The notes under the pieces were generated by a model that searched no databases, was not told the DNA's origin, and was given only the letters and a program-made list of their open reading frames with translations. Below, one piece after another: positions 1-64,000 of a DNA stretch of 64,000 nt. Position 1 is the first letter of the stretch. Every line of letters starts with the position of its first letter. Origin of the DNA: Motilibacter peucedani. Its GTDB lineage: Bacteria > Actinomycetota > Actinomycetes > Motilibacterales > Motilibacteraceae. A program made the translations under genes and the position numbers. Where the stretch lies: positions 124,001 to 188,000 of the forward strand of contig NZ_RBWV01000012.1 of assembly GCF_003634695.1 (NCBI RefSeq), read 5' to 3'.

Positions 1-589
1 CGGCGACTACGAGGACCTCTTCCTGCCGCTGTTCGGCGCCCACCAGGCGCAGAACGCCGCAGTGGCGCTGGCCGCGGTCGAGGGCTTCCTCGGCGGTGGT
101 CAGGGACAGCTCGACATCGAGGCGGTCCGCGCCGGCTTCGCGGCCGTCACGTCGCCGGGTCGGCTCGAGGTGGCCCGCCGCTCGCCGACGGTGCTGCTCG
201 ACGCCGCCCACAACCCGGCCGGCGCGCTCGCGACGGCCGAGGCGCTGCGCGACTCGTTCACGTTCAGCCGCTTGATCGGCGTGCTCGGCGTCATGGGCGA
301 CAAGGACGCCCGCGGACTGCTCGAGGCCTTCGAGCCGGTGCTCGACGAGGTCGTCGTCACGGCGGCCCGCACGGAGCGCGCGATGCCCGTCGACGAGCTG
401 GCCGCGCTCGCCGTCGACGTCTTCGGCGCCGACCGGGTCGAGGTGACCCCGGAGCTCGACGCGGCGATCGACACCGCGGTCGCGCTGGCCGAGCAGGACA
501 CCGAGCTCGGCGGCGTCGGAGTCCTCGTCACCGGGAGCATCGTCACGGTCGCGCAGGCACGGGGCCTGCTGGGTCGGACCTCCGCCTAG
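1..589 (+). CDS. folC: Folylpolyglutamate synthase / dihydrofolate synthase, C-terminal part (5' end outside window)
   Basis: The reading frame is open from base 2, so the start lies upstream of the window. The visible ~195 residues are the end of the Mur-ligase central domain (LFGAHQAQNAA motif) and the C-terminal domain with the DAAHNPAGA motif typical of FolC. The enzyme adds glutamate to folates in the cytoplasm, using ATP. In related actinobacteria folC is followed directly by a DUF4233 gene and ndk. Here those two lie 5.5 kb further on, after a minus-strand transport operon and hsp20. The stop is TAG at 587-589. Confidence 0.9.
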   Translation, partial: GDYEDLFLPLFGAHQAQNAAVALAAVEGFLGGGQGQLDIEAVRAGFAAVTSPGRLEVARRSPTVLLDAAHNPAGALATAEALRDSFTFSRLIGVLGVMGDKDARGLLEAFEPVLDEVVVTAARTERAMPVDELAALAVDVFGADRVEVTPELDAAIDTAVALAEQDTELGGVGVLVTGSIVTVAQARGLLGRTSA

Positions 590-626
590 CGGACGTCCGC
601 CCCCGCAGCAGGGCCGCCGCGTACGC

Positions 627-1091
627 CTAGGGCTGGGTGCTCGACGCCGGCGCCTCGCCGCCGGGCGCGCGTCGCGCGCCGAACTGGGGCACCGTCAGCC
701 CGCACGCCGTGATGGCGGCCTGCGCGGCCGCGGTCCGGAGGATGGCGAAGTCCCCGCCGCCACCGCCGAAGCCGCTGCGGGGCATGCCGGTCGGCCGAGC
801 CGTGGGACGGGCCGTGGGCCGGGCACCCGGTGTGGAGCCCCGCCGGGCGGTCGGCGTCGGCAGCGAGATGCCGGCGGCCGAGAGGCACTGCCGGATCTTC
901 GCGAACTCGGCGCCGAACTGGCCGCCCTGCCCGCCGCCCTCCTGGCTCGCGGACGTCGCGCTGGACGACGGCGCCGGAGCCGAGGCAGCCGTCGTGCCGG
1001 AGGCGGAGCTCCCGCCGCACGCGGCGAGGCAGGCGAGCGCGGCAGCGCTGAGGACGGCTCCGGCGGGAGCGGCGAGACGGCGCGAGTGCAT
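627..1091 (-). CDS. Putative secreted lipoprotein, function unknown
   Basis: This 154-residue protein has a basic N-terminus, a hydrophobic stretch and a lipobox-like LAAC at about residues 20-23, so export and lipid anchoring are likely. The mature part is rich in Gly, Ala, Ser and Pro, with a repeated ARPT motif and a few cysteines. I see no enzymatic motif. I chose the ATG at 1091 because the signal peptide starts there and a GAGG lies about 7 bases upstream; an in-frame ATG 36 bases earlier is less likely. It is the last gene of the efflux operon and probably acts at the envelope with it. It could be a small substrate-binding or accessory protein. Confidence 0.6.
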   Translation of the reverse strand: MHSRRLAAPAGAVLSAAALACLAACGGSSASGTTAASAPAPSSSATSASQEGGGQGGQFGAEFAKIRQCLSAAGISLPTPTARRGSTPGARPTARPTARPTGMPRSGFGGGGGDFAILRTAAAQAAITACGLTVPQFGARRAPGGEAPASSTQP

Positions 1092-1123
1092 GGAGGTTCC
1101 TCGGGTTCGGGGGGAGGTCGAGC

Positions 1124-1780
1124 TCATGAGGCGGGCTTGGACGTGGTGATTCCCGACGCGGTCACCGTGCCGTCGGACGCGGTGGTGCCCGACACGACGA
1201 CCGAGGCGCCTGCCTTCAGCGAGGACAGCGGCGTGGTGGTCGTGGAGGTGACCGACGTGCCGGAGGGCACCGTCACCGTCACCGTCTTGCCGGCGAAGTT
1301 CTTGATGGTCAGCGTGCCGCCCTTCACCGAGACGACGGAGCCGATTGCGGCCGGAGCATCGGCCGTGCCGCCGGCGGACTGCGCGGACCCCGCGCCTCGC
1401 TGTGCGCCGCCGGGGACAGTGCCTCCCTGTGCGCCGGCGAAGCCGCCGTAGCCGCCGAACGCGCGGCCACCTCCCTGGGCCGGCCCGCCCGGCACGGCGC
1501 CGGCCGTCGTCGACCCGCCCGCGCCGCGCTCTACCAGCGCGCCGCCGGCGAAGGCGCCGGTCAGCAGCAGCGCGCCGATCAGCCCGAGGGTCACCGTGGA
1601 CAGCCGGGGACCGGAGTGCTCGGCCAGCAGCGATCGGAGGTCGTCGTCGCCGCTGGTCTCGTCGACCGGCGTCTCGGCGGCGGGGAGCCGCTCGGTCGCG
1701 GGCCCGATGTCATCCCGCGGGGTCACGCCGAGCAGCTCGTCGATGTCGCTCTCTCGCAAGGGGTTCTCCGGTGTGGTCAT
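1124..1780 (-). CDS. Membrane-anchored protein with DUF5666-like C-terminal domain
   Basis: The 218-residue protein has an acidic cytoplasmic N-terminus (1-60), one transmembrane helix (about 64-84), a Gly-rich linker (85-140) and a small beta-rich domain (about 145-215) with repeated TVTV/VVVSG strands like DUF5666. The topology predicts the C-terminal domain outside the cell. It follows the ABC permease by only 6 bases on the same strand, so it is probably co-transcribed. DUF5666 proteins are often found near MacB-like exporters in actinobacteria, and their role is not established. The domain call comes from sequence pattern only. Confidence 0.65.
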   Translation of the reverse strand: MTTPENPLRESDIDELLGVTPRDDIGPATERLPAAETPVDETSGDDDLRSLLAEHSGPRLSTVTLGLIGALLLTGAFAGGALVERGAGGSTTAGAVPGGPAQGGGRAFGGYGGFAGAQGGTVPGGAQRGAGSAQSAGGTADAPAAIGSVVSVKGGTLTIKNFAGKTVTVTVPSGTSVTSTTTTPLSSLKAGASVVVSGTTASDGTVTASGITTSKPAS

Positions 1781-1786
1781 AGGTGG

Positions 1787-3061
1787 TCACTCATAGCGGA
1801 GCGCATCGATGGGTCGAAGGGACGCCGCCCGGTTGGCGGGGTAGAGACCGAAGACGAGGCCCGTCGCGACGGCGACGCCGAACGCGAGCGCCACGCTGTA
1901 GGGCGCGACGACCGGGTGCACGCCGACGATGGTGAAGCGCGACCCCAGCAGTCCGACGGCCACGCCGGCGATCGCACCGAACAGCGAGAGCAGCACCGCC
2001 TCGATGAGGAACTGCCCGACGATGTCGCCGCGCCGGGCACCGGTCGCCTTGCGGATGCCGATCTCCCGGGTCCGCTCGGTGACCGTCACCAGCATGATGT
2101 TCATGACGCCGATGCCGCCGACGAGCAGGCTGATCGCGGCGACCGAGGCGAGCAGGACCGTGAAGGTCTTGTTGCTCGAGGTGGCCGCGGTGAGGATCGA
2201 GGACGACGAGCGGATCGTGAAGTCGGCGTTCGTCGAGCTCACGTGGTGCCGGCCGCGGAGGATCTCGGTGACCTCGGACTCCGCCTCGTCGACGGAGTCG
2301 GCCGAGGCGGCCTTGACCGAGATGCTGCTCAGCGAGCCATAGCCGGACAGCGTGTCCTGCACCGCGGGCAGCGGCGCGATGACGCGGTCGTCGAGGCTCG
2401 TCGGGCCGGTGCTGCCCTTGTCGGTGAGGATGCCGACCACCGTCCACTGGGCACCGTCGAACTCCACCGTCTTGCCGACCGCGTCGAGCCCGGTGCCTCC
2501 CACGAGGTCCTTCGCGACGTCGGTGCCGAGCAGGGCGACGCGACGCCGCTGGGTGAAGTCGGAGTCGGAGAAGGCCGACCCCGCCTGCACGCTGTCGTTG
2601 TCGTTGCGCAGGTAGCTCGGCGAGGTACCGATGAAGCTGCTCACGCTGTGCGTCGCGCCGTCGTAGGTCGCGGTGACCGACGACGCGGTCACGACCGGCG
2701 CCACCGACAGGACGTCGGGCGCCTCGGTGGCGTCGGTGAGCGCCGCAGCGTCCTCGAGGGTCAGCGTGGCCGTACGCGTCTGGCTGCCCGTGCTCACCCG
2801 CGTCCCGCCGCCGAAGCCGCCGAAGCCGCCGAACCCGCCGGCCCGCCCGCCGGTACCCCCCTGCGAGGGGGACACCGAGAGCACGTTGCTGCCCAGCGCG
2901 CTGATCGAGTCGGCGACCGACTTGCTGGAGCCGGTGCCGACGGCCACCAGGACGATGACCGCCGCGACGCCGATGAGGATGCCGAGCGTCGTCAGCATCG
3001 AGCGCAGCTTGTTGGCGGAGACGCCGCGCACGGCGAACCGCGCGCTCTGACGGACGCTCAC
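1787..3061 (-). CDS. MacB-like ABC transporter permease (FtsX-type)
   Basis: This 424-residue protein has the MacB/FtsX layout: an N-terminal helix (about 20-42, LGILIGVAAVIVLVAVG), a large extracytoplasmic MacB-PCD-type region (about 50-290) with a Gly-Phe-rich insert near 75-90, and three C-terminal helices (about 300-410). The conserved TERTREIGIRKATGARR loop lies between them. It exports substrates together with the ATPase and adaptor encoded upstream. Its start overlaps the ATPase stop (ATGA, 3058-3061). The substrate cannot be told; macrolides, peptides and lipids are all known for this family. Confidence 0.93.
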   Translation of the reverse strand: MSVRQSARFAVRGVSANKLRSMLTTLGILIGVAAVIVLVAVGTGSSKSVADSISALGSNVLSVSPSQGGTGGRAGGFGGFGGFGGGTRVSTGSQTRTATLTLEDAAALTDATEAPDVLSVAPVVTASSVTATYDGATHSVSSFIGTSPSYLRNDNDSVQAGSAFSDSDFTQRRRVALLGTDVAKDLVGGTGLDAVGKTVEFDGAQWTVVGILTDKGSTGPTSLDDRVIAPLPAVQDTLSGYGSLSSISVKAASADSVDEAESEVTEILRGRHHVSSTNADFTIRSSSSILTAATSSNKTFTVLLASVAAISLLVGGIGVMNIMLVTVTERTREIGIRKATGARRGDIVGQFLIEAVLLSLFGAIAGVAVGLLGSRFTIVGVHPVVAPYSVALAFGVAVATGLVFGLYPANRAASLRPIDALRYE

Positions 3062-3765
3062 GGCGCGAGCTCGCGGGCGGCGCTCCGCACGTCGGTCTGG
3101 ATCTCGCCGTCGCGCATGCGGACGACCCGGCGCGCACGGGCGGCCACCTCGTCCTCGTGCGTGATGATGACGAGCGTGCGCCCTGACGCGTTGAGCGTGT
3201 CGAACAGGTCGAGCATGTCGGCCGTGCTGCGCGAGTCCAGCGCGCCGGTCGGCTCGTCGGCGAGCAGCAGGACCGGCTCGTTGACGATCGCCCGGGCTAC
3301 CGCCACGCGCTGCTGCTGGCCGCCGGAGAGCTCGTTGGGGTGGTGCCCGACCCGCCCGGCGAGTCCCACCCGGTCGAGCGCGGCGAGCGCACGACGGCGC
3401 CGCTCGGCGGGCCGCACCCCCGCGTACGCCAGTGGCAGCTCGACGTTCTCGACCGCCGAGGTGCGCGCCAGCAGGTTGAACGACTGGAAGACGAAGCCGA
3501 TCTTGCGGTTGCGCACCAGGGAGAGCTGGCGCTCCTGCAGCCGGCCCACGTCGACGCCGTCGAGCAGGTAGCGGCCCGAGCTCGGGGCGTCCAGGCAGCC
3601 GACGATGTTCATCAGCGTGGACTTGCCGGAGCCGGAGGCGCCCATCACCGCGACGTAGTCGCCGCGCTCGACCACCAGGTCGACGCCGGCCACGGCGTGG
3701 ACCGCGGTGTCGCCTGCTCCGTAGGTCTTGGTGACCTGGCGGAGGTCGAGGACCGGACGCCTCAC
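3058..3765 (-). CDS. ABC transporter ATP-binding protein (MacB/LolD type)
   Basis: The 235-residue ATPase carries Walker A (GASGSGKST, about 42-50), the Q-loop (FVFQSFNLL), the ABC signature LSGGQQQRVAVARA, Walker B with LLLADEPTGALD, and the H-loop (IITHE). All catalytic residues are present. Length and sequence match the stand-alone ATPases that pair with FtsX-type permeases. The ATGA overlap with the adaptor gene upstream (3762-3765) and another with the permease downstream indicate translational coupling of the three components. Confidence 0.95.
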   Translation of the reverse strand: MRRPVLDLRQVTKTYGAGDTAVHAVAGVDLVVERGDYVAVMGASGSGKSTLMNIVGCLDAPSSGRYLLDGVDVGRLQERQLSLVRNRKIGFVFQSFNLLARTSAVENVELPLAYAGVRPAERRRRALAALDRVGLAGRVGHHPNELSGGQQQRVAVARAIVNEPVLLLADEPTGALDSRSTADMLDLFDTLNASGRTLVIITHEDEVAARARRVVRMRDGEIQTDVRSAARELAP

Positions 3766-5327
3766 CGTCCGCCGCCCGGTGCGCCGCCGAAGCCGCCGGT
3801 CAGCCCGCCGGCACCCGCACCGGGGAAGCCGGTCCGGGTGCTGGTGCCCGTCGAGGTGGTCGCCGTCGGGAGCACCAGCTCGTCGCCGGCTGACACCCCG
3901 CTGGTGATCTGGGTGCTCGTGCCGCCCACCAGGCCGAGCTCGACCGGCACCACCGTGCGATGGCCGCCCTTGAGGACCGTCACGGTGCTGCGGTTCCCCA
4001 GCGTGGTGACCGCACTGCTCTGCACCGACAGGGCGTCCTGCGCGGTGCCCGTGGTGATCGTGATGCTGCCGGTCGCACCCGGGTGCACGCCCGTCGGCAC
4101 CTCGTCGACGGCGACGGTGACCGGGTAGCTCACGACGTTGTTGCTCGTCGTGCCGACGAGGCTGACCTCGGTGACGGTGCCCGAGGCGGTCGTGCCGGTC
4201 GCCGGGAAGGTGACGGTCGCGGTCTGGCCGACCTTCACCTTGACGGCGTCGGCCTCGGCGACGGTCGCCGCGATCTCGAGCGCGTCGAGGTCGTTGAGCA
4301 CGATGAAGGCGCTGCTGCTCGAGCTGGTGCTGGTCGTGGTGCCCGTCCCTGAGCCGCCGGTGCCCGACCCGCCGCTGCCGGAGCCGCTGCTGCTCGACCC
4401 GACGGTGTCGCCGACGGAGCCGGCCAGAGACATGACGGTGCCGGCGAACGGCGCGGTCAGCGTCGTGCCCGCCCGTGCCGTCTCGGCGTCGGTCAGCGAC
4501 TCGCGCGCGGTGGTCACGGCCGCCTTCGCCTGGGCGAGCGCGGCGGCGGTGGGCCCGGCGGTGTTGGCGGCGATGGTCGCGCGCTGGCTGGCGAGGGAGT
4601 TCTGCGCCTCGGCGAGCGACTGCCGGGCGTTCTGCACCGAGTCTGCATCGCTCAGGGCGACCTGGGCCTGCTGCTGCTCGGCCGCGGTCACCGCGTCGAC
4701 GGCCGAGCTGCTCGACGAGCCCGAGCCGGTGGCGGCCGATCCGCTGCTGCTGGACCCGCTCGTTGGAGCCGACCCGGCGGGCAGGGTCCCGGCCAGGGCC
4801 TTGGCCGCCTCCTGCGCGGCGGCGACGTCCTGGGCCTGCTGCGTCGCGTCGAGCTCCTGCTTGGCGAGCGCCTGGCTCAGCGCCGTCTGCGCCTTGGTGA
4901 CCGACAGCTTCGCGCTGGCGAGGGACACGGCGTCCTTCGCCGCGTCCGAGCTCGACTGGCCGGCCTCGGTCTGTTCGAGCGAGCTCTGCGCCGACTCGAG
5001 CTGCGCGTGCGCGGACGCCACCGCGGCATCCGCGGCGGCCGTGTCGATGGTGGCGAGGACCGCGCCCTCGCGCACCTTCTGGCCGACCCTGACGTCCACC
5101 GTCGTGACCTTGCCGCTGCTGGAGAAGCTCAGGTCGGCGATGCTCTGGCTGGTCGCGTTGCCGCTTGCCGACACCGTCTGCGTGACGGTGCCCTGCCGCA
5201 CGACCGCCGTCCGCGCCGTCGTCGAGCTCGCGGTCGCCGGCTCCTCGACGAGCAGGTAGGCAGCGGCCATCGCCGCGACCAGCACCACCGCGAGGGCGGT
5301 GTTGACCGCCATCACCCGGCGCCTCAT
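3762..5327 (-). CDS. HlyD/RND-type efflux adaptor (membrane fusion-like protein)
   Basis: The 521-residue protein has an N-terminal membrane anchor (about 6-27), a barrel and lipoyl-like half (VRVGQKVREGAVLATIDT), a long Ala/Gln/Ser-rich predicted coiled coil (about 85-300), the second lipoyl half (LTAPFAGTVMSLAGSVGD) and a C-terminal beta-barrel region. Low-complexity Ser/Gly runs interrupt it, and it ends in a Gly-rich tail. In Gram-positive bacteria such adaptors assist MacB-like exporters without an outer-membrane channel. I chose the ATG at 5327 (AGGGA about 7 bases upstream) because it directly precedes the anchor; an in-frame ATG at 5420 would add 31 residues. First gene of the minus-strand operon. 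Confidence 0.85.
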   Translation of the reverse strand: MRRRVMAVNTALAVVLVAAMAAAYLLVEEPATASSTTARTAVVRQGTVTQTVSASGNATSQSIADLSFSSSGKVTTVDVRVGQKVREGAVLATIDTAAADAAVASAHAQLESAQSSLEQTEAGQSSSDAAKDAVSLASAKLSVTKAQTALSQALAKQELDATQQAQDVAAAQEAAKALAGTLPAGSAPTSGSSSSGSAATGSGSSSSSAVDAVTAAEQQQAQVALSDADSVQNARQSLAEAQNSLASQRATIAANTAGPTAAALAQAKAAVTTARESLTDAETARAGTTLTAPFAGTVMSLAGSVGDTVGSSSSGSGSGGSGTGGSGTGTTTSTSSSSSAFIVLNDLDALEIAATVAEADAVKVKVGQTATVTFPATGTTASGTVTEVSLVGTTSNNVVSYPVTVAVDEVPTGVHPGATGSITITTGTAQDALSVQSSAVTTLGNRSTVTVLKGGHRTVVPVELGLVGGTSTQITSGVSAGDELVLPTATTSTGTSTRTGFPGAGAGGLTGGFGGAPGGGR

Positions 5328-5518
5328 GCGCCGGTCCCTGTGCGTACGCAGGTGTGCCCGAGCCTCATCGCGTCCCTTCCGGCGTGCCTCCACGCACGGC
5401 GGTCCGGGCGCGGTCCACACCGTGCCGGGGGCTTCTGTGCGGACGCTGTGGATCGCCTATGAACCGACTGGGAGAGCCAGAACTGCTGACAGGCATGGAA
5501 AACAAGTCCCGCGGGTAC

Positions 5519-5545
5519 TTGGCACTCGTGCCTCGAGAGTGCTAG
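5519..5545 (+). promoter_or_regulatory. CIRCE operator (HrcA-binding inverted repeat) upstream of hsp20
   Basis: TTGGCACTC at 5519-5527, nine spacer bases, then GAGTGCTAG at 5537-5545. This differs from the consensus TTAGCACTC-N9-GAGTGCTAA at one base in each half. It lies 83 bases before the hsp20 ATG, so hsp20 is probably repressed by HrcA at normal temperature. The 300-base gap 5328-5628 also holds the divergent start region of the efflux operon; I see no other gene in it. Confidence 0.87.
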
Positions 5546-5628
5546 AACAGAGGCATGGCCGGTGGCACCTACCACCCCGGCGGTGCGGACCGGCTGACGG
5601 CACCAGTCCTTCGTTGGGAGGAGTTGTG

Positions 5629-6090
5629 ATGGCTACCCGATTCGACCCGTTCCGCGACATCGACCGGCTCACCGAGCGGCTCTTCGCCTCGGTGGGGGAG
5701 GCGCAGCAGGCGATGCGGGCGATGCCCGTCGACCTCTACCGCTCCGGCGACCACTTCGTCCTGCGCTGCGACCTGCCGGGCGTGGACCCCGGCTCGATCG
5801 ACGTCGGCGTCGACGGCCGCATGCTGACGATCCGCGGCCAGCGCAGCGAGGCCAGCAACGACGTCGAGTGGCTGACCCAGGAGCGCGCCACCGGCACGTT
5901 CGCCCGCCAGCTCACGCTCGGCCCGGGCGTCGACCTCGAGCGCATCGAGGCGACCTACACCGACGGCGTCCTGACGCTCACGCTGCCTGTCGCCGAGGCG
6001 GCCAAGCCGCGCCGCATCGAGGTCGTCCACGGCACCAGCGGCGCCGTCACCGGCTCGGCGAGCTCCGACTCGCCCGCTCTCTCGAGCTGA
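5629..6090 (+). CDS. Small heat shock protein, Hsp20/alpha-crystallin family
   Basis: A 153-residue cytoplasmic chaperone that holds unfolding proteins. The N-terminal segment (1-40) begins with the [10 protein letters not shown] pattern seen in bacterial Hsp20. The alpha-crystallin domain (about 42-135) includes [19 protein letters not shown] and the [10 protein letters not shown] strand, and a Ser-rich tail follows. The ATG at 5629 has GGGAGGAG about 6 bases upstream. The CIRCE element upstream indicates HrcA control. It stands alone, followed by a strong hairpin terminator. This gene and the efflux operon separate folC from its usual neighbours. Confidence 0.93.
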
Positions 6091-6111
6091 CGACCGCTGC
6101 TCGCACCACGG

Positions 6112-6139
6112 GCAGGCCCGCGGCGCTCCGCGGGCCTGC
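6112..6139 (+). terminator. Hairpin terminator after hsp20
   Basis: A perfect 12-bp inverted repeat (6112-6123 with 6128-6139) encloses a 4-base loop, 21 bases after the hsp20 stop. There is no T-run, as is usual for high-GC actinobacteria. Confidence 0.65.
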
Positions 6140-6158
6140 GCCACCGCGTACCCGCGCC

Positions 6159-6164
6159 TAGACT
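6159..6164 (+). promoter_or_regulatory. Candidate -10 element, leaderless start of DUF4233 gene
   Basis: TAGACT followed by six bases and the GTG start at 6171. This spacing would place transcription start at or next to the start codon. It is one of several such arrangements in the window. Confidence 0.4.
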
Positions 6165-6170
6165 CGGTGC

Positions 6171-6515
6171 GTGCGCCGCCAACTCGCAGCCAGCTGCCTC
6201 GTGCTCGAGGCGATGGTCGTCTTCTTCGCGATCCTGGTGGCCAAGGACCTCTCCGACCTCTCCACCGGGTGGCTGACCGTGCTCGGCGGGGGGCTCGCGC
6301 TCGCGTGCCTGCTGCTCAGCGGGCTGCTGCGGCACGAGTGGGCGTTCGTCGCCGGCTCGGTGCTGCAGGTCGTGCTCGTGCTGTGCGGGCTCGTCGTGCC
6401 GGTGATGTGGTTCGTCGGGGCGCTGTTCGCCGCGATGTGGTTCGGCTTCCTGTGGCTGTCGGCGAAGGCCGCGCGCCAGGTGGCCGAGATGGAGCGCGCG
6501 GCCGCTGGTCGGTAG
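6171..6515 (+). CDS. DUF4233 integral membrane protein
   Basis: A 114-residue protein of four closely packed hydrophobic segments (about 5-24, 32-52, 56-78 and 80-102) with a short charged C-terminus. Length, sequence and position before ndk match the actinobacterial DUF4233 family, which lacks a known function and normally sits between folC and ndk. The GTG start has no clear ribosome-binding site but a TAGACT box six bases upstream, suggesting a leaderless mRNA. The stop TAG forms part of a second TANNNT box used by ndk. Confidence 0.85.
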
Positions 6516-6518
6516 GGT
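6513..6518 (+). promoter_or_regulatory. Candidate -10 element for ndk
   Basis: TAGGGT, whose TAG is also the stop of the preceding gene, stands eight bases before the ndk GTG. This fits an additional leaderless transcript of ndk. Confidence 0.35.
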
Positions 6519-6526
6519 CGCGGTCT

Positions 6527-6961
6527 GTGACCGACACCCCGCAGGCCGAACGCACCCTCATCCTCGTCAAGCCCGACGGCGTCGAGCGCGGACTCACCGG
6601 CGAGGTGCTGCGCCGAGTGGAGGCCAAGGGCTACACCCTGGTGGCCCTCGAGCTGCGCACCCTCGACCGCGAGACCGCTGCCCGCCACTACGCCGAGCAC
6701 AAGGGCAAGCCGTTCTTCGAGCCGCTGCTCGAGTTCATCACCAGCGGCCCGCTCGTCGCCGCGGTGTTCGAGGGCCAGCGCGTCATCGAGGGCTTCCGCT
6801 CGCTCGCCGGCGCCACCGACCCCACCGTCGCCGCGCCCGGCTCCATCCGCGGCGACCTCGCCCGCGACTGGGGCAAGAAGGTCATCGCCAACATCGTGCA
6901 CGGCTCCGACTCGCCCGAGTCCGCGGCCCGCGAGATCGCCATCTACTTCCCGGGCCTCTAG
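6527..6961 (+). CDS. ndk: Nucleoside diphosphate kinase
   Basis: The 144-residue enzyme transfers the gamma-phosphate from ATP to NDPs through a phosphohistidine. It contains the start motif [11 protein letters not shown] and the active-site segment NIVHGSDS with the catalytic His at about residue 125, followed by ESAAREI. An N-terminal extension of about eight residues (VTDTPQAE) precedes the usual start, and the C-terminus ends soon after the active site, as in other actinobacterial Ndk proteins. The GTG at 6527 is the only start that fits the family. It lies 11 bases after the DUF4233 stop. Confidence 0.97.
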
Positions 6962-6980
6962 CGCCCCCCGTCAGGACGAT

Positions 6981-7003
6981 GTTGATCGCCCAGGGCGATC
7001 AAC
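6981..7003. repeat. Short GTTGATC-type palindrome
   Basis: A perfect 10-bp inverted repeat (GTTGATCGCC at 6981-6990 and its complement at 6994-7003) with a 3-base loop, 19 bases after ndk. It may end the ndk transcript. The GTTGATC/GATCAAC core recurs in the larger palindrome at 7073-7158. Confidence 0.7.
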
Positions 7004-7046
7004 CTCGTGCCAGGCCCATGCAAGTTGGTCGGCCCGGCACGAGGTT
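7001..7046. repeat. 11-bp inverted repeat with 24-base loop
   Basis: AACCTCGTGCC at 7001-7011 pairs perfectly with 7036-7046. It overlaps the previous palindrome by three bases, so the two structures compete. Confidence 0.65.
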
Positions 7047-7072
7047 CGTGGGCCCGGCCCCCGCATGGAGTT

Positions 7073-7158
7073 GTTGATCACGTAGGTAGATCAACAGGGC
7101 ACCAGCCGCAGCAACGCACGTACGGCTGGTGCCCTGTTGATCGTCGTACGTGATCAAC
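7073..7158. repeat. Long nested palindrome between ndk and mreB
   Basis: A 12-bp outer stem (7073-7084 with 7147-7158) and a 20-bp perfect inner stem (7089-7108 with 7123-7142) are separated by 4-base mismatched bulges and close on a 14-base loop. Both stems carry GTTGATC/GATCAAC. There is no reading frame or T-run in it. It could be a mobile repeat (REP/MITE-like), a processing site or a terminator. Confidence 0.8.
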
Positions 7159-7190
7159 GTCCGGGCGGGGGAGACGGGCCGAGGACTCGG

Positions 7191-7196
7191 TAGAGT
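7191..7196 (+). promoter_or_regulatory. Candidate -10 box upstream of mreB
   Basis: TAGAGT lies 76 bases before the mreB ATG, downstream of the palindromes. No convincing -35 is visible. An AGGAAGG at 7254-7260 is the likely ribosome-binding site. I see nothing else between the palindrome and mreB. Confidence 0.3.
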
Positions 7197-7272
7197 GACG
7201 GCGTCGACCGCGGGGGCTCGACCTCTGCCCGGCCGCCCCTGACCGAACCACCCCAGGAAGGCCGCCCGCTCG

Positions 7273-8304
<1,032 letters not shown>

Positions 8305-8338
8305 AGCCCCGCGCTCGCCATGAACAGCGAAGCCCTTC

Positions 8339-9223
8339 GTGGGACGTGACAGCCGCCGGACCCGGCTCGTCCTCACCCTGCTGCTCCTGACCTCGCTGAC
8401 CCTGCTGCTGCTCGACGGCCGCTCGGGCGGCTCGTCGCCCGCGTCGAAGGCGCGCGACGCCGCCGGCACCGTGCTCGGCCCGGTCGAGCGCGCCGCCTCC
8501 GCCGTGACCCGCGGGCCGCGCAACGTGCTCGGCGGCCTGTCCGACCTCGGCACCAAGGACGCGACGATCCGCGACCTGCGCGCCGAGAACGACCGGCTGC
8601 GCCAGGCCCAGGCGCTGCAGGACGACACGGCGCGCCGGCTGCGCGAGTGGGAGCAGCTGACCCGCAGCCCGACGGTCGCCACGTTCCCGGTGGAGCCGGC
8701 GCGCGTCATCGCGCTTTCCTCGGCGCAGGGCTTCTCCACGACGGCCACCATCGACGCGGGCTCGGCGGACGGCGTACGCGTCGACACCACCGTCGTCGGC
8801 CCGGGCAGCAGCGGGCGTGGGCTCGTCGGCCGGGTGGTCGCGGTGCAGGCGCGTACGTCCACGGTGCTGCTCGCGACCGACCCGGACTGCTACGTCGGCA
8901 TCCGGCGCGCCAAGGGCGGCGGGCTCTTCGGCGGCGTCGCCGGCACCGGCGGCGGGCGCGACCTCGAGCTGACCGGCTTCGAGCCCGACCCGCCGAAGGT
9001 CGGGGAGGCGCTGGTGAGCGCCGGCTCGCCCGGCGACGCACCGTTCGTCAAGGACGTGCTGGTCGGCACGGTGACGGTCGTGCGCACCGCGCCCGGCACC
9101 TCCACCACCCGCGCGACGGTCAGGCCCGCCGTCGACTTCGCCCACCTCGACCTCGTCGGCGTCGTCGTCCCGCCCACCGGCGCCGTGCCGCGCGCCAGCG
9201 TCCCGCGCTCGAGCCCGCGGTGA
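8339..9223 (+). CDS. mreC: Rod shape-determining protein MreC
   Basis: The 294-residue protein has an N-terminal transmembrane helix (about 10-30), a coiled-coil segment (about 65-100, DLRAENDRLRQAQAL) and the extracytoplasmic MreC double beta-barrel (about 115-280) with GSADGVRVDTTVVG and GRGLVGRVV. MreC links MreB to PBP2 and activates the elongation complex. The GTG at 8339 starts just before the membrane segment; its ribosome-binding site is weak. The stop overlaps the next start (GTGA, 9220-9223). Confidence 0.92.
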   Translation: MGRDSRRTRLVLTLLLLTSLTLLLLDGRSGGSSPASKARDAAGTVLGPVERAASAVTRGPRNVLGGLSDLGTKDATIRDLRAENDRLRQAQALQDDTARRLREWEQLTRSPTVATFPVEPARVIALSSAQGFSTTATIDAGSADGVRVDTTVVGPGSSGRGLVGRVVAVQARTSTVLLATDPDCYVGIRRAKGGGLFGGVAGTGGGRDLELTGFEPDPPKVGEALVSAGSPGDAPFVKDVLVGTVTVVRTAPGTSTTRATVRPAVDFAHLDLVGVVVPPTGAVPRASVPRSSPR

Positions 9224-9744
9224 CGACGCTGCGCGTGCCGCTCGCGGCCCTGCTGCTGCTGAGCGCGGCGGTGCTCCAGGTCTCGGTGCTGGCGCCGCTG
9301 CGGCTCCCGGGCGCGACGCCGGACCCGACGCTGCTGGTGGTGGTCGGGCTCGCGCTGCGGTGGGGACCCCTGCCGGGCGCGGTCGCCGGCTTCGCCGGCG
9401 GGCTGGTGCTCGACCTGCTGCCCCCGGCGGGGGGCTCGGCAGGGCGCTGGGCGGCAGTGCTGGTCGTGGTCGGGTACGCCGTCGGCCGGGTCTTCGAGAC
9501 CGTCCGGGACTCGCCCGTCGCAGCGCTGGTGGCGGTCTCGTGCGCCGCCGCCGGCAGCGTCGCGGGCAGCGCGGCCCTCGGCGCGCTGGTGGGCGATCCC
9601 GCCGTCTACTGGCCCAGCGTGCCCCGGCTCTGCGCCAGCGCGGTCATCTACGATGTGCTCCTGACCCCGCTCCTGGTGCCGGCCGTGACCTACCTCGCCC
9701 GCCGTGCAGATGCCGAACCGGCGGAGAGGAGGGCCCGCAGGTGA
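9220..9744 (+). CDS. mreD: Rod shape-determining protein MreD
   Basis: A 174-residue integral membrane protein with about five to six hydrophobic segments. It contains the family pattern PDPTLLVVVGLALRWGPLPGAVAGFAGGLVLDLLPP-like loop, seen here around residues 35-70. MreD is a membrane component of the elongation complex. I chose the GTG at 9220 because it overlaps the mreC stop and gives the normal length. It overlaps mrdA by GTGA (9741-9744), so mreC, mreD and mrdA are probably translationally coupled. Confidence 0.9.
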   Translation: MTTLRVPLAALLLLSAAVLQVSVLAPLRLPGATPDPTLLVVVGLALRWGPLPGAVAGFAGGLVLDLLPPAGGSAGRWAAVLVVVGYAVGRVFETVRDSPVAALVAVSCAAAGSVAGSAALGALVGDPAVYWPSVPRLCASAVIYDVLLTPLLVPAVTYLARRADAEPAERRARR

Positions 9745-11897
9745 ACTCGCGCTCGGCGATGCGGCTCGTCGTGCTCCAGGTGCTCGTGATGTCGCTGCTG
9801 CTCACCCTCGGCGGCCGGCTGTGGTGGCTGCAGGTCCGCAGCGGCGCGACCTACGAGTCGGCGGCGACGAGCAACCGCGTACGCACCGTCAGCACCGCGC
9901 CGACCCGCGGGCTCGTGCTCGACTCCCAGGGACGGGTGCTGGCCGGCAACATCACCAAGATCGTCGTGACGGTCAGCCGCACGGAGCTGCTCTCGTCGCC
10001 GCACTCCGGACGCGACCTGCTGACCCGGCTGGCGAAGGTCCTCGGCACCACGTACGCCGAGATGAAGGCCCGCACGACGCTGTGCTCGGAGCCGGGCCGG
10101 GTGAAGGGCGTGTGCTGGAACGGCTCGCCGTTCCAGCCGATCCCGGTGTCGGACTTCGGCGACCTGAGCCTCGAGCAGCAGATGCAGGTGGCGCAGCCGA
10201 TCGCCGAGCGCCCCGAGGACTTCCCGGGCGTCGAGGCGCAGCCGCAGTCGATCCGCAGCTACTCCGGCGGCGGCGTCGGGGCGAACGCGGCCCACGTGCT
10301 CGGCTACCTCGGCCCCGTCACCCAGGACGAGATCGACGCGGCCGCGGCCGGCGGCTCGCAGCTCGAAGGCGGCGATCTCGTCGGGCGCTCGGGGCTCGAG
10401 AAGGAGTACGACTCTTACCTGCGCGGCGTCCCCGGCTCGAAGAAGCTGGCCGTCGACCACCGGGGCGGGGTCACGGGCACGATCTCGCAGACCGACCCGA
10501 CGCCGGGCGACTACCTCGTGACCACGATCGACGCCAAGGTGCAGAAGGCCGCCGAGGACGCCCTGGCCGGCGCGATCCGCGGCGCCCGCACCCACGGGGA
10601 CCCCAACAAGCACGGCCAGAAGTTCAAGGCCGACTCCGGCGCCGTCGTGGTCATGGACGTGAACACCGGCGGGGTGGTGGCGGCGGCGAGCTACCCGACC
10701 TACGACCCGAACGTCTGGGTCAACGGCATCTCGACCAAGGAGTACGCGCAGATCACCGGCGCGGCCGGCAACCACCAGATCCTCAACCGGGCGATCCAGG
10801 GCCAGTACGCCGCCGGCTCGATCTTCAAGGCGGTGTCGACGCCAGGCGCGGTGAAGGCCGGCTTCTCGGTGCACGCGTCCTACGACTGCCCCGCCTCCTA
10901 CCCGGTCGGCGGCCACCCGAAGAAGAACTACGAGTCCGAGGCCTACGGCAGGATCACCTTCGAGCGCGCGATCGAGGTCTCGTGCGACACGAACTGGTAC
11001 CAGTTCGCCGACAAGACTTGGGGCAAGCTCGGCGGCTACCGCGCGACCTCCGACGCCAAGGACCCGTTCATCTCCGTGGCCAAGGGCTACCGCCTCGGCC
11101 AGCAGACCGGCATCGACCTGCCGGGCGAGCTGCCGGGCCGCATCCCCGGACGGGAGTGGAAGCGGGCCTACTGGGAGCAGACCAAGGCCGCCAACTGCCT
11201 GCGTGCCAAGAAGGGCTACCCCGAGCTCACCGACCGCACCCGGGCCGCGTTCCTGCTCAAGCTCGCCCGCGAGAACTGCACCGACGGCTGGCGCTACGGC
11301 CCCGGCGACGAGGCCAACTTCGTCATCGGCCAGGGCGACGTCCTGGTCACCCCGCTGCAGATGGCCCGGGTCTACTCCGCGGTCGCCAACGGCGGGAAGC
11401 TCGTCGTCCCGCACCTGGCCAAGGCGGTCGTGACGCCGGCGGGCGAGGTGGTGAAGACCTTCGCGCCGAAGCCGCAGGGCAAGATCCCGGCCAACGACGA
11501 CACGCTGAGGTTCCTGCACACCGCGCTGCACAACGTGACGATCAGCGGCACGGGCGCCGGCGTCTTCCGGGGCTGGCCCAGCGCCCAGCTGCCGATGGCG
11601 GCCAAGACCGGCACCGCCGAGGTCTACGGCAAGCAGTCGACGTCGTGGTTCGCCACCTTCGCGCCCAGCACGAAGCCGCGGTACGCGGTGGTCATGATGG
11701 TCTCGCAGGGCGGCACCGGCTCGGGCACCTCCGGGCCCGCGGTGCGCAAGATCTACGAGTCGCTGTTCGGCGTCGCGGGCGGCAAGGTCGTGCCCGGCAC
11801 GGCGGTCCCGCCGGCGGCCGAGCCGCCCGTCCGCCTGCCCCGCATCAGCGCCGACGGCCGCATCCTGCCGCCGCTGGTCGCCCGGAAGCGCGACTGA
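9741..11897 (+). CDS. mrdA: Penicillin-binding protein 2 (transpeptidase of lateral wall elongation)
   Basis: This 718-residue class B PBP has an N-terminal membrane anchor (about 7-28), a dimerisation/pedestal region (about 50-240) and a transpeptidase domain. Catalytic motifs are the SxxK active serine (Ser360-Ile-Phe-Lys363), SxD (Ser414-Cys-Asp416) and KTG (Lys622-Thr-Gly). SxD instead of SxN is typical of the PBP2 branch. It cross-links peptidoglycan outside the membrane together with the glycosyltransferase RodA encoded next. The GTG start overlaps the mreD stop. Confidence 0.95.
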   Translation: MNSRSAMRLVVLQVLVMSLLLTLGGRLWWLQVRSGATYESAATSNRVRTVSTAPTRGLVLDSQGRVLAGNITKIVVTVSRTELLSSPHSGRDLLTRLAKVLGTTYAEMKARTTLCSEPGRVKGVCWNGSPFQPIPVSDFGDLSLEQQMQVAQPIAERPEDFPGVEAQPQSIRSYSGGGVGANAAHVLGYLGPVTQDEIDAAAAGGSQLEGGDLVGRSGLEKEYDSYLRGVPGSKKLAVDHRGGVTGTISQTDPTPGDYLVTTIDAKVQKAAEDALAGAIRGARTHGDPNKHGQKFKADSGAVVVMDVNTGGVVAAASYPTYDPNVWVNGISTKEYAQITGAAGNHQILNRAIQGQYAAGSIFKAVSTPGAVKAGFSVHASYDCPASYPVGGHPKKNYESEAYGRITFERAIEVSCDTNWYQFADKTWGKLGGYRATSDAKDPFISVAKGYRLGQQTGIDLPGELPGRIPGREWKRAYWEQTKAANCLRAKKGYPELTDRTRAAFLLKLARENCTDGWRYGPGDEANFVIGQGDVLVTPLQMARVYSAVANGGKLVVPHLAKAVVTPAGEVVKTFAPKPQGKIPANDDTLRFLHTALHNVTISGTGAGVFRGWPSAQLPMAAKTGTAEVYGKQSTSWFATFAPSTKPRYAVVMMVSQGGTGSGTSGPAVRKIYESLFGVAGGKVVPGTAVPPAAEPPVRLPRISADGRILPPLVARKRD

Positions 11898-13090
11898 TGG
11901 CCTACTCGCCGACCTACGGGTCGCGCGGCGGCTCGGGCGGGGCGAGGTCGGCCGGCGGCCGCGTGCTCGACCGCGACGCGCCGCTGCGCCGGGTCGACTG
12001 GCTGCTGCTGCTGGGCGTGGGCGGGCTGCTCGCGATCGGCTGCGTCCTGGTCTGGTCGGTGACCAGCGGCGGCACCTCCGCCGGCGGCCACGGCTACCTC
12101 GACCGCCAGCTGGTCAACACGTCCATCGGCGCCGTGCTCGGCCTGTGCGTCGCGCTCTTCGACTACCGCCGCCTGCGGATGTACGCGCCGGTGGTCTACG
12201 GCCTGGCCATCCTCGGCCTGCTCGTGGTGCTCTCCCCGCTCGGTGCGACGATCCGCGGCTCGCACTCGTGGATCCGGCTGCCCGCCGGCTTCTCGCTGCA
12301 GCCCTCGGAGCTGGCGAAGGTCGCCCTGGTGGTCGGGCTGGCGATGCTGCTGTCGGAGAAGCGCGACGTCGAGACCGTGCCGCGCGACGGCGACGTCGTG
12401 CTCGTGCTGCTCGGCGCCGGCGTGCCGCTAGGGCTGATCATGCTCCAGCCCGACCTCGGCACCGCGCTGATCATCTCGGCCCTGGTGGTCGGCATGATCG
12501 CCGTCTCGGGGGCCCGGCTGCGCTGGGTGGTCCTGCTCGTGGGTCTGGCGGTGGTCGCGGGCACCGTGGCCGTCACCGTGCCCGGAGTGCTCGACCCCTA
12601 CCAGCTCGAGCGGCTCACCAGCTTCACCGACCCGCACGCCGACCTCGGCGGGGCGGCCTACAACGTGCACCAGGGCGTCATCGCCATCGGCGGCGGCGGG
12701 CTCGACGGCTACGGGCTGTTCTCCGGCCCGCAGACCCAGGGCGGCTTCGTCCCCGAGCAGGAGACCGATTTCATCTTCACGGCTGCGGGCGAGGAGCTCG
12801 GCTTCCGCGGCGGCCTGGCCATCATCGTGCTGCTCGGCCTCGTGCTGTGGCGGGCCTGCCGCATCGCCTGGGACGCCGAGGACCTCTTCGGCCGGCTCGT
12901 CGCCACCGGGGTCGTCGTGTGGTTCTCGTTCCAGGCGTTCGAGAACATCGGGATGACGCTGGGGATCATGCCGGTGACCGGTGTCCCGCTGCCCTTCGTC
13001 TCCTACGGCGGGTCCTCGATGTTCGCCAACCTGGTGGCGGTCGGGCTGCTCGAGAACGTCCACCTGCGTACCTCCGCCGCGCCCGACTGA
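11897..13090 (+). CDS. rodA: Peptidoglycan glycosyltransferase RodA (SEDS family)
   Basis: A 397-residue SEDS protein with about ten transmembrane segments after a short Gly/Arg-rich cytoplasmic N-terminus. Family motifs include WIRLPAGFSLQPSELAKVAL, LILQPDLGTAL-like (here IMLQPDLGTALII), QGVIAIGGGGLDGYG, PEQETDFIF and the C-terminal MPVTGVPLPFVSYGGSS. RodA polymerises lipid II with PBP2. The start ATG overlaps the mrdA stop (TGATG). It ends at a palindrome shared with the convergent chemoreceptor gene. Confidence 0.95.
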   Translation: MAYSPTYGSRGGSGGARSAGGRVLDRDAPLRRVDWLLLLGVGGLLAIGCVLVWSVTSGGTSAGGHGYLDRQLVNTSIGAVLGLCVALFDYRRLRMYAPVVYGLAILGLLVVLSPLGATIRGSHSWIRLPAGFSLQPSELAKVALVVGLAMLLSEKRDVETVPRDGDVVLVLLGAGVPLGLIMLQPDLGTALIISALVVGMIAVSGARLRWVVLLVGLAVVAGTVAVTVPGVLDPYQLERLTSFTDPHADLGGAAYNVHQGVIAIGGGGLDGYGLFSGPQTQGGFVPEQETDFIFTAAGEELGFRGGLAIIVLLGLVLWRACRIAWDAEDLFGRLVATGVVVWFSFQAFENIGMTLGIMPVTGVPLPFVSYGGSSMFANLVAVGLLENVHLRTSAAPD

Positions 13091-13152
13091 GGTGTGTCCG
13101 AACGCGCCGCGCCGTCGCCGCAGGCCGGCGCGCCGCGCGTTCGGACACACCT
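13090..13152. terminator. Bidirectional hairpin between rodA and chemoreceptor gene
   Basis: A perfect 17-bp inverted repeat (13090-13106 with 13136-13152) surrounds a GC-rich loop. The left arm includes the last base of the rodA stop and the right arm two bases of the opposite gene's stop. It would therefore serve both converging transcripts. Confidence 0.7.
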
Positions 13153-14341
13153 AGCCCTCCTTGGGCACCCCGACGTAGAGCGCGCCGACGACGCGCCCGT
13201 CCTGGTGCAGCGGCGTGTACGCCGTGACGAACGTGCGCCCGACGACGACCGCCTCGCCGTAGTACGTCTCGCCGCGCAGGAGCTGGGTGACCACCACGTT
13301 GGCGCCGCCGTCGGCGCCGCAGCGGGGGAGCGCCGTGCCGATGTTGCGGCGGCCGCGCTCGTTGACGATGGTGGTCGCGATCCGGACGAACGAGTCGTCC
13401 GCGTCGTTGCGCTGGAACAGCGTGCAGGTGCCGCCCACCCGCTCGACGATGGCGTCGACGACCGGCGTGCGCACCCGGGGGTCCGCGTTCGCGCCGAGCG
13501 GGGTCCCGCCGACCAGCAGCGTGGGCAGCTCCGCGCGCGAGGTGGCGCCGCTGAACTGGTCCGTGACGGTCCACGCCTCCGACCCGTCGGCGAAGCTCAC
13601 GCCTCCGGCCTCGAGCACCATGGTGAGCGCCGAGCGGATCGCCGAGCTCACGTAGGCCAGCTGCTGGGCGGAGACCAGGCGCTCGACGGAGCCGTTGATG
13701 GCGGAGGCCGCGGACGAGGCCTCCGAGAAAGTGCTCGCGATGGTCGCGACCTGCGTGCTCTGCTCCTCCATGGCCGCTGCGGTGGCCGACTGCATCTCGC
13801 TCATCTGCGCCACGTTGCCGCGGATCTCGTCGATGGCGCGCGCTGCGTGGGCCGTCTCCTCCTGCACGGCGCCCACCTGCTGGGCGATGCGCCCGGCAGC
13901 CTCGGCGGTGCGGCGGGCCAGGCCCTTGACCTCGTCGGCCACGACCGCGAAGCCGCGGCCGGCGTCGCCGACCCGCGCCGCCTCGATCGTCGCGTTGAGG
14001 GCCAGCATGTGGCTCTGCTGGGTGATCGAGGAGATCACGGAGACGACCTCGCCGATCTCCGCCGCCGCCCGCTGCAGCCGGGTCACGCGGTCGCTGGTCG
14101 CCTCGGCGTTCTCCACCGCGGTGCTGGCGACCGCGAGACCCTGCTGGGCCGTGCGCGAGATCGCCTCGATCGACTCGTGCATCTCGCGGACCTCCGAGAC
14201 GATCGCCGCGAAGCTCGCGGACACCTGTCCGCTGGCAGCGCTGAGGGCGACGGTCTCGGCGATGACCTGCTCGCGGGCGCGGTCGGACTGCGGGTCGTCA
14301 CGGAGCAGGGTGGGCACACCGGTGGTGCTGAGTGAGCTCAT
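13151..14341 (-). CDS. Soluble methyl-accepting chemotaxis-type protein with C-terminal Cache-like sensor
   Basis: The 396-residue protein has no transmembrane segment. Residues about 20-235 are an MCP signalling helix pair with the conserved hairpin ([19 protein letters not shown], then [13 protein letters not shown]). Residues about 270-396 resemble the second half of a Cache_3-Cache_2 domain ([49 protein letters not shown]). Sensor after signalling domain, inside the cell, reverses the usual order. It should signal to CheA or a related kinase, but none is encoded nearby. Start ATG at 14341; a GTG at 14368 would add nine residues. Confidence 0.88.
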
Positions 14342-14400
14342 GGTCGCTGCATCGGTGCTCAGGGACACCGACCTGAGGTCACCGACCCGAGGCGGGCGGG

Positions 14401-16446
14401 TCAGCCGCCCAGCGCCACGTGCAGGACGCGTTCGTCGCTGTTGCCGGCCGTGCTGTCCTTGTCGCCGAGGTTGGTCGTGGTCAGCCAGAGCCCGCCGTCG
14501 GCCGCCGGCTCCACCGTACGCAGCCGGCCGTAGGTGCCGACGAGCAGCTGCTGGCGGTCGGTGAGGCTCGTGCCGCTGATGACCTCGCGGTAGAGGCGCT
14601 GGCCGCGCGCGCACGCGACGTAGAGGGCGCCGCGCACCACCGCGATCCCGCTGCACGAGCCCTCGGCGACCGGGTAGGTCTGCTTCGGCGCGACCAGCCC
14701 GGCGTCGGAGCACCCGGCGCCCGTGGTGCCCTCGCACTGCGGCCAGCCGTAGTTGCCGCCGCGGGCGATCAGGTTGGTCTCGTCCATGACGTTGTTGCCG
14801 AACTCCTGCTCCCACAGCCGGCCCTGCGCGTCGAACGCGAGCCCCTGGGGATTGCGGTGGCCGTAGCTCCAGACGTAGCTGCCGAACGGGTTGTCGGCCG
14901 GCACGCCGCCGGTCGGCGTCAGGCGCAGCACCTTGCCGTTGAGCGAGCCGGTGCCGGTCAGCCGCTGGGCGTAGGCGCCGTTCTGGGCGTCGCCGGTCGA
15001 GGCGTAGAGCATGCCGTCGGGGCCGAACCGCAGCCGGCCGCCGTTGTGGTACTTGTTGCGCAGGATCCCGGTGAGCAGCACCTGCTCGCCGGCGACGTCG
15101 AGCTTCCCGCCGGTGTAGGGCACCCGCACGATGCGGTTGTCGGTCGCCGTCGAGTGCATGACGTAGAGCCAGTGGTCGCTGGCGAAGCTGGGCGAGACCG
15201 CGAGGCCGAGCAGGCCGCCCTCGCCGCCGGTCGACTCGACCCCTGGGAGCGTCCCGAGCGAGGTCGTCGTGCCCGTGGCCGGGTCGAGGCGGACGACCTG
15301 GTGGGCGTCGCGCCGCGCGTAGAGCACCGAGCCGTCGGGCAGCGTGACCAGCCCCCACGGGATGTCGCTGTCGCGGGCCACCTCGGTGACCCCGCAGATC
15401 GCGCTGCTGCACGCGCGCCCGGTCGTCGCCGTGACGGCGGCGGACGCGGCCGACACGTTGCCCGCCGCGTCCCTCGCCCGGACCGTCCACGAGTAGCGCT
15501 GGAGCGGCGCCAGCCCGCTGTCGGTGTACGCGGTGGTGCCTCCCGGCACGGTGGCGACCGTCGCGCCGTCGCGAGCCACGACGTACGCCGTCACGCCGAC
15601 GTCGTCGCTGGACGCGCGCCACCCGAGCGTCACGGAGGTGCCGTCGACGGTCGCGGTCAGCGAGGTGGGAGCACTGGGCGGCGTGGTGTCGCTGCCGCAG
15701 CGCGGCGGCGTGACGGTCAGCGTCGGGCTGGCCTGCGAGACGTTGCCGGCAGCATCTCGGGCGTCGACGTACCAGCCGTAGGCGACCCCCGGCGTGACCG
15801 CCACCGTCACGGGTGCTGCGGCCACGCTGGTGACGAGCTGGCCGTCGTGGAAGACGTCGTAGGCGGTGACCGCGACGTCGTCGGAGGCGGCCGACCAGTC
15901 GAGCGTGACCGCGGAGCAGCTGAGCCCCGAGGCGCGCAGGGCGGTGGGGGAGGTGGGCGGCGTGGTGTCGGGGCCGCGCCGCCAGGTCTGGTTGCCGCGC
16001 CCGTGGCAGGTCCACACGCCGACCGCCGAGCCCGCGGCGGTGCGCGCCTGGAGCACGTCGAGGCAGAGGCTCGCGGCGGCGTTGACGAGCGTGCCGCCCG
16101 AGGTCAGCGTCCAGCGCTGGGCGGGCGACCCCGTGCAGGCCGCGACCTCGACCGCCACGCCGCGGGCCGTCGACCCGCCGGCCGGCTGTGCGCAGCGGCT
16201 GCCGGCGAAGACGCGCAGCGTGCCGTCGGACGGCAGGGTCCACCGCTGGTTGGCGGTGCCGTGGCAGTCCCAGACGATGAGCGGCGTGCCGGCCGTCGTC
16301 GAGCCGCGGTAGACGTCGAGGCAGCGCCCCGACGCCGCGCCGACCAGGGTGGTGCCGGGAGTCGCGGCGTCGGCCACCCCCGCCCAGGTGAGGCCGCTGA
16401 CGAGCACGGCGAGCAGGGCGGTGATCACGGTCCCACGACGGCGCAC
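14401..16446 (-). CDS. Secreted PQQ-type sugar dehydrogenase with ricin-B lectin and two Fn3 domains
   Basis: The 681-residue protein begins with a signal peptide (about 1-28, ending ADAA). A ricin-type beta-trefoil follows (about 30-165) with repeated CLDV and QRWTL/QTWRR motifs, then two fibronectin type III domains (about 175-265 and 270-355, each opening DTTPP and containing RDAAGNVS). The rest (about 365-681) is a soluble glucose dehydrogenase-like beta-propeller ([46 protein letters not shown]-like). It probably oxidises sugars or sugar polymers outside the cell, binding them through the lectin. GTG start chosen for the strong GGAGGTG upstream. Cofactor use is inferred. Confidence 0.88.
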
Positions 16447-16487
16447 AGGACACCTCCAGTCGGGGACGAGTATGCACCGGTCTGAAC

Positions 16488-16493
16488 TACCCT
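16488..16493 (+). promoter_or_regulatory. Candidate -10 box for radical SAM gene
   Basis: TACCCT followed by GGACCC, close to the TAGGCTGGAC start regions seen at 27242 and 47042. It would give a leader of about 30 bases containing GAGGAGAAGG (16514-16523), eight bases before the ATG. Confidence 0.35.
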
Positions 16494-16531
16494 GGACCCG
16501 CACGCCCGCAGTCGAGGAGAAGGCCCACACC

Positions 16532-18466
16532 ATGCCCGTCGCGTCCGTCTTCCCGCAGCTCGAGCAGCTGCTCACACGGGTGCAGAAGCCGGTGCAGTAC
16601 GTCGGTGGCGAGCTCAACGCGCAGGTCAAGGACTGGGACGCCGCCACGGTCCGCTGGGCGCTGATGTACCCCGACGCCTACGAGGTCGGCCTGCCCAACC
16701 AGGGCCTGCAGATCCTCTACGAGGTGCTCAACGAGCAGCCCGACGTCCTCGCCGAGCGCACCTACAGCGTGTGGCCCGACCTCGAGGCGCTGATGCGCGA
16801 GCACGCCGTCCCGCAGTTCACCGTCGACGCCCACCGCCCGGTCGGCGCGTTCGACCTGTTCGGCATCTCGTTCGCGACCGAGCTCGGCTACACCAACATG
16901 CTGGCCGCGCTCGACCTCGCCGGCATCCCGCTCTCCGCGGCCGACCGCGACGAGTCGCACCCCGTCGTGGTCGCAGGTGGTCACGCCGCCTTCAACCCGG
17001 AGCCCATCGCCGAGTTCATCGACGCGGCGGTCCTGGGTGACGGCGAGGAGGCCGTGCTCCTGATCTCCGCGATCGTGCGCGACTGGAAGGCCGAGGGCCG
17101 CCCCGGCGGTCGCGAGGAGCTGCTCTTCCGCCTGGCGCAGACGGGCAACCTCTACGTACCACGCTTCTACGACGTCGACTACCTCCCCGACGGCCGCATC
17201 CAGCGCGTGGTGCCCAACCGCTCCGGCGTGCCGTGGCGCGTCAGCAAGCACACGGTCATGGACCTCGACTCGTGGCCCTACCCCAAGCAGCCCCTGGTGC
17301 CGCTGGCCGAGACCGTGCACGAGCGCATGAGCGTCGAGGTGTTCCGCGGCTGCACGCGGGGTTGCCGCTTCTGCCAGGCCGGCATGATCACGCGCCCGGT
17401 GCGCGAGCGCAGCATCACCACGATCGGCGAGATGGTCGACGCCGGGCTGAAGGCGACCGGCTTCCAGGAGGTCGGCCTGCTCTCGCTCTCGAGCGCCGAC
17501 CACACCGAGATCGCCGAGGTGACCAAGGGCCTCGCCGACCGCTACGAGGGCACCAACACCTCGCTCTCGCTGCCGAGCACCCGCGTCGACGCCTTCAACA
17601 TCGACCTGGCCAACGAGCTGACCCGCAACGGGCGGCGCTCGGGGCTGACCTTCGCCCCCGAGGGCGGCACCGACCGCATGCGCCAGGTCATCAACAAGAT
17701 GGTGACCGAGGACGACCTGATCGCGACGGTCGCCGCGGCCTACGGCGCCGGCTGGCGCCAGGTCAAGCTCTACTTCATGTGCGGGCTGCCGACCGAGACC
17801 GACGAGGACGTCGTCGCCATCGCCCGGGTCGCCAAGCGCGTGATCGAGACCGGGCGCCAGGTGAGCGGCACCCGCGACATCCGGTGCACCGTCTCGATCG
17901 GCGGGTTCGTGCCCAAGCCGCACACGCCGTTCCAGTGGGCGGGGCAGCTCGACCACGAGACCACCGACGCCCGCCTGCTCAAGCTGCGCGACGCGATCCG
18001 CGCCGACCGCAACTACGCCAAGGCCATCGGCTTCCGCTACCACGACGGCAAGCCGGGCATCGTCGAGGGCCTGCTCTCGCGCGGCGACCGCCGCGTCGGT
18101 GCGGTCATCCGCCGGGTCTACGAGCTCGGCGGGCGGTTCGACGGCTGGAGCGAGCACTTCTCCTACGACCGGTGGATGGGCGCCGCGGCCGAGGTCCTCG
18201 CAGACGGCCCCGTCGACGTCGACTGGTTCACCCTGCGCGAGCGCGAGCAGCTCGAGGTCCTGCCCTGGGACCACCTCGACTCGGGGCTCGACAAGGAGTG
18301 GCTCTGGCAGGACTGGCAGGACGCGATCGACCCCGACGGCGGCGTCGAGGTCGACGACTGCCGCTGGAACCCGTGCTTCGACTGCGGCGTGTGCCCGCAG
18401 ATGGGGACCGAGATCCAGGTCGGCCCGACCGGCCAGAAGCTGCTGCCGCTCACCGTGGTCGGCTGA
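16532..18466 (+). CDS. B12-binding radical SAM protein, TIGR03960 family
   Basis: A 644-residue protein with an N-terminal B12-binding-like region (about 40-190) and a radical SAM domain whose Cys274-x3-Cys278-x2-Cys281 motif (GCTRGCRFCQAG) would bind a 4Fe-4S cluster. A C-terminal segment holds further cysteines (NPCFDCGVCPQ) that may bind a second cluster. The substrate is unknown. The family is widespread and normally found beside a TIGR03936/DUF2344 gene and rne, as here. The next gene starts inside its stop (TGATG), indicating that the two act together. A tRNA or rRNA target is plausible from context only. Confidence 0.92.
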   Translation: MPVASVFPQLEQLLTRVQKPVQYVGGELNAQVKDWDAATVRWALMYPDAYEVGLPNQGLQILYEVLNEQPDVLAERTYSVWPDLEALMREHAVPQFTVDAHRPVGAFDLFGISFATELGYTNMLAALDLAGIPLSAADRDESHPVVVAGGHAAFNPEPIAEFIDAAVLGDGEEAVLLISAIVRDWKAEGRPGGREELLFRLAQTGNLYVPRFYDVDYLPDGRIQRVVPNRSGVPWRVSKHTVMDLDSWPYPKQPLVPLAETVHERMSVEVFRGCTRGCRFCQAGMITRPVRERSITTIGEMVDAGLKATGFQEVGLLSLSSADHTEIAEVTKGLADRYEGTNTSLSLPSTRVDAFNIDLANELTRNGRRSGLTFAPEGGTDRMRQVINKMVTEDDLIATVAAAYGAGWRQVKLYFMCGLPTETDEDVVAIARVAKRVIETGRQVSGTRDIRCTVSIGGFVPKPHTPFQWAGQLDHETTDARLLKLRDAIRADRNYAKAIGFRYHDGKPGIVEGLLSRGDRRVGAVIRRVYELGGRFDGWSEHFSYDRWMGAAAEVLADGPVDVDWFTLREREQLEVLPWDHLDSGLDKEWLWQDWQDAIDPDGGVEVDDCRWNPCFDCGVCPQMGTEIQVGPTGQKLLPLTVVG

Positions 18467-19242
18467 TGCCCCGGCAGCCCGAGGGGCCGCCGCCCCCTCC
18501 CGCGGTGCAGAAGCTGCGCATCCGGTGGGCCAAGCGCGGCCGGCTGCGCTTCACCAGCCACCGCGACTTCCAGCGCGCCTTCGAGCGGGCGGTGCGCCGC
18601 GCCGGGCTGCCGGTCGCCTACTCCGCCGGCTTCAACCCGCACCCCAAGATCTCCTACGCCAACGCCGCGCCGACCGGCACGGCGAGCGAGGCCGAGTACG
18701 TCGAGGTCTCGGTCGCCGAGCGCGTCGACCCCGAGGCGGTGCGCCTGGCGGTCGACACCGCGCTGCCGCCCGGTCTCGACGTGCTCGAGGTCGTCGAGGC
18801 CGGGCCCGGCTCGCTCGCCGACCGGCTCGAGGCCTCCGTCTGGCAGATCACGCTGCCGGGCGTCGACCTGGCCGCGGCGCAGGCCGCCGCGACCGCCTTC
18901 CTCGCTGCGCCCGAGGTGCTGGTCGAGAGGCTGACGAAGGACGGCGTACGCAGCTTCGACGCCCGCGGCGCGGTGGCGCGGCTCGCCGTCGGTCCCGGTC
19001 CGGAGGCCGGTGGCGACCCGTGTGCGATACTCGGCGTGGTCGTACGGCACGGGACGCCGACCGTTCGACCCGACGATGTCCTCTCCGGACTCCGCCGAGT
19101 GGCTGAGCTCGTGCCGCCTGCGCCGCCGATCGCGGTGCGGCTGGCGCAGGGGCCGTTCGACGAGCAGTCCGGCGCGGTGGGCGACCCGCTCTCCGTCGAC
19201 AGGGACCTCGCCGGCGCACCCGGACTCGCTCGAGGAGCCTGA
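18466..19242 (+). CDS. Radical SAM-associated protein, TIGR03936 / DUF2344
   Basis: The 258-residue protein has the conserved N-terminal motif LRIRWAKRGRLRFTSHRDF and AGFNPHPKISYANAAPTG (about 14-65), followed by an alpha/beta region with SEAEYVEV and LPPGLDVLEV. In some other phyla the homologous domain is fused to the radical SAM protein; here it is a separate, overlapping gene. It is presumed to bind the substrate for its partner. No catalytic residues can be assigned. The last ~25 residues are less conserved in character. Confidence 0.9.
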   Translation: MPRQPEGPPPPPAVQKLRIRWAKRGRLRFTSHRDFQRAFERAVRRAGLPVAYSAGFNPHPKISYANAAPTGTASEAEYVEVSVAERVDPEAVRLAVDTALPPGLDVLEVVEAGPGSLADRLEASVWQITLPGVDLAAAQAAATAFLAAPEVLVERLTKDGVRSFDARGAVARLAVGPGPEAGGDPCAILGVVVRHGTPTVRPDDVLSGLRRVAELVPPAPPIAVRLAQGPFDEQSGAVGDPLSVDRDLAGAPGLARGA

Positions 19243-19389
19243 CAGCGGCAGCGTGCCGCCAGCTCCGACCTGCGGTGCACCGGTGCGCGTCCCCACAGGC
19301 TTCCGCTCGGTCCGACACCCGGTCCGGGCGGCACGACATGCTCCTGCGCGGCGTCCAGACGCCCGGGAGCCGAAGACGGAGCGGCCCTC

Positions 19390-22300
19390 ATGGTCGAGAA
19401 CGACAGCACCACCGACACCACGGGTACGCCTGTGGCCGGCGACGAGCCGGCCGCGGCCGCCCGACCCGCGCCCCGGCGCCGCCGGGCGGCCAGCCGCCCG
19501 GCCGGTCCGCCGGCCGAGACCAGCGGCGAGCAGCCTGCTGCGGCTGCCGAGCCTGCAGCGGCTGCTGAGCCGGCTGCGGCTGCTGAGCCGGCTGCTGCCG
19601 AGGCGCCGACGGGTGACGCGCCCGCCGCCGCGGAGCAGCCCGCCCCGCGCACCCGTGCCCCCCGCAAGGCGGCGACGAAGACAGCGACCAAGCGCGCCAG
19701 CAAGAAGGCCGTGGCGCCCACCGAGCTGCAGCCGCTCGCCGAGGAGGCGTCCGCCGAGCTGCCGGCGACGGTCGCCGAGGTCGTGACGGCGGAGCCGGCC
19801 GCGCCCGCCGCGCCCGCCGTGGAGCCGGCCGCCGAGGAGGCGCCCGCCCCTCGCGCCCGCCGCACCCGGAAGACGGCCGCCAAGAAGGCGGCCCCCTCGA
19901 CCCCGCCGGCCGCCGACGAGTCGCCCGCTGACGACTCCGCCGTCGAGCCGGCCGCCGAGCTGCGCCCGGAGCCTGCCGTCGAGCTCCCCGCCACCGAGCT
20001 CTCTGCCGACGCCCTGCCCGCCGACGCCCTGCCCGCCGACGAGGACACCGCCGAGGAGGACACCGCCGGGGAGGGGACTGGCGCTCCGGCGCCCGCCGCC
20101 GAGCCGGTCGTGCCCGCGGTGCTCTTCCAGCCCCCGGTCGACCCCGAGGTCCCGGAGCCCGCGCGTCCGCGCCGCCGCCGCCGGGCCACCGCCGAGGCCG
20201 GCCCCGCCCGCGAGGCCGCCCCCGCAGTGGCGGACGCCGCGGCGGCCGACGGGACGGCTGCGGCCGCGCAGGCCCCAGCCGCTGAGGCGCCCGACGCCGG
20301 CGACGCGGCCGATGCGGCCGACGCGGCCGATGCGGCCGACGCGGCCGTCGCCGGGGAGGCTGCACCGCGCACCCGTGGTGGCCGTCGCCGCCGCGCCACG
20401 CGCGGCCAGGGCGCCGCCGAGCTCGGCACCACGATCGACCCGGTCGCCGAGCAGGCGGTCGCCGCCGCCGAGGTGCTCCTCGACGCTGCGGGCGACGACA
20501 CCGCCGCGACCGGTGCCGCGGGCGACGCGACCAGCGCCGACGAGCTGGTCGACGCGCTGCTCACCGGGGACGCACCGGCCGAGGGCACGTCCGACGCGGA
20601 CACCGCCGAGGGCGAGCAGGACGACGACGAGCAGCCCGACGGCGGCCGGCGACGCCGCCGCCGCGGCGGCCGCGGCCGGCGCAGCCGCAACCGCGGCGAG
20701 GGCGAGCAGGACGAGGCGGCCGACGAGGACGGCACCGAGCGCACCTCCCCGACGGCCGCGTTCGTCGCGCCGGAAGCGGCCGAGCCGGCCGAGGGCGACG
20801 CCGGCGAGGGCGCGGAGGCCGACGCGGACACCGACTCGGACGACGAGGGCGCCGGTGGCTCGCGCCGTCGCCGCCGTCGTCGCCGCAGGGGCGGGTCCGA
20901 CGACACCGAGGCCGCGGTCGAGGAGACCGAGCGCCCGGCGCGCTCGCGCGAGTCGCGCCGCTCGCGCTCGCGCGACGACGGCGACGAGGTGCAGTCGCTG
21001 CGCGGCTCCACGCGCCTCGAGGCCAAGAAGCAGCGCCGCCGCGAGGGGCGCGAGCTCGGCCGCAGGCGTACCCCGCTGCTCACCGAGGCCGAGTTCCTGG
21101 CGCGCCGCGAGGCCGTCGAGCGGACCATGGTCGTGCGCCAGCGCGGCAAGCGCACGCAGATCGCGGTGCTCGAGGACGGCATGCTCGTCGAGCACTACAT
21201 CGACAACGGCGACAGCGGCAGCCTGGTCGGCAACGTGTTCCTCGGCCGGGTGCAGAACGTGCTCCCGAGCATGGAGGCCGCGTTCCTCGACCTCGGCAAG
21301 GGCCGCAACGCGGTGCTCTACGCCGGCGAGGTCAACTGGGACGCCGTCGGCATGGAGGGCCAGCCCAAGCGCATCGAGCTCGCTCTCAAGAGCGGCGACC
21401 CGGTGCTGGTGCAGGTCACCAAGGACCCGATCGGCCACAAGGGCGCCCGGCTCACCAGCCAGATCTCGCTGCCTGGCCGCTTCCTGGTCTACGTGCCCGG
21501 GGGCTCCATGACCGGCATCAGCCGCAAGCTGCCCGAGAACGAGCGCACGCGGCTCAAGTCGATCCTGCGCCGGGTCGTGCCCGAGGACGCGGGCGTCATC
21601 GTGCGCACCGCGGCCGAGGGGGCCAGCGAGGAGGACATCGCGGCCGACGTCGCGCGCCTGCAGGAGCAGTGGGAGCAGATCCAGAAGGCCGCCTCCACCG
21701 CCTCGGCGCCCGCGCTGCTCCACGGCGAGCCCGACCTCACCGTGCGCGTGCTGCGCGACGTCTTCAACGAGGACTTCCGCAAGGTGGTCGTCTCGGGCGA
21801 CGGCGCGTGGAGCACGGTCGAGCCCTACATCCGCTCGGTCGCTCCTGAGCTCGCCGACCGCGTCGAGAGGTGGACCGGCTCCGGCGACGCCTTCGCCGCC
21901 CACCGCATCGACGAGCAGCTGGTCAAGGCGCTCGACCGCAAGGTGTTCCTGCCCTCGGGCGGCTCGCTGGTCATCGACCGCACCGAGGCGATGGTCGTGG
22001 TCGACGTCAACACGGGCCGGTTCACCGGCAAGGGCGGCGGCAACCTCGAGGAGACCGTCACCAAGAACAACCTCGAGGCCGCCGAGGAGATCGTCCGCCA
22101 GCTCCGGCTGCGCGACATGGGCGGGATCATCGTGATCGACTTCATCGACATGGTGCTCGAGAGCAACCGCGACCTCGTGATGCGACGCCTGCTCGAGTGC
22201 CTCGGCCGCGACCGCACCAAGCACCAGGTCGCCGAGGTCACCTCGCTCGGGCTGGTGCAGATGACGCGCAAGCGGGTCGGCACCGGGCTGCTCGAGGCCT

Positions 22301-22626
22301 TCTCCGAGCCCTGCGAGCACTGCAAGGGCCGCGGCGTCATCGTCCACCTCGACGGCGGCGCAGAGGCACACGAGCAGGAGCAGCGGCGCCGCCCGATGGT
22401 CGTGCCCGGGGCGCCGCCGTCGCCCGCGCTGCTCGCGCCGGTGCCGCCCCCCGCTGCGGCCGGTGCGCAGGCGCCCGACGTCGCCTCCGACCCCGTCGCT
22501 GCGGAGGACCCGGTGTCGGAGGTCCAGCCCGAGACCGCGCCGGAGCCCGAGACGGCGCCTGCGGCCGAACAGGCCGTCGACGAGGGCCGGCCGCAGCGCC
22601 GGCGCCGGCGCGCGACGCGTCCTTAG
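19390..22626 (+). CDS. rne: Ribonuclease E/G
   Basis: The 1078-residue endoribonuclease processes rRNA and degrades mRNA. The first ~540 residues are a low-complexity region of Ala/Glu/Asp runs alternating with basic patches (RRRRRG, RKAATKTATKRASKKA), probably disordered and RNA-binding. The catalytic core (about 560-1000) contains an S1 domain (NVFLGRVQNVLPSMEAAFLD), the metal-binding Asp872 (VVVDVNTGRF) and Asp917 (IVIDFIDM), and the Zn-link Cys975-x2-Cys978. A short Ala/Pro/Glu tail follows. The core lies near the C-terminus, unlike E. coli RNase E. The gap before it (147 bases) shows no clear motif. Confidence 0.95.
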   Translation: MVENDSTTDTTGTPVAGDEPAAAARPAPRRRRAASRPAGPPAETSGEQPAAAAEPAAAAEPAAAAEPAAAEAPTGDAPAAAEQPAPRTRAPRKAATKTATKRASKKAVAPTELQPLAEEASAELPATVAEVVTAEPAAPAAPAVEPAAEEAPAPRARRTRKTAAKKAAPSTPPAADESPADDSAVEPAAELRPEPAVELPATELSADALPADALPADEDTAEEDTAGEGTGAPAPAAEPVVPAVLFQPPVDPEVPEPARPRRRRRATAEAGPAREAAPAVADAAAADGTAAAAQAPAAEAPDAGDAADAADAADAADAAVAGEAAPRTRGGRRRRATRGQGAAELGTTIDPVAEQAVAAAEVLLDAAGDDTAATGAAGDATSADELVDALLTGDAPAEGTSDADTAEGEQDDDEQPDGGRRRRRRGGRGRRSRNRGEGEQDEAADEDGTERTSPTAAFVAPEAAEPAEGDAGEGAEADADTDSDDEGAGGSRRRRRRRRRGGSDDTEAAVEETERPARSRESRRSRSRDDGDEVQSLRGSTRLEAKKQRRREGRELGRRRTPLLTEAEFLARREAVERTMVVRQRGKRTQIAVLEDGMLVEHYIDNGDSGSLVGNVFLGRVQNVLPSMEAAFLDLGKGRNAVLYAGEVNWDAVGMEGQPKRIELALKSGDPVLVQVTKDPIGHKGARLTSQISLPGRFLVYVPGGSMTGISRKLPENERTRLKSILRRVVPEDAGVIVRTAAEGASEEDIAADVARLQEQWEQIQKAASTASAPALLHGEPDLTVRVLRDVFNEDFRKVVVSGDGAWSTVEPYIRSVAPELADRVERWTGSGDAFAAHRIDEQLVKALDRKVFLPSGGSLVIDRTEAMVVVDVNTGRFTGKGGGNLEETVTKNNLEAAEEIVRQLRLRDMGGIIVIDFIDMVLESNRDLVMRRLLECLGRDRTKHQVAEVTSLGLVQMTRKRVGTGLLEAFSEPCEHCKGRGVIVHLDGGAEAHEQEQRRRPMVVPGAPPSPALLAPVPPPAAAGAQAPDVASDPVAAEDPVSEVQPETAPEPETAPAAEQAVDEGRPQRRRRRATRP
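19540..19593 (+). repeat. Three in-frame 18-bp repeats in rne
   Basis: Three tandem copies encode AAAEPA; the last two (19558-19575, 19576-19593) are identical at the DNA level and the first is degenerate. They lie in the low-complexity N-terminal region and could vary in number between strains. Confidence 0.75.
20302..20346 (+). repeat. Five in-frame 9-bp repeats in rne
   Basis: Five copies of GAYGCGGCC encode (Asp-Ala-Ala)5. GAC and GAT alternate perfectly, giving an 18-bp higher-order period. Confidence 0.85.
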
Positions 22627-22661
22627 CCGGCGGCTGGGCAGCCAGCACGAGCGGAGGCGGG

Positions 22662-22697
22662 ACGCCGCCCCCCGGGTTTGACCCCGGGCGGCGGCGT
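22662..22697 (+). terminator. Hairpin terminator between rne and rplU
   Basis: A 15-bp stem with one mismatch (22662-22676 with 22683-22697) and a 6-base loop, 35 bases after the rne stop. The spacing suggests it ends the rne transcript. A short TT follows. Confidence 0.6.
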
Positions 22698-22851
22698 TCC
22701 GTACTCTGAGCAGACGGTGCGCCTGTGGCGCGCCACCCCGCGCCTGCGCTGCGCCGGGTTCCCGAGCGACACCCGACCTCGTCGGACGCTGGTGGAGCAC
22801 GGCCGTGCGTGTCCCGCCGCGGGGCCGTCAGATGTGAGAGTGAGTCCCAGG

Positions 22852-23184
22852 GTGTACGCGATCGTTCGCGCCGGTGGCCGCCAGGAGAAGGTCGCTGTCG
22901 GCGACCTCGTCGTCCTCGACCGTGTGGCCGGCGAGCCCGGGTCGTCGCTGCAGCTGCAGCCGCTCCTGCTCGTCGACGGTGAGACCATCACCTCCGACGC
23001 TGCGGCTCTGTCCGGCGTCACCGTGACCGCCGAGGTGGTCGACCACCGCAAGGGTGTCAAGATCGACATCCTGCGCTACAAGAACAAGACCGGCTACCGC
23101 CGCCGCCAGGGCTACCGCAGCTCGCTGACGGCGGTCAAGGTCACCGGCATCGAGACCGCTGCATCCGTCGAGACTGCGAACTAG
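22852..23184 (+). CDS. rplU: 50S ribosomal protein L21
   Basis: The 110-residue protein binds 23S rRNA. It begins [17 protein letters not shown], and the C-terminal half has [23 protein letters not shown], both diagnostic of L21. I chose GTG 22852 because homologues begin at this Tyr-Ala-Ile; GTG 22840 in the same frame would add four residues (VSPR). No strong ribosome-binding site is visible for either. It is followed after 11 bases by rpmA, as in almost all bacteria. Confidence 0.95.
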
Positions 23185-23195
23185 GGGCTGGCGAC

Positions 23196-23483
23196 ATGGC
23201 ACACAAGAAGGGCGCGTCCTCGACCCGCAACGGTCGTGACTCCAACGCGCAGTACCTCGGCGTCAAGCGCTACGGCGGCCAGCTCGTCAACGCCGGCGAG
23301 ATCCTCGTCCGCCAGCGCGGCACGCACTTCCACCCCGGCCTCGGCGTCGGCCGCGGCAAGGACGACACGCTGTTCGCGCTCGTCCCGGGCCACGTGAAGT
23401 TCGGCCAGCGCCGCGAGCGCCGGGTGATCGACATCGTCCCCGCGGTCGAGGTCACCAACCTCGTCGACCCGCTGGCGAAGTAG
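23196..23483 (+). CDS. rpmA: 50S ribosomal protein L27
   Basis: The 95-residue protein begins [17 protein letters not shown] and contains RYGGQ and GQ-type loops of L27, whose N-terminal tail reaches the peptidyl transferase centre. It has no N-terminal cleavable extension of the Firmicutes type. GGGG lies about 9 bases before the ATG. It is the second and last gene of the rplU-rpmA unit and is followed by a perfect hairpin terminator. Confidence 0.97.
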
Positions 23484-23510
23484 CTCCCCAGCGCACGAGT
23501 TCACAGCGAG

Positions 23511-23539
23511 GGGCGGACCGGGGCATCCCCGGTCCGCCC
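23511..23539 (+). terminator. Intrinsic terminator after rpmA
   Basis: A perfect 13-bp stem (23511-23523 with 23527-23539) with a 3-base loop, followed by TTCTGCGTT. It is the clearest terminator in the window. Confidence 0.85.
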
Positions 23540-23606
23540 TTCTGCGTTCCACCCGGTGGACGCGGCACCAGCCGCCCCTCCACCACCCCACTGAGAGGTC
23601 ACCCGC

Positions 23607-24974
23607 ATGACGACGTTCGTCGACCGCGTGGTCCTGCACGCGAGCGCCGGTGACGGCGGGCACGGGTGCGCGTCCATCCACCGCGAGAAGTTCAAGCCGC
23701 TCGGCGGCCCCGACGGCGGCAACGGGGGCGACGGCGGCGACATCACCCTCGTCGTCGACCCGCAGGTGACGACGCTGCTCGACTACCACCACGGCCCCCA
23801 CCGCCGCGCCGACAGCGGCAAGCAGGGCGCCGGCAGCAACCGCGACGGCGCCAACGGCACCGACCTGGTGCTCCCCGTGCCCGACGGCACCGTCGTGAAG
23901 TCGCTCGACGGCGAGGTGCTCGCCGACCTCGTGGGCGCCGGTGCGTCCTTCGTCGTCGCCGCCGGCGGCCGCGGCGGGCTCGGCAACGCCGCGCTGGCCT
24001 CCACCAAGCGCAAGGCGCCGGGCTTCGCTCTGCTCGGCGAGCCCGGCGACGCCCGCGACGTCGTCCTCGAGCTCAAGATCGTCGCCGACGTCGCCCTGGT
24101 CGGCTTCCCCAGCGCCGGGAAGTCCTCGCTGGTCGGTGCCCTCTCCGCGGCCAAGCCGAAGATCGCCGACTACCCCTTCACCACCCTGGTGCCCAACCTC
24201 GGCGTCGTGATGGCCGGCGAGGCCCGCTTCACCGTGGCCGACGTGCCCGGCCTGATCCCGGGCGCCAGCGAGGGCAAGGGGCTGGGCCTGGAGTTCCTGC
24301 GCCACGTCGAGCGCTGCCTCGCCCTCGTCCACGTGCTCGACTGCGCGACGCTCGAGCCCGGCCGCGACCCGCTCAGCGACCTCGACACCATCGAGGCCGA
24401 GCTCGCCGCCTACGGCGGACTCGCCGACCGCCCCCGCATGGTGGCGCTCAACAAGGTCGACGTCCCCGAGGCGCGCGAGCTGGCCGAGATGGTGCGCGGC
24501 GACCTCGAGGCCCGGGGCCTGGAAGTGCACATCGTCTCGGCGGCCAGTCGCGAGGGCCTGCGCGAGCTGACCTTCGCCATGGCCAAGGTCGTCGCCGAGG
24601 CGCGGGCCGCGCTGCCCGAGCCCGAGGCGCAGCGCATCGTGCTGCGGCCGCGGGGCCACAAGGCGGTCGAGTTCACCGTCACGAGCGAGGGCGACAGCTA
24701 CCGCGTGCGCGGCGACAAGCCGTGGCGCTGGGTGCGCCAGACCGACTTCTCCAACGACGAGGCCGTCGGCTTCCTCGCCGACCGGCTGGCCAAGCTCGGC
24801 GTGGAGGCCGCCCTCGTCGAGCAGGGCGCCCAGCCCGGCGACGAGGTCATCATCGGCGAGGGCGACGGCGCCGTCGTCTTCGACTGGGAGCCCAGCATCG
24901 AGGCCGGCGCCGAGCTGCTGCACGGCCGCCGCGGGCACGACCTGCGCCTCGAGGGCGAGAGCCGGCGCCGCTGA
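23607..24974 (+). CDS. obg: GTPase Obg/CgtA
   Basis: A 455-residue ribosome-assembly GTPase. The Gly-rich Obg domain (1-158, [22 protein letters not shown]) is followed by the G domain (from about 160) with G1 GFPSAGKSS at 166-174, switch/G3 [12 protein letters not shown] and G4 NKVD. The OCT domain (about 345-425) ends before a short charged tail. GAGAGG lies about 8 bases before the ATG. The stop overlaps the proB start (TGATG), so growth control and proline synthesis genes are coupled, as in many actinobacteria. Confidence 0.97.
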
Positions 24975-26104
24975 TGCAGCCCGAGCTCGCCGGACGCGGC
25001 GCGGTGGCCTCCGCCGCCCGCGTCGTCGTCAAGGTGGGCTCGTCGTCGCTGACCACCACCGACGGCGAGCTCGACGACCTGCGCATCCGCGCCCTGGCCG
25101 ACGCGCTCGCCGCCCGCCGGCTGGCCGGCTGCGACGTGGTGCTGGTGAGCTCGGGCGCGATCGCGGCGGGGATGCGCCCGCTGGGGCTCACCCGGCGCCC
25201 CGGCGACCTGGCCACCAAGCAGGCGGCGGCCAGCGTGGGGCAGGGGCTGCTCGTCCACCGCTACACCGAAGCGTTCGCCCGCCACGGCGTACCGGTGGGG
25301 CAGGTGCTGCTGACCGTCGAGGACGTGATCCGCCGCGCGCACTACCGCAACGCGCACCGTACGCTGACCCGCCTGTTCGCCCTGGGCGCGGTCCCGGTGG
25401 TCAACGAGAACGACACGGTCGCGACCGCGGAGATCCGCTTCGGCGAGAACGACCGGCTCGCCGCCCTCGTGGCGCAGCTGGTGCAGGCCGACGCGCTGGT
25501 GCTGCTCAGCGACGTCGACGCGCTCTACGACACCGACCCGCGCAAGCCCGGCGCCCGCCGCGTCGACTCCGTGACCGACTGGTCGCAGCTCGACGGGCTC
25601 GACCTCGGCGGCGTCGGCTCGGGCGTCGGGTCCGGCGGCATGGTCACCAAGGTCGAGTCGGCCCGCATGGCCACCGCCTCGGGCATCCCCACGCTGCTGA
25701 CCTCCGCTGCGCAGGCCGCCGAGGCGCTCTCGGGCGGCCCCGTCGGCACGCTGTTCGCCGCGGTCGGGCCCCGGCGCCCGGCCCGCCTGCTGTGGCTGGA
25801 GCACGCGACTGCGACCCGCGGGCGGCTGGTCCTCGACGCCGGCGCCGTGCGCGCGGTGGTCGAGCGCCAGGCCTCGCTGCTCCCGGCCGGCGTGGTCGGG
25901 CTCGCCGGCGACTTCGCCGCCGGCGACCCGGTCGAGCTGGTCGACGAGGCCGGCGCGGTGGTGGCCCGCGGCCTGGTCAACTTCGACGCCTCCGAGCTGC
26001 CCGCGCTGCTCGGCCGCACGACCCACGAGCTCGCCGCCGAGCTCGGCCCGGCCTACGAGCGCGAGCTGGTGCACCGCGACGACCTCGTGGTGCTGCGGCC
26101 CTAG
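24974..26104 (+). CDS. proB: Glutamate 5-kinase
   Basis: The 376-residue enzyme phosphorylates glutamate in the first step of proline synthesis. The amino-acid kinase domain (about 10-260) shows RVVVKVGSSSL, VLVSSGAIAAGM, VVNENDTVA and FGENDRLAALVA; the PUA domain occupies about 285-370. It is full length and would be feedback-inhibited by proline as in the family. The start overlaps obg. ProA is not adjacent: two genes, a small acidic protein and a methyltransferase, lie between. Confidence 0.97.
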   Translation: MQPELAGRGAVASAARVVVKVGSSSLTTTDGELDDLRIRALADALAARRLAGCDVVLVSSGAIAAGMRPLGLTRRPGDLATKQAAASVGQGLLVHRYTEAFARHGVPVGQVLLTVEDVIRRAHYRNAHRTLTRLFALGAVPVVNENDTVATAEIRFGENDRLAALVAQLVQADALVLLSDVDALYDTDPRKPGARRVDSVTDWSQLDGLDLGGVGSGVGSGGMVTKVESARMATASGIPTLLTSAAQAAEALSGGPVGTLFAAVGPRRPARLLWLEHATATRGRLVLDAGAVRAVVERQASLLPAGVVGLAGDFAAGDPVELVDEAGAVVARGLVNFDASELPALLGRTTHELAAELGPAYERELVHRDDLVVLRP

Positions 26105-26207
26105 CCCCGCGGCCCGGTCGGCCCGTCCACGAGCAGGTTTCGCCCGCGGCACCCGGAGCAGGATCCGGGGGACCGACGAGCAGGACGAGAGCTCTGGAGG
26201 ACCCCGC

Positions 26208-26405
26208 ATGACGAGCGCACCGGACGAACCCACGCTGGGCGACGTGCTGGAGCCCACCGAGGGCGCCTACCGCGACCGCCACGAGCACGGCAAGGCGCCG
26301 GCCCACCCGAACGACGACGCCCTGGCCCACCGCACAGAGCAGGAGCGGGTCGAGGCCGGCATCGAGGACTACGACCCCGACCAGGTGCCGCCCGCGGCCG
26401 AGTAG
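26208..26405 (+). CDS. Small acidic hydrophilic protein, unknown function
   Basis: A 65-residue protein with 15-20 acidic residues, no hydrophobic segment and no cysteine. A strong GGAGG lies 7-8 bases before the ATG at 26208. The stop overlaps the next gene's GTG (TAGTG), so it is probably translated with the methyltransferase. I do not recognise the family. Confidence 0.65.
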   Translation: MTSAPDEPTLGDVLEPTEGAYRDRHEHGKAPAHPNDDALAHRTEQERVEAGIEDYDPDQVPPAAE

Positions 26406-27244
26406 TGGCTGACGACGGCGAGGCCGCGCCGCCCGGCGCCGCCGGGCTGTTCGACCGCGTCGCCGACACCTACGACCAGGTCGGCGTCCCGTGGTTCGGC
26501 CCGATCGCCGAAGGGCTGGTCGAGCAGCTCGCGCCCCGGTCCGGCGAGCACGCCCTCGACGTCGGCTGCGGTCGCGGGGCGGTCCTGCTCCCGCTCGCCC
26601 GGGCCGTGGGAGCGGACGGCTCCGCGGTAGGCATCGACCTCGCCCCCCGCATGGTCGCTGCGGCCGCGCAGGCGGCGCGCGCGGAGCAGCTGCACCACGT
26701 CGACGTGCGCGTCGGCGACGCCTCCGCGCCCGAGGTCCCGGCGCGCTCGTTCGACCTGGTCGCCTCCTCGCTCGTGCTCTTCTTCCTCCCGGACCCGCTC
26801 GCCGCCGTGCGCGCGTGGGTGCAGCTGCTCCGCCCGGGCGGCCGGCTCGGCGTCTCGACCTTCGGCCCGAACGACCCGCTCTGGGACCGGGTCGACGCCG
26901 TCTTCGCGCCCTACCTGCCGCCGGGCCTGCGCGACGCCCGCACCAGCGGGACGCGCGGACCGTTCGGCTCCGACGAGGGCATGGAGCAGCTGCTCGCTGC
27001 GGCGGGACTGCGTGCCGTGCGCACCGTCGGCACGACGTGCCCGGTCGTCCTCGCCGGAGCGGACCACTGGTACGAGTTCAGCTGGTCGCACGGCCAGCGC
27101 GCGATGTGGGAGGCGGTGCCGCCCGAGCGGCGCGAGGAGGTGCGCGCCGCCGCGTACGCCGTGCTGGAGGAGGGCCGGCGCGCCGACGGCAGCATCCGCT
27201 TCGAGCAGCACGTCCGCTACACCCTGGGCTCAGCGCCCCCGTAG
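26405..27244 (+). CDS. Class I SAM-dependent methyltransferase
   Basis: The 279-residue protein has a Rossmann-type methyltransferase fold: motif [17 protein letters not shown] (about 50-65), the acidic loop [10 protein letters not shown], motif II/III around [17 protein letters not shown] and motif post-[17 protein letters not shown]. It resembles UbiE/Methyltransf_11 enzymes. The substrate cannot be inferred; the C-terminal third carries the specificity region. It sits between proB and proA and its stop TAG is part of the presumed proA -10 box. Confidence 0.85.
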
Positions 27245-27247
27245 GCT
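27242..27247 (+). promoter_or_regulatory. Candidate -10 element, leaderless start of proA
   Basis: TAGGCT, then GGACGCC (seven bases), then the proA ATG. No ribosome-binding site is present. The same TAGGCTGGAC string occurs at 47042. Confidence 0.45.
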
Positions 27248-27254
27248 GGACGCC

Positions 27255-28532
27255 ATGACCGCGGTCGATGAGCGCACTGACGTCCTCGAGGCAGCCCGAC
27301 GCGCCAAGGAGGCGAGCGTCGCGCTCGCGCCGCTGGCCCGCGCCCCCAAGGACGCCGCGCTGCACGCCATGGCCGACGCGCTCGAGGCGCGGCTCGACGA
27401 GATCCTCGCGGCCAACGCCGACGACGTCGCCCGGGCGCAAGCGAACGGCACGCCGGCCAACCTGGTCGACCGGCTGACCCTGACCGCGAGCCGCGTCGCC
27501 GACATGGCGGCCGGCCTGCGCGCCGCCGCGGCGCTGCCCGACCCGGTCGGCGAGGTCGTGCGCGGCTACACCCTGCCCAACGGGCTCGAGGTCCGCCAGG
27601 TGCGCGTGCCGCTCGGCGTGGTCGGGATCATCTACGAAGCTCGCCCCAACGTCACCGTCGACGCCGCCGGCCTGTGCCTCAAGTCGGGCAACGCGGCGCT
27701 GCTGCGCGGCTCCTCGAGCGCCTACGCCTCCAACACCGCCCTGGTCGCGGTCCTGCGCGACGCGGTCGAGGCCTCGGGGCTGCCGGCCGACTCGGTCGTG
27801 CTGGTGCCGGGGGAGTCGCGCGAGTCGGTCAAGCACCTCATGCGCGCCCGCGGCCTGGTCGACGTGCTGATCCCGCGCGGCGGGGCCGACCTGATCCGCT
27901 CGGTCGTCGAGGAGTCGACCGTGCCCGTGATCGAGACCGGCGCCGGCAACTGCCACGTCTACGTCGACGCCGAGACCGACGTCGCGATGGCCGTCTCGAT
28001 CCTGCTCAACTCCAAGACCCAGCGCACCAGCGTGTGCAACGCGGCCGAGACGCTGCTGGTGCACCGCGACGCGGTCGAGGCGTTCCTGCCGGCCGGCATC
28101 ACCGCGATGACCGGCGCGGGCGTGACCCTGCACGGCGACGAGGCCGTGGTCGCGGCCGCCGCGGAGCTGGGCGTCGAGGCGGTGCCGGCGACCGAGGACG
28201 ACTGGTACGCCGAGTACTACTCGCTCGACATCGCCGTCCGCGTCGTCGACTCCCTCGACGACGCCGTCGACCACATCCGCCGCTACGGAAGCAGCCACAC
28301 CGAGGCCATCGTCACCACCTCGCAGGCGGCGGCCAAGCGCTTCGTCGCCCGCGTCGACTCGGCGGCGGTCATGGTCAACGCCTCCACCCGCTTCACCGAC
28401 GGCGGCGAGTTCGGCTTCGGCGCCGAGATCGGCATCTCGACCCAGAAGCTGCACGCCCGCGGCCCGATGGGCCTGCCCGAGATGACCTCGACGAAGTACG
28501 TCGTGGTGGGCGAGGGGCACGTACGCGCCTGA
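27255..28532 (+). CDS. proA: Gamma-glutamyl phosphate reductase
   Basis: The 425-residue enzyme reduces glutamyl phosphate to glutamate semialdehyde with NADPH in proline synthesis. The aldehyde dehydrogenase fold shows the family signatures [29 protein letters not shown] and the catalytic Cys261 in [16 protein letters not shown]. The C-terminal end has [25 protein letters not shown]. The ATG at 27255 lacks a ribosome-binding site but sits seven bases after TAGGCT, suggesting a leaderless mRNA separate from proB. Confidence 0.97.
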
Positions 28533-28588
28533 TCGCGCCCCTGTGGCACCATGCGGAGGGTTCGAGTCACCGGGTTGAGGAGCAGGGC

Positions 28589-28720
28589 ATGGCAGGCACG
28601 TACTTCGCGGCTGAAGAGGTCAACTCCCTGCCGGCGCCGCCCATCGTGCTGGCCCTGATCGCGTTCGGCATCCTGTGCGCACTGCTGCTCGTGACCTGGA
28701 GCTTCAACCGCAACCGCTGA
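28589..28720 (+). CDS. Small single-pass membrane protein (43 aa)
   Basis: A 43-residue protein with a short soluble N-terminus (MAGTYFAAEEVNSLPAPP), one hydrophobic helix (about 19-37) and a basic end (NRNR). TTGAGGAG lies about 7 bases upstream of the ATG. Comparable small membrane proteins occur between proA and nadD in other actinobacteria, as far as I know without assigned function. It may be an anchor or modulator of a larger complex. Too short to be found by length-based calling. Confidence 0.7.
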   Translation: MAGTYFAAEEVNSLPAPPIVLALIAFGILCALLLVTWSFNRNR

Positions 28721-28770
28721 CGTCCTCGCGCGGCCGACGAGCTGGTCCCGGTCGTCTCGTCACGACCTGC

Positions 28771-29616
28771 ATGCAGCGTCTGCAGCTGGACGACGTCGAG
28801 ATCTGCGCCGAGGCGTTCGGCGACCCCGCCCTGCCCACGCTCGTCCTGCTCAGCGGGGCGAGCAGCTCGATGGACGCGTGGCCGCCCGACCTCTGTAGGC
28901 AGCTCGCCGCGGCCGGGCGCCACGTCGTGCGCTTCGACCCGCGCGACACCGGCGCGTCGACCACGGGGCCGCCCGGGGAGCCCGACTACGACGGTGCGGC
29001 TCTCTCGCGGGACGCCCTGGAGGTGGTGAGGCAGCTCGGTCGCGGGCCCGCGCACCTCGTGGGCGTCTCGATGGGCGGCGGGATCGCGCAGGACCTGGCC
29101 CTCCGGCACCCGGAGCTCGTCGCGAGCGTGACGCTGGTCGCCACCACCGCCGTCGGCGGAGTCGACGCGGCCGGCCCGCCGCCGGAGCCGGCGCTGCAGG
29201 CGCGCTTCGCCGCCCCGCCGCCGGACCCGGACTGGCACGACCGCGAGGCGGTCGTGGAGCACCTGCTCGAGGGGGCGCGCGCCTACGCCGGCCCGCTGGG
29301 GACCGACGAGGACGACGTACGCGCCGGTGCCGTCGCGACGTTCGGGCGCAGTCCCGACATGGCGGCGGCCGGCAACCACTGGCGGGTCTCCGGCACGGGC
29401 GACGGGCCGGAGCTGGACGTGCACGACATCCGGGTGCCCACGCTCGTCGTCCACGGGACGCACGACCCGCTGTTCCCGCTGCCGCACGGGCGGTCGCTCG
29501 CCGCAGCGGTGCCAGGAGCGCGGCTGCTGGTCCTCGAGGGCATGGGGCACCAGGTGCCGCCGCGCAGCACCTGGCCGGAGTTCGTGCCCGCGGTGCTCGA
29601 GGTCACGGGACGCTGA
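28771..29616 (+). CDS. Alpha/beta hydrolase
   Basis: The 281-residue protein has the alpha/beta-hydrolase fold: oxyanion-hole region LVLLSGASSS, RFDPRDTGAS, the nucleophile elbow GVSMGGG, an Asp in HGTHDPLFP and a late His in GMGHQVPP. All triad members are present. It resembles the esterase/peroxidase-like branch, but the substrate is unknown. The ATG at 28771 is in a T/C-poor region without a clear ribosome-binding site. It is not part of the conserved proA-nadD backbone and is convergent with the EAL-HDOD gene. Confidence 0.85.
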   Translation: MQRLQLDDVEICAEAFGDPALPTLVLLSGASSSMDAWPPDLCRQLAAAGRHVVRFDPRDTGASTTGPPGEPDYDGAALSRDALEVVRQLGRGPAHLVGVSMGGGIAQDLALRHPELVASVTLVATTAVGGVDAAGPPPEPALQARFAAPPPDPDWHDREAVVEHLLEGARAYAGPLGTDEDDVRAGAVATFGRSPDMAAAGNHWRVSGTGDGPELDVHDIRVPTLVVHGTHDPLFPLPHGRSLAAAVPGARLLVLEGMGHQVPPRSTWPEFVPAVLEVTGR

Positions 29617-29631
29617 GGGCGTCCCGCGGGC

Positions 29632-30879
29632 TCAGAGCGAGCCGACCTCGACCTTGACCGGACCGATGACGCTCTCCGTCGTGTCCATGGCCCAGCCCAT
29701 CGCCCCGAGGTAGCAGCGCGTCACCTCGTCGGCGTCGACGGGCAGCTCGTCCAGGGCGGCGGTCAGGGCGTCGTCGTCCCGGTCCTCGAGGGCCAGCACG
29801 GTCCGCAGCACGGTGCCCAGCGGGCCGGTGCGGCGGGTCAGGGCCTCGCGCAGCTCGTCGGAGAGCGGCAGCTTCTCGACGACCAGCTCCATGCGCAGGC
29901 CGAGCACCGTGTCGAGGCTGCTGAGCAGGCCGACGATGAAGGCCGACTCGGGCCTCACGTCGCCGCACGACTTCGCGACCAGCTCGCACGTGCGGGCGCG
30001 GGTCATGGCCGAGGTGAGCTGCTCGGAGTCGGGCTCGGTCGCGTCGGAGAGCACCATCAGCAGCATCCAGGAGCGCAGCGTCTGCATGCCGAGCATGACC
30101 AGCGCGTCGCGGATCGACTCGATGCGGCGCACGGTGCCCGACGAGGCGGCGTTGGCGGCTCGCAGCACCCGGTAGTTGAGGCCGAGGTCGGCGCGCACGA
30201 CGGTCTCGATCTCCCCGAGGTCGATGTCGGGGTCGGCGAGCCGGCCGAGCAGCTGCAGGCAGGCGAGGTGGGCCGGAGCCACGGTCCGCGCGGTGACGAC
30301 GTCGGGGCGCAGCAGGAAGTAGCCCTGGAACCAGTCGAAGCCTAGCCGGTGGCACAGGTCCATCTCGGCGGCGGTCTCGATGCGCTCGGCGACCAGGGTG
30401 AGGTCGTGGCTGCTGCGCAGGCTGCGCACCCGGCGCTCGAGCTCGGTGGCGTCGCAGCTGGAGATGTCGATCTTCACGACGTCGACCAGGGGCAGCAGCG
30501 ACCGGCGGTCGGGCTCGTCCTCCCAGTCGTCGAGGGCGAGGCTGTAGCCCTGCTCCTTGAGGTTGCGGGCGCCGTCGAGCACCTCCTGGTCGGTGGGGAT
30601 CGTCTCGAGCACCTCGAGGATCGCCTTGCCGGGCAGGAAGGGCACCGGCAGCTGGCCGACGACGAACGGGCGGGTGAGGTTGACGAAGGCGAGCCGGCGC
30701 CCGACCAGGCGCTCGAGGCCGAACTCCATGAACGTGTTGACGATGACCCGCGTGGTGGCCAGGTCGTCGGTGCGCTCCGCCGAGGTCGCGGTGGGGTGGC
30801 CGCGGAACAGCAGCTCGTAGCCCACGACGTCGAGAGCCCGGTCGTAGACGGGCTGTCGTCCCACGTGAACTGCCGGCAT
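29632..30879 (-). CDS. EAL-HDOD signalling protein (YuxH-like), EAL probably non-catalytic
   Basis: This 415-residue cytoplasmic protein has an N-terminal EAL-type domain (about 1-200) and a HDOD domain (about 205-400, LGRLADPDIDLGEIETVVRAD, LNYRVLRAANAAS). The EAL domain keeps ELLFR, the Asn of FVNLTRP, KIDIS, AERIE and the Gln of WFQGYF, but the usual DDFGTG loop is ALDDWEDEPD, so c-di-GMP hydrolysis is unlikely. It may bind the nucleotide or act as a scaffold. AGGGGA lies about 10 bases upstream. It is divergent from nadD. Confidence 0.9.
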   Translation of the reverse strand: MPAVHVGRQPVYDRALDVVGYELLFRGHPTATSAERTDDLATTRVIVNTFMEFGLERLVGRRLAFVNLTRPFVVGQLPVPFLPGKAILEVLETIPTDQEVLDGARNLKEQGYSLALDDWEDEPDRRSLLPLVDVVKIDISSCDATELERRVRSLRSSHDLTLVAERIETAAEMDLCHRLGFDWFQGYFLLRPDVVTARTVAPAHLACLQLLGRLADPDIDLGEIETVVRADLGLNYRVLRAANAASSGTVRRIESIRDALVMLGMQTLRSWMLLMVLSDATEPDSEQLTSAMTRARTCELVAKSCGDVRPESAFIVGLLSSLDTVLGLRMELVVEKLPLSDELREALTRRTGPLGTVLRTVLALEDRDDDALTAALDELPVDADEVTRCYLGAMGWAMDTTESVIGPVKVEVGSL

Positions 30880-30937
30880 CGGTGGCGCTCCCCTCGGTCC
30901 ACGCACCGGGCGCCCCGGGGGAGTGCCCCCGGACCCG

Positions 30938-30943
30938 TACGCT
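30938..30943 (+). promoter_or_regulatory. Candidate -10 box of nadD
   Basis: TACGCT, about 50 bases before the nadD start, just after a 7-bp GC hairpin. GGAGAGGG at 30981-30988 is the ribosome-binding site. Confidence 0.35.
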
Positions 30944-30993
30944 GCCTTCCTGATCGGGACGAACGGCCCGGTCCTTGAGCGGAGAGGGCCGAC

Positions 30994-31596
30994 GTGGCAC
31001 GCATCGGAGTCATGGGTGGCACGTTCGACCCCGTGCACCACGGCCACCTCGTCGCCGCCAGCGAGGTCGCCTCCCGCTTCGAGCTCGACGAGGTCGTCTT
31101 CGTGCCCACCGGCGAGCCGTGGCAGAAGCCCGAGCGCGCGGTGACGCCGGCCGAGCACCGCTACCTCATGACGGTGATCGCCACGGCGTCGAACCCCCGC
31201 TTCACGGTCAGCCGGGTCGACATCGACCGCGCCGGACCGACCTACACGATCGACACGCTGCGCGACCTGCGCACCCAGCGCGACCCCGGTGACGACTTCT
31301 ACTTCATCACCGGCGCCGACGCCCTGGCGCAGATCCTGTCGTGGAAGGACGCCGACGAGCTGTTCGCGCTCGCCCACTTCGTCGGCGTGACGCGCCCGGG
31401 GCACCACCTCAGCGGCGACGGCCTGCCCGTCGGCCGGGTCAGCCTGCTCGAGGTGCCGGCCCTCGCGATCTCCTCGACCGACTGTCGCGCACGGGTACGC
31501 GGTGGTGACCCCGTGTGGTACCTCGTCCCCGACGGGGTGGTGCAGTACATCGCCAAGCACGCGCTCTACGCGGGAAGTGACATGCTGGAGGCCTGA
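30994..31596 (+). CDS. nadD: Nicotinate-nucleotide adenylyltransferase
   Basis: The 200-residue enzyme makes deamido-NAD from nicotinate mononucleotide and ATP. It shows [15 protein letters not shown] (nucleotidyl-transferase motif), VPTGEPWQK and the C-terminal [13 protein letters not shown] motif. The GTG at 30994 is five bases after GGAGAGGG and matches family starts. It begins the nadD-rsfS-phosphatase unit. A LytR-CpsA-Psr gene that often follows nadD in other actinobacteria is absent here. Confidence 0.96.
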
Positions 31597-31620
31597 GACG
31601 TCCCGAACGTGAGGAGCTCC

Positions 31621-32016
31621 GTGCCTGCCAGCCCCCGAGCCGTCGAGCTCATCCGCGCCGCCGCGGTCGCCGCTGCCGACAAGCTCGCCGACGAGCTGGT
31701 CGCCGTCGACGTCAGCGACCAGCTGGTCATCACCGACGCCTTCCTGCTCTGCTCCGGCACCAACGACCGCCAGGTCGCGGCGATCGTCGACGCCGTGCAG
31801 GAGGAGCTCCTGAAGCACGGTGCCAAGCCCGTGCGCCGCGAGGGCGAGCGCGAGGGCCGCTGGGTCCTGCTCGACTACCTCGACGTGATCGTCCACGTGC
31901 AGCACGCCGAGGAGCGCGTCTACTACGCGCTCGAGCGGCTCTGGCGCGACTGCCCGCTGATCGAGCTGCCCGAGGAGGCGCGGCAGGGCCGCTCCGGCGT
32001 CTCCGCCGGTTCGTGA
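31621..32016 (+). CDS. rsfS: Ribosome silencing factor RsfS
   Basis: The 131-residue protein binds ribosomal protein L14 and blocks subunit joining when nutrients are low. Conserved segments are LVAVDVSDQLVITDAFLLCSGTNDRQV, RREGEREGRWVLLDYLDVIVHV and YYALERLW. The GTG at 31621 follows GAGGAG (31610-31615) by five bases and decides the start. Its stop overlaps the phosphatase GTG (GTGA). Confidence 0.95.
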   Translation: MPASPRAVELIRAAAVAAADKLADELVAVDVSDQLVITDAFLLCSGTNDRQVAAIVDAVQEELLKHGAKPVRREGEREGRWVLLDYLDVIVHVQHAEERVYYALERLWRDCPLIELPEEARQGRSGVSAGS

Positions 32017-32681
32017 CCACCGTCCCGCGTCCCGGCGGCCGCCGGATCGTGCTCTGGCGCCACGGCCGCACCGAGTGGAACGCCGACGAGCGATTCCAGG
32101 GCCAGACCGACGTGCCGCTCGACGGCACCGGCCGCGAGCAGGCCCGCACGGCCGCGCGGCTGCTCACCGGCCTGCGACCGAGCGTGATCGTCTCCTCCGA
32201 CCTCGTCCGCGCCCGTGACACCGCGGCCGCGCTCGCCGAGCTGACAGGGGTGCCGGTCGACACTGATCCCGGGCTGCGCGAGACCTTCGCCGGCAGCTGG
32301 CAGGGGCTGACGGGCGCCGAGATCGCCGCGGTCGACGCGGAGAGCTGGGAGGCCTGGGTCGCCGGCGTGCCGGACGCACGGCCTGGCGGCGGCGAGACCC
32401 GCTGGGAGGTCGCAGAGCGCACGTCCGAGGCCCTGCAGAAGGCGCTCGCGCGCGTCGAGCCCGGCGGCACCCTCGTCGCGGTCACCCACGGGGGAGCGGC
32501 GCGCACCGCGCTCGCGATGCTGCTCGCCCTGCCGCCCGAGCTGTGGGGCTGCCTCGGCGGGCTGTCGAACTGCTGCTGGTCGGTGCTCCACGAGGACCCG
32601 CGGCGCGGGCCGGACGCCTGGCGGCTCGAGGAGCACAACGCGGGCTCCCTGCCGCAGCCGGTGCTCTCCGAGGAGGGCTGA
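32013..32681 (+). CDS. Histidine phosphatase (phosphoglycerate mutase-like; GpgP-like)
   Basis: The 222-residue protein has the RHG motif (LWRHGRTEWN) with the phospho-accepting His near residue 15, an Arg in SSDLVRARDTA, a Glu in LRETFAGSWQG and the second His in VTHGGAART. In mycobacteria the gene at the same place (after rsfS) encodes glucosyl-3-phosphoglycerate phosphatase GpgP; the same role is possible but not shown by the sequence. The start overlaps the rsfS stop. A GC-rich hairpin follows. Confidence 0.88.
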   Translation: MTTVPRPGGRRIVLWRHGRTEWNADERFQGQTDVPLDGTGREQARTAARLLTGLRPSVIVSSDLVRARDTAAALAELTGVPVDTDPGLRETFAGSWQGLTGAEIAAVDAESWEAWVAGVPDARPGGGETRWEVAERTSEALQKALARVEPGGTLVAVTHGGAARTALAMLLALPPELWGCLGGLSNCCWSVLHEDPRRGPDAWRLEEHNAGSLPQPVLSEEG

Positions 32682-32682
32682 G

Positions 32683-32699
32683 CGGGGGCGTCGCCCCCG
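32683..32699 (+). terminator. GC palindrome after phosphatase gene
   Basis: CGGGGGCG-T-CGCCCCCG, two bases after the stop. It may end the nadD-rsfS transcript before the tRNA promoter. Confidence 0.45.
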
Positions 32700-32705
32700 A
32701 TGCAC

Positions 32706-32711
32706 TATGCT
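32706..32711 (+). promoter_or_regulatory. Candidate -10 box of tRNA-Ala
   Basis: TATGCT lies 27 bases before the mature tRNA 5' end. No good -35 is seen because the preceding palindrome occupies that place. Confidence 0.35.
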
Positions 32712-32738
32712 TCTGCGAGTGCCGCGGCGACGCGGTGC

Positions 32739-32811
32739 GGGGCTGTAGCGCAGCTGGTAGCGCACCTCCATGGCATGGAGGGGGTCAGGGGTTCGAGTCC
32801 CCTCAGCTCCA
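32739..32811 (+). tRNA. tRNA-Ala (anticodon GGC)
   Basis: The 73 bases fold into a cloverleaf: acceptor GGGGCTG/CAGCTCC with the G3-U70 pair that identifies alanine tRNAs, D-arm GCGC/GCGC, anticodon stem CCTCC/GGAGG with loop ATGGCAT (anticodon GGC), and T-arm AGGGG-TTCGAGT-CCCCT. The discriminator base is A. CCA is not encoded. A terminator follows eight bases later. Confidence 0.97.
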
Positions 32812-32818
32812 CCTGGTT

Positions 32819-32840
32819 CCCGCCGCTCTGGCGGGTCTTT
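32819..32840 (+). terminator. Intrinsic terminator of tRNA-Ala
   Basis: CCCGCC-GCTCT-GGCGGG followed by TCTTT: a 6-bp stem with a T-rich tail. Confidence 0.75.
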
Positions 32841-32845
32841 CCCGC

Positions 32846-33379
32846 TCACCGAGCGTCCGTGAACTCCGCGAGCAGCGTGCCGGAGCGCTTCACCACCGAC
32901 TTGGACGTGTGCGACTGCTGCACTCGCAGCAGGGTGACCAGCCGGCGGCCGGAGAACTCGCCCCTGCGCGTGAACTCCGCCAGCGTGTCCAGGGCGTTGG
33001 CGGCCACGATCCAGTCGACGTCGGCGGTCGCCACGAGCTGCTCGAGCCACGCGGCCGCCACCGCCCGCTGTGCCGCTGTCAGCCGGACCTGCCGGTAGAC
33101 CTGCGCCAGGTGCCACTGCAGGGACGCCTGACGGCTCGCGCCCAGGTCGCGCGCCCACCTGTCGACGAACGGCTCGAGCCAGTCGGGGTGCTCCCGGCAC
33201 ACCTTCTCCAGGGCGTCGGCCGCGCGCATCCGCAGCCAGGCGTCCTGCTCGAACAGGCAGTCGTAGAGCTCCTCGAGCCGGGACCTGTCCGCGAGCACCG
33301 CGCGGACGACCTCAGCCGTCCTGCCGAGCGAGTTCGTCCTGCCCCCGACCGCGAGCATCGTGCGGAACGGCTCGTGCAC
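32846..33379 (-). CDS. HEAT-repeat-like helical protein, unknown function
   Basis: A 177-residue, all-helical protein with repeated units of about 30-35 residues (LRMRAADALEKVCREHPDWL, VDWIVAANALDTLAEFT) typical of HEAT/ARM folds. Such folds mediate protein contacts. There are no catalytic motifs, signal peptide or membrane segment. The start could be the ATG at 33379 or the one at 33358. It is convergent with the tRNA gene and not part of the conserved backbone. The family call rests on helical pattern only. Confidence 0.6.
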   Translation of the reverse strand: MHEPFRTMLAVGGRTNSLGRTAEVVRAVLADRSRLEELYDCLFEQDAWLRMRAADALEKVCREHPDWLEPFVDRWARDLGASRQASLQWHLAQVYRQVRLTAAQRAVAAAWLEQLVATADVDWIVAANALDTLAEFTRRGEFSGRRLVTLLRVQQSHTSKSVVKRSGTLLAEFTDAR

Positions 33380-33570
33380 CCGCTCACCGTACGTCCAGAC
33401 CCGTGCGCGGCCCTGGGCGATCCGCGGCGGCCGGCTGCACGGACGGGCGGGCCTGCAGCAGGCTCTTGACGGCCCCGGCGCGGGGGAGCATGTTGATCAT
33501 CACGCACCCGGGCCGCGCGCTGCTCCCGCAGCGCCGGTCGCTCCGGGAGCCGGACCGAGGGGGATCCGCT

Positions 33571-34035
33571 GTGCGCAAGTCTGTGCTGTCCACCGTCCTT
33601 GCTGCTGTCCTCGTGCTCGCCATGGCCGGGCCCGCGAGCGCCTCGCCGCACGCGCCGACCCTGCACCTGAAGGGCAAGACGAGCGCGATCTACGGCTTCG
33701 ACGGCAGCGTCGAAGGCACCGGACCGGTGCTGCCGGCCGCGAACGTCGTCGCCGAGGTGAAGAACTGCCCGCAGGGCGACTGGATGCTCGACGCGACGCT
33801 GGTGCAGGACGGCGTCTCCTACTCGTGGGCGACCACAGCACTGGGCGCCGGCTACGGCGAGTGCGGGGTCGACGAGGCGCCCTTCACCGTCGCCATGGGG
33901 TTCTACGGCACCGCACTGCACTCGGGACGCGCGACCGCGCACTTCGCCATCTACCACTACGTCTGCAGCGAGGGGATCTGCAGCCCGGAGGCGACCACCA
34001 CCATGGAGGACACCCGGGTCGTCCGGATCCCCTGA
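33571..34035 (+). CDS. Secreted four-cysteine protein, unknown function
   Basis: The 154-residue precursor has a clear signal peptide (VRKSVLSTVLAAVLVLAMAG, cut near ASA-SPH at about 25). The mature part is beta-rich and has four cysteines (NCPQ, GECGV, VCSEGICSP), enough for two disulphides. The GTG at 33571 follows GAGGGGGA by about six bases. I do not recognise the family. The 190 bases upstream hold the divergent start of the HEAT-like gene and no further feature I can name. Confidence 0.65.
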   Translation: MRKSVLSTVLAAVLVLAMAGPASASPHAPTLHLKGKTSAIYGFDGSVEGTGPVLPAANVVAEVKNCPQGDWMLDATLVQDGVSYSWATTALGAGYGECGVDEAPFTVAMGFYGTALHSGRATAHFAIYHYVCSEGICSPEATTTMEDTRVVRIP

Positions 34036-34038
34036 CGG

Positions 34039-34920
34039 CTAGCCGGTCGGGTCGTCGAGCCGGCGCAGCCCGTCGCGGGTCGCGTCGTCGGTCGCCGCGT
34101 AGGCGACGACGCGGCAGCCGGGCATCTCGACGACCGCGAGGCTCGTCGTCACGAAGCTGAGCAGGCCGACCTGCGGGTGCACGAACCGCTTCTCGCGCAT
34201 GCCCGGGCTGGCGACCTCGTGGCGCTGCCACAGCCGCGCGAACTCGGCGCTGCGCCCGCAGAGCTCGGCGACGAAGCGGTCCCAGGTCGGGTCGCCCAGG
34301 TTCTCGACGTACGCGCCGCGCAGCGTCGCGACCATGCGGGCCGACTCGTCGTCCCAGCCGAGGAAGCGCGAACGGATCTCGGGCTCGGTGAAGCAGCACC
34401 ACATCACGTTGTAGTGGTCGCTGGCCACCGTGTGGAAGCGGCGGAACAGCCTGTCGTAGGCCGCGTTGGTCAGCAGGATGTCGTAGCGCGAGTTGAGCAG
34501 CGCCGCCGGCATCTCGCCCAGCGCCGCCACGACCTGGGCGACGTGCGGTGAGACGCGCGGGCGGCGCTCGGAGCGCGGCGCCGCGCTGGGCAGCCCGGCG
34601 AGGCGGTAGAGGTGGGCGTGCTCGGTCGTGTCGAGCTGCAGCACGCGCGCCACCGCGTCGAGCACCTGGGTGCTCGCGTTGATGGGTCGGCTCTGCTCGA
34701 GCCAGGTGTACCAGGTGACGCCCACGCCCGCGAGCTGCGCGACCTCCTCGCGGCGGAGTCCGGGCGTGCGTCTCCGGTTGCCCTGGGGGAGCCCCACCTC
34801 GAGCGGCGAGACGCGCGAGCGGCACGCCCGCAGGAAGCTCGCGAGCTCGCTGCGCCGCTGCCCGGCGACCGGCGGCGCAGTGGCGGGAGCGACGGCCAGT
34901 GCGGTCATGCGTACCAGCAT
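34039..34920 (-). CDS. XRE-family transcriptional regulator with MmyB-like ligand domain
   Basis: The 293-residue protein has an N-terminal helix-turn-helix (about 25-90, RRTPGLRREEVAQLAGVGVTWYTWLEQSRPINAS in family terms) and a C-terminal MmyB-like PAS-type domain (about 120-280, ALLNSRYDILLTNAAYDRLF, WCCFTEPEIR). Such regulators often control a divergent neighbour, here an MFS pump, and may bind a lipid-like ligand. I chose the ATG at 34920 because GAGG lies seven bases upstream; the ATG at 34908 has no such site. Confidence 0.9.
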   Translation of the reverse strand: MLVRMTALAVAPATAPPVAGQRRSELASFLRACRSRVSPLEVGLPQGNRRRTPGLRREEVAQLAGVGVTWYTWLEQSRPINASTQVLDAVARVLQLDTTEHAHLYRLAGLPSAAPRSERRPRVSPHVAQVVAALGEMPAALLNSRYDILLTNAAYDRLFRRFHTVASDHYNVMWCCFTEPEIRSRFLGWDDESARMVATLRGAYVENLGDPTWDRFVAELCGRSAEFARLWQRHEVASPGMREKRFVHPQVGLLSFVTTSLAVVEMPGCRVVAYAATDDATRDGLRRLDDPTG

Positions 34921-34932
34921 GGACCGGCCTCG

Positions 34933-34978
34933 CTGGCGGTGCCAGCTGCTGCCACTACCAGGATCCGCAGGCTCCTGG
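34933..34978. promoter_or_regulatory. Inverted repeats in regulator/MFS divergent region
   Basis: CTGGC-N3-GCCAG (34933-34945) and CCAGGA-N9-TCCTGG (34958-34978) lie in the 91 bases between the divergent starts. Both share TGG/CCA half-sites and are plausible operators for the adjacent regulator. Confidence 0.4.
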
Positions 34979-35011
34979 CACCAGGCTGCGGGGCGGGTGA
35001 CGGTGGGCGCC

Positions 35012-36448
35012 ATGACCACCCTCTCCACCTCCACCCGCCGACCGGACGCGGCGCCGGAGCGCGCTGCGTCCTCCGGCCTCGTCCTCGGCCTGCTCGTCAC
35101 CGGCCTGTTCATGGCGCTGCTCGACGCGACCATCGTCAACGTCGCGCTGCCCGACATCCAGCGCGACCTGCACGCCTCAGGCGCCTCGCTCGAGCTCGTG
35201 GTGAGCGGCTACACCGTCGCCTACGCCATGCTGCTCGTCACGGGCGCCCGGCTCGGCGACCTGCTGGGAGCGCGCCGGATGTTCCTCACCGGACTGGCGC
35301 TCTTCACGGCCGCCTCCCTGCTCTGCGGGCTGGCACCGGGCTCCACCACGCTCGTCCTCGCCCGCTTCCTGCAGGGCGGCGGCGCGGCGGCGATGGTGCC
35401 GCAGATCCTCTCGGTCATCCAGCAGCGCTTCGAGGGGCCGGCGCGGGTGCGCGCGATCAGCACCTACGGCGCCGTCATCGCCGCCGGAGCGGTGTGCGGC
35501 CAGGTGCTCGGCGGGCTGCTCGTGAGCGCCGACCTGCTGGGCACGGGCTGGCGGCCGGCGTTCCTCGTCAACGTGCCCGTCGGGATCGTGCTCGGCGTCC
35601 TCGTGCCGCGCTACGTGCCGGCCGACGTCGTGAAGCCGGGCCGCCGGCTCGACCTGCCGGGGCTCCTCACCGCGAGCGCCGGCGTCCTGCTCGTCGTGCT
35701 CCCGCTCGTGCTCGGCCGTCAGGAGGGCTGGCCGGCGTGGACCTGGGTCTCGCTCGTCGCAGGAGCGGTCACGCTGGCGGGGTTCGTGGCGGTCGAGCGC
35801 CGGGTAGCCGCGCGCGGCGGCGACCCGCTGCTCGACCTCCAGGTGGTGCGCGCGCGGGGCCTCGCCGGCGGGGTCGCCGCGCTCGCGGCAGGGATGCTGG
35901 CGTACGGCGCCTTCCTGTTCGCGACGACGCTGCACCTGCAGGGCGGCCTGGGCGACAGCCCGCTGCGCTCCGGGCTCACCTTCGCCCCTGCGGCGCTCGC
36001 CTTCGGCGCGTCCGGCTACTGGTGGCGGCGGACGCCGACCTCGTGGCACCCGTGGCTCGCGGTGGTCGGGCTGCCGGTCTCCGCCATCGGCTACCTCTTG
36101 CTGGCGCTCGCCCTGCGCGGCGGCGGCCAGGACCCGTGGCTGCTCGTGCCGGTGCTCGCCCTCACGGGGGTCGGCATGGGCCTCGCCTTCAGCCCGCTGC
36201 TCACCCTGAGCCTCGTCGCCGTGCCGCCGGCGCGGGCGGCCGACGCGAGCGGCCTGCTGACCACCGTCTTCCAGCTCTCGATGGTGCTCGGCGTGACCCT
36301 GCTGGGCGGTCGCTACCTCGACCGCGCGCCGTCGGGGTCCGCGCACGCTCTGAGCGCCGTGCTCGTCGTCGTCGCTGCGGTGTCGCTGCTCGGGACGGCC
36401 GGTGCGTACGCAGTGGCTCGTGTGGTCCGCGCCGCGCGGTCGGCGTGA
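35012..36448 (+). CDS. MFS drug efflux transporter, DHA2-like
   Basis: A 478-residue membrane protein with 12-14 predicted helices. The first helix carries the DHA2 motif D1 (FMALLDATIVNVALPDI), followed by motif A (GARLGDLLGARRMF) and motif C region (GAVIAAGAVCGQVLGGLL). It should expel hydrophobic compounds using the proton gradient. The ATG at 35012 lacks a strong ribosome-binding site. It is divergent from the XRE/MmyB-like regulator, which probably controls it. Confidence 0.92.
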   Translation: MTTLSTSTRRPDAAPERAASSGLVLGLLVTGLFMALLDATIVNVALPDIQRDLHASGASLELVVSGYTVAYAMLLVTGARLGDLLGARRMFLTGLALFTAASLLCGLAPGSTTLVLARFLQGGGAAAMVPQILSVIQQRFEGPARVRAISTYGAVIAAGAVCGQVLGGLLVSADLLGTGWRPAFLVNVPVGIVLGVLVPRYVPADVVKPGRRLDLPGLLTASAGVLLVVLPLVLGRQEGWPAWTWVSLVAGAVTLAGFVAVERRVAARGGDPLLDLQVVRARGLAGGVAALAAGMLAYGAFLFATTLHLQGGLGDSPLRSGLTFAPAALAFGASGYWWRRTPTSWHPWLAVVGLPVSAIGYLLLALALRGGGQDPWLLVPVLALTGVGMGLAFSPLLTLSLVAVPPARAADASGLLTTVFQLSMVLGVTLLGGRYLDRAPSGSAHALSAVLVVVAAVSLLGTAGAYAVARVVRAARSA

Positions 36449-36470
36449 CCGCGTACGCGGACGACAGGTC

Positions 36471-36498
36471 TGCAACGTTTACCGCGGCACTGTTGACA
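36471..36498 (+). promoter_or_regulatory. Candidate operator and -35 element upstream of GH31 gene
   Basis: TGCAACGTTTACC (36471-36483), centred on AACGTT, resembles LacI-family operators. A consensus -35 TTGACA follows at 36493-36498, with GAGAGT 18 bases later as a weak -10. Sugar-responsive control would fit the glycosidase downstream. Confidence 0.35.
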
Positions 36499-36590
36499 GG
36501 CGCCTGCGGCGGGCCGGAGAGTGGCCCGGCGTGTGATTGCTCAGACACACGGACACCCGGCAAGGCACGGCAACAGAGAGGTCGTCGTAG

Positions 36591-39500
36591 ATGCTCTACC
36601 CCCGGAACCCGCGCCACCGGCGCAGGGTGACGCTGCTCGCCACAGCAGCCGCCGCCTCCGCGGCACTCGTGGCACTCCCCTCCGCGGCCGACGCCGCACC
36701 CGTCCCGGCCGCAGCGAAGTCGGCCGTCGTCTCCGGGCAGGCCCGGTTCGAGGTGCTGTCGCCGACGCTGGTGCGCACCGAGTACGCCGGTGACTCGCGC
36801 TTCGTCGACGCGGCGACCTTCAACGCCATCGGCCGTGATGCGTTCGCCAAGACCTCGTTCACCACGACCCAGCGCGACGGGTGGCTGCAGATCGACACCG
36901 CGGCGATGTCGCTGCGCTACCGGGTCGGCTCGGGCAGCTTCTCCTCCGACAACCTGGTCGTCCGGCTGAAGGCCGGGGCGCAGGACGTCGAGGGCCGCCC
37001 CTGGGTCGTCAGCGACGTGGCGCCCTGCGCCGCCGGCGCGCTGTGCGAGGCCGAGGACCTCACCCTCAACGGGGTCGGCGTCGCCACGGACCACGGCGGC
37101 TTCACCGGCAGCGGGTTCGCGGCCGGCTTCGAGGGCACCGGCAACAGCCTGTCGTTCACCGTCGACGCGGCGGCGGCCGCGACGTACTCGCTCGACCTGC
37201 GCTACGCCGACGGCTTGGCCGAGGCGCGCACCCTGAGCCTCAGCGTCGACGGCGGCGCCGCCCGCCAGGTGACGCTGCCCTCGACGGGCAGCTGGGACAC
37301 CTGGTCGGTGCTGCCGCTCGACCTCGCGCTGACGGCCGGCCACCACACGGTGGCCCTGACGCGCGGGGCGGCCGACACTGGCCAGCTCAACATCGACAGC
37401 CTCGCCGTCCTCCCGCAGGGTGCGACCTACCCGGAGCCCCAGGCGGTCTGCGCGTGGGCCAGCCTGTGCGAGGCAGAGGCGCTCGGCCTGCACGGCCGCA
37501 TGCACCTGGCCACCGACCACGGCGGCTACACCGGCAAGGGCTTCGCTGCCGGCTTCGAGGGCGTCGGCGACGACATCACCTTCACCGTGACCGCGCCGTC
37601 AGCGGGCGACTACGAGCTGACCGCGCGCTACGCGAACGGCTTCGGCACCCCGGGCGACGTCTCACTCGCCGTCGACGGCGGGGCCACCACCAGGCTCGCG
37701 CTGCCGCCGAGCGGCAGCTGGGACACCTGGGCGCTCGCGACGGCTTCCCTGCACCTGAGCGCCGGCGCGAACCGCGTGCACGTCGTTCGGCAGGCCTCCG
37801 ACCCGGGCAACGTCAACATCGACAGCCTGGCCGTCGGCCCGGTCGGCACCGGTCTGCCGGCGCCGCGGGCGACGAACGGCGTCGACTGCAGCTTCGGCGC
37901 CACCTGCGAGGCGGAGTCGGTCGGCCTGGCCGGCGGCGCCCGCGTGGCGAAGGACCACAACGGCTGGTCCGGCAAGGGCTTCGTCTCGGGTCTCGACGCC
38001 CGCGGGGCGGCCACGACGGTCCACGTCGTCGGAGTCCCCAGGGCCGGAACCTACGCGCTGCAGTTGCGCTACGCGGCGAACGCCGGTGCCACGAGCGCCT
38101 CGGTCGTCGCGCCGGGCGGTACGAGCTCGACGCTCGCCCTGCCCGCCACCAGCAGCTGGGACAGCTGGCGCACGGTCAGCACGCCGGTGACCCTGCCGGC
38201 AGGCGCGTCCGACGTCGCGCTCGCGTGCCCGGCCGACGGCGGGTGCCTCGCCAACATCGACACCGTCGCGGTCGTGGCCCAGGGCTCGCCGCTGCTCGCG
38301 CCGCACGCGCCGCTCGGCGGCTACCGCCGCGGGCTCGACGGCTTCAACGGCGACTCGACCCACGGCAACCCGACGCTGAGCCCCGGCATCCTCTACCAGG
38401 ACGGCTGGTCGCTGCTCGACGACACGACCTCGGCGGTCTACGACACCGCGAGCCGCAAGGTCACCCAGCGCTCGGCGCACGCCGGCGGCTACCAGGACGG
38501 CTACGTCTTCGGCTACGGCCAGCAGTACACGAAGGCGCTCGGCGACCTCGCGACCCTGACCGGCCCGTCGAAGCTGCTGCCGCGCTGGACCTACGGCGTC
38601 TGGTTCTCCGAGTACCTCGACCGCACGGCAGCCGACTACCAGTCGCTGGTGCAGAAGTTCCGCAGCGAGAGCGTGCCCCTCGACGTGCTCGTCGTCGACA
38701 CTGACTTCAAGGCGCTCAACGACTGGGACGGCTGGGAGATCGACAGGTCGAAGTTCCCGGACCCTGAGGCGTTCTTCGCGTGGGCGAAGTCGCAGGGGCT
38801 GAAGACCACGCTCAACGTCCACCCGGAGATCGCCGAGACCGACCCCCAGTTCCCGGCGGCCATGGCGACGGCGAAGGGCAAGCTCGCCCGGCAGACCTCC
38901 TGCAACGGCGGCGCCCCGGTCTGCTACACCTTCGACTTCGGCGACCCCGACCAGCTGAAGGCGTTCTTCGGCCTGCACGACCAGATGAACTCGCAGGGCA
39001 CCGACTTCTGGTGGCTCGACTGGTGCTGCGACCCCAGCGAGAGCAACCTCGCCGGCGTCACGGGCGACGCGTGGATCAACCAGCAGTACGCCGACTACAC
39101 CGCGCCGCACGTCGGCCGCGGGTTCGCGTTCTCGCGGGCGTTCGGGTCCCTGCAGGCCGGCGGCTACGGCAACCCGCAGCCGGTCCCGACCGGGCCGTGG
39201 GCCGACAAGCGCACGACCCTGCCGTTCACGGGTGACACCACCTCCACGTGGGGGACCCTCGCGGCAGAGGTCGGCTTCACCTCCGGCGAGTCGGCTTCGA
39301 CCGGCCTGTCGCCGGTGAGCCACGACATCGGCGGCCACAACGGCGGGCAGTACGGCATCCCGGGCTCCGACGTCGTCGACGGCTCGCGCACCGACAAGCT
39401 GCCCGACGACCTGTACGCACGCTGGGTGCAGTTCGGCACGTTCCAGCCGATCGACCGGCTGCACAGCAACCACGGCGACCGGCTGCCCTGGCAGTACCCC

Positions 39501-40259
39501 GGCGCCGCTGGTGCGTCGGCGAACGAGTTCCTGAACCTGCGTGAGGCGCTGGTGCCCTACACCTACACGCTCGCGCAGCAGGCGGAGGCGACCGGCGTGC
39601 CGGTCGTGCGACCGACCTACCTCGACCACCCGGGCGAGCAGGAGGCGTACGCGACCGCCGGCAGCGAGTACCTCTACGGTCCCGACGTCCTCGTCGCCCC
39701 GGTCACCACGCCCGGGACCACGGCGACGACGCGCGTGTGGTTCCCGAGCGGCAGCTCGTGGACCGACTGGTTCACCGGCAAGACCTACGCCGGGGGCACC
39801 AGCGCCGACGTCACGACCGGGCTCGACACGATGCCCGTGTTCGTGAAGGCCGGCGGGATCGTGGCGACCCGCACGGGCAGCGTGACCAACGACCTCCAGA
39901 ACCCGCTGACCGCCGTGACCCTCACGGTGGCGCCGGGTGCGAAGGCGACGACCACGCTGTTCGAGGACGACGGCACGACCAACGACCGCAAGCAGAGCTC
40001 GACCACCGAGTTCCGCTACTCCGAGAGCGCCCACCACGGCACTCTGCAGGTGCGGCCGGTCGACGGCAGCTTCCCCGGCCAGGTCACCAGCCGGGCCTGG
40101 ACCGTGCGCTTCCTCGACGCCGACAAGCCGGCGTCGGTCACCGTCGACGGCGTTGCGGTCCCCGCGTCGGCGTGGACGTGGGACGCGCAGACCCGCGCGC
40201 TCACCGTCACCACGGCGGCGCGGCCGACCAGCTCGCGGCTCGACGTGAGCTACCGCTAG
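36591..40259 (+). CDS. Secreted GH31 glycoside hydrolase with three inserted CBM6/35-like domains
   Basis: The 1222-residue protein starts with a Tat-like signal (RRRVTLLATAAAA, cut near ADA-AP at about 36). An N-terminal GH31 segment (50-125) is followed by three related ~145-residue modules (about 145-285, 292-430, 438-570), each with CEAE, HGGYTGKGF or similar and SWDTW/SWDSW, as in carbohydrate-binding modules of the CBM6/CBM35 clan. The GH31 barrel follows, with nucleophile Asp810 (WWLDW) and acid/base Asp882 (TGDTTSTW), then C-terminal beta domains. It probably releases sugar from an alpha-glucan or related polymer; specificity is unknown. Confidence 0.9.
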   Translation: MLYPRNPRHRRRVTLLATAAAASAALVALPSAADAAPVPAAAKSAVVSGQARFEVLSPTLVRTEYAGDSRFVDAATFNAIGRDAFAKTSFTTTQRDGWLQIDTAAMSLRYRVGSGSFSSDNLVVRLKAGAQDVEGRPWVVSDVAPCAAGALCEAEDLTLNGVGVATDHGGFTGSGFAAGFEGTGNSLSFTVDAAAAATYSLDLRYADGLAEARTLSLSVDGGAARQVTLPSTGSWDTWSVLPLDLALTAGHHTVALTRGAADTGQLNIDSLAVLPQGATYPEPQAVCAWASLCEAEALGLHGRMHLATDHGGYTGKGFAAGFEGVGDDITFTVTAPSAGDYELTARYANGFGTPGDVSLAVDGGATTRLALPPSGSWDTWALATASLHLSAGANRVHVVRQASDPGNVNIDSLAVGPVGTGLPAPRATNGVDCSFGATCEAESVGLAGGARVAKDHNGWSGKGFVSGLDARGAATTVHVVGVPRAGTYALQLRYAANAGATSASVVAPGGTSSTLALPATSSWDSWRTVSTPVTLPAGASDVALACPADGGCLANIDTVAVVAQGSPLLAPHAPLGGYRRGLDGFNGDSTHGNPTLSPGILYQDGWSLLDDTTSAVYDTASRKVTQRSAHAGGYQDGYVFGYGQQYTKALGDLATLTGPSKLLPRWTYGVWFSEYLDRTAADYQSLVQKFRSESVPLDVLVVDTDFKALNDWDGWEIDRSKFPDPEAFFAWAKSQGLKTTLNVHPEIAETDPQFPAAMATAKGKLARQTSCNGGAPVCYTFDFGDPDQLKAFFGLHDQMNSQGTDFWWLDWCCDPSESNLAGVTGDAWINQQYADYTAPHVGRGFAFSRAFGSLQAGGYGNPQPVPTGPWADKRTTLPFTGDTTSTWGTLAAEVGFTSGESASTGLSPVSHDIGGHNGGQYGIPGSDVVDGSRTDKLPDDLYARWVQFGTFQPIDRLHSNHGDRLPWQYPGAAGASANEFLNLREALVPYTYTLAQQAEATGVPVVRPTYLDHPGEQEAYATAGSEYLYGPDVLVAPVTTPGTTATTRVWFPSGSSWTDWFTGKTYAGGTSADVTTGLDTMPVFVKAGGIVATRTGSVTNDLQNPLTAVTLTVAPGAKATTTLFEDDGTTNDRKQSSTTEFRYSESAHHGTLQVRPVDGSFPGQVTSRAWTVRFLDADKPASVTVDGVAVPASAWTWDAQTRALTVTTAARPTSSRLDVSYR

Positions 40260-40270
40260 TCCCGCTCGGC

Positions 40271-40313
40271 CACGACGGCGCCGGCACCCCTCGTGGGTGC
40301 CGGCGCCGTCGTG
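40271..40313. terminator. Perfect 19-bp hairpin between convergent genes
   Basis: 40271-40289 pairs perfectly with 40295-40313 around a 5-base loop, 12 bases after the GH31 stop and 33 bases before the end of the opposite gene. It would act in both directions. Confidence 0.75.
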
Positions 40314-40346
40314 CGTGCGGGGGAGGGCTCGTCCGGCAGTGGACCC

Positions 40347-40760
40347 TCAGGCGCGGGGCGTCAGCCGGATGACGACCCACTCCTCGGGCGGCTTGCGGCG
40401 CAGGCGCTGCACGGTGTGCTCGATGACGAAGAAGAGGCGGAGCTGCACGCCGTACTTCGCTCTGAGCAGGCCGAAGCGCTGGTGCTCCGCCTCGACGCTG
40501 CCCAGCACCTCGGCGCTCGCGTCGAAGCGCGGGGCGCCCGGCGCCACCTTCCCCGAGGCGCTGCACGCGGCGACCCTCACGTGCGGGTCGTTGCGGATCC
40601 GCTTGGCCTTGCCGCTGCCGAGCGTGGTCATGACGACCAAGGCGTCACCGTCGCGGGCGACCCACACCGGCGTCGAGACCGCCTCGCCGGATCGGCGGAA
40701 GGTCGTCAGCGAGATGTAGCGCGAGGCGCCCAGGTCGAGCAGCCCGGCCGGTGTCTCCAC
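40347..40760 (-). CDS. Pyridoxamine 5'-phosphate oxidase-fold protein (PPOX class)
   Basis: The 137-residue protein has the split beta-barrel flavin fold: RYISLTTFRRSGEAVSTPVWVARDGDALVV, then SGKAKRIRNDPHVRVAAC, as in the Rv2061-like PPOX family. Members bind FMN or F420 and reduce diverse substrates; none can be named here. The GTG at 40760 is decided by GGAGGAGG five bases upstream. It is in the same direction as the membrane-protein gene upstream but separated by 70 bases. Confidence 0.85.
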   Translation of the reverse strand: METPAGLLDLGASRYISLTTFRRSGEAVSTPVWVARDGDALVVMTTLGSGKAKRIRNDPHVRVAACSASGKVAPGAPRFDASAEVLGSVEAEHQRFGLLRAKYGVQLRLFFVIEHTVQRLRRKPPEEWVVIRLTPRA

Positions 40761-40830
40761 GGGTCCTCCTCCAGTGCAGGGAGGGCCAGTCAACCCGAGC
40801 CGAGAGCTGCGGTCCACGCCCCGCGCCGCG

Positions 40831-41379
40831 TCACCCCTCGGGCGGCCGTCTCGGCCGGGTCGGCCGGGTGGTGCGGGCGCGGCTGCGCAAGGCGCCGAGC
40901 ACCAGCCGCACGATGTGGTTCCAGAAGTGCACCGCGGTCAGGTAGGTCCCCAGGACGCCGATCACACCGAGCGCGACGTCGACGCTGACGCGTCCCTGGC
41001 GGCTCCAGTAGACGTCGCTGAGGTTGAGCAGCAGCGCGTACTCGTCGATCACCAGCGCGCAGCCGACGCCGTAGGCCGCGCCGAGCCAGGTGTTGTAGTG
41101 CGGGGTGTCGACGATGAGCGACACCAGCTCGACCCCCATGAGCACGCCGATGCCCCAGACGTAGTGGTGCAGGTGCGCGCCGCCGACGGCGACGTCGCCG
41201 AAGGGCCCGACGTGCTCGTGGATCGCGAAGTTCAGCAGCCGCAGGAGCCCGAACGTCGCCGAGAAGGTCACCCACGCCGCCAGCAGCGAGCGCCGCGTGC
41301 GGTCGACCTCCTGGGCGTAGGCCGCCGACACCTGGCGCGGCAGACCGGTCGCCTCGGCCGGCTCGAGGTGCGCACCCAC
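40831..41379 (-). CDS. Integral membrane protein, unknown function
   Basis: The 182-residue protein has four to five hydrophobic segments (about 32-50, 65-87, 92-112, 130-150) with a conserved-looking His cluster (GGAHLHHYVWG) and acidic residues inside membrane segments (VIDEYALL). Basic C-terminus. The His/Asp/Glu pattern hints at metal binding or catalysis within the membrane, but I do not recognise the family. The GTG at 41379 is the best start for the visible length. Its promoter region carries the 16-bp repeat array. Confidence 0.65.
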   Translation of the reverse strand: MGAHLEPAEATGLPRQVSAAYAQEVDRTRRSLLAAWVTFSATFGLLRLLNFAIHEHVGPFGDVAVGGAHLHHYVWGIGVLMGVELVSLIVDTPHYNTWLGAAYGVGCALVIDEYALLLNLSDVYWSRQGRVSVDVALGVIGVLGTYLTAVHFWNHIVRLVLGALRSRARTTRPTRPRRPPEG

Positions 41380-41421
41380 GGGCCCGACGCTAGAGGACGT
41401 CGGAGCCGCGACGGCTGTCGG

Positions 41422-41516
41422 CTGCGGACACTGCCGACTGTGGACACTGTCGGCTGTGGACACTGCCGACTGTGGACACTGTCGGCTGTGGACCGGTCGG
41501 CTGTGGACACTGTCGG
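41422..41516. repeat. Tandem array of six 16-bp repeats
   Basis: Units of CTGTGGACACTGYCGR: 41422-41437, 41438-41453, 41454-41469, 41470-41485, a 15-base variant 41486-41500, and 41501-41516. The first four alternate GCCGA and GTCGG endings (32-bp period). Adjacent units create an imperfect dyad CCGACnGTG..CACnGTCGG at 41434-41453 and 41466-41485. A 9-bp inverted repeat (ACCGGTCGG at 41492-41500, complement at 41519-41527) overlaps the right end. The array lies between divergent membrane-protein and protease genes. Confidence 0.9.
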
Positions 41517-41583
41517 ACCCGACCGGTAGAACGGCAGTGCCTGCGGACGACCGTCGCAGGGACGCTCGACCGCGGAGGACCGT

Positions 41584-42645
41584 ATGGGCCACCGGACCAC
41601 CGGGACCTCCACCCGAGGTGCCTGCCAGGGCATCGTCCCTCCCTACCTGCTGGAAGCCCTGGCCCGCAGCGGGTCCCTCGACCCCGAGCGCGTCGACCGC
41701 ACGCTGCAGGTCGACGCCCGCAACCGGGCGCGGCGGGCCGCGGCGCTCGCGGCCGCACCCTCCCGGCCGTCGCCGCGGGCGGCGCGCGCCGCCGAGGCAC
41801 GGCCGCAGCGCACGGTCCTCGACGCCAGCTCGGGCGAGCCGCAGCCGGCGCGCGCCGAGGGCGACCCCCCGGTCGGCGACGCCACCGTCAACCGGGCCTA
41901 CGACGGGCTGGGCGAGACCTTCGCCTTCTACCGCGACGTCTTCGAGCGCGACTCCCTCGACGGCGCCGGCCTGCCGCTGCGCGCGCAGGTGCACGTCGGA
42001 CGCCGCTGGGACAACGCCGAGTGGGACGGCGAGCAGATGCTGTTCGGCGACGGTGACGGCGAGGTCTTCGGCGACTTCACCGCCTCGCTCGACGTCATCG
42101 GCCACGAGCTGACCCACGGCGTGACCCAGTACGAGTCGCAGTTCGTCTACCAGGACCAGTCCGGCGCCCTCAACGAGTCGATGTCCGACGTGTTCGGCTC
42201 GATGGTGCGGCAGTACTCCGCGGGCCAGACCGTCGAGCGGGCCGACTGGCTGATCGGTGCCGAGCTGCTCCTCCCGGGCGTGCACGGCGTGGCGCTGCGC
42301 TCGATGAAGGCGCCCGGCACCGCCTACGACGACCCGCGGCTGGGCGGCAAGGACCCCCAGCCGGCGCACATGCGCGACTACGTGCGCACCGCCGACGACG
42401 AGGGCGGGGTCCACCTCAACTCCGGCATCCCCAACCTCGCCTTCTACCTCGCGGCGAGCGCCCTGGGCGGGCACAGCTGGGAGGGCGCCGGCCGGGTCTG
42501 GTACGCCGCGCTGACCGACCCTGCCACCTCGTCCACCTCCACCTTCGCCCAGTTCGCCGCCGCCACCGTGCGGCTGGCCGGCGAGGCGGCCGACGCCGTC
42601 GGCTCGGCGTGGACGAAGGTCGGCGTCACGCCGGCCGCGACGTGA
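41584..42645 (+). CDS. Protealysin-like M4 metalloprotease
   Basis: A 353-residue thermolysin-family protease without signal peptide. The short propeptide (about 1-60) has a PPYLLEALA-type start as in protealysins. The zinc site is His174-Glu175-x2-His178 (GHELTHG) with the third ligand Glu198 (NESMSD), and His277 (GGVHLNSGIPN) completes the active site. All catalytic residues are present. GGAGG lies six bases before the ATG. The next gene encodes an emfourin-like inhibitor, as known for protealysin operons. The protease may be exported by a non-classical route or act inside the cell. Confidence 0.93.
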   Translation: MGHRTTGTSTRGACQGIVPPYLLEALARSGSLDPERVDRTLQVDARNRARRAAALAAAPSRPSPRAARAAEARPQRTVLDASSGEPQPARAEGDPPVGDATVNRAYDGLGETFAFYRDVFERDSLDGAGLPLRAQVHVGRRWDNAEWDGEQMLFGDGDGEVFGDFTASLDVIGHELTHGVTQYESQFVYQDQSGALNESMSDVFGSMVRQYSAGQTVERADWLIGAELLLPGVHGVALRSMKAPGTAYDDPRLGGKDPQPAHMRDYVRTADDEGGVHLNSGIPNLAFYLAASALGGHSWEGAGRVWYAALTDPATSSTSTFAQFAAATVRLAGEAADAVGSAWTKVGVTPAAT

Positions 42646-42655
42646 CGGAGGGGTC

Positions 42656-42976
42656 GTGGACGAGGAGGCGTTCGGGGCGCTGTCGGTGACGGTGCGCCGC
42701 AGCGGCGGGTTCGCGGGCGTCACCCGCGCCTGGGCGCTGAGCCTGGCCGACGCCGACGACGAGGTGGCCGGCCGGCTGCGGTCGCTGGCCTCCAGCGCGG
42801 CGGGTGCGCCCGCCGCGGCCCCGGCGCCCGGGCCCGCCGACGGCTTCTCCTACGAGGTGCTGCTCGAGTCCGAGGGCGGATCGTCGGCCCTGCGGGGGAG
42901 CGAGCGGACGCTGCCGCCCCCGCTGGCCGAGCTGGTCGAGCTGGTGCGCGCGCACGGGTCGCCGGTCCAGCCCTGA
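42656..42976 (+). CDS. Emfourin-like inhibitor of the preceding protease
   Basis: The 106-residue protein contains VTVRRSGGFAGVTRAWAL near the N-terminus, the hallmark of the emfourin family (first described as the protealysin inhibitor in Serratia), then a helix, an Ala/Pro linker (about 47-62) and a YEVLLESEGG strand. The GTG at 42656 follows GGAGGGG by two to three bases and the protease stop by ten bases. No signal peptide, consistent with blocking the protease in the cytoplasm. Family assignment is from sequence pattern and position. Confidence 0.8.
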   Translation: MDEEAFGALSVTVRRSGGFAGVTRAWALSLADADDEVAGRLRSLASSAAGAPAAAPAPGPADGFSYEVLLESEGGSSALRGSERTLPPPLAELVELVRAHGSPVQP

Positions 42977-43406
42977 CGGTTCGGCCTTGAGCCAGCCGGG
43001 GCTCCTCGTGATCCGCAGAGGTACTCGGCGCCCTCTCTCGATGCAACTGGCGGCAACGCGGACCTTCGAGACGCCAGGCTCGGCCGTGGCCGAGGGGCTG
43101 GCCAGCCCATGGCTGTCGGCCCCTCGCTGGTGGTCGTCAGCCTCACACTGTGCAGCCGTACCACTCCCGCGGTCAGCGGCGCAGTGAAAGCTCTGAGAGG
43201 CACGTCGAGCAGGACGAGCTCGCTGCTTGCGGCAGCAACTGGGCGCGGGCGACCATCAGAGAATGATCGGGCGGCAACGCCACACCACCCCTGACGAGGA
43301 CGCCGGAGCCGCTGGTCGGGCGGAGGAGTGTCCTTGACTCGACAGCGGCGTGGGAGGGTGGTGCACGGCCGTGCCTCTAGGGACGGCCGCACCTGAGGAG
43401 ATGGAC
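42977..43406. other. 430-base gap without a supported gene; lower GC than neighbours
   Basis: Only short or antisense frames without a ribosome-binding site or family motif occur here. The G/C bias by codon position is lost and A/T content is higher than in the flanks. GAGGAG at 43395-43400 serves the next gene. It may be the left edge of an acquired segment. Confidence 0.5.
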
Positions 43407-44801
43407 GTGACGCCGTTGACGGCCTTGACCGCGCGCCTGGGCGGGCTCCGGGAGGCGGTGCGCACGCAGCTGTGGCCGTTGCCCGCGTTGGGTGTGTTGC
43501 TGGCCGTTGGCCTCGGCGTGGCGCTCCCGCGGCTGGACGCTCGCCTCGACGACGACCTGCCGTCGGTGGTCACAGCTTACCTCTTCGGAGGCGGTCCGGG
43601 GGCGGCGCGCACGGTGCTGGATGCGATCGCCAGCTCGCTGATCACGGTGACGTCACTGACCTTCTCGCTCACGGTGGTGACGCTGCAGCTGGCGAGCAGT
43701 CAGTTCTCACCTCGCCTGCTGCGCACGTTCATGCGTGACCGGTTCGTCCACGTGACGCTGGCGCTGTTCCTGGCGACGTTCACCTTCGCTCTTACGGCGT
43801 TGCGGACGGTGCGCTCGCCCGAGGAGGGCGCAGTGTTCGTGCCGCAGCTGTCGGTCACCTTGGCGTTTCTGCTCACCCTGGCGAGCGTCGTCGGCCTGGT
43901 GCTGTTCCTCGCACACCTAGCCACAGAGATCCGGGTGGAGACGATGCTGCGCAACGTGCACTCCGACGCCAGCGCCACGCTGGGGCGGGTGCTCGGGTCC
44001 CCGACCACAGGGGGCTCGGAAGACTCCCAGGACCAGTGGGTGCAGCCCACAGGCGCGTCGCTCTCGGTGACCGCCCGGTCCTCTGGGTTCCTCGTCCGGG
44101 TTGACGAGCAGGCTGTGCTGGCCGCAGCGGTGCACGCCGAGGTCGTGGTGGTGCTCGAGCGCACCCCGGGCAGCTGGCTCGTGGCGGGCACCCCCGTCGC
44201 CGACGCTTGGCCGTGTGCGGGGACTTCAAGCGGTCCGGCGCGCTCCAGCCGCCCGGACGACGACGAGAAGCTGGCCAACCGCCTGGCCGACGCCCTGTCC
44301 ACCGGGCCGGAGCGGACGTCCGAGCAGGACATTGGCTACGGCCTGCGGCAGCTCGCCGACGTGACCGCCAAGGCCTTGTCGCCGGGGACGAACGACCCGA
44401 CGACGGCCGTCCACACGCTGGGTCACACCTCTGCGTTGCTGTGCGAGATGACGGCATACGACCTCAGACCGCATCTGCTGCGTGATGAGCAGGGCAGGGT
44501 GCGTGTGGTTGTCCGGCGACCGTCGTTCGTCGACCTGCTTGACCTTGCGGTCACACAGCCCCGCCGCTACGGCGCGGGTGACCCGTTCGTCGTCGCCCGG
44601 CTGTTCGCGCTGCTGCAGGAGGTGGCCTGGTCGGCGCGCGAGCCCGAGCAGCGGACCGCCGTCCGCGAGCAACTCGCACGGTTGCGTGCCACCACAGATG
44701 GCCAGGATTTCGATGCGTCTGAGCAGGGGCAGCTCGCACTGCTGGCCGAGCAGGTGGACTACGCGTTGGGCGGGCGCTGGGAAACCGCCGGCGGCTTGTG
44801 A
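43407..44801 (+). CDS. DUF2254 membrane protein
   Basis: The 464-residue protein has four N-terminal membrane helices (about 22-45, 75-100, 118-140, 150-175) with the DUF2254 signature SLITVTSLTFSLTVVTLQLASSQFSPRLLRTFMRDR, and a soluble C-terminal half with DIGYGLRQLADVTAKALSPGTNDPTTA. Function unknown; ion-channel-like roles have been suggested for the family. GAGGAG at 43395-43400 fits GTG 43407 (six-base spacing) better than ATG 43401 (no spacing), so I chose the GTG. Codons are less G/C-biased than in neighbours. Confidence 0.9.
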   Translation: MTPLTALTARLGGLREAVRTQLWPLPALGVLLAVGLGVALPRLDARLDDDLPSVVTAYLFGGGPGAARTVLDAIASSLITVTSLTFSLTVVTLQLASSQFSPRLLRTFMRDRFVHVTLALFLATFTFALTALRTVRSPEEGAVFVPQLSVTLAFLLTLASVVGLVLFLAHLATEIRVETMLRNVHSDASATLGRVLGSPTTGGSEDSQDQWVQPTGASLSVTARSSGFLVRVDEQAVLAAAVHAEVVVVLERTPGSWLVAGTPVADAWPCAGTSSGPARSSRPDDDEKLANRLADALSTGPERTSEQDIGYGLRQLADVTAKALSPGTNDPTTAVHTLGHTSALLCEMTAYDLRPHLLRDEQGRVRVVVRRPSFVDLLDLAVTQPRRYGAGDPFVVARLFALLQEVAWSAREPEQRTAVREQLARLRATTDGQDFDASEQGQLALLAEQVDYALGGRWETAGGL

Positions 44802-44832
44802 ACCGACCGGTCGACAGACAGGCACTGCGCCG

Positions 44833-45318
44833 CTACGGGGTGGCGGGAAGTCGTGGCGCCGCACGAAGCACGCTGAAGCTGCCGTCCGTCTCCAGAACTA
44901 CGGCTGCCACGTCGCTCAGGTCGGAGTGGCTCTGCTCGCGGGCGGCCTGCAGGACCTCTTGGCGGGTCACCCGCTGCCGGCGCAGCGCGTTGTCGAGGAA
45001 GCCGTCGCGGTACAGCAGGGTCGGCTCAGACGCCACGACCCGGCGCACTGCGGGCACCCGTACCTGCGTCCATGCCACGACGTACTGCAGACCGACAAGC
45101 AGCAGCATGCCCAGCACCCCCTCCGTGATGCTGACGGTCGAGGACAGCAGCACGCTGGCTAGCGTCGAGCCCAACGCGACCGTTACCACCAGGTCAAAGG
45201 CGTTCAACTTGGCCAGGGTCCGCTTGCCGCTGATGCGCAGCAGCAGGACCAGGCTGACGTACGCCACCGGCCCTACCACCAAGAGCCGGCCCAGGTCGTA
45301 CCAGGAGTCGAACCACAT
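44833..45318 (-). CDS. DUF421 (YetF-like) membrane protein
   Basis: The 161-residue protein has three N-terminal helices (about 8-28, 40-60, 64-84) and a cytoplasmic DUF421 domain with RISGKRTLAKLNAFDLVVTVALGS, the segment typical of YetF/YcaP proteins, and EPTLLYRDGFLDNALRRQRVT. The family is linked to envelope and spore properties without a defined reaction. AGAGG lies six bases before the ATG. It is convergent with the DUF2254 gene (31-base gap), and both share the atypical composition. Confidence 0.9.
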   Translation of the reverse strand: MWFDSWYDLGRLLVVGPVAYVSLVLLLRISGKRTLAKLNAFDLVVTVALGSTLASVLLSSTVSITEGVLGMLLLVGLQYVVAWTQVRVPAVRRVVASEPTLLYRDGFLDNALRRQRVTRQEVLQAAREQSHSDLSDVAAVVLETDGSFSVLRAAPRLPATP

Positions 45319-45401
45319 GCCGCACCTCTACCCATCGCGGCCGCGGCCGCCCGCGGAAGCCAGACAAACAGCTTATTTCGCCAGGCATCTGATGGAGGCT
45401 C

Positions 45402-45875
45402 TCACTCGCGGTCGAGCGCCCGCAGGACCGCGGTGGTCACCACCGCGTACCCGGCGTGGGGCACCACGTCCGAGACCCAGTCGCCCGCCGACCACTCGCG
45501 CGGGTCGGTGACCCCGAGGGTCGTCATCGGCCCGTTGCTGGCGACCAGCACCGTGCCCGTGGCGAGCAGGCTGCCGGCCACGGGACCCGGGCGCACCCCG
45601 AGTGCGCGCAGCACGCCCAGCAGCGCGCCGGTCGAGACGCCAGCCGCGATGCCGGTCAGCGGACCGAGGCCGGCGACGCGCGCCTGGCGCTGGTCGTCGT
45701 CGCCCGGGACGGTGACGCCGAGCCGGTCGGCCAGCGCCTCGACCGTCTTCTCGGGCGTGCTGCTCGCCGGCCGGGCGCGCACCACCATGTCGAGGTAGGT
45801 GATGGCGTTGAGCGCGGTCGTGCCCGCCGCGCCCGCGGCGGCGCCGGCGAGGACCCGGCTCATCAGACGTGTCAT
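45402..45875 (-). CDS. Small integral membrane protein, unknown function
   Basis: The 157-residue protein has a Gly/Ala-rich first helix (about 4-25), further hydrophobic segments at about 70-90, 100-120 and 138-152, and a soluble loop with PEKTVEALADRLGV. I do not recognise the family. I chose the ATG at 45875 because AGGAG lies about seven bases upstream and the membrane segment begins there; an ATG 27 bases earlier has no such site. G/C bias is normal again from here on. Confidence 0.65.
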   Translation of the reverse strand: MTRLMSRVLAGAAAGAAGTTALNAITYLDMVVRARPASSTPEKTVEALADRLGVTVPGDDDQRQARVAGLGPLTGIAAGVSTGALLGVLRALGVRPGPVAGSLLATGTVLVASNGPMTTLGVTDPREWSAGDWVSDVVPHAGYAVVTTAVLRALDRE

Positions 45876-46017
45876 GCCGCGCTCCTGCCCGCGCGGCCGC
45901 ACGACGGAAACGTCCGGGCGGAGCGGCGCGGACGTCGTCGGGACGTCTGCCTAGACTGCGGCCCGATCCCAGCGCTGCCCCCGCACCAGCCTGGCCAGAC
46001 ACCCGGAGGACGTCGCC

Positions 46018-46998
46018 ATGCCGTGGTTCGACCTGCCCGAAGCCGAGCTCCGCACCTACCGCACCGACACCGTCGAGCCCGACGGCCTCGACGCCTGGTG
46101 GGCCGCGCGGCTGGGCGAGGCGCAGTCGGCGGCGCGCGAGACGACGCTCACGCGCTACAAGCCCGAGGTCTACGGCGACACCGAGGTCTACGACGTCGAG
46201 TTCTCGGGGGCGCGCGGCGACCGCGTACGCGCCTGGTACCTCCGCCCGGCCGGCGCCGGCGACGGCCCGCACCCGGTGCTGGTGACCTACATCGGCTACG
46301 GCGGCGGACGCAGCCTGCCGCTCGACCACCTCGTGTGGCCGGGCGTGGGCATCGCCACGCTGGTGATGGACACCCGCGGGCAGGGCGGGCGCTGGTCGGT
46401 CGGCGCCACCCCCGACGGCGAGGGCACCTCCTCGGAGCGCTCCGAGGTGATGACGCGCGGCATCGCGAGCCCGGAGACCTACTACTACACGCGCCTCTAC
46501 GTCGACGCCGCCCGCGCGGTCGAGGTGGCCAAGGGCCTGCCGGGCGCCGACCCCTCGCGCATCGGCGTGACCGGCGGCAGCCAGGGCGGGGCCCTCTCGC
46601 TGGCGGCAGCGGCGCTCAAGCCCGCCGACGTGCGGGTCTGCGCGGCCGACGTGCCGTTCCTCTGCGACATCCAGCGGGGCATCACGCTCACCGCCGCGAC
46701 CCCCTACCGCGAGGTCGCCGACTTCCTCGCGGTGAACGCCGCGCTCGTCGACGCGGCCCGCAACACCCTGCGCTACGTCGACAACGCGCTGCTCGCGTCC
46801 CGCATCACGGCCGACACCTACGTCAGCGTCGGGCTCATGGACGAGATCTGCCCACCGTCGACGGTCTTCGCCGCCTACAACGCGGTGGGCGCGCCGAAGC
46901 AGATCGAGGTCAACCCGTTCGGCGTCCACCAGCACAGCCGCGTCCACGACGAGGTGAAGGTGGCCTTCGTCCGCGAGCGGCTGCTCGCCGGGAGGTGA
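46018..46998 (+). CDS. Acetyl xylan esterase / cephalosporin C deacetylase family (CE7)
   Basis: The 326-residue esterase has the CE7 pattern: MPWFDLPEAELRTYR start, RGQGG (DTRGQGGRWS), the nucleophile elbow GGSQGG with Ser188, an Asp in GLMDEICPPSTVF and the His in FGVHQHS. It removes acetyl groups from xylo-oligosaccharides or related esters, usually in the cytoplasm as a hexamer; no signal peptide is present. CGGAGGA lies about nine bases before the ATG. It stands alone. Confidence 0.93.
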   Translation: MPWFDLPEAELRTYRTDTVEPDGLDAWWAARLGEAQSAARETTLTRYKPEVYGDTEVYDVEFSGARGDRVRAWYLRPAGAGDGPHPVLVTYIGYGGGRSLPLDHLVWPGVGIATLVMDTRGQGGRWSVGATPDGEGTSSERSEVMTRGIASPETYYYTRLYVDAARAVEVAKGLPGADPSRIGVTGGSQGGALSLAAAALKPADVRVCAADVPFLCDIQRGITLTAATPYREVADFLAVNAALVDAARNTLRYVDNALLASRITADTYVSVGLMDEICPPSTVFAAYNAVGAPKQIEVNPFGVHQHSRVHDEVKVAFVRERLLAGR

Positions 46999-47054
46999 CG
47001 ACAGGAAGACGGCAGGGGTGACGCAGCCCACACCGCCGAACTAGGCTGGACCCC

Positions 47055-47246
47055 GTGAACGGGTCGAGCTGCAGCGGCGGTGCGGTGCTGGCGGTGATCG
47101 CCGCCGCGCCGGTGGCCGAGGCGCTGTGCACCGCCCGGCCCGACGACGCGCGGGCGCCCCGGCCGGGCGAGCGCGACGCCGGTCAGCCCGTGACCGGCTC
47201 CAGCAGGCCGTGCTCGCGCACCGCCTCGAGCCCGAGGACCTTGTAG
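47055..47246 (+). CDS. Possible leaderless small ORF (63 aa), doubtful
   Basis: A GTG preceded by TAGGCT and seven bases (GGACCCC), identical in layout to the proA start. The product would have a hydrophobic stretch (GGAVLAVIAAAPVAEAL) and two cysteines, then a charged tail. Its last 64 bases run antisense to recQ. Only the start signal supports it. Confidence 0.25.
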   Translation: MNGSSCSGGAVLAVIAAAPVAEALCTARPDDARAPRPGERDAGQPVTGSSRPCSRTASSPRTL

Positions 47247-48766
47247 CCCTCCTGCTCGAAGAGCACGACGACCTTGTCCTCCTCGTAGCTCATCACCAGC
47301 CCGTCGCCGAACGTCGGGTGGCGCACGGTCGACTGCACCGCGTACGGCGCGTCGACCGGGGTCTCGGCGGCGACCTCGGCCGCCTTGCCCGACTCGCAGG
47401 TGTCGCAGTAGCCGCACGGCTCGGGCAGGTCCTCGCCGAAGTAGCCCAGCACGAACTGGCGCCGGCAGCCCGAGGTCTCGGCGTAGCCGCGCATCATCTC
47501 GATGCGCGAGCGCTCCATCCGGTGGCGGGCCTCGTCCTCCTCGAGCGCTGCCTCGACGCTGCCGGCGCCCTCGAGGGCGTTGATCAGCCGGGGGAGCTTG
47601 CGGGGGCCGAAGCCGGTGCGCTCGGCCAGCGCCTCGCGGTCGAGCCCGGCGGCCAGGCCCTTGGCGACGGCCCGCAGGTCGGCCTCCTTGAGCCGGCCGG
47701 AGGCGAAGAACGTGCGCAGGCCGAGGTCCTCGGGCCGGTAGAACAGCACGACCTCGGCGGGCTCGCCGTCGCGCCCGGCGCGCCCGACCTCCTGGTAGTA
47801 CTCGTCGAGCGAGCCCGGCACCGAGGCGTGCAGCACCGTGCGCACGTCGGCCTTGTCGACGCCCATGCCGAACGCGCTGGTCGCCACCATGACGTCGGTG
47901 CCGCCCGTCATGAAGTCCTCCTGGACCTGCTCGCGCAGCGACGTGCGCAGGCCGGCGTGGTACGCGGTCGCGCGCAACCCGAGCTCGGCCAGCGAGCCCG
48001 CGACCTCCTCGGCCTCGCGCCGGGTCGCGACGTAGACGATCTCGGGCTTCGGCGAGGAGGCCGCGCGCAGCAGCACCTGCTCGCGCTGCTCGGCGGCGTC
48101 GGCGCAGCGCACGACCTCGAGGTGCAGGTTGGGCCGGGCGAAGCCCTGGACCAGCAGGAACGGGTCGCGCAGCCGGAGCCGCTCGACGATGTCGTCGCGG
48201 ACCGGCGGCGAGGCCGTCGCGGTGAGCGCGATGACGGGCGGGTGGCCCAACGCGTCGACGAACTCGCCCAGGCGCAGGTAGTCGGGGCGGAAGTCGTGCC
48301 CCCACGACGAGACGCAGTGCGCCTCGTCGACCGCGACCAGCGAGGGCTTGACGCGCACCACGTCCTCGAGCACCTCGGGGTTGGCGAGCTGCTCGGGCGC
48401 GAGGAACAGGAACTCGACCTCCCCGGAGGCGAGGTCGGCGAACGCCCGCTCGCGCTCGGCCGCGCCCACCGACGCGCTGACCGTCACCGCCCGCGAGCTG
48501 GCGCCCAGCCGGTCGAGCGTGTCGGCCTGGTCCTGCTGCAGCGCGATCAACGGGGACACGACCAGCGTCGGGCCGTCGATCAGCAGCGCCGGCAGCTGGT
48601 AGGTCGCCGACTTCCCGCCTCCGGTGGGCATCACGACGAGCGCGTCGCGCCCCTCGAGCACCGCCGCGACCGCCTCCGCCTGGCCCGGCCGCAGCTCGTC
48701 CCAGCCGAACACCTCCCGCGCGGTCTCGCGCACCTTCTCGCTCAGCTCCTGCTGCCCTGTGCTCAC
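47183..48766 (-). CDS. recQ: ATP-dependent DNA helicase RecQ
   Basis: The 527-residue helicase has Walker A MPTGGGKS (Lys52), DEAH box with the aromatic-rich loop VDEAHCVSSWGHDFRPDY, and motif VI QEVGRAGRDG. A RecQ-type zinc site follows (C of GCRRQF and CGYCDTC). The winged-helix part is short and there is no HRDC domain, as in other compact actinobacterial RecQ proteins. It unwinds DNA 3' to 5' in repair. The GTG at 48766 gives the normal start. Bases 46999-47182 contain no other supported gene. Confidence 0.95.
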   Translation of the reverse strand: MSTGQQELSEKVRETAREVFGWDELRPGQAEAVAAVLEGRDALVVMPTGGGKSATYQLPALLIDGPTLVVSPLIALQQDQADTLDRLGASSRAVTVSASVGAAERERAFADLASGEVEFLFLAPEQLANPEVLEDVVRVKPSLVAVDEAHCVSSWGHDFRPDYLRLGEFVDALGHPPVIALTATASPPVRDDIVERLRLRDPFLLVQGFARPNLHLEVVRCADAAEQREQVLLRAASSPKPEIVYVATRREAEEVAGSLAELGLRATAYHAGLRTSLREQVQEDFMTGGTDVMVATSAFGMGVDKADVRTVLHASVPGSLDEYYQEVGRAGRDGEPAEVVLFYRPEDLGLRTFFASGRLKEADLRAVAKGLAAGLDREALAERTGFGPRKLPRLINALEGAGSVEAALEEDEARHRMERSRIEMMRGYAETSGCRRQFVLGYFGEDLPEPCGYCDTCESGKAAEVAAETPVDAPYAVQSTVRHPTFGDGLVMSYEEDKVVVLFEQEGYKVLGLEAVREHGLLEPVTG

Positions 48767-48874
48767 GAGGGCAGCCTGTGCCCGGGCCGGGCGCCCGGCA
48801 ACCGCAAGCCGTCGGGGCCGCTCGCGGGGGTTCGCCCGAACAGGCGCTTCAGTTCCTCGGGTCGAGGGCCGAGA

Positions 48875-49822
48875 ATGGCGGGTGTGAGCGGTATCTGGAG
48901 CGACGAGCTCGTACGTCTGCGCACGGGTGCGCACGACGCCGTACGCCGTGTGCCGGGAGGCGCGGTCGCCGTCCTGTGCGCGGCGCTGACCCTGGTCACG
49001 GTCGTGGCCGGCGGCCTGGCGGTCGCCGTGCCGTCCGCGGCGCCGCTGGTGGTCGTGCCGGTCGCGGTCGCCGCCAGCGCGCTGCTGCCGCCCTCGCGGC
49101 CGCGCGTCCTGCTCGCCCTGCTGTGCGGCCTGGCGGCCGCGACAGCGCTGGCCGAGCTGGGCCTCTGGCTCCGCGACGCGCGCACCGTCGGCGGCACGCT
49201 CGCGCTGGCCGCTGCGTACGCCATGGCCGGCGCCCTCTCGCTCGTGCTCGGCGCGCGCGAGCGCACCCTGCGCCTCGCGCTCGAGGTGTCGCGGGCAGCG
49301 GTCGACGCGGTCAGCGTGAAGGACCCGCTCACCGGCGTCGCCAACCGCCACGGCCTCGACCTGCTGGGCCGCCAGGTCGTCGAGACCGCGCGCCGCCAGG
49401 GCGACGCGGCGCACTGCACGTTCGTCGAGATCGGCGGGCTCGCCGAGGCCCGGGTCTCCCACGGCCCGGAGGCCGTGGCCGACGTGCTCGTCGCGCTGGC
49501 CGAGGCGATCAAGGGCGTCACCCGCACCACCGACGTCGTCGCCCGCTGGAAGGACCCGGTCTTCTGCGTCGTCGGCCAGGGCGCCGGCATGGACCCGGCC
49601 GAGCTCGAGCGCCGGGTGCGCAAGCAGCTCGGCGCCGACGCGGCCCTCGACCGCAGCGTGTGGTCCGGGCGCATCACCGTCGGCGGCGCCATGCTGCCGC
49701 CGTGGGACGCCGGCACCCTCGAGACCCTCGTCGTCCGCGCGGCCGAGGAGCTGCGCGCCCGCACCAGCGTGCGCCGCCCCGCCGTGGGCTCGCCCGTCCC
49801 GCGCCACGACCCCGCCACCTGA
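48875..49822 (+). CDS. Membrane protein with degenerate GGDEF domain
   Basis: The 315-residue protein has four hydrophobic segments (about 28-125) and a C-terminal GGDEF-type domain beginning KDPLTGVANRHGL (about 149-161). At the place of the GGDEF motif it reads ARWKDPVF (residues 223-230), so diguanylate cyclase activity is very unlikely. It may bind nucleotides, dimerise or act as a receptor. ATG 48875 has GAGGG six bases upstream; GTG 48884 is an alternative. It is divergent from recQ. Confidence 0.82.
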   Translation: MAGVSGIWSDELVRLRTGAHDAVRRVPGGAVAVLCAALTLVTVVAGGLAVAVPSAAPLVVVPVAVAASALLPPSRPRVLLALLCGLAAATALAELGLWLRDARTVGGTLALAAAYAMAGALSLVLGARERTLRLALEVSRAAVDAVSVKDPLTGVANRHGLDLLGRQVVETARRQGDAAHCTFVEIGGLAEARVSHGPEAVADVLVALAEAIKGVTRTTDVVARWKDPVFCVVGQGAGMDPAELERRVRKQLGADAALDRSVWSGRITVGGAMLPPWDAGTLETLVVRAAEELRARTSVRRPAVGSPVPRHDPAT

Positions 49823-49861
49823 CGCCCCGACGCTGCTCCTCGGCGGCTGCTCCCGCTGCGT

Positions 49862-49867
49862 TAGAGT
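49862..49867 (+). promoter_or_regulatory. Candidate -10 element of the leuS leader
   Basis: TAGAGT followed by seven bases and the leader-peptide ATG at 49875, suggesting that translation starts at the mRNA 5' end. Confidence 0.5.
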
Positions 49868-49874
49868 CGTCCCC

Positions 49875-49910
49875 ATGAGCACCCGGCTCCTCCTCGTCGT
49901 GCCGCGCTGA
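49875..49910 (+). CDS. leuS leader peptide, 11 aa with three consecutive Leu codons
   Basis: The reading frame MSTRLLLVVPR ends 109 bases before leuS. Three CTC Leu codons (49887-49895) are followed by two Val codons. Such Leu runs sense charged tRNA-Leu in attenuation systems. No ribosome-binding site precedes the ATG, but a TAGAGT box seven bases upstream fits leaderless translation. The stop codon (49908-49910) lies directly before GGCTCG, the presumed antiterminator arm. Confidence 0.7.
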   Translation: MSTRLLLVVPR

Positions 49911-49973
49911 GGCTCGACGCACGACAGGCGAGAGCAGCGCGGCGAGCCCCTCGGTCCTCCGGGGGGCTCTCGC
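49911..49973 (+). promoter_or_regulatory. Attenuator-like alternative hairpins upstream of leuS
   Basis: Terminator candidate: 11-bp stem 49944-49954 with 49959-49969 (one G-U pair), 4-base loop. Antiterminator candidate: GGCTCG (49911-49916) pairs with CGAGCC (49943-49948), which would block the terminator's left arm. A further stem GCGAGAGC (49928-49935) with 49966-49973 also competes. A ribosome stalled at the Leu codons leaves 49911-49916 free; one at the stop codon covers it. No T-run follows the hairpin. Confidence 0.65.
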
Positions 49974-50019
49974 ATAGGGGGCCGGTGAGAGCGGACGACA
50001 CGGAGCGGCAGGCAGCGGG

Positions 50020-52893
50020 ATGACGGCGGAGACAGCGGCAGGCGCGGCAGCGGCACAGGCCCGGCCGGGTGCGCACGGTTCGGGCGCCGAGGGCGTCCCC
50101 GCCCACCGCTACACCGCGGCGGTGGCGACCGGCATCGAGGCCCGCTGGCAGGAGCGGTGGGCGCGGGAGGGCACCTTCGAGGCGCCCAACCCGGTCGGTG
50201 CCCTGGCCGGGGAGGTCGGCGACCGCCCGCGCCGGTTCGTGATGGACATGTTCCCCTACCCCTCGGGCTCGGGGCTCCACGTCGGCCACCCGCTGGGCTA
50301 CATCGCCACCGACGTCTACGGCCGCTTCTCGCGCATGGCGGGCTTCAACGTCCTGCACACCCTGGGCTACGACGCGTTCGGGCTGCCCGCCGAGCAGTAC
50401 GCCGTCCAGACCGGGCAGCACCCGCGCATCACGACCGAGCAGAACATCGCGACCATGCGCGAGCAGCTGCGCAAGCTGGGCCTGGCCCACGACCCGCGCC
50501 GCTCGATCTCCACCATCGATCCCGACTACTACCGCTGGACGCAGTGGATCTTCCTGCAGGTCTACGGCGCGTGGTTCGACGAGGTGGCGGGCAGGGCCCG
50601 CCCGATCACCGAGCTGGAGGCCGAGTACGCGTCCGGCGAGCGGCCGACCCCCACTGGTGCACCGTGGTCGTCGCTGTCGCCGGCCGAGCGGGCCGACCTG
50701 CTCGACGCGCGCCGGCTGGCCTACTCCGCCGAGGCGCCGGTCAACTGGTGCCCCGGCCTGGGCACGGTGCTGGCCAACGAGGAGGTCACCGCCGAGGGCC
50801 GCAGCGAGCGCGGCAACTTCCCCGTCTTCAAGCGCAACCTGCGCCAGTGGATGATGCGGATCACCGCCTACGCCGACGCCCTCGTCGACGACCTGGACCA
50901 GCTCGACTGGCCTGAGCCGGTCAAGCTCATGCAGCGCAACTGGATCGGGCGGTCGCGCGGTGCGCACGTCGACTTCGCGTTCTCGCCGTCGGTGTCCGTA
51001 CGCGTGTTCACCACCCGTCCCGACACGCTGTTCGGCGCCACCTACGTCGTGCTGGCGCCCGAGCACGAGCTCGTGGGTGCGCTGACCGCCGCCGAGTGGC
51101 CTGCAGAGGTCGACCCGCGGTGGACCGGCGGTGCCGCGACGCCGGCGGAGGCGGTGGCCGCGTACCAAGCCCGTGCCGCCGCCGAGACCGAGGAGGAGCG
51201 CACCTCCGAGGCCCGCGAGAAGACCGGTGTCTTCACCGGCTCCTACGTCACCAACCCGCTCTCCGGCGCGCAGCTGCCGGTCTTCATCGCCGACTACGTG
51301 CTGGCCGGCTACGGCACCGGCGCGATCATGGCCGTGCCCGCCGAGGACCAGCGCGACTGGGACTTCGCCGCCGTCTTCGGCCTGCCGCACGTGCGCACGG
51401 TGCAGCCGCCCGAGGGCTGGGAGGGCGGGGCCTACACCGGCGAGGGCGAGACCATCCACTCCGGCTTCCTCGACGGGCTGTCGCGGACGGAGGCCAAGGC
51501 CGCGGCCATCGCGAGGCTCGAGGAGCTGGGCGCCGGGCAGGGCACCACCACCTACAAGCTGCGCGACTGGCTGTTTAGCCGCCAGCGCTACTGGGGCGAG
51601 CCGTTCCCCGTCGTCTACGACGAGGACGGCCGCGTCGTGCCGCTGCCCGAGTCGATGCTGCCCGTCACGCTGCCCGAGGTCTCGGACTACTCGCCCCGCA
51701 CCTACGCCCCCGACGACGCGCAGAGCTCTCCGGAGGCGCCGCTCGGCCGCAACCGGGAGTGGGTCGAGGTCGTGCTCGACCTCGGTGACGGGCCGAAGAC
51801 CTACCGCCGCGACACCAACACGATGCCCAACTGGGCAGGCTCGTGCTGGTACCACCTGCGCTACATCGACCCCCTCGACTCGGAGCGGCTGGTCGAGCCC
51901 GAGAACGAGAGGTACTGGATGGGCCCTGCGGGGTCCGACAGCGTGGGCGGCGTCGACCTCTACGTCGGCGGCGTCGAGCACGCCGTGCTCCACCTGCTCT
52001 ACAGCAGGTTCTGGCACAAGGTTCTGCACGACCTGGGCCACGTGTCGAGCTCCGAGCCTTACCACAAGCTCTTCAACCAGGGCTACATCCAGGCCTACGC
52101 CTACACCGACTCGCGCGGCGTCTACGTGCCCGCGGCCGAGGTCGAGGAGGTCGACGGCGGCTACGTGCACGACGGCCAGCCGGTCACCCGCGAGTACGGC
52201 AAGATGGGCAAGTCGCTGAAGAACAGCGTCACGCCCGACGAGATGGCGGCCGACTACGGCGCCGACACGCTGCGCCTCTACGAGATGGGCATGGGCCCGC
52301 TCGAGGTGTCGCGGCCGTGGGAGACGCGGGCGGTCGTCGGCTCCTTCCGCTTCCTGCAGCGGCTGTGGCGCGTCGTGGTCGACGAGGAGACCGGCGAGAC
52401 CGTCGTCTCCGACGAGGCCGCGCCCGACGACCTGCGGCGCGTGCTGCACCGCACGATCGACGGCGTGCGCGCCGACTACGAAGGCCTGCGCTTCAACACC
52501 GCCGGCGCCAAGCTCATCGAGCTCAACAACGCCATCACCAAGCGCGGCGGCTCCGCGCCGCGGGAGGTGGTCGAGCCGCTCGTGCTCATGCTGGCCCCGC
52601 TCGCGCCGCACATCGCCGAGGAGCTGTGGTCGCGGCTGGGGCACACCGAGACGCTGGCCTACGCGCCGTTCCCCGTCGCCGACCCGGCCTACCTGGTCGA
52701 GGACACCGTCACCTGCGTCGTGCAGGTGGGCGGCAAGGTCCGCGACCGGCTCGAGGTGTCGCCGTCGGTGTCCGACGACGAGCTCCGCGCGCTGGCCCTG
52801 GCGGCCGAGGGCGCGCGCCGGGCGCTGGGCGACCGCGGCGTACGCACCGTCATCGTGCGCGCGCCGAAGCTCGTCAACATCGTGCCCGCCTGA
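50020..52893 (+). CDS. leuS: Leucyl-tRNA synthetase
   Basis: The 957-residue class I synthetase charges tRNA-Leu. It has the HIGH motif as HVGH (residues 87-90), a CP1 editing domain (about 250-500, with the Thr-rich [14 protein letters not shown] and DxxD-type region near [12 protein letters not shown]), and KMGKS at 728-732. The anticodon-binding domain follows and the C-terminal domain ends in the family's [12 protein letters not shown]. An N-terminal extension of about 30 residues is Ala-rich. The ATG at 50020 lacks a strong ribosome-binding site. Expression is probably controlled by the leader region upstream. Confidence 0.97.
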
Positions 52894-52910
52894 CGCGGGC
52901 TCGGGTCCCC

Positions 52911-53747
52911 GTGGGCGGCGTGGCGGTGGTCACCGACTCGACCGCCTGCCTGCCCGCCGCCCGGGCGGCGGCGGCCGGCGTCACCGTCGTGCCGCTGCGC
53001 GTCGTCCTCGGTCCCCGCGAGGGCGCGGAGGACGAGATCGCGCCGGCCGAGGTGGCCGAGGCGCTGCGCCGACGCGTACGCGTGACGACCTCCGCCCCGT
53101 CGCCGCGGGCGCTGCGGGCCGCCTACGCCGCGGCGATGTCCGCCGGTGCCACCGGGGTCGTCTCGGTGCACCTGTCGACGTCGTGGTCGGGCACCCTGGC
53201 GGCCGCGCAGTCCGCCGCAGCCGAGGCGCCGCTCCCCGTGACGGTCGTCGACGCCGGCACGCTGGCCGGCCCGCTCGCCTGGGCCGCGCTCGACGCCGCC
53301 GCCGCTGCCACGGCGGGCGGCTCGCTCGACGAGGTCGCGGCTGCCGCCGGGCGGTCGGCCGAGCGGTCGTCGATGTGGTTCCTGGTGCCGACGCTCGAGC
53401 ACCTGCGGCGCGGCGGGCGCATCCGCACCGGCTCGGCGCTGCTCGGCACGGCGCTTGCGGTCAAGCCGATCCTGCGGGTGCACGGCGGCGCCCTCGAGAC
53501 CGTGGACCGGGTGCGCACGCTGGCCCGCGCGCTCGACCGGCTGGTCGAGGTGACCTCCGGGCCGGTGGCCGGCTCGTCGCGGGTGACGGTGCACCACCTG
53601 GGCGACGCCGACCGGGCGGCGGAGCTGGTCGCCCGGCTCGCGCCGCTGACCGCCGCGACCGTCGAGGTCGTCGAGGTCGGCGCCGTCATCGGTGCGCACG
53701 TCGGCCCGGGCGTGCTCGCGGTGGCCGTCGACGGGGTCGCTCCTTAG
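52911..53747 (+). CDS. DegV family protein (fatty-acid-binding)
   Basis: The 278-residue protein starts with VAVVTDSTACLP and contains TSAPSP, HLSTSWSGT and LEHLRRGGRI, the conserved DegV motifs that cradle a fatty acid. In Firmicutes relatives (FakB) deliver fatty acids to a kinase; FakA is not encoded here. The GTG at 52911 lies 18 bases after leuS; GTG 52920 is an alternative. It is placed between leuS and comEA, as in other actinobacteria. Confidence 0.9.
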   Translation: MGGVAVVTDSTACLPAARAAAAGVTVVPLRVVLGPREGAEDEIAPAEVAEALRRRVRVTTSAPSPRALRAAYAAAMSAGATGVVSVHLSTSWSGTLAAAQSAAAEAPLPVTVVDAGTLAGPLAWAALDAAAAATAGGSLDEVAAAAGRSAERSSMWFLVPTLEHLRRGGRIRTGSALLGTALAVKPILRVHGGALETVDRVRTLARALDRLVEVTSGPVAGSSRVTVHHLGDADRAAELVARLAPLTAATVEVVEVGAVIGAHVGPGVLAVAVDGVAP

Positions 53748-53836
53748 CCCTCTCCACTCGCTAGCGCTGTCCACAGGGTGCGCGGGCGCCGTCCCCAGGC
53801 CCGCTCGTGCCCGTGGTCCCCGGCTCGTGCGCTGCC

Positions 53837-53842
53837 TAGCGT
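53837..53842 (+). promoter_or_regulatory. Candidate -10 element, leaderless start of comEA
   Basis: TAGCGT followed by seven bases and GTG 53850. Confidence 0.4.
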
Positions 53843-53849
53843 CGGGCGG

Positions 53850-54815
53850 GTGCCAGCACGTACGCGCCGCGACCCCGGCCCCGACGCGGCAGTCCGCCTG
53901 CGGCAGGTGCTGGGGCTCGAGGACGACGCCGGTGAGCCCGACGAGCCCTTCGAGGACGCGCCGGTCCCCGAGGACTGGGCGCTCGGCGGTGCGCGGGGGC
54001 CGGGTGCGCACCGGGCGCGGCGGCCAGCCCGCTCGACCGGTCGGCTGCGGGCGGCGCTCACCGACCGGCTCCCGGTGACGATCCGCGCCGGGCTGGTCGC
54101 CGTGCCTCCAGCAGCGGCCGTGACCCTGGTCGTGGTGGTGGCAGTCGCCGGTCTCGCCGTCGCGGGGCTGTGGGCGCTGCACCGGCCGAGCGTCACCGCA
54201 GCGCCGCCGAGGGTCGTCGCGGGCGCGTCCGCTCCGGCGGGCGTCGCGGCGGCGCCTGCTGGCTCCGGACCGTCGGCCTCCGGGGCGGCTCCGCAGCTGT
54301 CGTCCGGGACGGCCGCGCAGCCGTCGCCCGGCGCCGCTGCCGGGGCGCCGATCGTGGTGGACGTCGCGGGCCGGGTACGGCGTCCCGGCGTGGTCGACCT
54401 GCCCCCCGGCTCGCGGGTCGTCGACGCGATCGACGCCGCAGGCGGCGCGCTGCCGGGTGCCGACCTGCGCCCGCTCAACCTGGCCCGCAAGCTCAGCGAC
54501 GGCGAGCAGGTGCTCGTGCTGGCCGGGGGAGAGGTGCCTCCGGTGGCAGCGGCGCCCACGGGTGGGGGAGCGTCCGGCTCTGCCGGGGGCGTGCCGTCCG
54601 GCGCGACGGGCACCAGCCCCGGGTCGCCGCTCGACCTCAACGCCGCGACGGTGCAGCAGTTCGACGGCCTGCCGGGCGTCGGGCCCGTGCTGGCGCAGCG
54701 GATCGTGGACTGGCGCACGGCGCACGGCCGGTTCACCGCTGTCACCGAGCTGCAGGAGGTCACCGGTATCGGCGCCTCCCGCTTCGAGGACCTCAAGGAC
54801 CTGGTGCGGGTGTGA
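53850..54815 (+). CDS. comEA: ComEA-type DNA-binding protein
   Basis: The 321-residue protein has a long cytoplasmic N-terminus, a membrane helix (about 87-107), an Ala/Pro/Ser linker, an SLBB domain (about 168-230, VVDVAGRVRRPGVVDLPPGSRVVDAIDAAGG) and a C-terminal helix-hairpin-helix pair (about 257-321, LDLNAATVQQFDGLPGVGPVLAQRIVDWR). The latter binds DNA in competence systems. The GTG at 53850 lacks a ribosome-binding site but has TAGCGT seven bases upstream. The stop overlaps the comEC start (GTGA). Confidence 0.92.
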   Translation: MPARTRRDPGPDAAVRLRQVLGLEDDAGEPDEPFEDAPVPEDWALGGARGPGAHRARRPARSTGRLRAALTDRLPVTIRAGLVAVPPAAAVTLVVVVAVAGLAVAGLWALHRPSVTAAPPRVVAGASAPAGVAAAPAGSGPSASGAAPQLSSGTAAQPSPGAAAGAPIVVDVAGRVRRPGVVDLPPGSRVVDAIDAAGGALPGADLRPLNLARKLSDGEQVLVLAGGEVPPVAAAPTGGGASGSAGGVPSGATGTSPGSPLDLNAATVQQFDGLPGVGPVLAQRIVDWRTAHGRFTAVTELQEVTGIGASRFEDLKDLVRV

Positions 54816-57190
54816 GCGGGTCGGAGGCGCTCGGGTCGAGCCGGCGCACGGGCCCGCCCGTCGCGTCCGAGCCGGCGGAGCCGCCGGACCTCCGGCTGGT
54901 GGGCCCGGCGCTCACCGCGTGGGCGGGGGCCGCGGCCGGGGTGCGCCTGCCGCTCGTCCTCACGGCCTCGCTCGCGGTGGTGCTCGCGGTGACGGGCGTG
55001 CCGGCGGTCGTGCGCGGCCGGACCACCCTGGTGCGCGGTGCGGCCCTCTGCGCCGTGGTCGGGGCGGTCGCGCTCGCCGTGGGCGGGCTGCGGCTCGCGC
55101 CGGTGCGCTCCGGTCCGGTGGTCCGGCTCGCCCAGGAGTCGGCGAGCGCCTCGGCCGAGCTCGTGGTCACCGGCGACCCCGTGCGCCACGCCGGGCGCAC
55201 CCACGGCCAGCAGCGCAGCGCCGACCTGGTGGTCGTGCCGGCCCGCGTCGAGCGGGTCGTCTCTCGGGGCCGCGTGGCCGTCGTCCGGCTGCCCCTCACC
55301 GTGCTCGCCACCGGCCCGGGGTGGGAGGCGCTCCTGCCCGGCACCCGGGTCGCCGCCGACGGCCGGCTCGGGACGCCGCAGCGCGGGGAGCCGGTCGCCG
55401 GAGTCCTCTCCGTCCACACGGCCCCCCGGGTGCTGCGCGGGCCAGGTGCCGCCCAGCGCGCCGCCGGCCGCCTGCGCGCAGGACTTCGCCGGGCCGTCGA
55501 GGGGCTGCCTGCACCCGAGCGCGGGCTGGTGCCCGGACTCGTCGACGGCGACACCTCCCAGCTGCCTGACGACGTCGCCCAGGACTTCACGACCGCGGGG
55601 CTCACCCACCTCACCGCCGTCTCCGGCGCCAACGTCGCCTTCGTCGTCGGCGCTGCGCTCCTCCTGGCCCGCCGGCTGCGCGTACGCGGTGCAGCCCTCC
55701 CGCTCGTCGGCCTCCTCGCGCTCGCAGGCTTCGTCGAGCTGGCGCGCCCGCAGCCCAGCGTCCTGCGGGCCGCCGTCATGGGCGTGGTCGCCCTGGTGGC
55801 GCTCGCCTCCGGGCGCGCACGGTCGGGCATCCCCGCCCTGGCGTGCGCGGTGCTGGTGCTGGTGCTGCTCGACCCCTGGCAGTCGGTGTCGTTCGGGTTC
55901 GCGCTCTCGGTGGTCGCCACCGCCGCTCTGCTGGTCGTCGCACCTCCGGTCACCGACGCGCTGACTCGCCGCCGCGTACCCCTGCCGGTGGCCGCCGCGC
56001 TCGCCGTGCCGGTCGCAGCGGCCCTGCTCACCGCACCGATCACGGTGCTGCTCTCCGGCGGGGTCAGTCTCGCCTCGGTGCCGGCCAACCTGCTGGTCGC
56101 GCCCGCCGTGGCGCCCGCGACGCTGCTCGGCGTCGCCGCGGCGGTCGTGTCGGTGCCGCTGCCCCCGGTGGCCGCGGTGCTCGGCAGCCTCGCGGGAGTG
56201 CCGGCTGCGGAGATCGTGACGGTCGCCCGGGTCGCGGCCTCCGTGCCGGGCGGCACGATCGCCTGGGCGCCCACCGCCGCGGGTGCCGCGGTGCTCGCCC
56301 TGCTGCTGCTCGCCGGGGTGCTCGTCCTGCCGGCGGTGCTGTCGCGACGCCTGCCGCGCGCTGTCGCGGTCGCCGGCGCGTGCGCCCTGCTCGCCCAGCC
56401 GGTGGTCGCGCCGCACTGGCCGCCGGGCGACTGGCTGCTGGTGGCCTGCGACGTCGGGCAGGGCGACGCCCTGGTGCTGCGCGGCGACCGCTCGGGAGCG
56501 GTCGTGGTCGATGCCGGCCCCGACCCGCGGGCGGTCGACGCCTGCCTGCGCGACCTCGGCGTCCGGCGGGTGGCCGAGGTCGTGCTCACCCACTTCCACG
56601 CCGACCACGTCGAGGGCTTGCCGGGCGTGCTGCGCCACCGCAGCGTGGCCGAGGTGACGGTCACGACGCTGCCCGACCCCTCAGCCGAAGTGGCCCGCGT
56701 CCGCGGGTGGGCGCGGGCGGCCGGGGTCCCGCTGCGCACGGTGCAGGTCGGCGAGGTCCGCTCGGTCGGTGGCGCCCGGTGGCGGGTGCTGGCCCCGCTG
56801 CACGCCGCGGCCGAAGCAGGGCCCAACAACGCCAGCATCGTGCTGCTGGTGCAGGTGGCCGGCCTCCGCGTGCTGCTGACCGGCGACGTCGAGCCGCCCG
56901 CTCAGCAGGCTTTGATGGCCCGCGCCGCCGAGACCCTCGGCGGGCCCGTCGACGTGCTCAAGGTGCCGCACCACGGGTCGGCCAACCAGGACCCGGCGTT
57001 CCTCTCCTACCTGCACCCGCGCATCTCGCTGGTCAGCGTCGGGCTGGGCAACGACTACGGCCACCCGGCGCCCGCCACAGTGGCGTCGCTGACCCGGCTG
57101 GGCTCGCTGGTCGGACGCACCGACCGCGACGGCGACCTCGCCGTGGTCGTCCGCCACGGCTCGCCCGCCCTCGTCCGGCGGGGCACGTAG
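54812..57190 (+). CDS. comEC: ComEC/Rec2 DNA-uptake membrane protein
   Basis: The 792-residue protein has several N-terminal helices, the ComEC competence domain (about 230-500, PAPERGLVPGLVDGDTSQLP, LTHLTAVSGANVAFV) and a C-terminal metallo-beta-lactamase domain (about 545-792) with VGQGDALVL, LTHFHADHVEGLPG and LKVPHHGSANQ. In competent bacteria it carries single-stranded DNA across the membrane. All expected domains are present. The GTG at 54812 overlaps the comEA stop. Whether the organism is naturally transformable cannot be told. Confidence 0.94.
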   Translation: MSGSEALGSSRRTGPPVASEPAEPPDLRLVGPALTAWAGAAAGVRLPLVLTASLAVVLAVTGVPAVVRGRTTLVRGAALCAVVGAVALAVGGLRLAPVRSGPVVRLAQESASASAELVVTGDPVRHAGRTHGQQRSADLVVVPARVERVVSRGRVAVVRLPLTVLATGPGWEALLPGTRVAADGRLGTPQRGEPVAGVLSVHTAPRVLRGPGAAQRAAGRLRAGLRRAVEGLPAPERGLVPGLVDGDTSQLPDDVAQDFTTAGLTHLTAVSGANVAFVVGAALLLARRLRVRGAALPLVGLLALAGFVELARPQPSVLRAAVMGVVALVALASGRARSGIPALACAVLVLVLLDPWQSVSFGFALSVVATAALLVVAPPVTDALTRRRVPLPVAAALAVPVAAALLTAPITVLLSGGVSLASVPANLLVAPAVAPATLLGVAAAVVSVPLPPVAAVLGSLAGVPAAEIVTVARVAASVPGGTIAWAPTAAGAAVLALLLLAGVLVLPAVLSRRLPRAVAVAGACALLAQPVVAPHWPPGDWLLVACDVGQGDALVLRGDRSGAVVVDAGPDPRAVDACLRDLGVRRVAEVVLTHFHADHVEGLPGVLRHRSVAEVTVTTLPDPSAEVARVRGWARAAGVPLRTVQVGEVRSVGGARWRVLAPLHAAAEAGPNNASIVLLVQVAGLRVLLTGDVEPPAQQALMARAAETLGGPVDVLKVPHHGSANQDPAFLSYLHPRISLVSVGLGNDYGHPAPATVASLTRLGSLVGRTDRDGDLAVVVRHGSPALVRRGT

Positions 57191-57232
57191 CCTGTGCACG
57201 TCCCCAGCCCGCTCGCCCACGGAGGCAGGACC

Positions 57233-59164
57233 ATGCGCATGGCGCCGCGCTCGGCCCTCGACGTCGCCGAGCGGGTGCTCGCCGACGAGCCGGAGCACCG
57301 GCGCGCCACCTTCGGCCTGCGCCTCGACCGCTGGTGGGGCGACCTCGCCGACGGGCTGCGGGCGCCCTACGGCGAGGCCGCCGACGCACTGGCCCTGCGG
57401 CTGGTCGAGCTCGCCGCGGGCGCCTTCGCCCGTCGTGACCCCGAGCTGGCCCGCCTCGACGAGGTGCGCACGCTGGCGCCCGACTGGTTCCAGGAGTCCT
57501 CGATGCTGGGCTACGCGGCCTACGCCGACCGGTTCGCCGGTGACCTGGCCGGGGTGCGTGCGAAGGTGCCCTACCTGCGCGAGCTCGGTGTCACCTACCT
57601 GCACCTGATGCCGCTGCTGCAGCCGCGCGAGGGCGACAGCGACGGTGGCTACGCCGTGGCCGACTACCGCACGGTGCGCCCCGACCTCGGGTCGCTCGCC
57701 GACCTGTCGGCGCTCGCCGCCGACCTGCGGGCCGAGGGCGTCAGCCTCGTGCTCGACCTGGTGCTCAACCACGTCGCCCGTGAGCACGAGTGGGCCGAGG
57801 CGGCCCGCGCCGGCGATCCCCGCTACCGCGCTTACTTCCGCGTGTTCCCCGACCGCACCGAGCCCGACGAGTTCGAGCGCACGCTGCCCGAGGTCTTCCC
57901 CGACTTCGCGCCCGGCAACTTCACCTGGGACGACGGGCTCGACGCGTGGACGTGGACGACGTTCAACGCCTTCCAGTGGGACCTCGACTGGTCCAACCCC
58001 GACGTCTTCGCCGAGTACGCCGACATCGTGCTGTTCCTCGCCAACGCCGGCGTCGAGGTGCTCCGCCTCGACGCGATCGCCTTCCTGTGGAAGCGGCTCG
58101 GCACCAGCTGCCAGAACCAGCACGAGGTCCACGCCATCACCCAGGCGCTGCGCGCGGTCGTGCGCATCGCCTGCCCCGCCGTGGTGTTCAAGGCCGAAGC
58201 GATCGTCGGGCCGGGCGACCTCGTGCACTACCTGGGCACCGGCCAGCACCACGGCAAGGTGAGCGACCTCGCCTACCACAACAGCCTGATGGTGCAGTTC
58301 TGGTCGATGCTGGCGGCGCGCGACGTGACGCTGGCGGCGCACGCGCTGAGGGCGCTCCCGCCGGTGCCGAGCACCACTGCCTGGGTCACCTACGTGCGCT
58401 GCCACGACGACATCGGCTGGGCGGTCGACGACGCCGACGCCGCAGCGGTCGGGCTCTCGGGGCCCGGCCACCGGGCGTTCCTGTCCGACTGGTACAGCGG
58501 GGCGTTCCCCGGCTCGTGGGCACGCGGGCTCGTCTTCCAGGCCAACGAGGCCACCGGTGACCGACGCATCAGCGGCACGGCGGCGAGCCTGCTGGGCGTC
58601 GAGGCCGGCGAGCCGGAGCGGGCCGTCGACCGGCTGCTCCTCGGGCACGCGCTCGTGCTCGGGTGGGGCGGTGTGCCCGTCGTCTGGATGGGCGACGAGC
58701 TCGCCCTGCCCAACGACCCGGCGTGGGCCGATGAGCCGGGCCACGAGACGGACAACCGGTGGGTGCACCGCCCGCGGATGGACTGGGAGGCGGCGCAGCG
58801 GCGCAGCGAGCCGGGCGCGCGAGAGCAGCGGATGTTCGACGGGCTGGCGCGGATGGCGCGGGCGCGCGCCGGTCTCCCGCACCTGCACGCGTCGGTGGCC
58901 GCCGAGGTGCTCGAGCCGGCCGACCCGGGCGTGCTGCCCGTCCTGCGCCGTCACCCGGAGGGCCCGATGCTCGGGCTCTACAACGTCACCGACGAGTGGC
59001 GCCCGTGGCCGGTCGACCGGCTGGTCGAGCTCGGGCTGCACCGAGACCTGCTCGACGCGCTCGCCGGAGCTGCCGTCGAGCCCTCGCCGGACGGTGCCGT
59101 GTGGCTCGCGCCCTACGCAGCGCTCTGGGTGGTGTCGGCACCGGCTCGTACGCTGTCGCCGTGA
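57233..59164 (+). CDS. Amylosucrase (GH13_4)
   Basis: The 643-residue enzyme makes alpha-glucan from sucrose, releasing fructose. Catalytic residues are nucleophile Asp280 (LRLDAIAF), acid/base Glu322 (FKAEAIVG) and Asp392 in the amylosucrase hallmark HDDIGW. The (beta/alpha)8 barrel also shows [21 protein letters not shown]-type B-domain start. No signal peptide, so it acts inside the cell. The ATG at 57233 has GGAGG seven bases upstream. It lies between comEC and holA, which are usually adjacent, and its stop overlaps the holA start (GTGA). Confidence 0.93.
59149..59154 (+). promoter_or_regulatory. Candidate -10 element for holA
   Basis: TACGCT followed by six bases and GTG 59161, inside the end of the amylosucrase gene. 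It would give holA its own leaderless transcript. Confidence 0.35.
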
Positions 59165-60144
59165 CCCCGCCCGCCGCCCCTCCCAGCGCTCCTCCGGCCG
59201 TGACGCTCGTGCTGGGTCCCGATGAGCTGCTGGTCGAGCGCGCGGTCGACGCGGTGGTCCGCCGTGCCCGCGACCTCGACCCCGGCACCGAGCTGCACAC
59301 GTTCCAGGCCTCCGAGCTGGAGGGCGGCACGCTCGCCGCGGCGGTCAGCCCGTCGCTGTTCGAGGAGCGCCGGGTCGTCGTGGTGCACGGGCTGGCCGAG
59401 GCGGGGGAGGCCGCCGTCGCCGAGGTGCTGGCGGCGCTGCGCGACCCGGCCGACGACGTGGCCCTCGTGCTGACGCACCGCGGCGGCGCGCGGGGCAAGA
59501 AGGTCGTCGACGCTGCCAAGGCGGTCGGCGCCGCTGTCGTGGCCTGCGACGAGGTGCGCAAGCGCGGCGACAAGCTCGCGTTCGTGCGCGACGAGTTCCG
59601 GCGGGCCGGCGGCGGGTCGCGCAGCCGCATCGCCGAGGACGCCGCCGAGGCGCTGCTCGAGTCGGTGGGCGGCGACCTGCGCTCGCTCGCAGCGGCGTGC
59701 AGCCAGCTCGCCAGCGACGTGGACGGTCCGGTGACGCTCGCCGCGGTGCGCCGCTACTACGACGGGCGCGCGGAGGTCAGCGGGTTCACGGTCGCCGACG
59801 CCGCGGTCGAGGGGCGCACGGGCGACGCGCTGGTCGCGCTGCGCTGGGCGCTGCAGACCGGCACCGACCCCGTGCTCGTGACCGCGGCCGTCGCCGGCGC
59901 GCTGCGCAGCATCGTGCGGGTCGGCAGCGCCGGCCGGGGGGCACGCGCGGCCGACGTGGGTCTACCGCCGTGGAAGCTCGAGACCGTGCGCCGACAGGCC
60001 CGTGCGTGGAGCCCCGAGGCGCTCGCCGCCGCGATCCGTGAGGTCGCGCGAGCCGATGTGCAGGTCAAGGGCGGCGAGGCCGAGCCGGGGTTCGCCATCG
60101 AGCGGGCCGTCGTGGCCGTCGCCCGCCTGCGCGACGCGGGCTGA
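59161..60144 (+). CDS. holA: DNA polymerase III subunit delta
   Basis: The 327-residue clamp-loader subunit opens the beta clamp. It has the delta layout: [23 protein letters not shown] (about 14-36), [12 protein letters not shown], and the helical lid/collar with [13 protein letters not shown] and [23 protein letters not shown]. The N-terminus ([12 protein letters not shown]) is Pro-rich. The GTG at 59161 overlaps the amylosucrase stop. It is convergent with rpsT, with a hairpin between. Confidence 0.92.
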
Positions 60145-60187
60145 GCCCAGCGCGACCGCTGCTGAGCCCACCGCTCGGGGACGCCGA

Positions 60188-60214
60188 AGACCGCCCGGGG
60201 GTCCCTGGCGGTCT
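60188..60214. terminator. Hairpin between convergent holA and rpsT
   Basis: An 8-bp perfect stem (60188-60195 with 60207-60214) with an 11-base loop in the 98-base gap. Confidence 0.55.
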
Positions 60215-60242
60215 GGACGTGCAGAGCGGGAGGGTGAGCGCC

Positions 60243-60509
60243 CTAGGCGCTCAGCGACTCCGAGCGCTTGCTGATCGCGGACTTGCGGTTCGCGGCCTGG
60301 TTCTTGTGGATGACGCCCTTGCTGGCCGCCTTGTCGAGCAGGCGGTTGGCCGAGCGGGCCAGCGTCGACGCCTCGGCGGTGTTGCCGGCGTCGGCGGCCT
60401 CGCGGAACTTGCGGATCGCCGTCTTGAGGGACGACTTGACGGCCTTGTTGCGCAGGCGCGCCGCTTCGTTCTGCCGGTTGCGCTTGATCTGGGACTTGAT
60501 GTTCGCCAC
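60243..60509 (-). CDS. rpsT: 30S ribosomal protein S20
   Basis: The 88-residue basic, helical protein begins [30 protein letters not shown] in family style and ends [15 protein letters not shown], binding 16S rRNA. The ATG at 60509 is preceded by GGCGAGGCA about eight bases upstream. A TAGCCT box on the same strand at 60605-60600 may be its -10. It is divergent from lepA. The opposite orientation to holA is the usual arrangement in actinobacteria. Confidence 0.96.
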
Positions 60510-60769
60510 GGAGTAGTGCCTCGCCGGTGTCGAGCGGACGTCTGGTGTGTCGCAGGAGGGCTCCGGCCCAGGAGGCCGGGTCCATCGGTGCGACTGCTCA
60601 GGCTACCAGCCGGCCGCTCCGCCGCCCAAATCCCGGCTGCGCCCCGGGCAGCGCGCCAGCCGGACCCCGCTCGCGGGCGCCCAGCGTGCGACCATGGACG
60701 TGCTCGCGCCCGCGCGACCCGCCGGGCGTGGCCCGTTGCGCCCGACTCCCCGAGAGGCCCTGCATCCCC

Positions 60770-62632
<1,863 letters not shown>

Positions 62633-62689
62633 CCCGCCCCGCTCGACCCGTCCGCGGCGCGACCAGCGCGTACGAGCGGTGGCAAGGAC

Positions 62690-62945
62690 GCCCCAGCGGT
62701 AGCGCAGCTGCCACCGCCGGCCCGCAGCTGCTACCGCTGAGGTCGAGGTTCCTACCTCTGCTAGCACGGCGTACGCCGTGAGGCGGCGTGCCAGCCCTGA
62801 CGAGCGCGCTGGCGGGTGGGCGGTAGCGGAGCCGGCCCAGCGGTAGCCCTCCCGCTACCGCCGGCCCGCAGCTGCTACCGCCGAAGTCGAGCCTCCAACC
62901 GCCGGCCCGCATCTGCTACCGCCGAGGTCGACGTCGCGACCGCCG
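62690..62945. repeat. Intergenic cluster of 33-bp repeats and GCTACCGC palindromes
   Basis: Three copies of a 33-bp unit (62714-62746, 62858-62890, 62899-62931) differ at only a few bases and start CCGCCGGCCCGCA. Around them GCTACCGC occurs four times and its complement GCGGTAGC three times (62696, 62820, 62840), so large hairpins can form. The 338-base region 62633-62970 after lepA has no gene that I can support. Its right end touches the 3' end of the GGDEF-EAL gene. Confidence 0.85.
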
Positions 62946-62970
62946 ACCCAGGGCAGAGCGCGGTACGCGG

Positions 62971-64000
62971 TCAGGCCGTGGGCGCCTGCTGCGCCGTGCC
63001 GCCCGCGACGCTGAGCCGGCGGCGGCCGCGCTCGCTGGCGAGCAGGTCGATGTAGCGGTGCGGCGCTCCGAGCCAGCCGGGCACCAGCTCGGGGTCGAGC
63101 GGGCGGGAGAGCCAGTAGCCCTGGGCGGTGTCGCAGCCGATCTGGCGCAGCCGCTGCCAGGTGCGCTCGTCCTCGACCCCCTCGGCGACGACCGCCAGGC
63201 GCAGCGTGTGCACGAGGTTGACCAGCGCGCAGACGATGGCATCGTCGTCGGCGACCTCCGACATGCCCATGACGAAGGACTTGTCGATCTTGACCTCGTC
63301 GACGGGCAGCTGGCGCAGGTAGGTCAGCGAGGACTGGCCGGCGCCGAGGTCGTCGATCGACAGGCGCACCCCCAGCGCCCGCAGGTCGTGGAGCACGCGC
63401 AGCGCGTGCGCCGGGTCGCGCATGACCGCGCCCTCGGTGATCTCGAGCGTGAGCCGGTGCGGCGGGATGCCGGCGAGCTCGAGGTGGCGGCGCACGCCCT
63501 GCACGAAGTCGGTGTCGTGCAGCGTCGGGGGCGAGACGTTGACGGCGACGGAGACGTAGCTGCCCTGGTCCTGCCACGCGCGGCACTGGCGCAGGCTCGT
63601 GGCGAGCACCCAGTCGGTGAGGTCGCTGATGAGCCCGACCTGCTCCGCGACCGGGATGAACGTGTCGGGCCCGACGACCCCGCGCACCGGGTCGTGCCAG
63701 CGGATGAGCGCCTCGAGGCTGGTGACCCGGCCCTCGACGATGCTGACCTTGGGCTGGTACTGCAGCCGGAACTCCTCGTTGAGCAGTGCCCAGCGCAGGT
63801 CGCTCACCAGGGCCAGGCGGGCGGCGCTGTTGACGTCGGCGCGCGGGGTGTAGACCTGCGCGGGCGTGCGGGTCGACTTGGCGTAGTACATCGCCACGTC
63901 GGCGCAGCGCAGCAGCGCCTCGGAGGTCGTGCCGTGCTGCGGGCTCACGGCGATGCCGGTGCTCGCCTCCATCCGGAACGAGATGCCCGACATCGGCAGC
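62971..64000 (-). CDS. GGDEF-EAL signalling protein, C-terminal part (5' end outside window)
   Basis: The frame continues past the right edge. The visible ~342 residues are the end of a GGDEF domain (TGIAVSPQHGTTSEALLRCADVAMYYAK) and a complete EAL domain. The EAL residues for c-di-GMP hydrolysis are all present: EALIR, NVSP, LEITE, SIDDLGAG, KIDKSF, AEGVED and QGYWLSRP. Phosphodiesterase activity is therefore expected; the state of the GGDEF motif cannot be seen. The C-terminal tail is Arg/Ala-rich. Confidence 0.92.
   Translation of the reverse strand, partial: LPMSGISFRMEASTGIAVSPQHGTTSEALLRCADVAMYYAKSTRTPAQVYTPRADVNSAARLALVSDLRWALLNEEFRLQYQPKVSIVEGRVTSLEALIRWHDPVRGVVGPDTFIPVAEQVGLISDLTDWVLATSLRQCRAWQDQGSYVSVAVNVSPPTLHDTDFVQGVRRHLELAGIPPHRLTLEITEGAVMRDPAHALRVLHDLRALGVRLSIDDLGAGQSSLTYLRQLPVDEVKIDKSFVMGMSEVADDDAIVCALVNLVHTLRLAVVAEGVEDERTWQRLRQIGCDTAQGYWLSRPLDPELVPGWLGAPHRYIDLLASERGRRRLSVAGGTAQQAPTA

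Follow-up and report, generated by a model that had tools for sequence, protein, structure and literature searches.

T-boxes control aminoacyl-tRNA synthetase genes by tRNA charging; the element preceding leuS that is described here has no Rfam T-box match, none having been found up to E = 1 or 0.5, and Rfam searches of the leuS upstream region returned nothing relevant. Its closest described counterparts come from Streptomyces. Attenuators of leuS were predicted in S. avermitilis and S. coelicolor (Seliverstov et al. 2005, PMC1262725), and that report presents a leader open reading frame (ORF) with Leu codons, followed by antiterminator and terminator hairpins before leuS, in candidates that are confined to Streptomyces and termed classical. 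In S. lividans, the leader leuL2, which encodes MRAVRLLLSEPR and ends in a stop codon, is leaderless according to RNA-seq with a measured transcription start site, and a hairpin with a U-run lies before leuS (PMC8079986).

Other actinobacterial leaders resemble the leuS element in part. The LEU element of leuA also contains a Leu-rich leader ORF, whereas it forms a pseudoknot with the Shine-Dalgarno box and has no terminator (PMC1262725). The leaders of ilvB (S. lividans ilvL and others) share with the leuS element an arm at the stop codon that pairs with an arm abutting the terminator, but they carry Ile, Val and Leu codons, have other sequences and precede ilvB; no antiterminator was reported for them in 2005 (PMC1262725).

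In this work, we characterized the region upstream of leuS in a window of 64,000 nucleotides of Motilibacter peucedani DNA, i.e., the whole stretch that was analysed, together with its counterparts in other actinobacteria. In contrast to the Streptomyces candidates, the window's terminator lacks a poly-U run; relative to leuL2-leuS, a U-poor tail replaces the U-run, the peptide is MSTRLLLVVPR, and the organism belongs to a different order. The leuS attenuator is not new in kind, and the window holds a diverged member of the kind described in Streptomyces.

Leader ORF and promoter upstream of leuS

All features given here lie on the forward (+) strand. A -10 promoter hexamer, TAGAGT (49862..49867), was read directly 7 nt 5' of the ATG of an 11-codon leader ORF (49875..49910; ATG at 49875, TGA at 49908-49910), which encodes MSTRLLLVVPR and includes the adjacent Leu codons CTC CTC CTC (49887-49895). 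Downstream lies leuS (50020..52893), encoding a leucyl-tRNA synthetase of 957 aa; this identity is backed by Streptomyces orthologues whose leader exactly matches S. lividans leuL2. Judging from the sequence, TAGAGT at this spacing implies a putatively leaderless leader transcript in this genome. Consensus promoter and terminator scans of the leuS upstream region gave no match, which is not surprising given the GC-rich actinobacterial sequence and the U-poor tail. When both strands were scanned, a leaderless LLL mini-ORF occurred once in the 64 kb, and 20 equally long Markov sequences contained none; thus, the leader ORF is more than a chance occurrence.

The preliminary description of this locus had reported the 11-codon frame with its three adjacent Leu codons, a GGCTCG hexamer touching the leader stop codon (49911..49916) and an 11-bp hairpin upstream of leuS (49944-49969), all of which are present. 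Its proposal that the leader ORF is leaderless gains support from the position of TAGAGT and from the leaderless S. lividans leuL2 counterpart.

Conservation and covariation

The leuS upstream regions of 217 class genomes plus named loci were oriented and scanned, giving a set of 143 regions. Under a strict search, requiring TANNNT 5-8 nt before the start of a leader with LLL, a leaderless Leu-run leader was found in 71 of these 143 regions, with a -10 spacing almost always of 6-7 nt within the range searched. Most leaders read M..(R/G)LLL..PR-stop, with LLLxxPR-stop being kept in most relatives, and the Streptomyces loci encode MRAVRLLLSEPR, identical to the published LeuL2.

Two helices accompany the leader. 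Arm A (GCCGCGCTG, 49901..49909) overlaps the final two sense codons together with the stop, and it covaries with arm C (CAGCGCGGC, 49935..49943), which in the window is its exact complement and whose last base touches the stem of the terminator hairpin T (49944..49969). The latter consists of 11 bp and a 4-nt loop, with arms GAGCCCCUCGG and CCGGGGGGCUC and the tail UCGCAUAG. Among the loci, arm A is near-invariant (CCGCGCTGA). The pairing of A with C was obtained from RNAalifold, which returned A:C and T on alignment A1 with no structure supplied, and from pair counts, which gave compensatory changes both on A1 and on alignment A2 (95 sequences, model-fitted with a fit that favours structure, so that A1 is the cleaner test). 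On A2, 6 of the 11 A:C pairs have changes on both sides and 97.4% of the cells pair over both helices, compared with 58.6% or less in slid controls. For percentage paired as well as for covariation score, the structure ranks above every shuffle and every slid control in both alignments. The fifth A:C pair is either C-G or U-A, and a larger compensatory change, CCGCACCGG with CCGGTGCGG, is found in L175 and L176. A covariation scan of all column pairs is led by the A:C and T pairs and revealed no second helix beyond these, only scattered single pairs. Two candidate interactions showed no covariation on inspection by eye and were rejected: contact between the terminator loop and arm A, as a pseudoknot or a kissing interaction, and a pairing of the Leu codons with the right arm of the terminator.

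The spacing of these parts is unevenly constrained among the 95 loci: arms A and C are separated by a loop of 7 to 53 nt, whereas the junction that connects C with the CCCC core of T measures 1-4 nt in all 95 and 2-3 nt in 93 of them, its nucleotides being mostly absorbed into T. In loci with an earlier stop codon (L102, L165, L019), arm A still lies at the same distance from the Leu codons. In 90/95 loci, the 8 nt following the stem core include at least 4 U. In many loci, the terminator U-run is directly followed by a tail close to YTTTTTCATGTCCGG, which is conserved across families and absent from the window's family. One leader, VASQQQRLIGPR followed by a stop (L152, G069), contains just one Leu codon, which follows a run of Gln, and keeps arms A, C and T.

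Taken as a whole, the Leu leader peptide with an attenuator-like element before leuS, claimed in the preliminary description, holds, being conserved with compensatory changes and having published Streptomyces counterparts. The alignment of upstream regions that it had proposed as a check recovered the conserved Leu codons and the compensatory changes, the latter in A:C, but the GGCTCG loop was not conserved.

Distribution across actinobacteria

The covariance model R1 matched 184 of the 394 class genomes that were sampled, covering 78 of 137 genera. In this genome it gave a single strong match (E = 3e-8; next match, E = 1.7), and all of the matches that were checked (20/20) precede leuS. The proteins encoded behind the checked matches are of two LeuS types, 60-68% and ~40-45% identical to the window LeuS. 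Two genomes (L169, G212; L170, G188) have two leuS genes each, and in both the ~40-45% identical copy carries the leader; hence, the element accompanies leuS in both of these divergent LeuS types. In the phylum sample, R1 matched 5 genomes of other classes. One locus of another class (L189) has the match before leuS, with the leader MAAALLLSPPR and a stop, and 4 of the 5 out-of-class matches are from one family (f49), the gene-linked one (G538) preceding ilvB, not leuS.

Chance similarity without function, in favour of which only the small size of the ORF can be named, is already refuted by the strength of the match in its own genome, the class-wide conservation and the compensatory changes, and its probability is negligible.

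Presence, loss and decay within the family

Within the family, the window and two genomes of another genus carry the element. Comparison of the window with these two genomes delimits conserved islands, namely the -10 and ATG, the Leu codons with arm A, and arm C with T, between and after which the sequence diverges; the left and right arms of T are identical in two other family genomes. Of the 8 nt that follow the core of T in the window, only 2 are U, as in two relatives, and in this family an extended stem takes the place of the U-run.

A genome of the same genus (G001, L005) lacks the element. Its leuS itself appears to be leaderless, judging from a TAGGCT hexamer just before the leuS ATG, and a -10 directly before the ATG of leuS was also observed in several other lineages without the element. 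In another genome of the family (G004, L012), a decayed leader, VRAAPHPCPRREAPR, ends in APR and a stop and contains no Leu codons; it keeps the -10 box and CCGCGCTGA, and arm C is lost. The element is therefore dispensable, being absent from one genome of the genus and reduced to a Leu-free remnant elsewhere in the family. Compared with the Streptomyces leuL2 element, the window has the Leu run before leuS, a putatively leaderless -10, the PR-stop/pre-terminator helix and the terminator hairpin, but no U-run, and it is thus a diverged homologue rather than a typical member.

Helix coexistence and ribosome position

In the window, the folding energies are -17.8 kcal/mol for A:C and -24.5 kcal/mol for T, and those of A:C plus T are additive (-42.3 kcal/mol). 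The two helices have no common base and are both predicted to form together, so they are not mutually exclusive by base pairing. The mutually exclusive hairpins of the preliminary description were accordingly not recovered, nor was its antiterminator arm after the stop codon, the conserved arm lying inside the ORF, at the last codons and the stop. As in trp-type attenuators, the leader contains many codons that specify the regulated amino acid; the strand that antiterminator and terminator share in such attenuators is lacking in the window element.

Folding was repeated with a ribosome mask of textbook dimensions, covering about 14 nt behind the P site and 15 nt ahead of it. In every locus computed, A:C formed with the first Leu codon in the A site, was partly lost at the last Leu codon and had disappeared once the stop codon was reached, and T was predicted in nearly all ribosome states, with few exceptions. 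By base pairing, therefore, the ribosome controls A:C and not T. If the element works by ribosome-mediated attenuation, antitermination must then arise by interference at the base of the terminator, since base-pairing exclusion is lacking.

Proposed mechanism and alternative explanations

Ribosome-mediated attenuation is likely for this element, and we consider that the 5' region of leuS is probably a ribosome-mediated transcription attenuator with steric antitermination. Transcription would start at or next to the leader ATG, and a ribosome would load on the 5' end of the transcript. With charged leucyl-tRNA being scarce, the ribosome would stall on the Leu codons and leave arm A free for arm C; the A:C helix (9-11 bp), flush against T, would keep the lower T stem open in the RNA polymerase exit channel, and leuS would be transcribed. 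With leucyl-tRNA being plentiful, the ribosome at the stop codon would cover arm A, and arm C would stay single-stranded, letting T close and transcription stop, with termination presumably occurring at a U-poor hairpin. The anatomy of the element fits a predicted response of leuS to the leucyl-tRNA level, and an antitermination by obstruction of the exit channel has been described for the P7 protein, which plugs it (PMC6624301). Against this mechanism stand the prediction of T in nearly every ribosome state, where classical exclusion is absent and the antitermination step is one that we infer, and the U-poor tail, which weakens intrinsic termination in the window's family and suggests that termination there may be weak or factor-dependent. 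The dispensability of the element, seen from its loss and decay in other genomes of the family, also counts against it. In addition, S. coelicolor ilvB, with the same layout, was reported to be unaffected by codon replacement, as cited in PMC1262725.

The ilvB leader of this genome (VQTRLLVVRQRAS and a stop; L196, G000:C14) has the same layout as the leuS leader, and in the ilvB leaders L197, L198, L199 and L194 an arm at the last codons or the stop likewise pairs with an arm abutting a U-run terminator. Of the ilvB leaders with a terminator, 15/19 hold a helix of at least 5 bp whose 3' arm ends within -2 to +4 nt of T, a count that is suggestive only, given that the search is crude, is restricted to that junction range and uses a search window truncating many A arms.

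Other readings of the locus were weighed against steric attenuation. In the classical scheme advanced in the preliminary description, the post-stop GGCTCG would pair with the left arm of the terminator and thereby exclude it. The 6-nt complement, GGCTCG:CGAGCC, does exist in the sequence, but a complement of this kind arises in 12.7% of shuffled loops; the pairing amounts to -8.4 kcal/mol vs -24.5 kcal/mol for the hairpin T that it would have to disrupt, and forcing it moves the best fold from -58.9 to -39.7, at a cost of ~19 kcal/mol. Moreover, the GGCTCG stretch is gapped and divergent between the window and two family relatives, and the pairing is conserved neither in the family nor in the class. 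We thus rejected GGCTCG:CGAGCC as a switch, the hexamer being most likely a chance complement, and the classical scheme is very improbable.

The coexistence of A:C and T in folds would also suit a role of A:C as a pause hairpin synchronising RNA polymerase and ribosome, in which readthrough would be set by coupling and not by blocking of the terminator. Classical attenuators are known to include pause hairpins, which speaks for such a role; nevertheless, pausing alone would yield no antitermination on leucine shortage, and the consensus G ten bases before the conserved loop UG, present in many loci, is absent in several lineages, making this explanation rather improbable. The element could also be a relic in this family, its U-poor hairpin no longer terminating, or could act via Rho or via leuS translation. 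The tail with 2 U among the 8 nt that follow the stem core, the replacement of the U-run by an extended stem, and the loss and decay seen in the same-genus and same-family genomes point in that direction, but the leader, arms A and C and the hairpin persist as conserved islands relative to the two genomes of another genus, and we regard a relic as unlikely.

Previously, leuS attenuation consisted of a prediction for a few Streptomyces and one RNA-seq annotation, and we found no wider description of the leuS leader element in the open-access literature. The element now proves to be class-wide and is supported by covariation; it gave no match in Rfam and precedes two divergent LeuS types. Its layout of non-overlapping helices may be new. 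It is conceivable, and we propose it tentatively, that leuS and ilvB have in common an actinobacterial variant of attenuation, where the antiterminator abuts the terminator without a shared strand and blocks its closure in the exit channel; for layouts of this kind, the S. coelicolor ilvB result warns against assuming simple codon sensing. The conservation of abutment, rather than overlap, raises the question of how, in these bacteria, a ribosome stalled on the leader keeps transcription from terminating.
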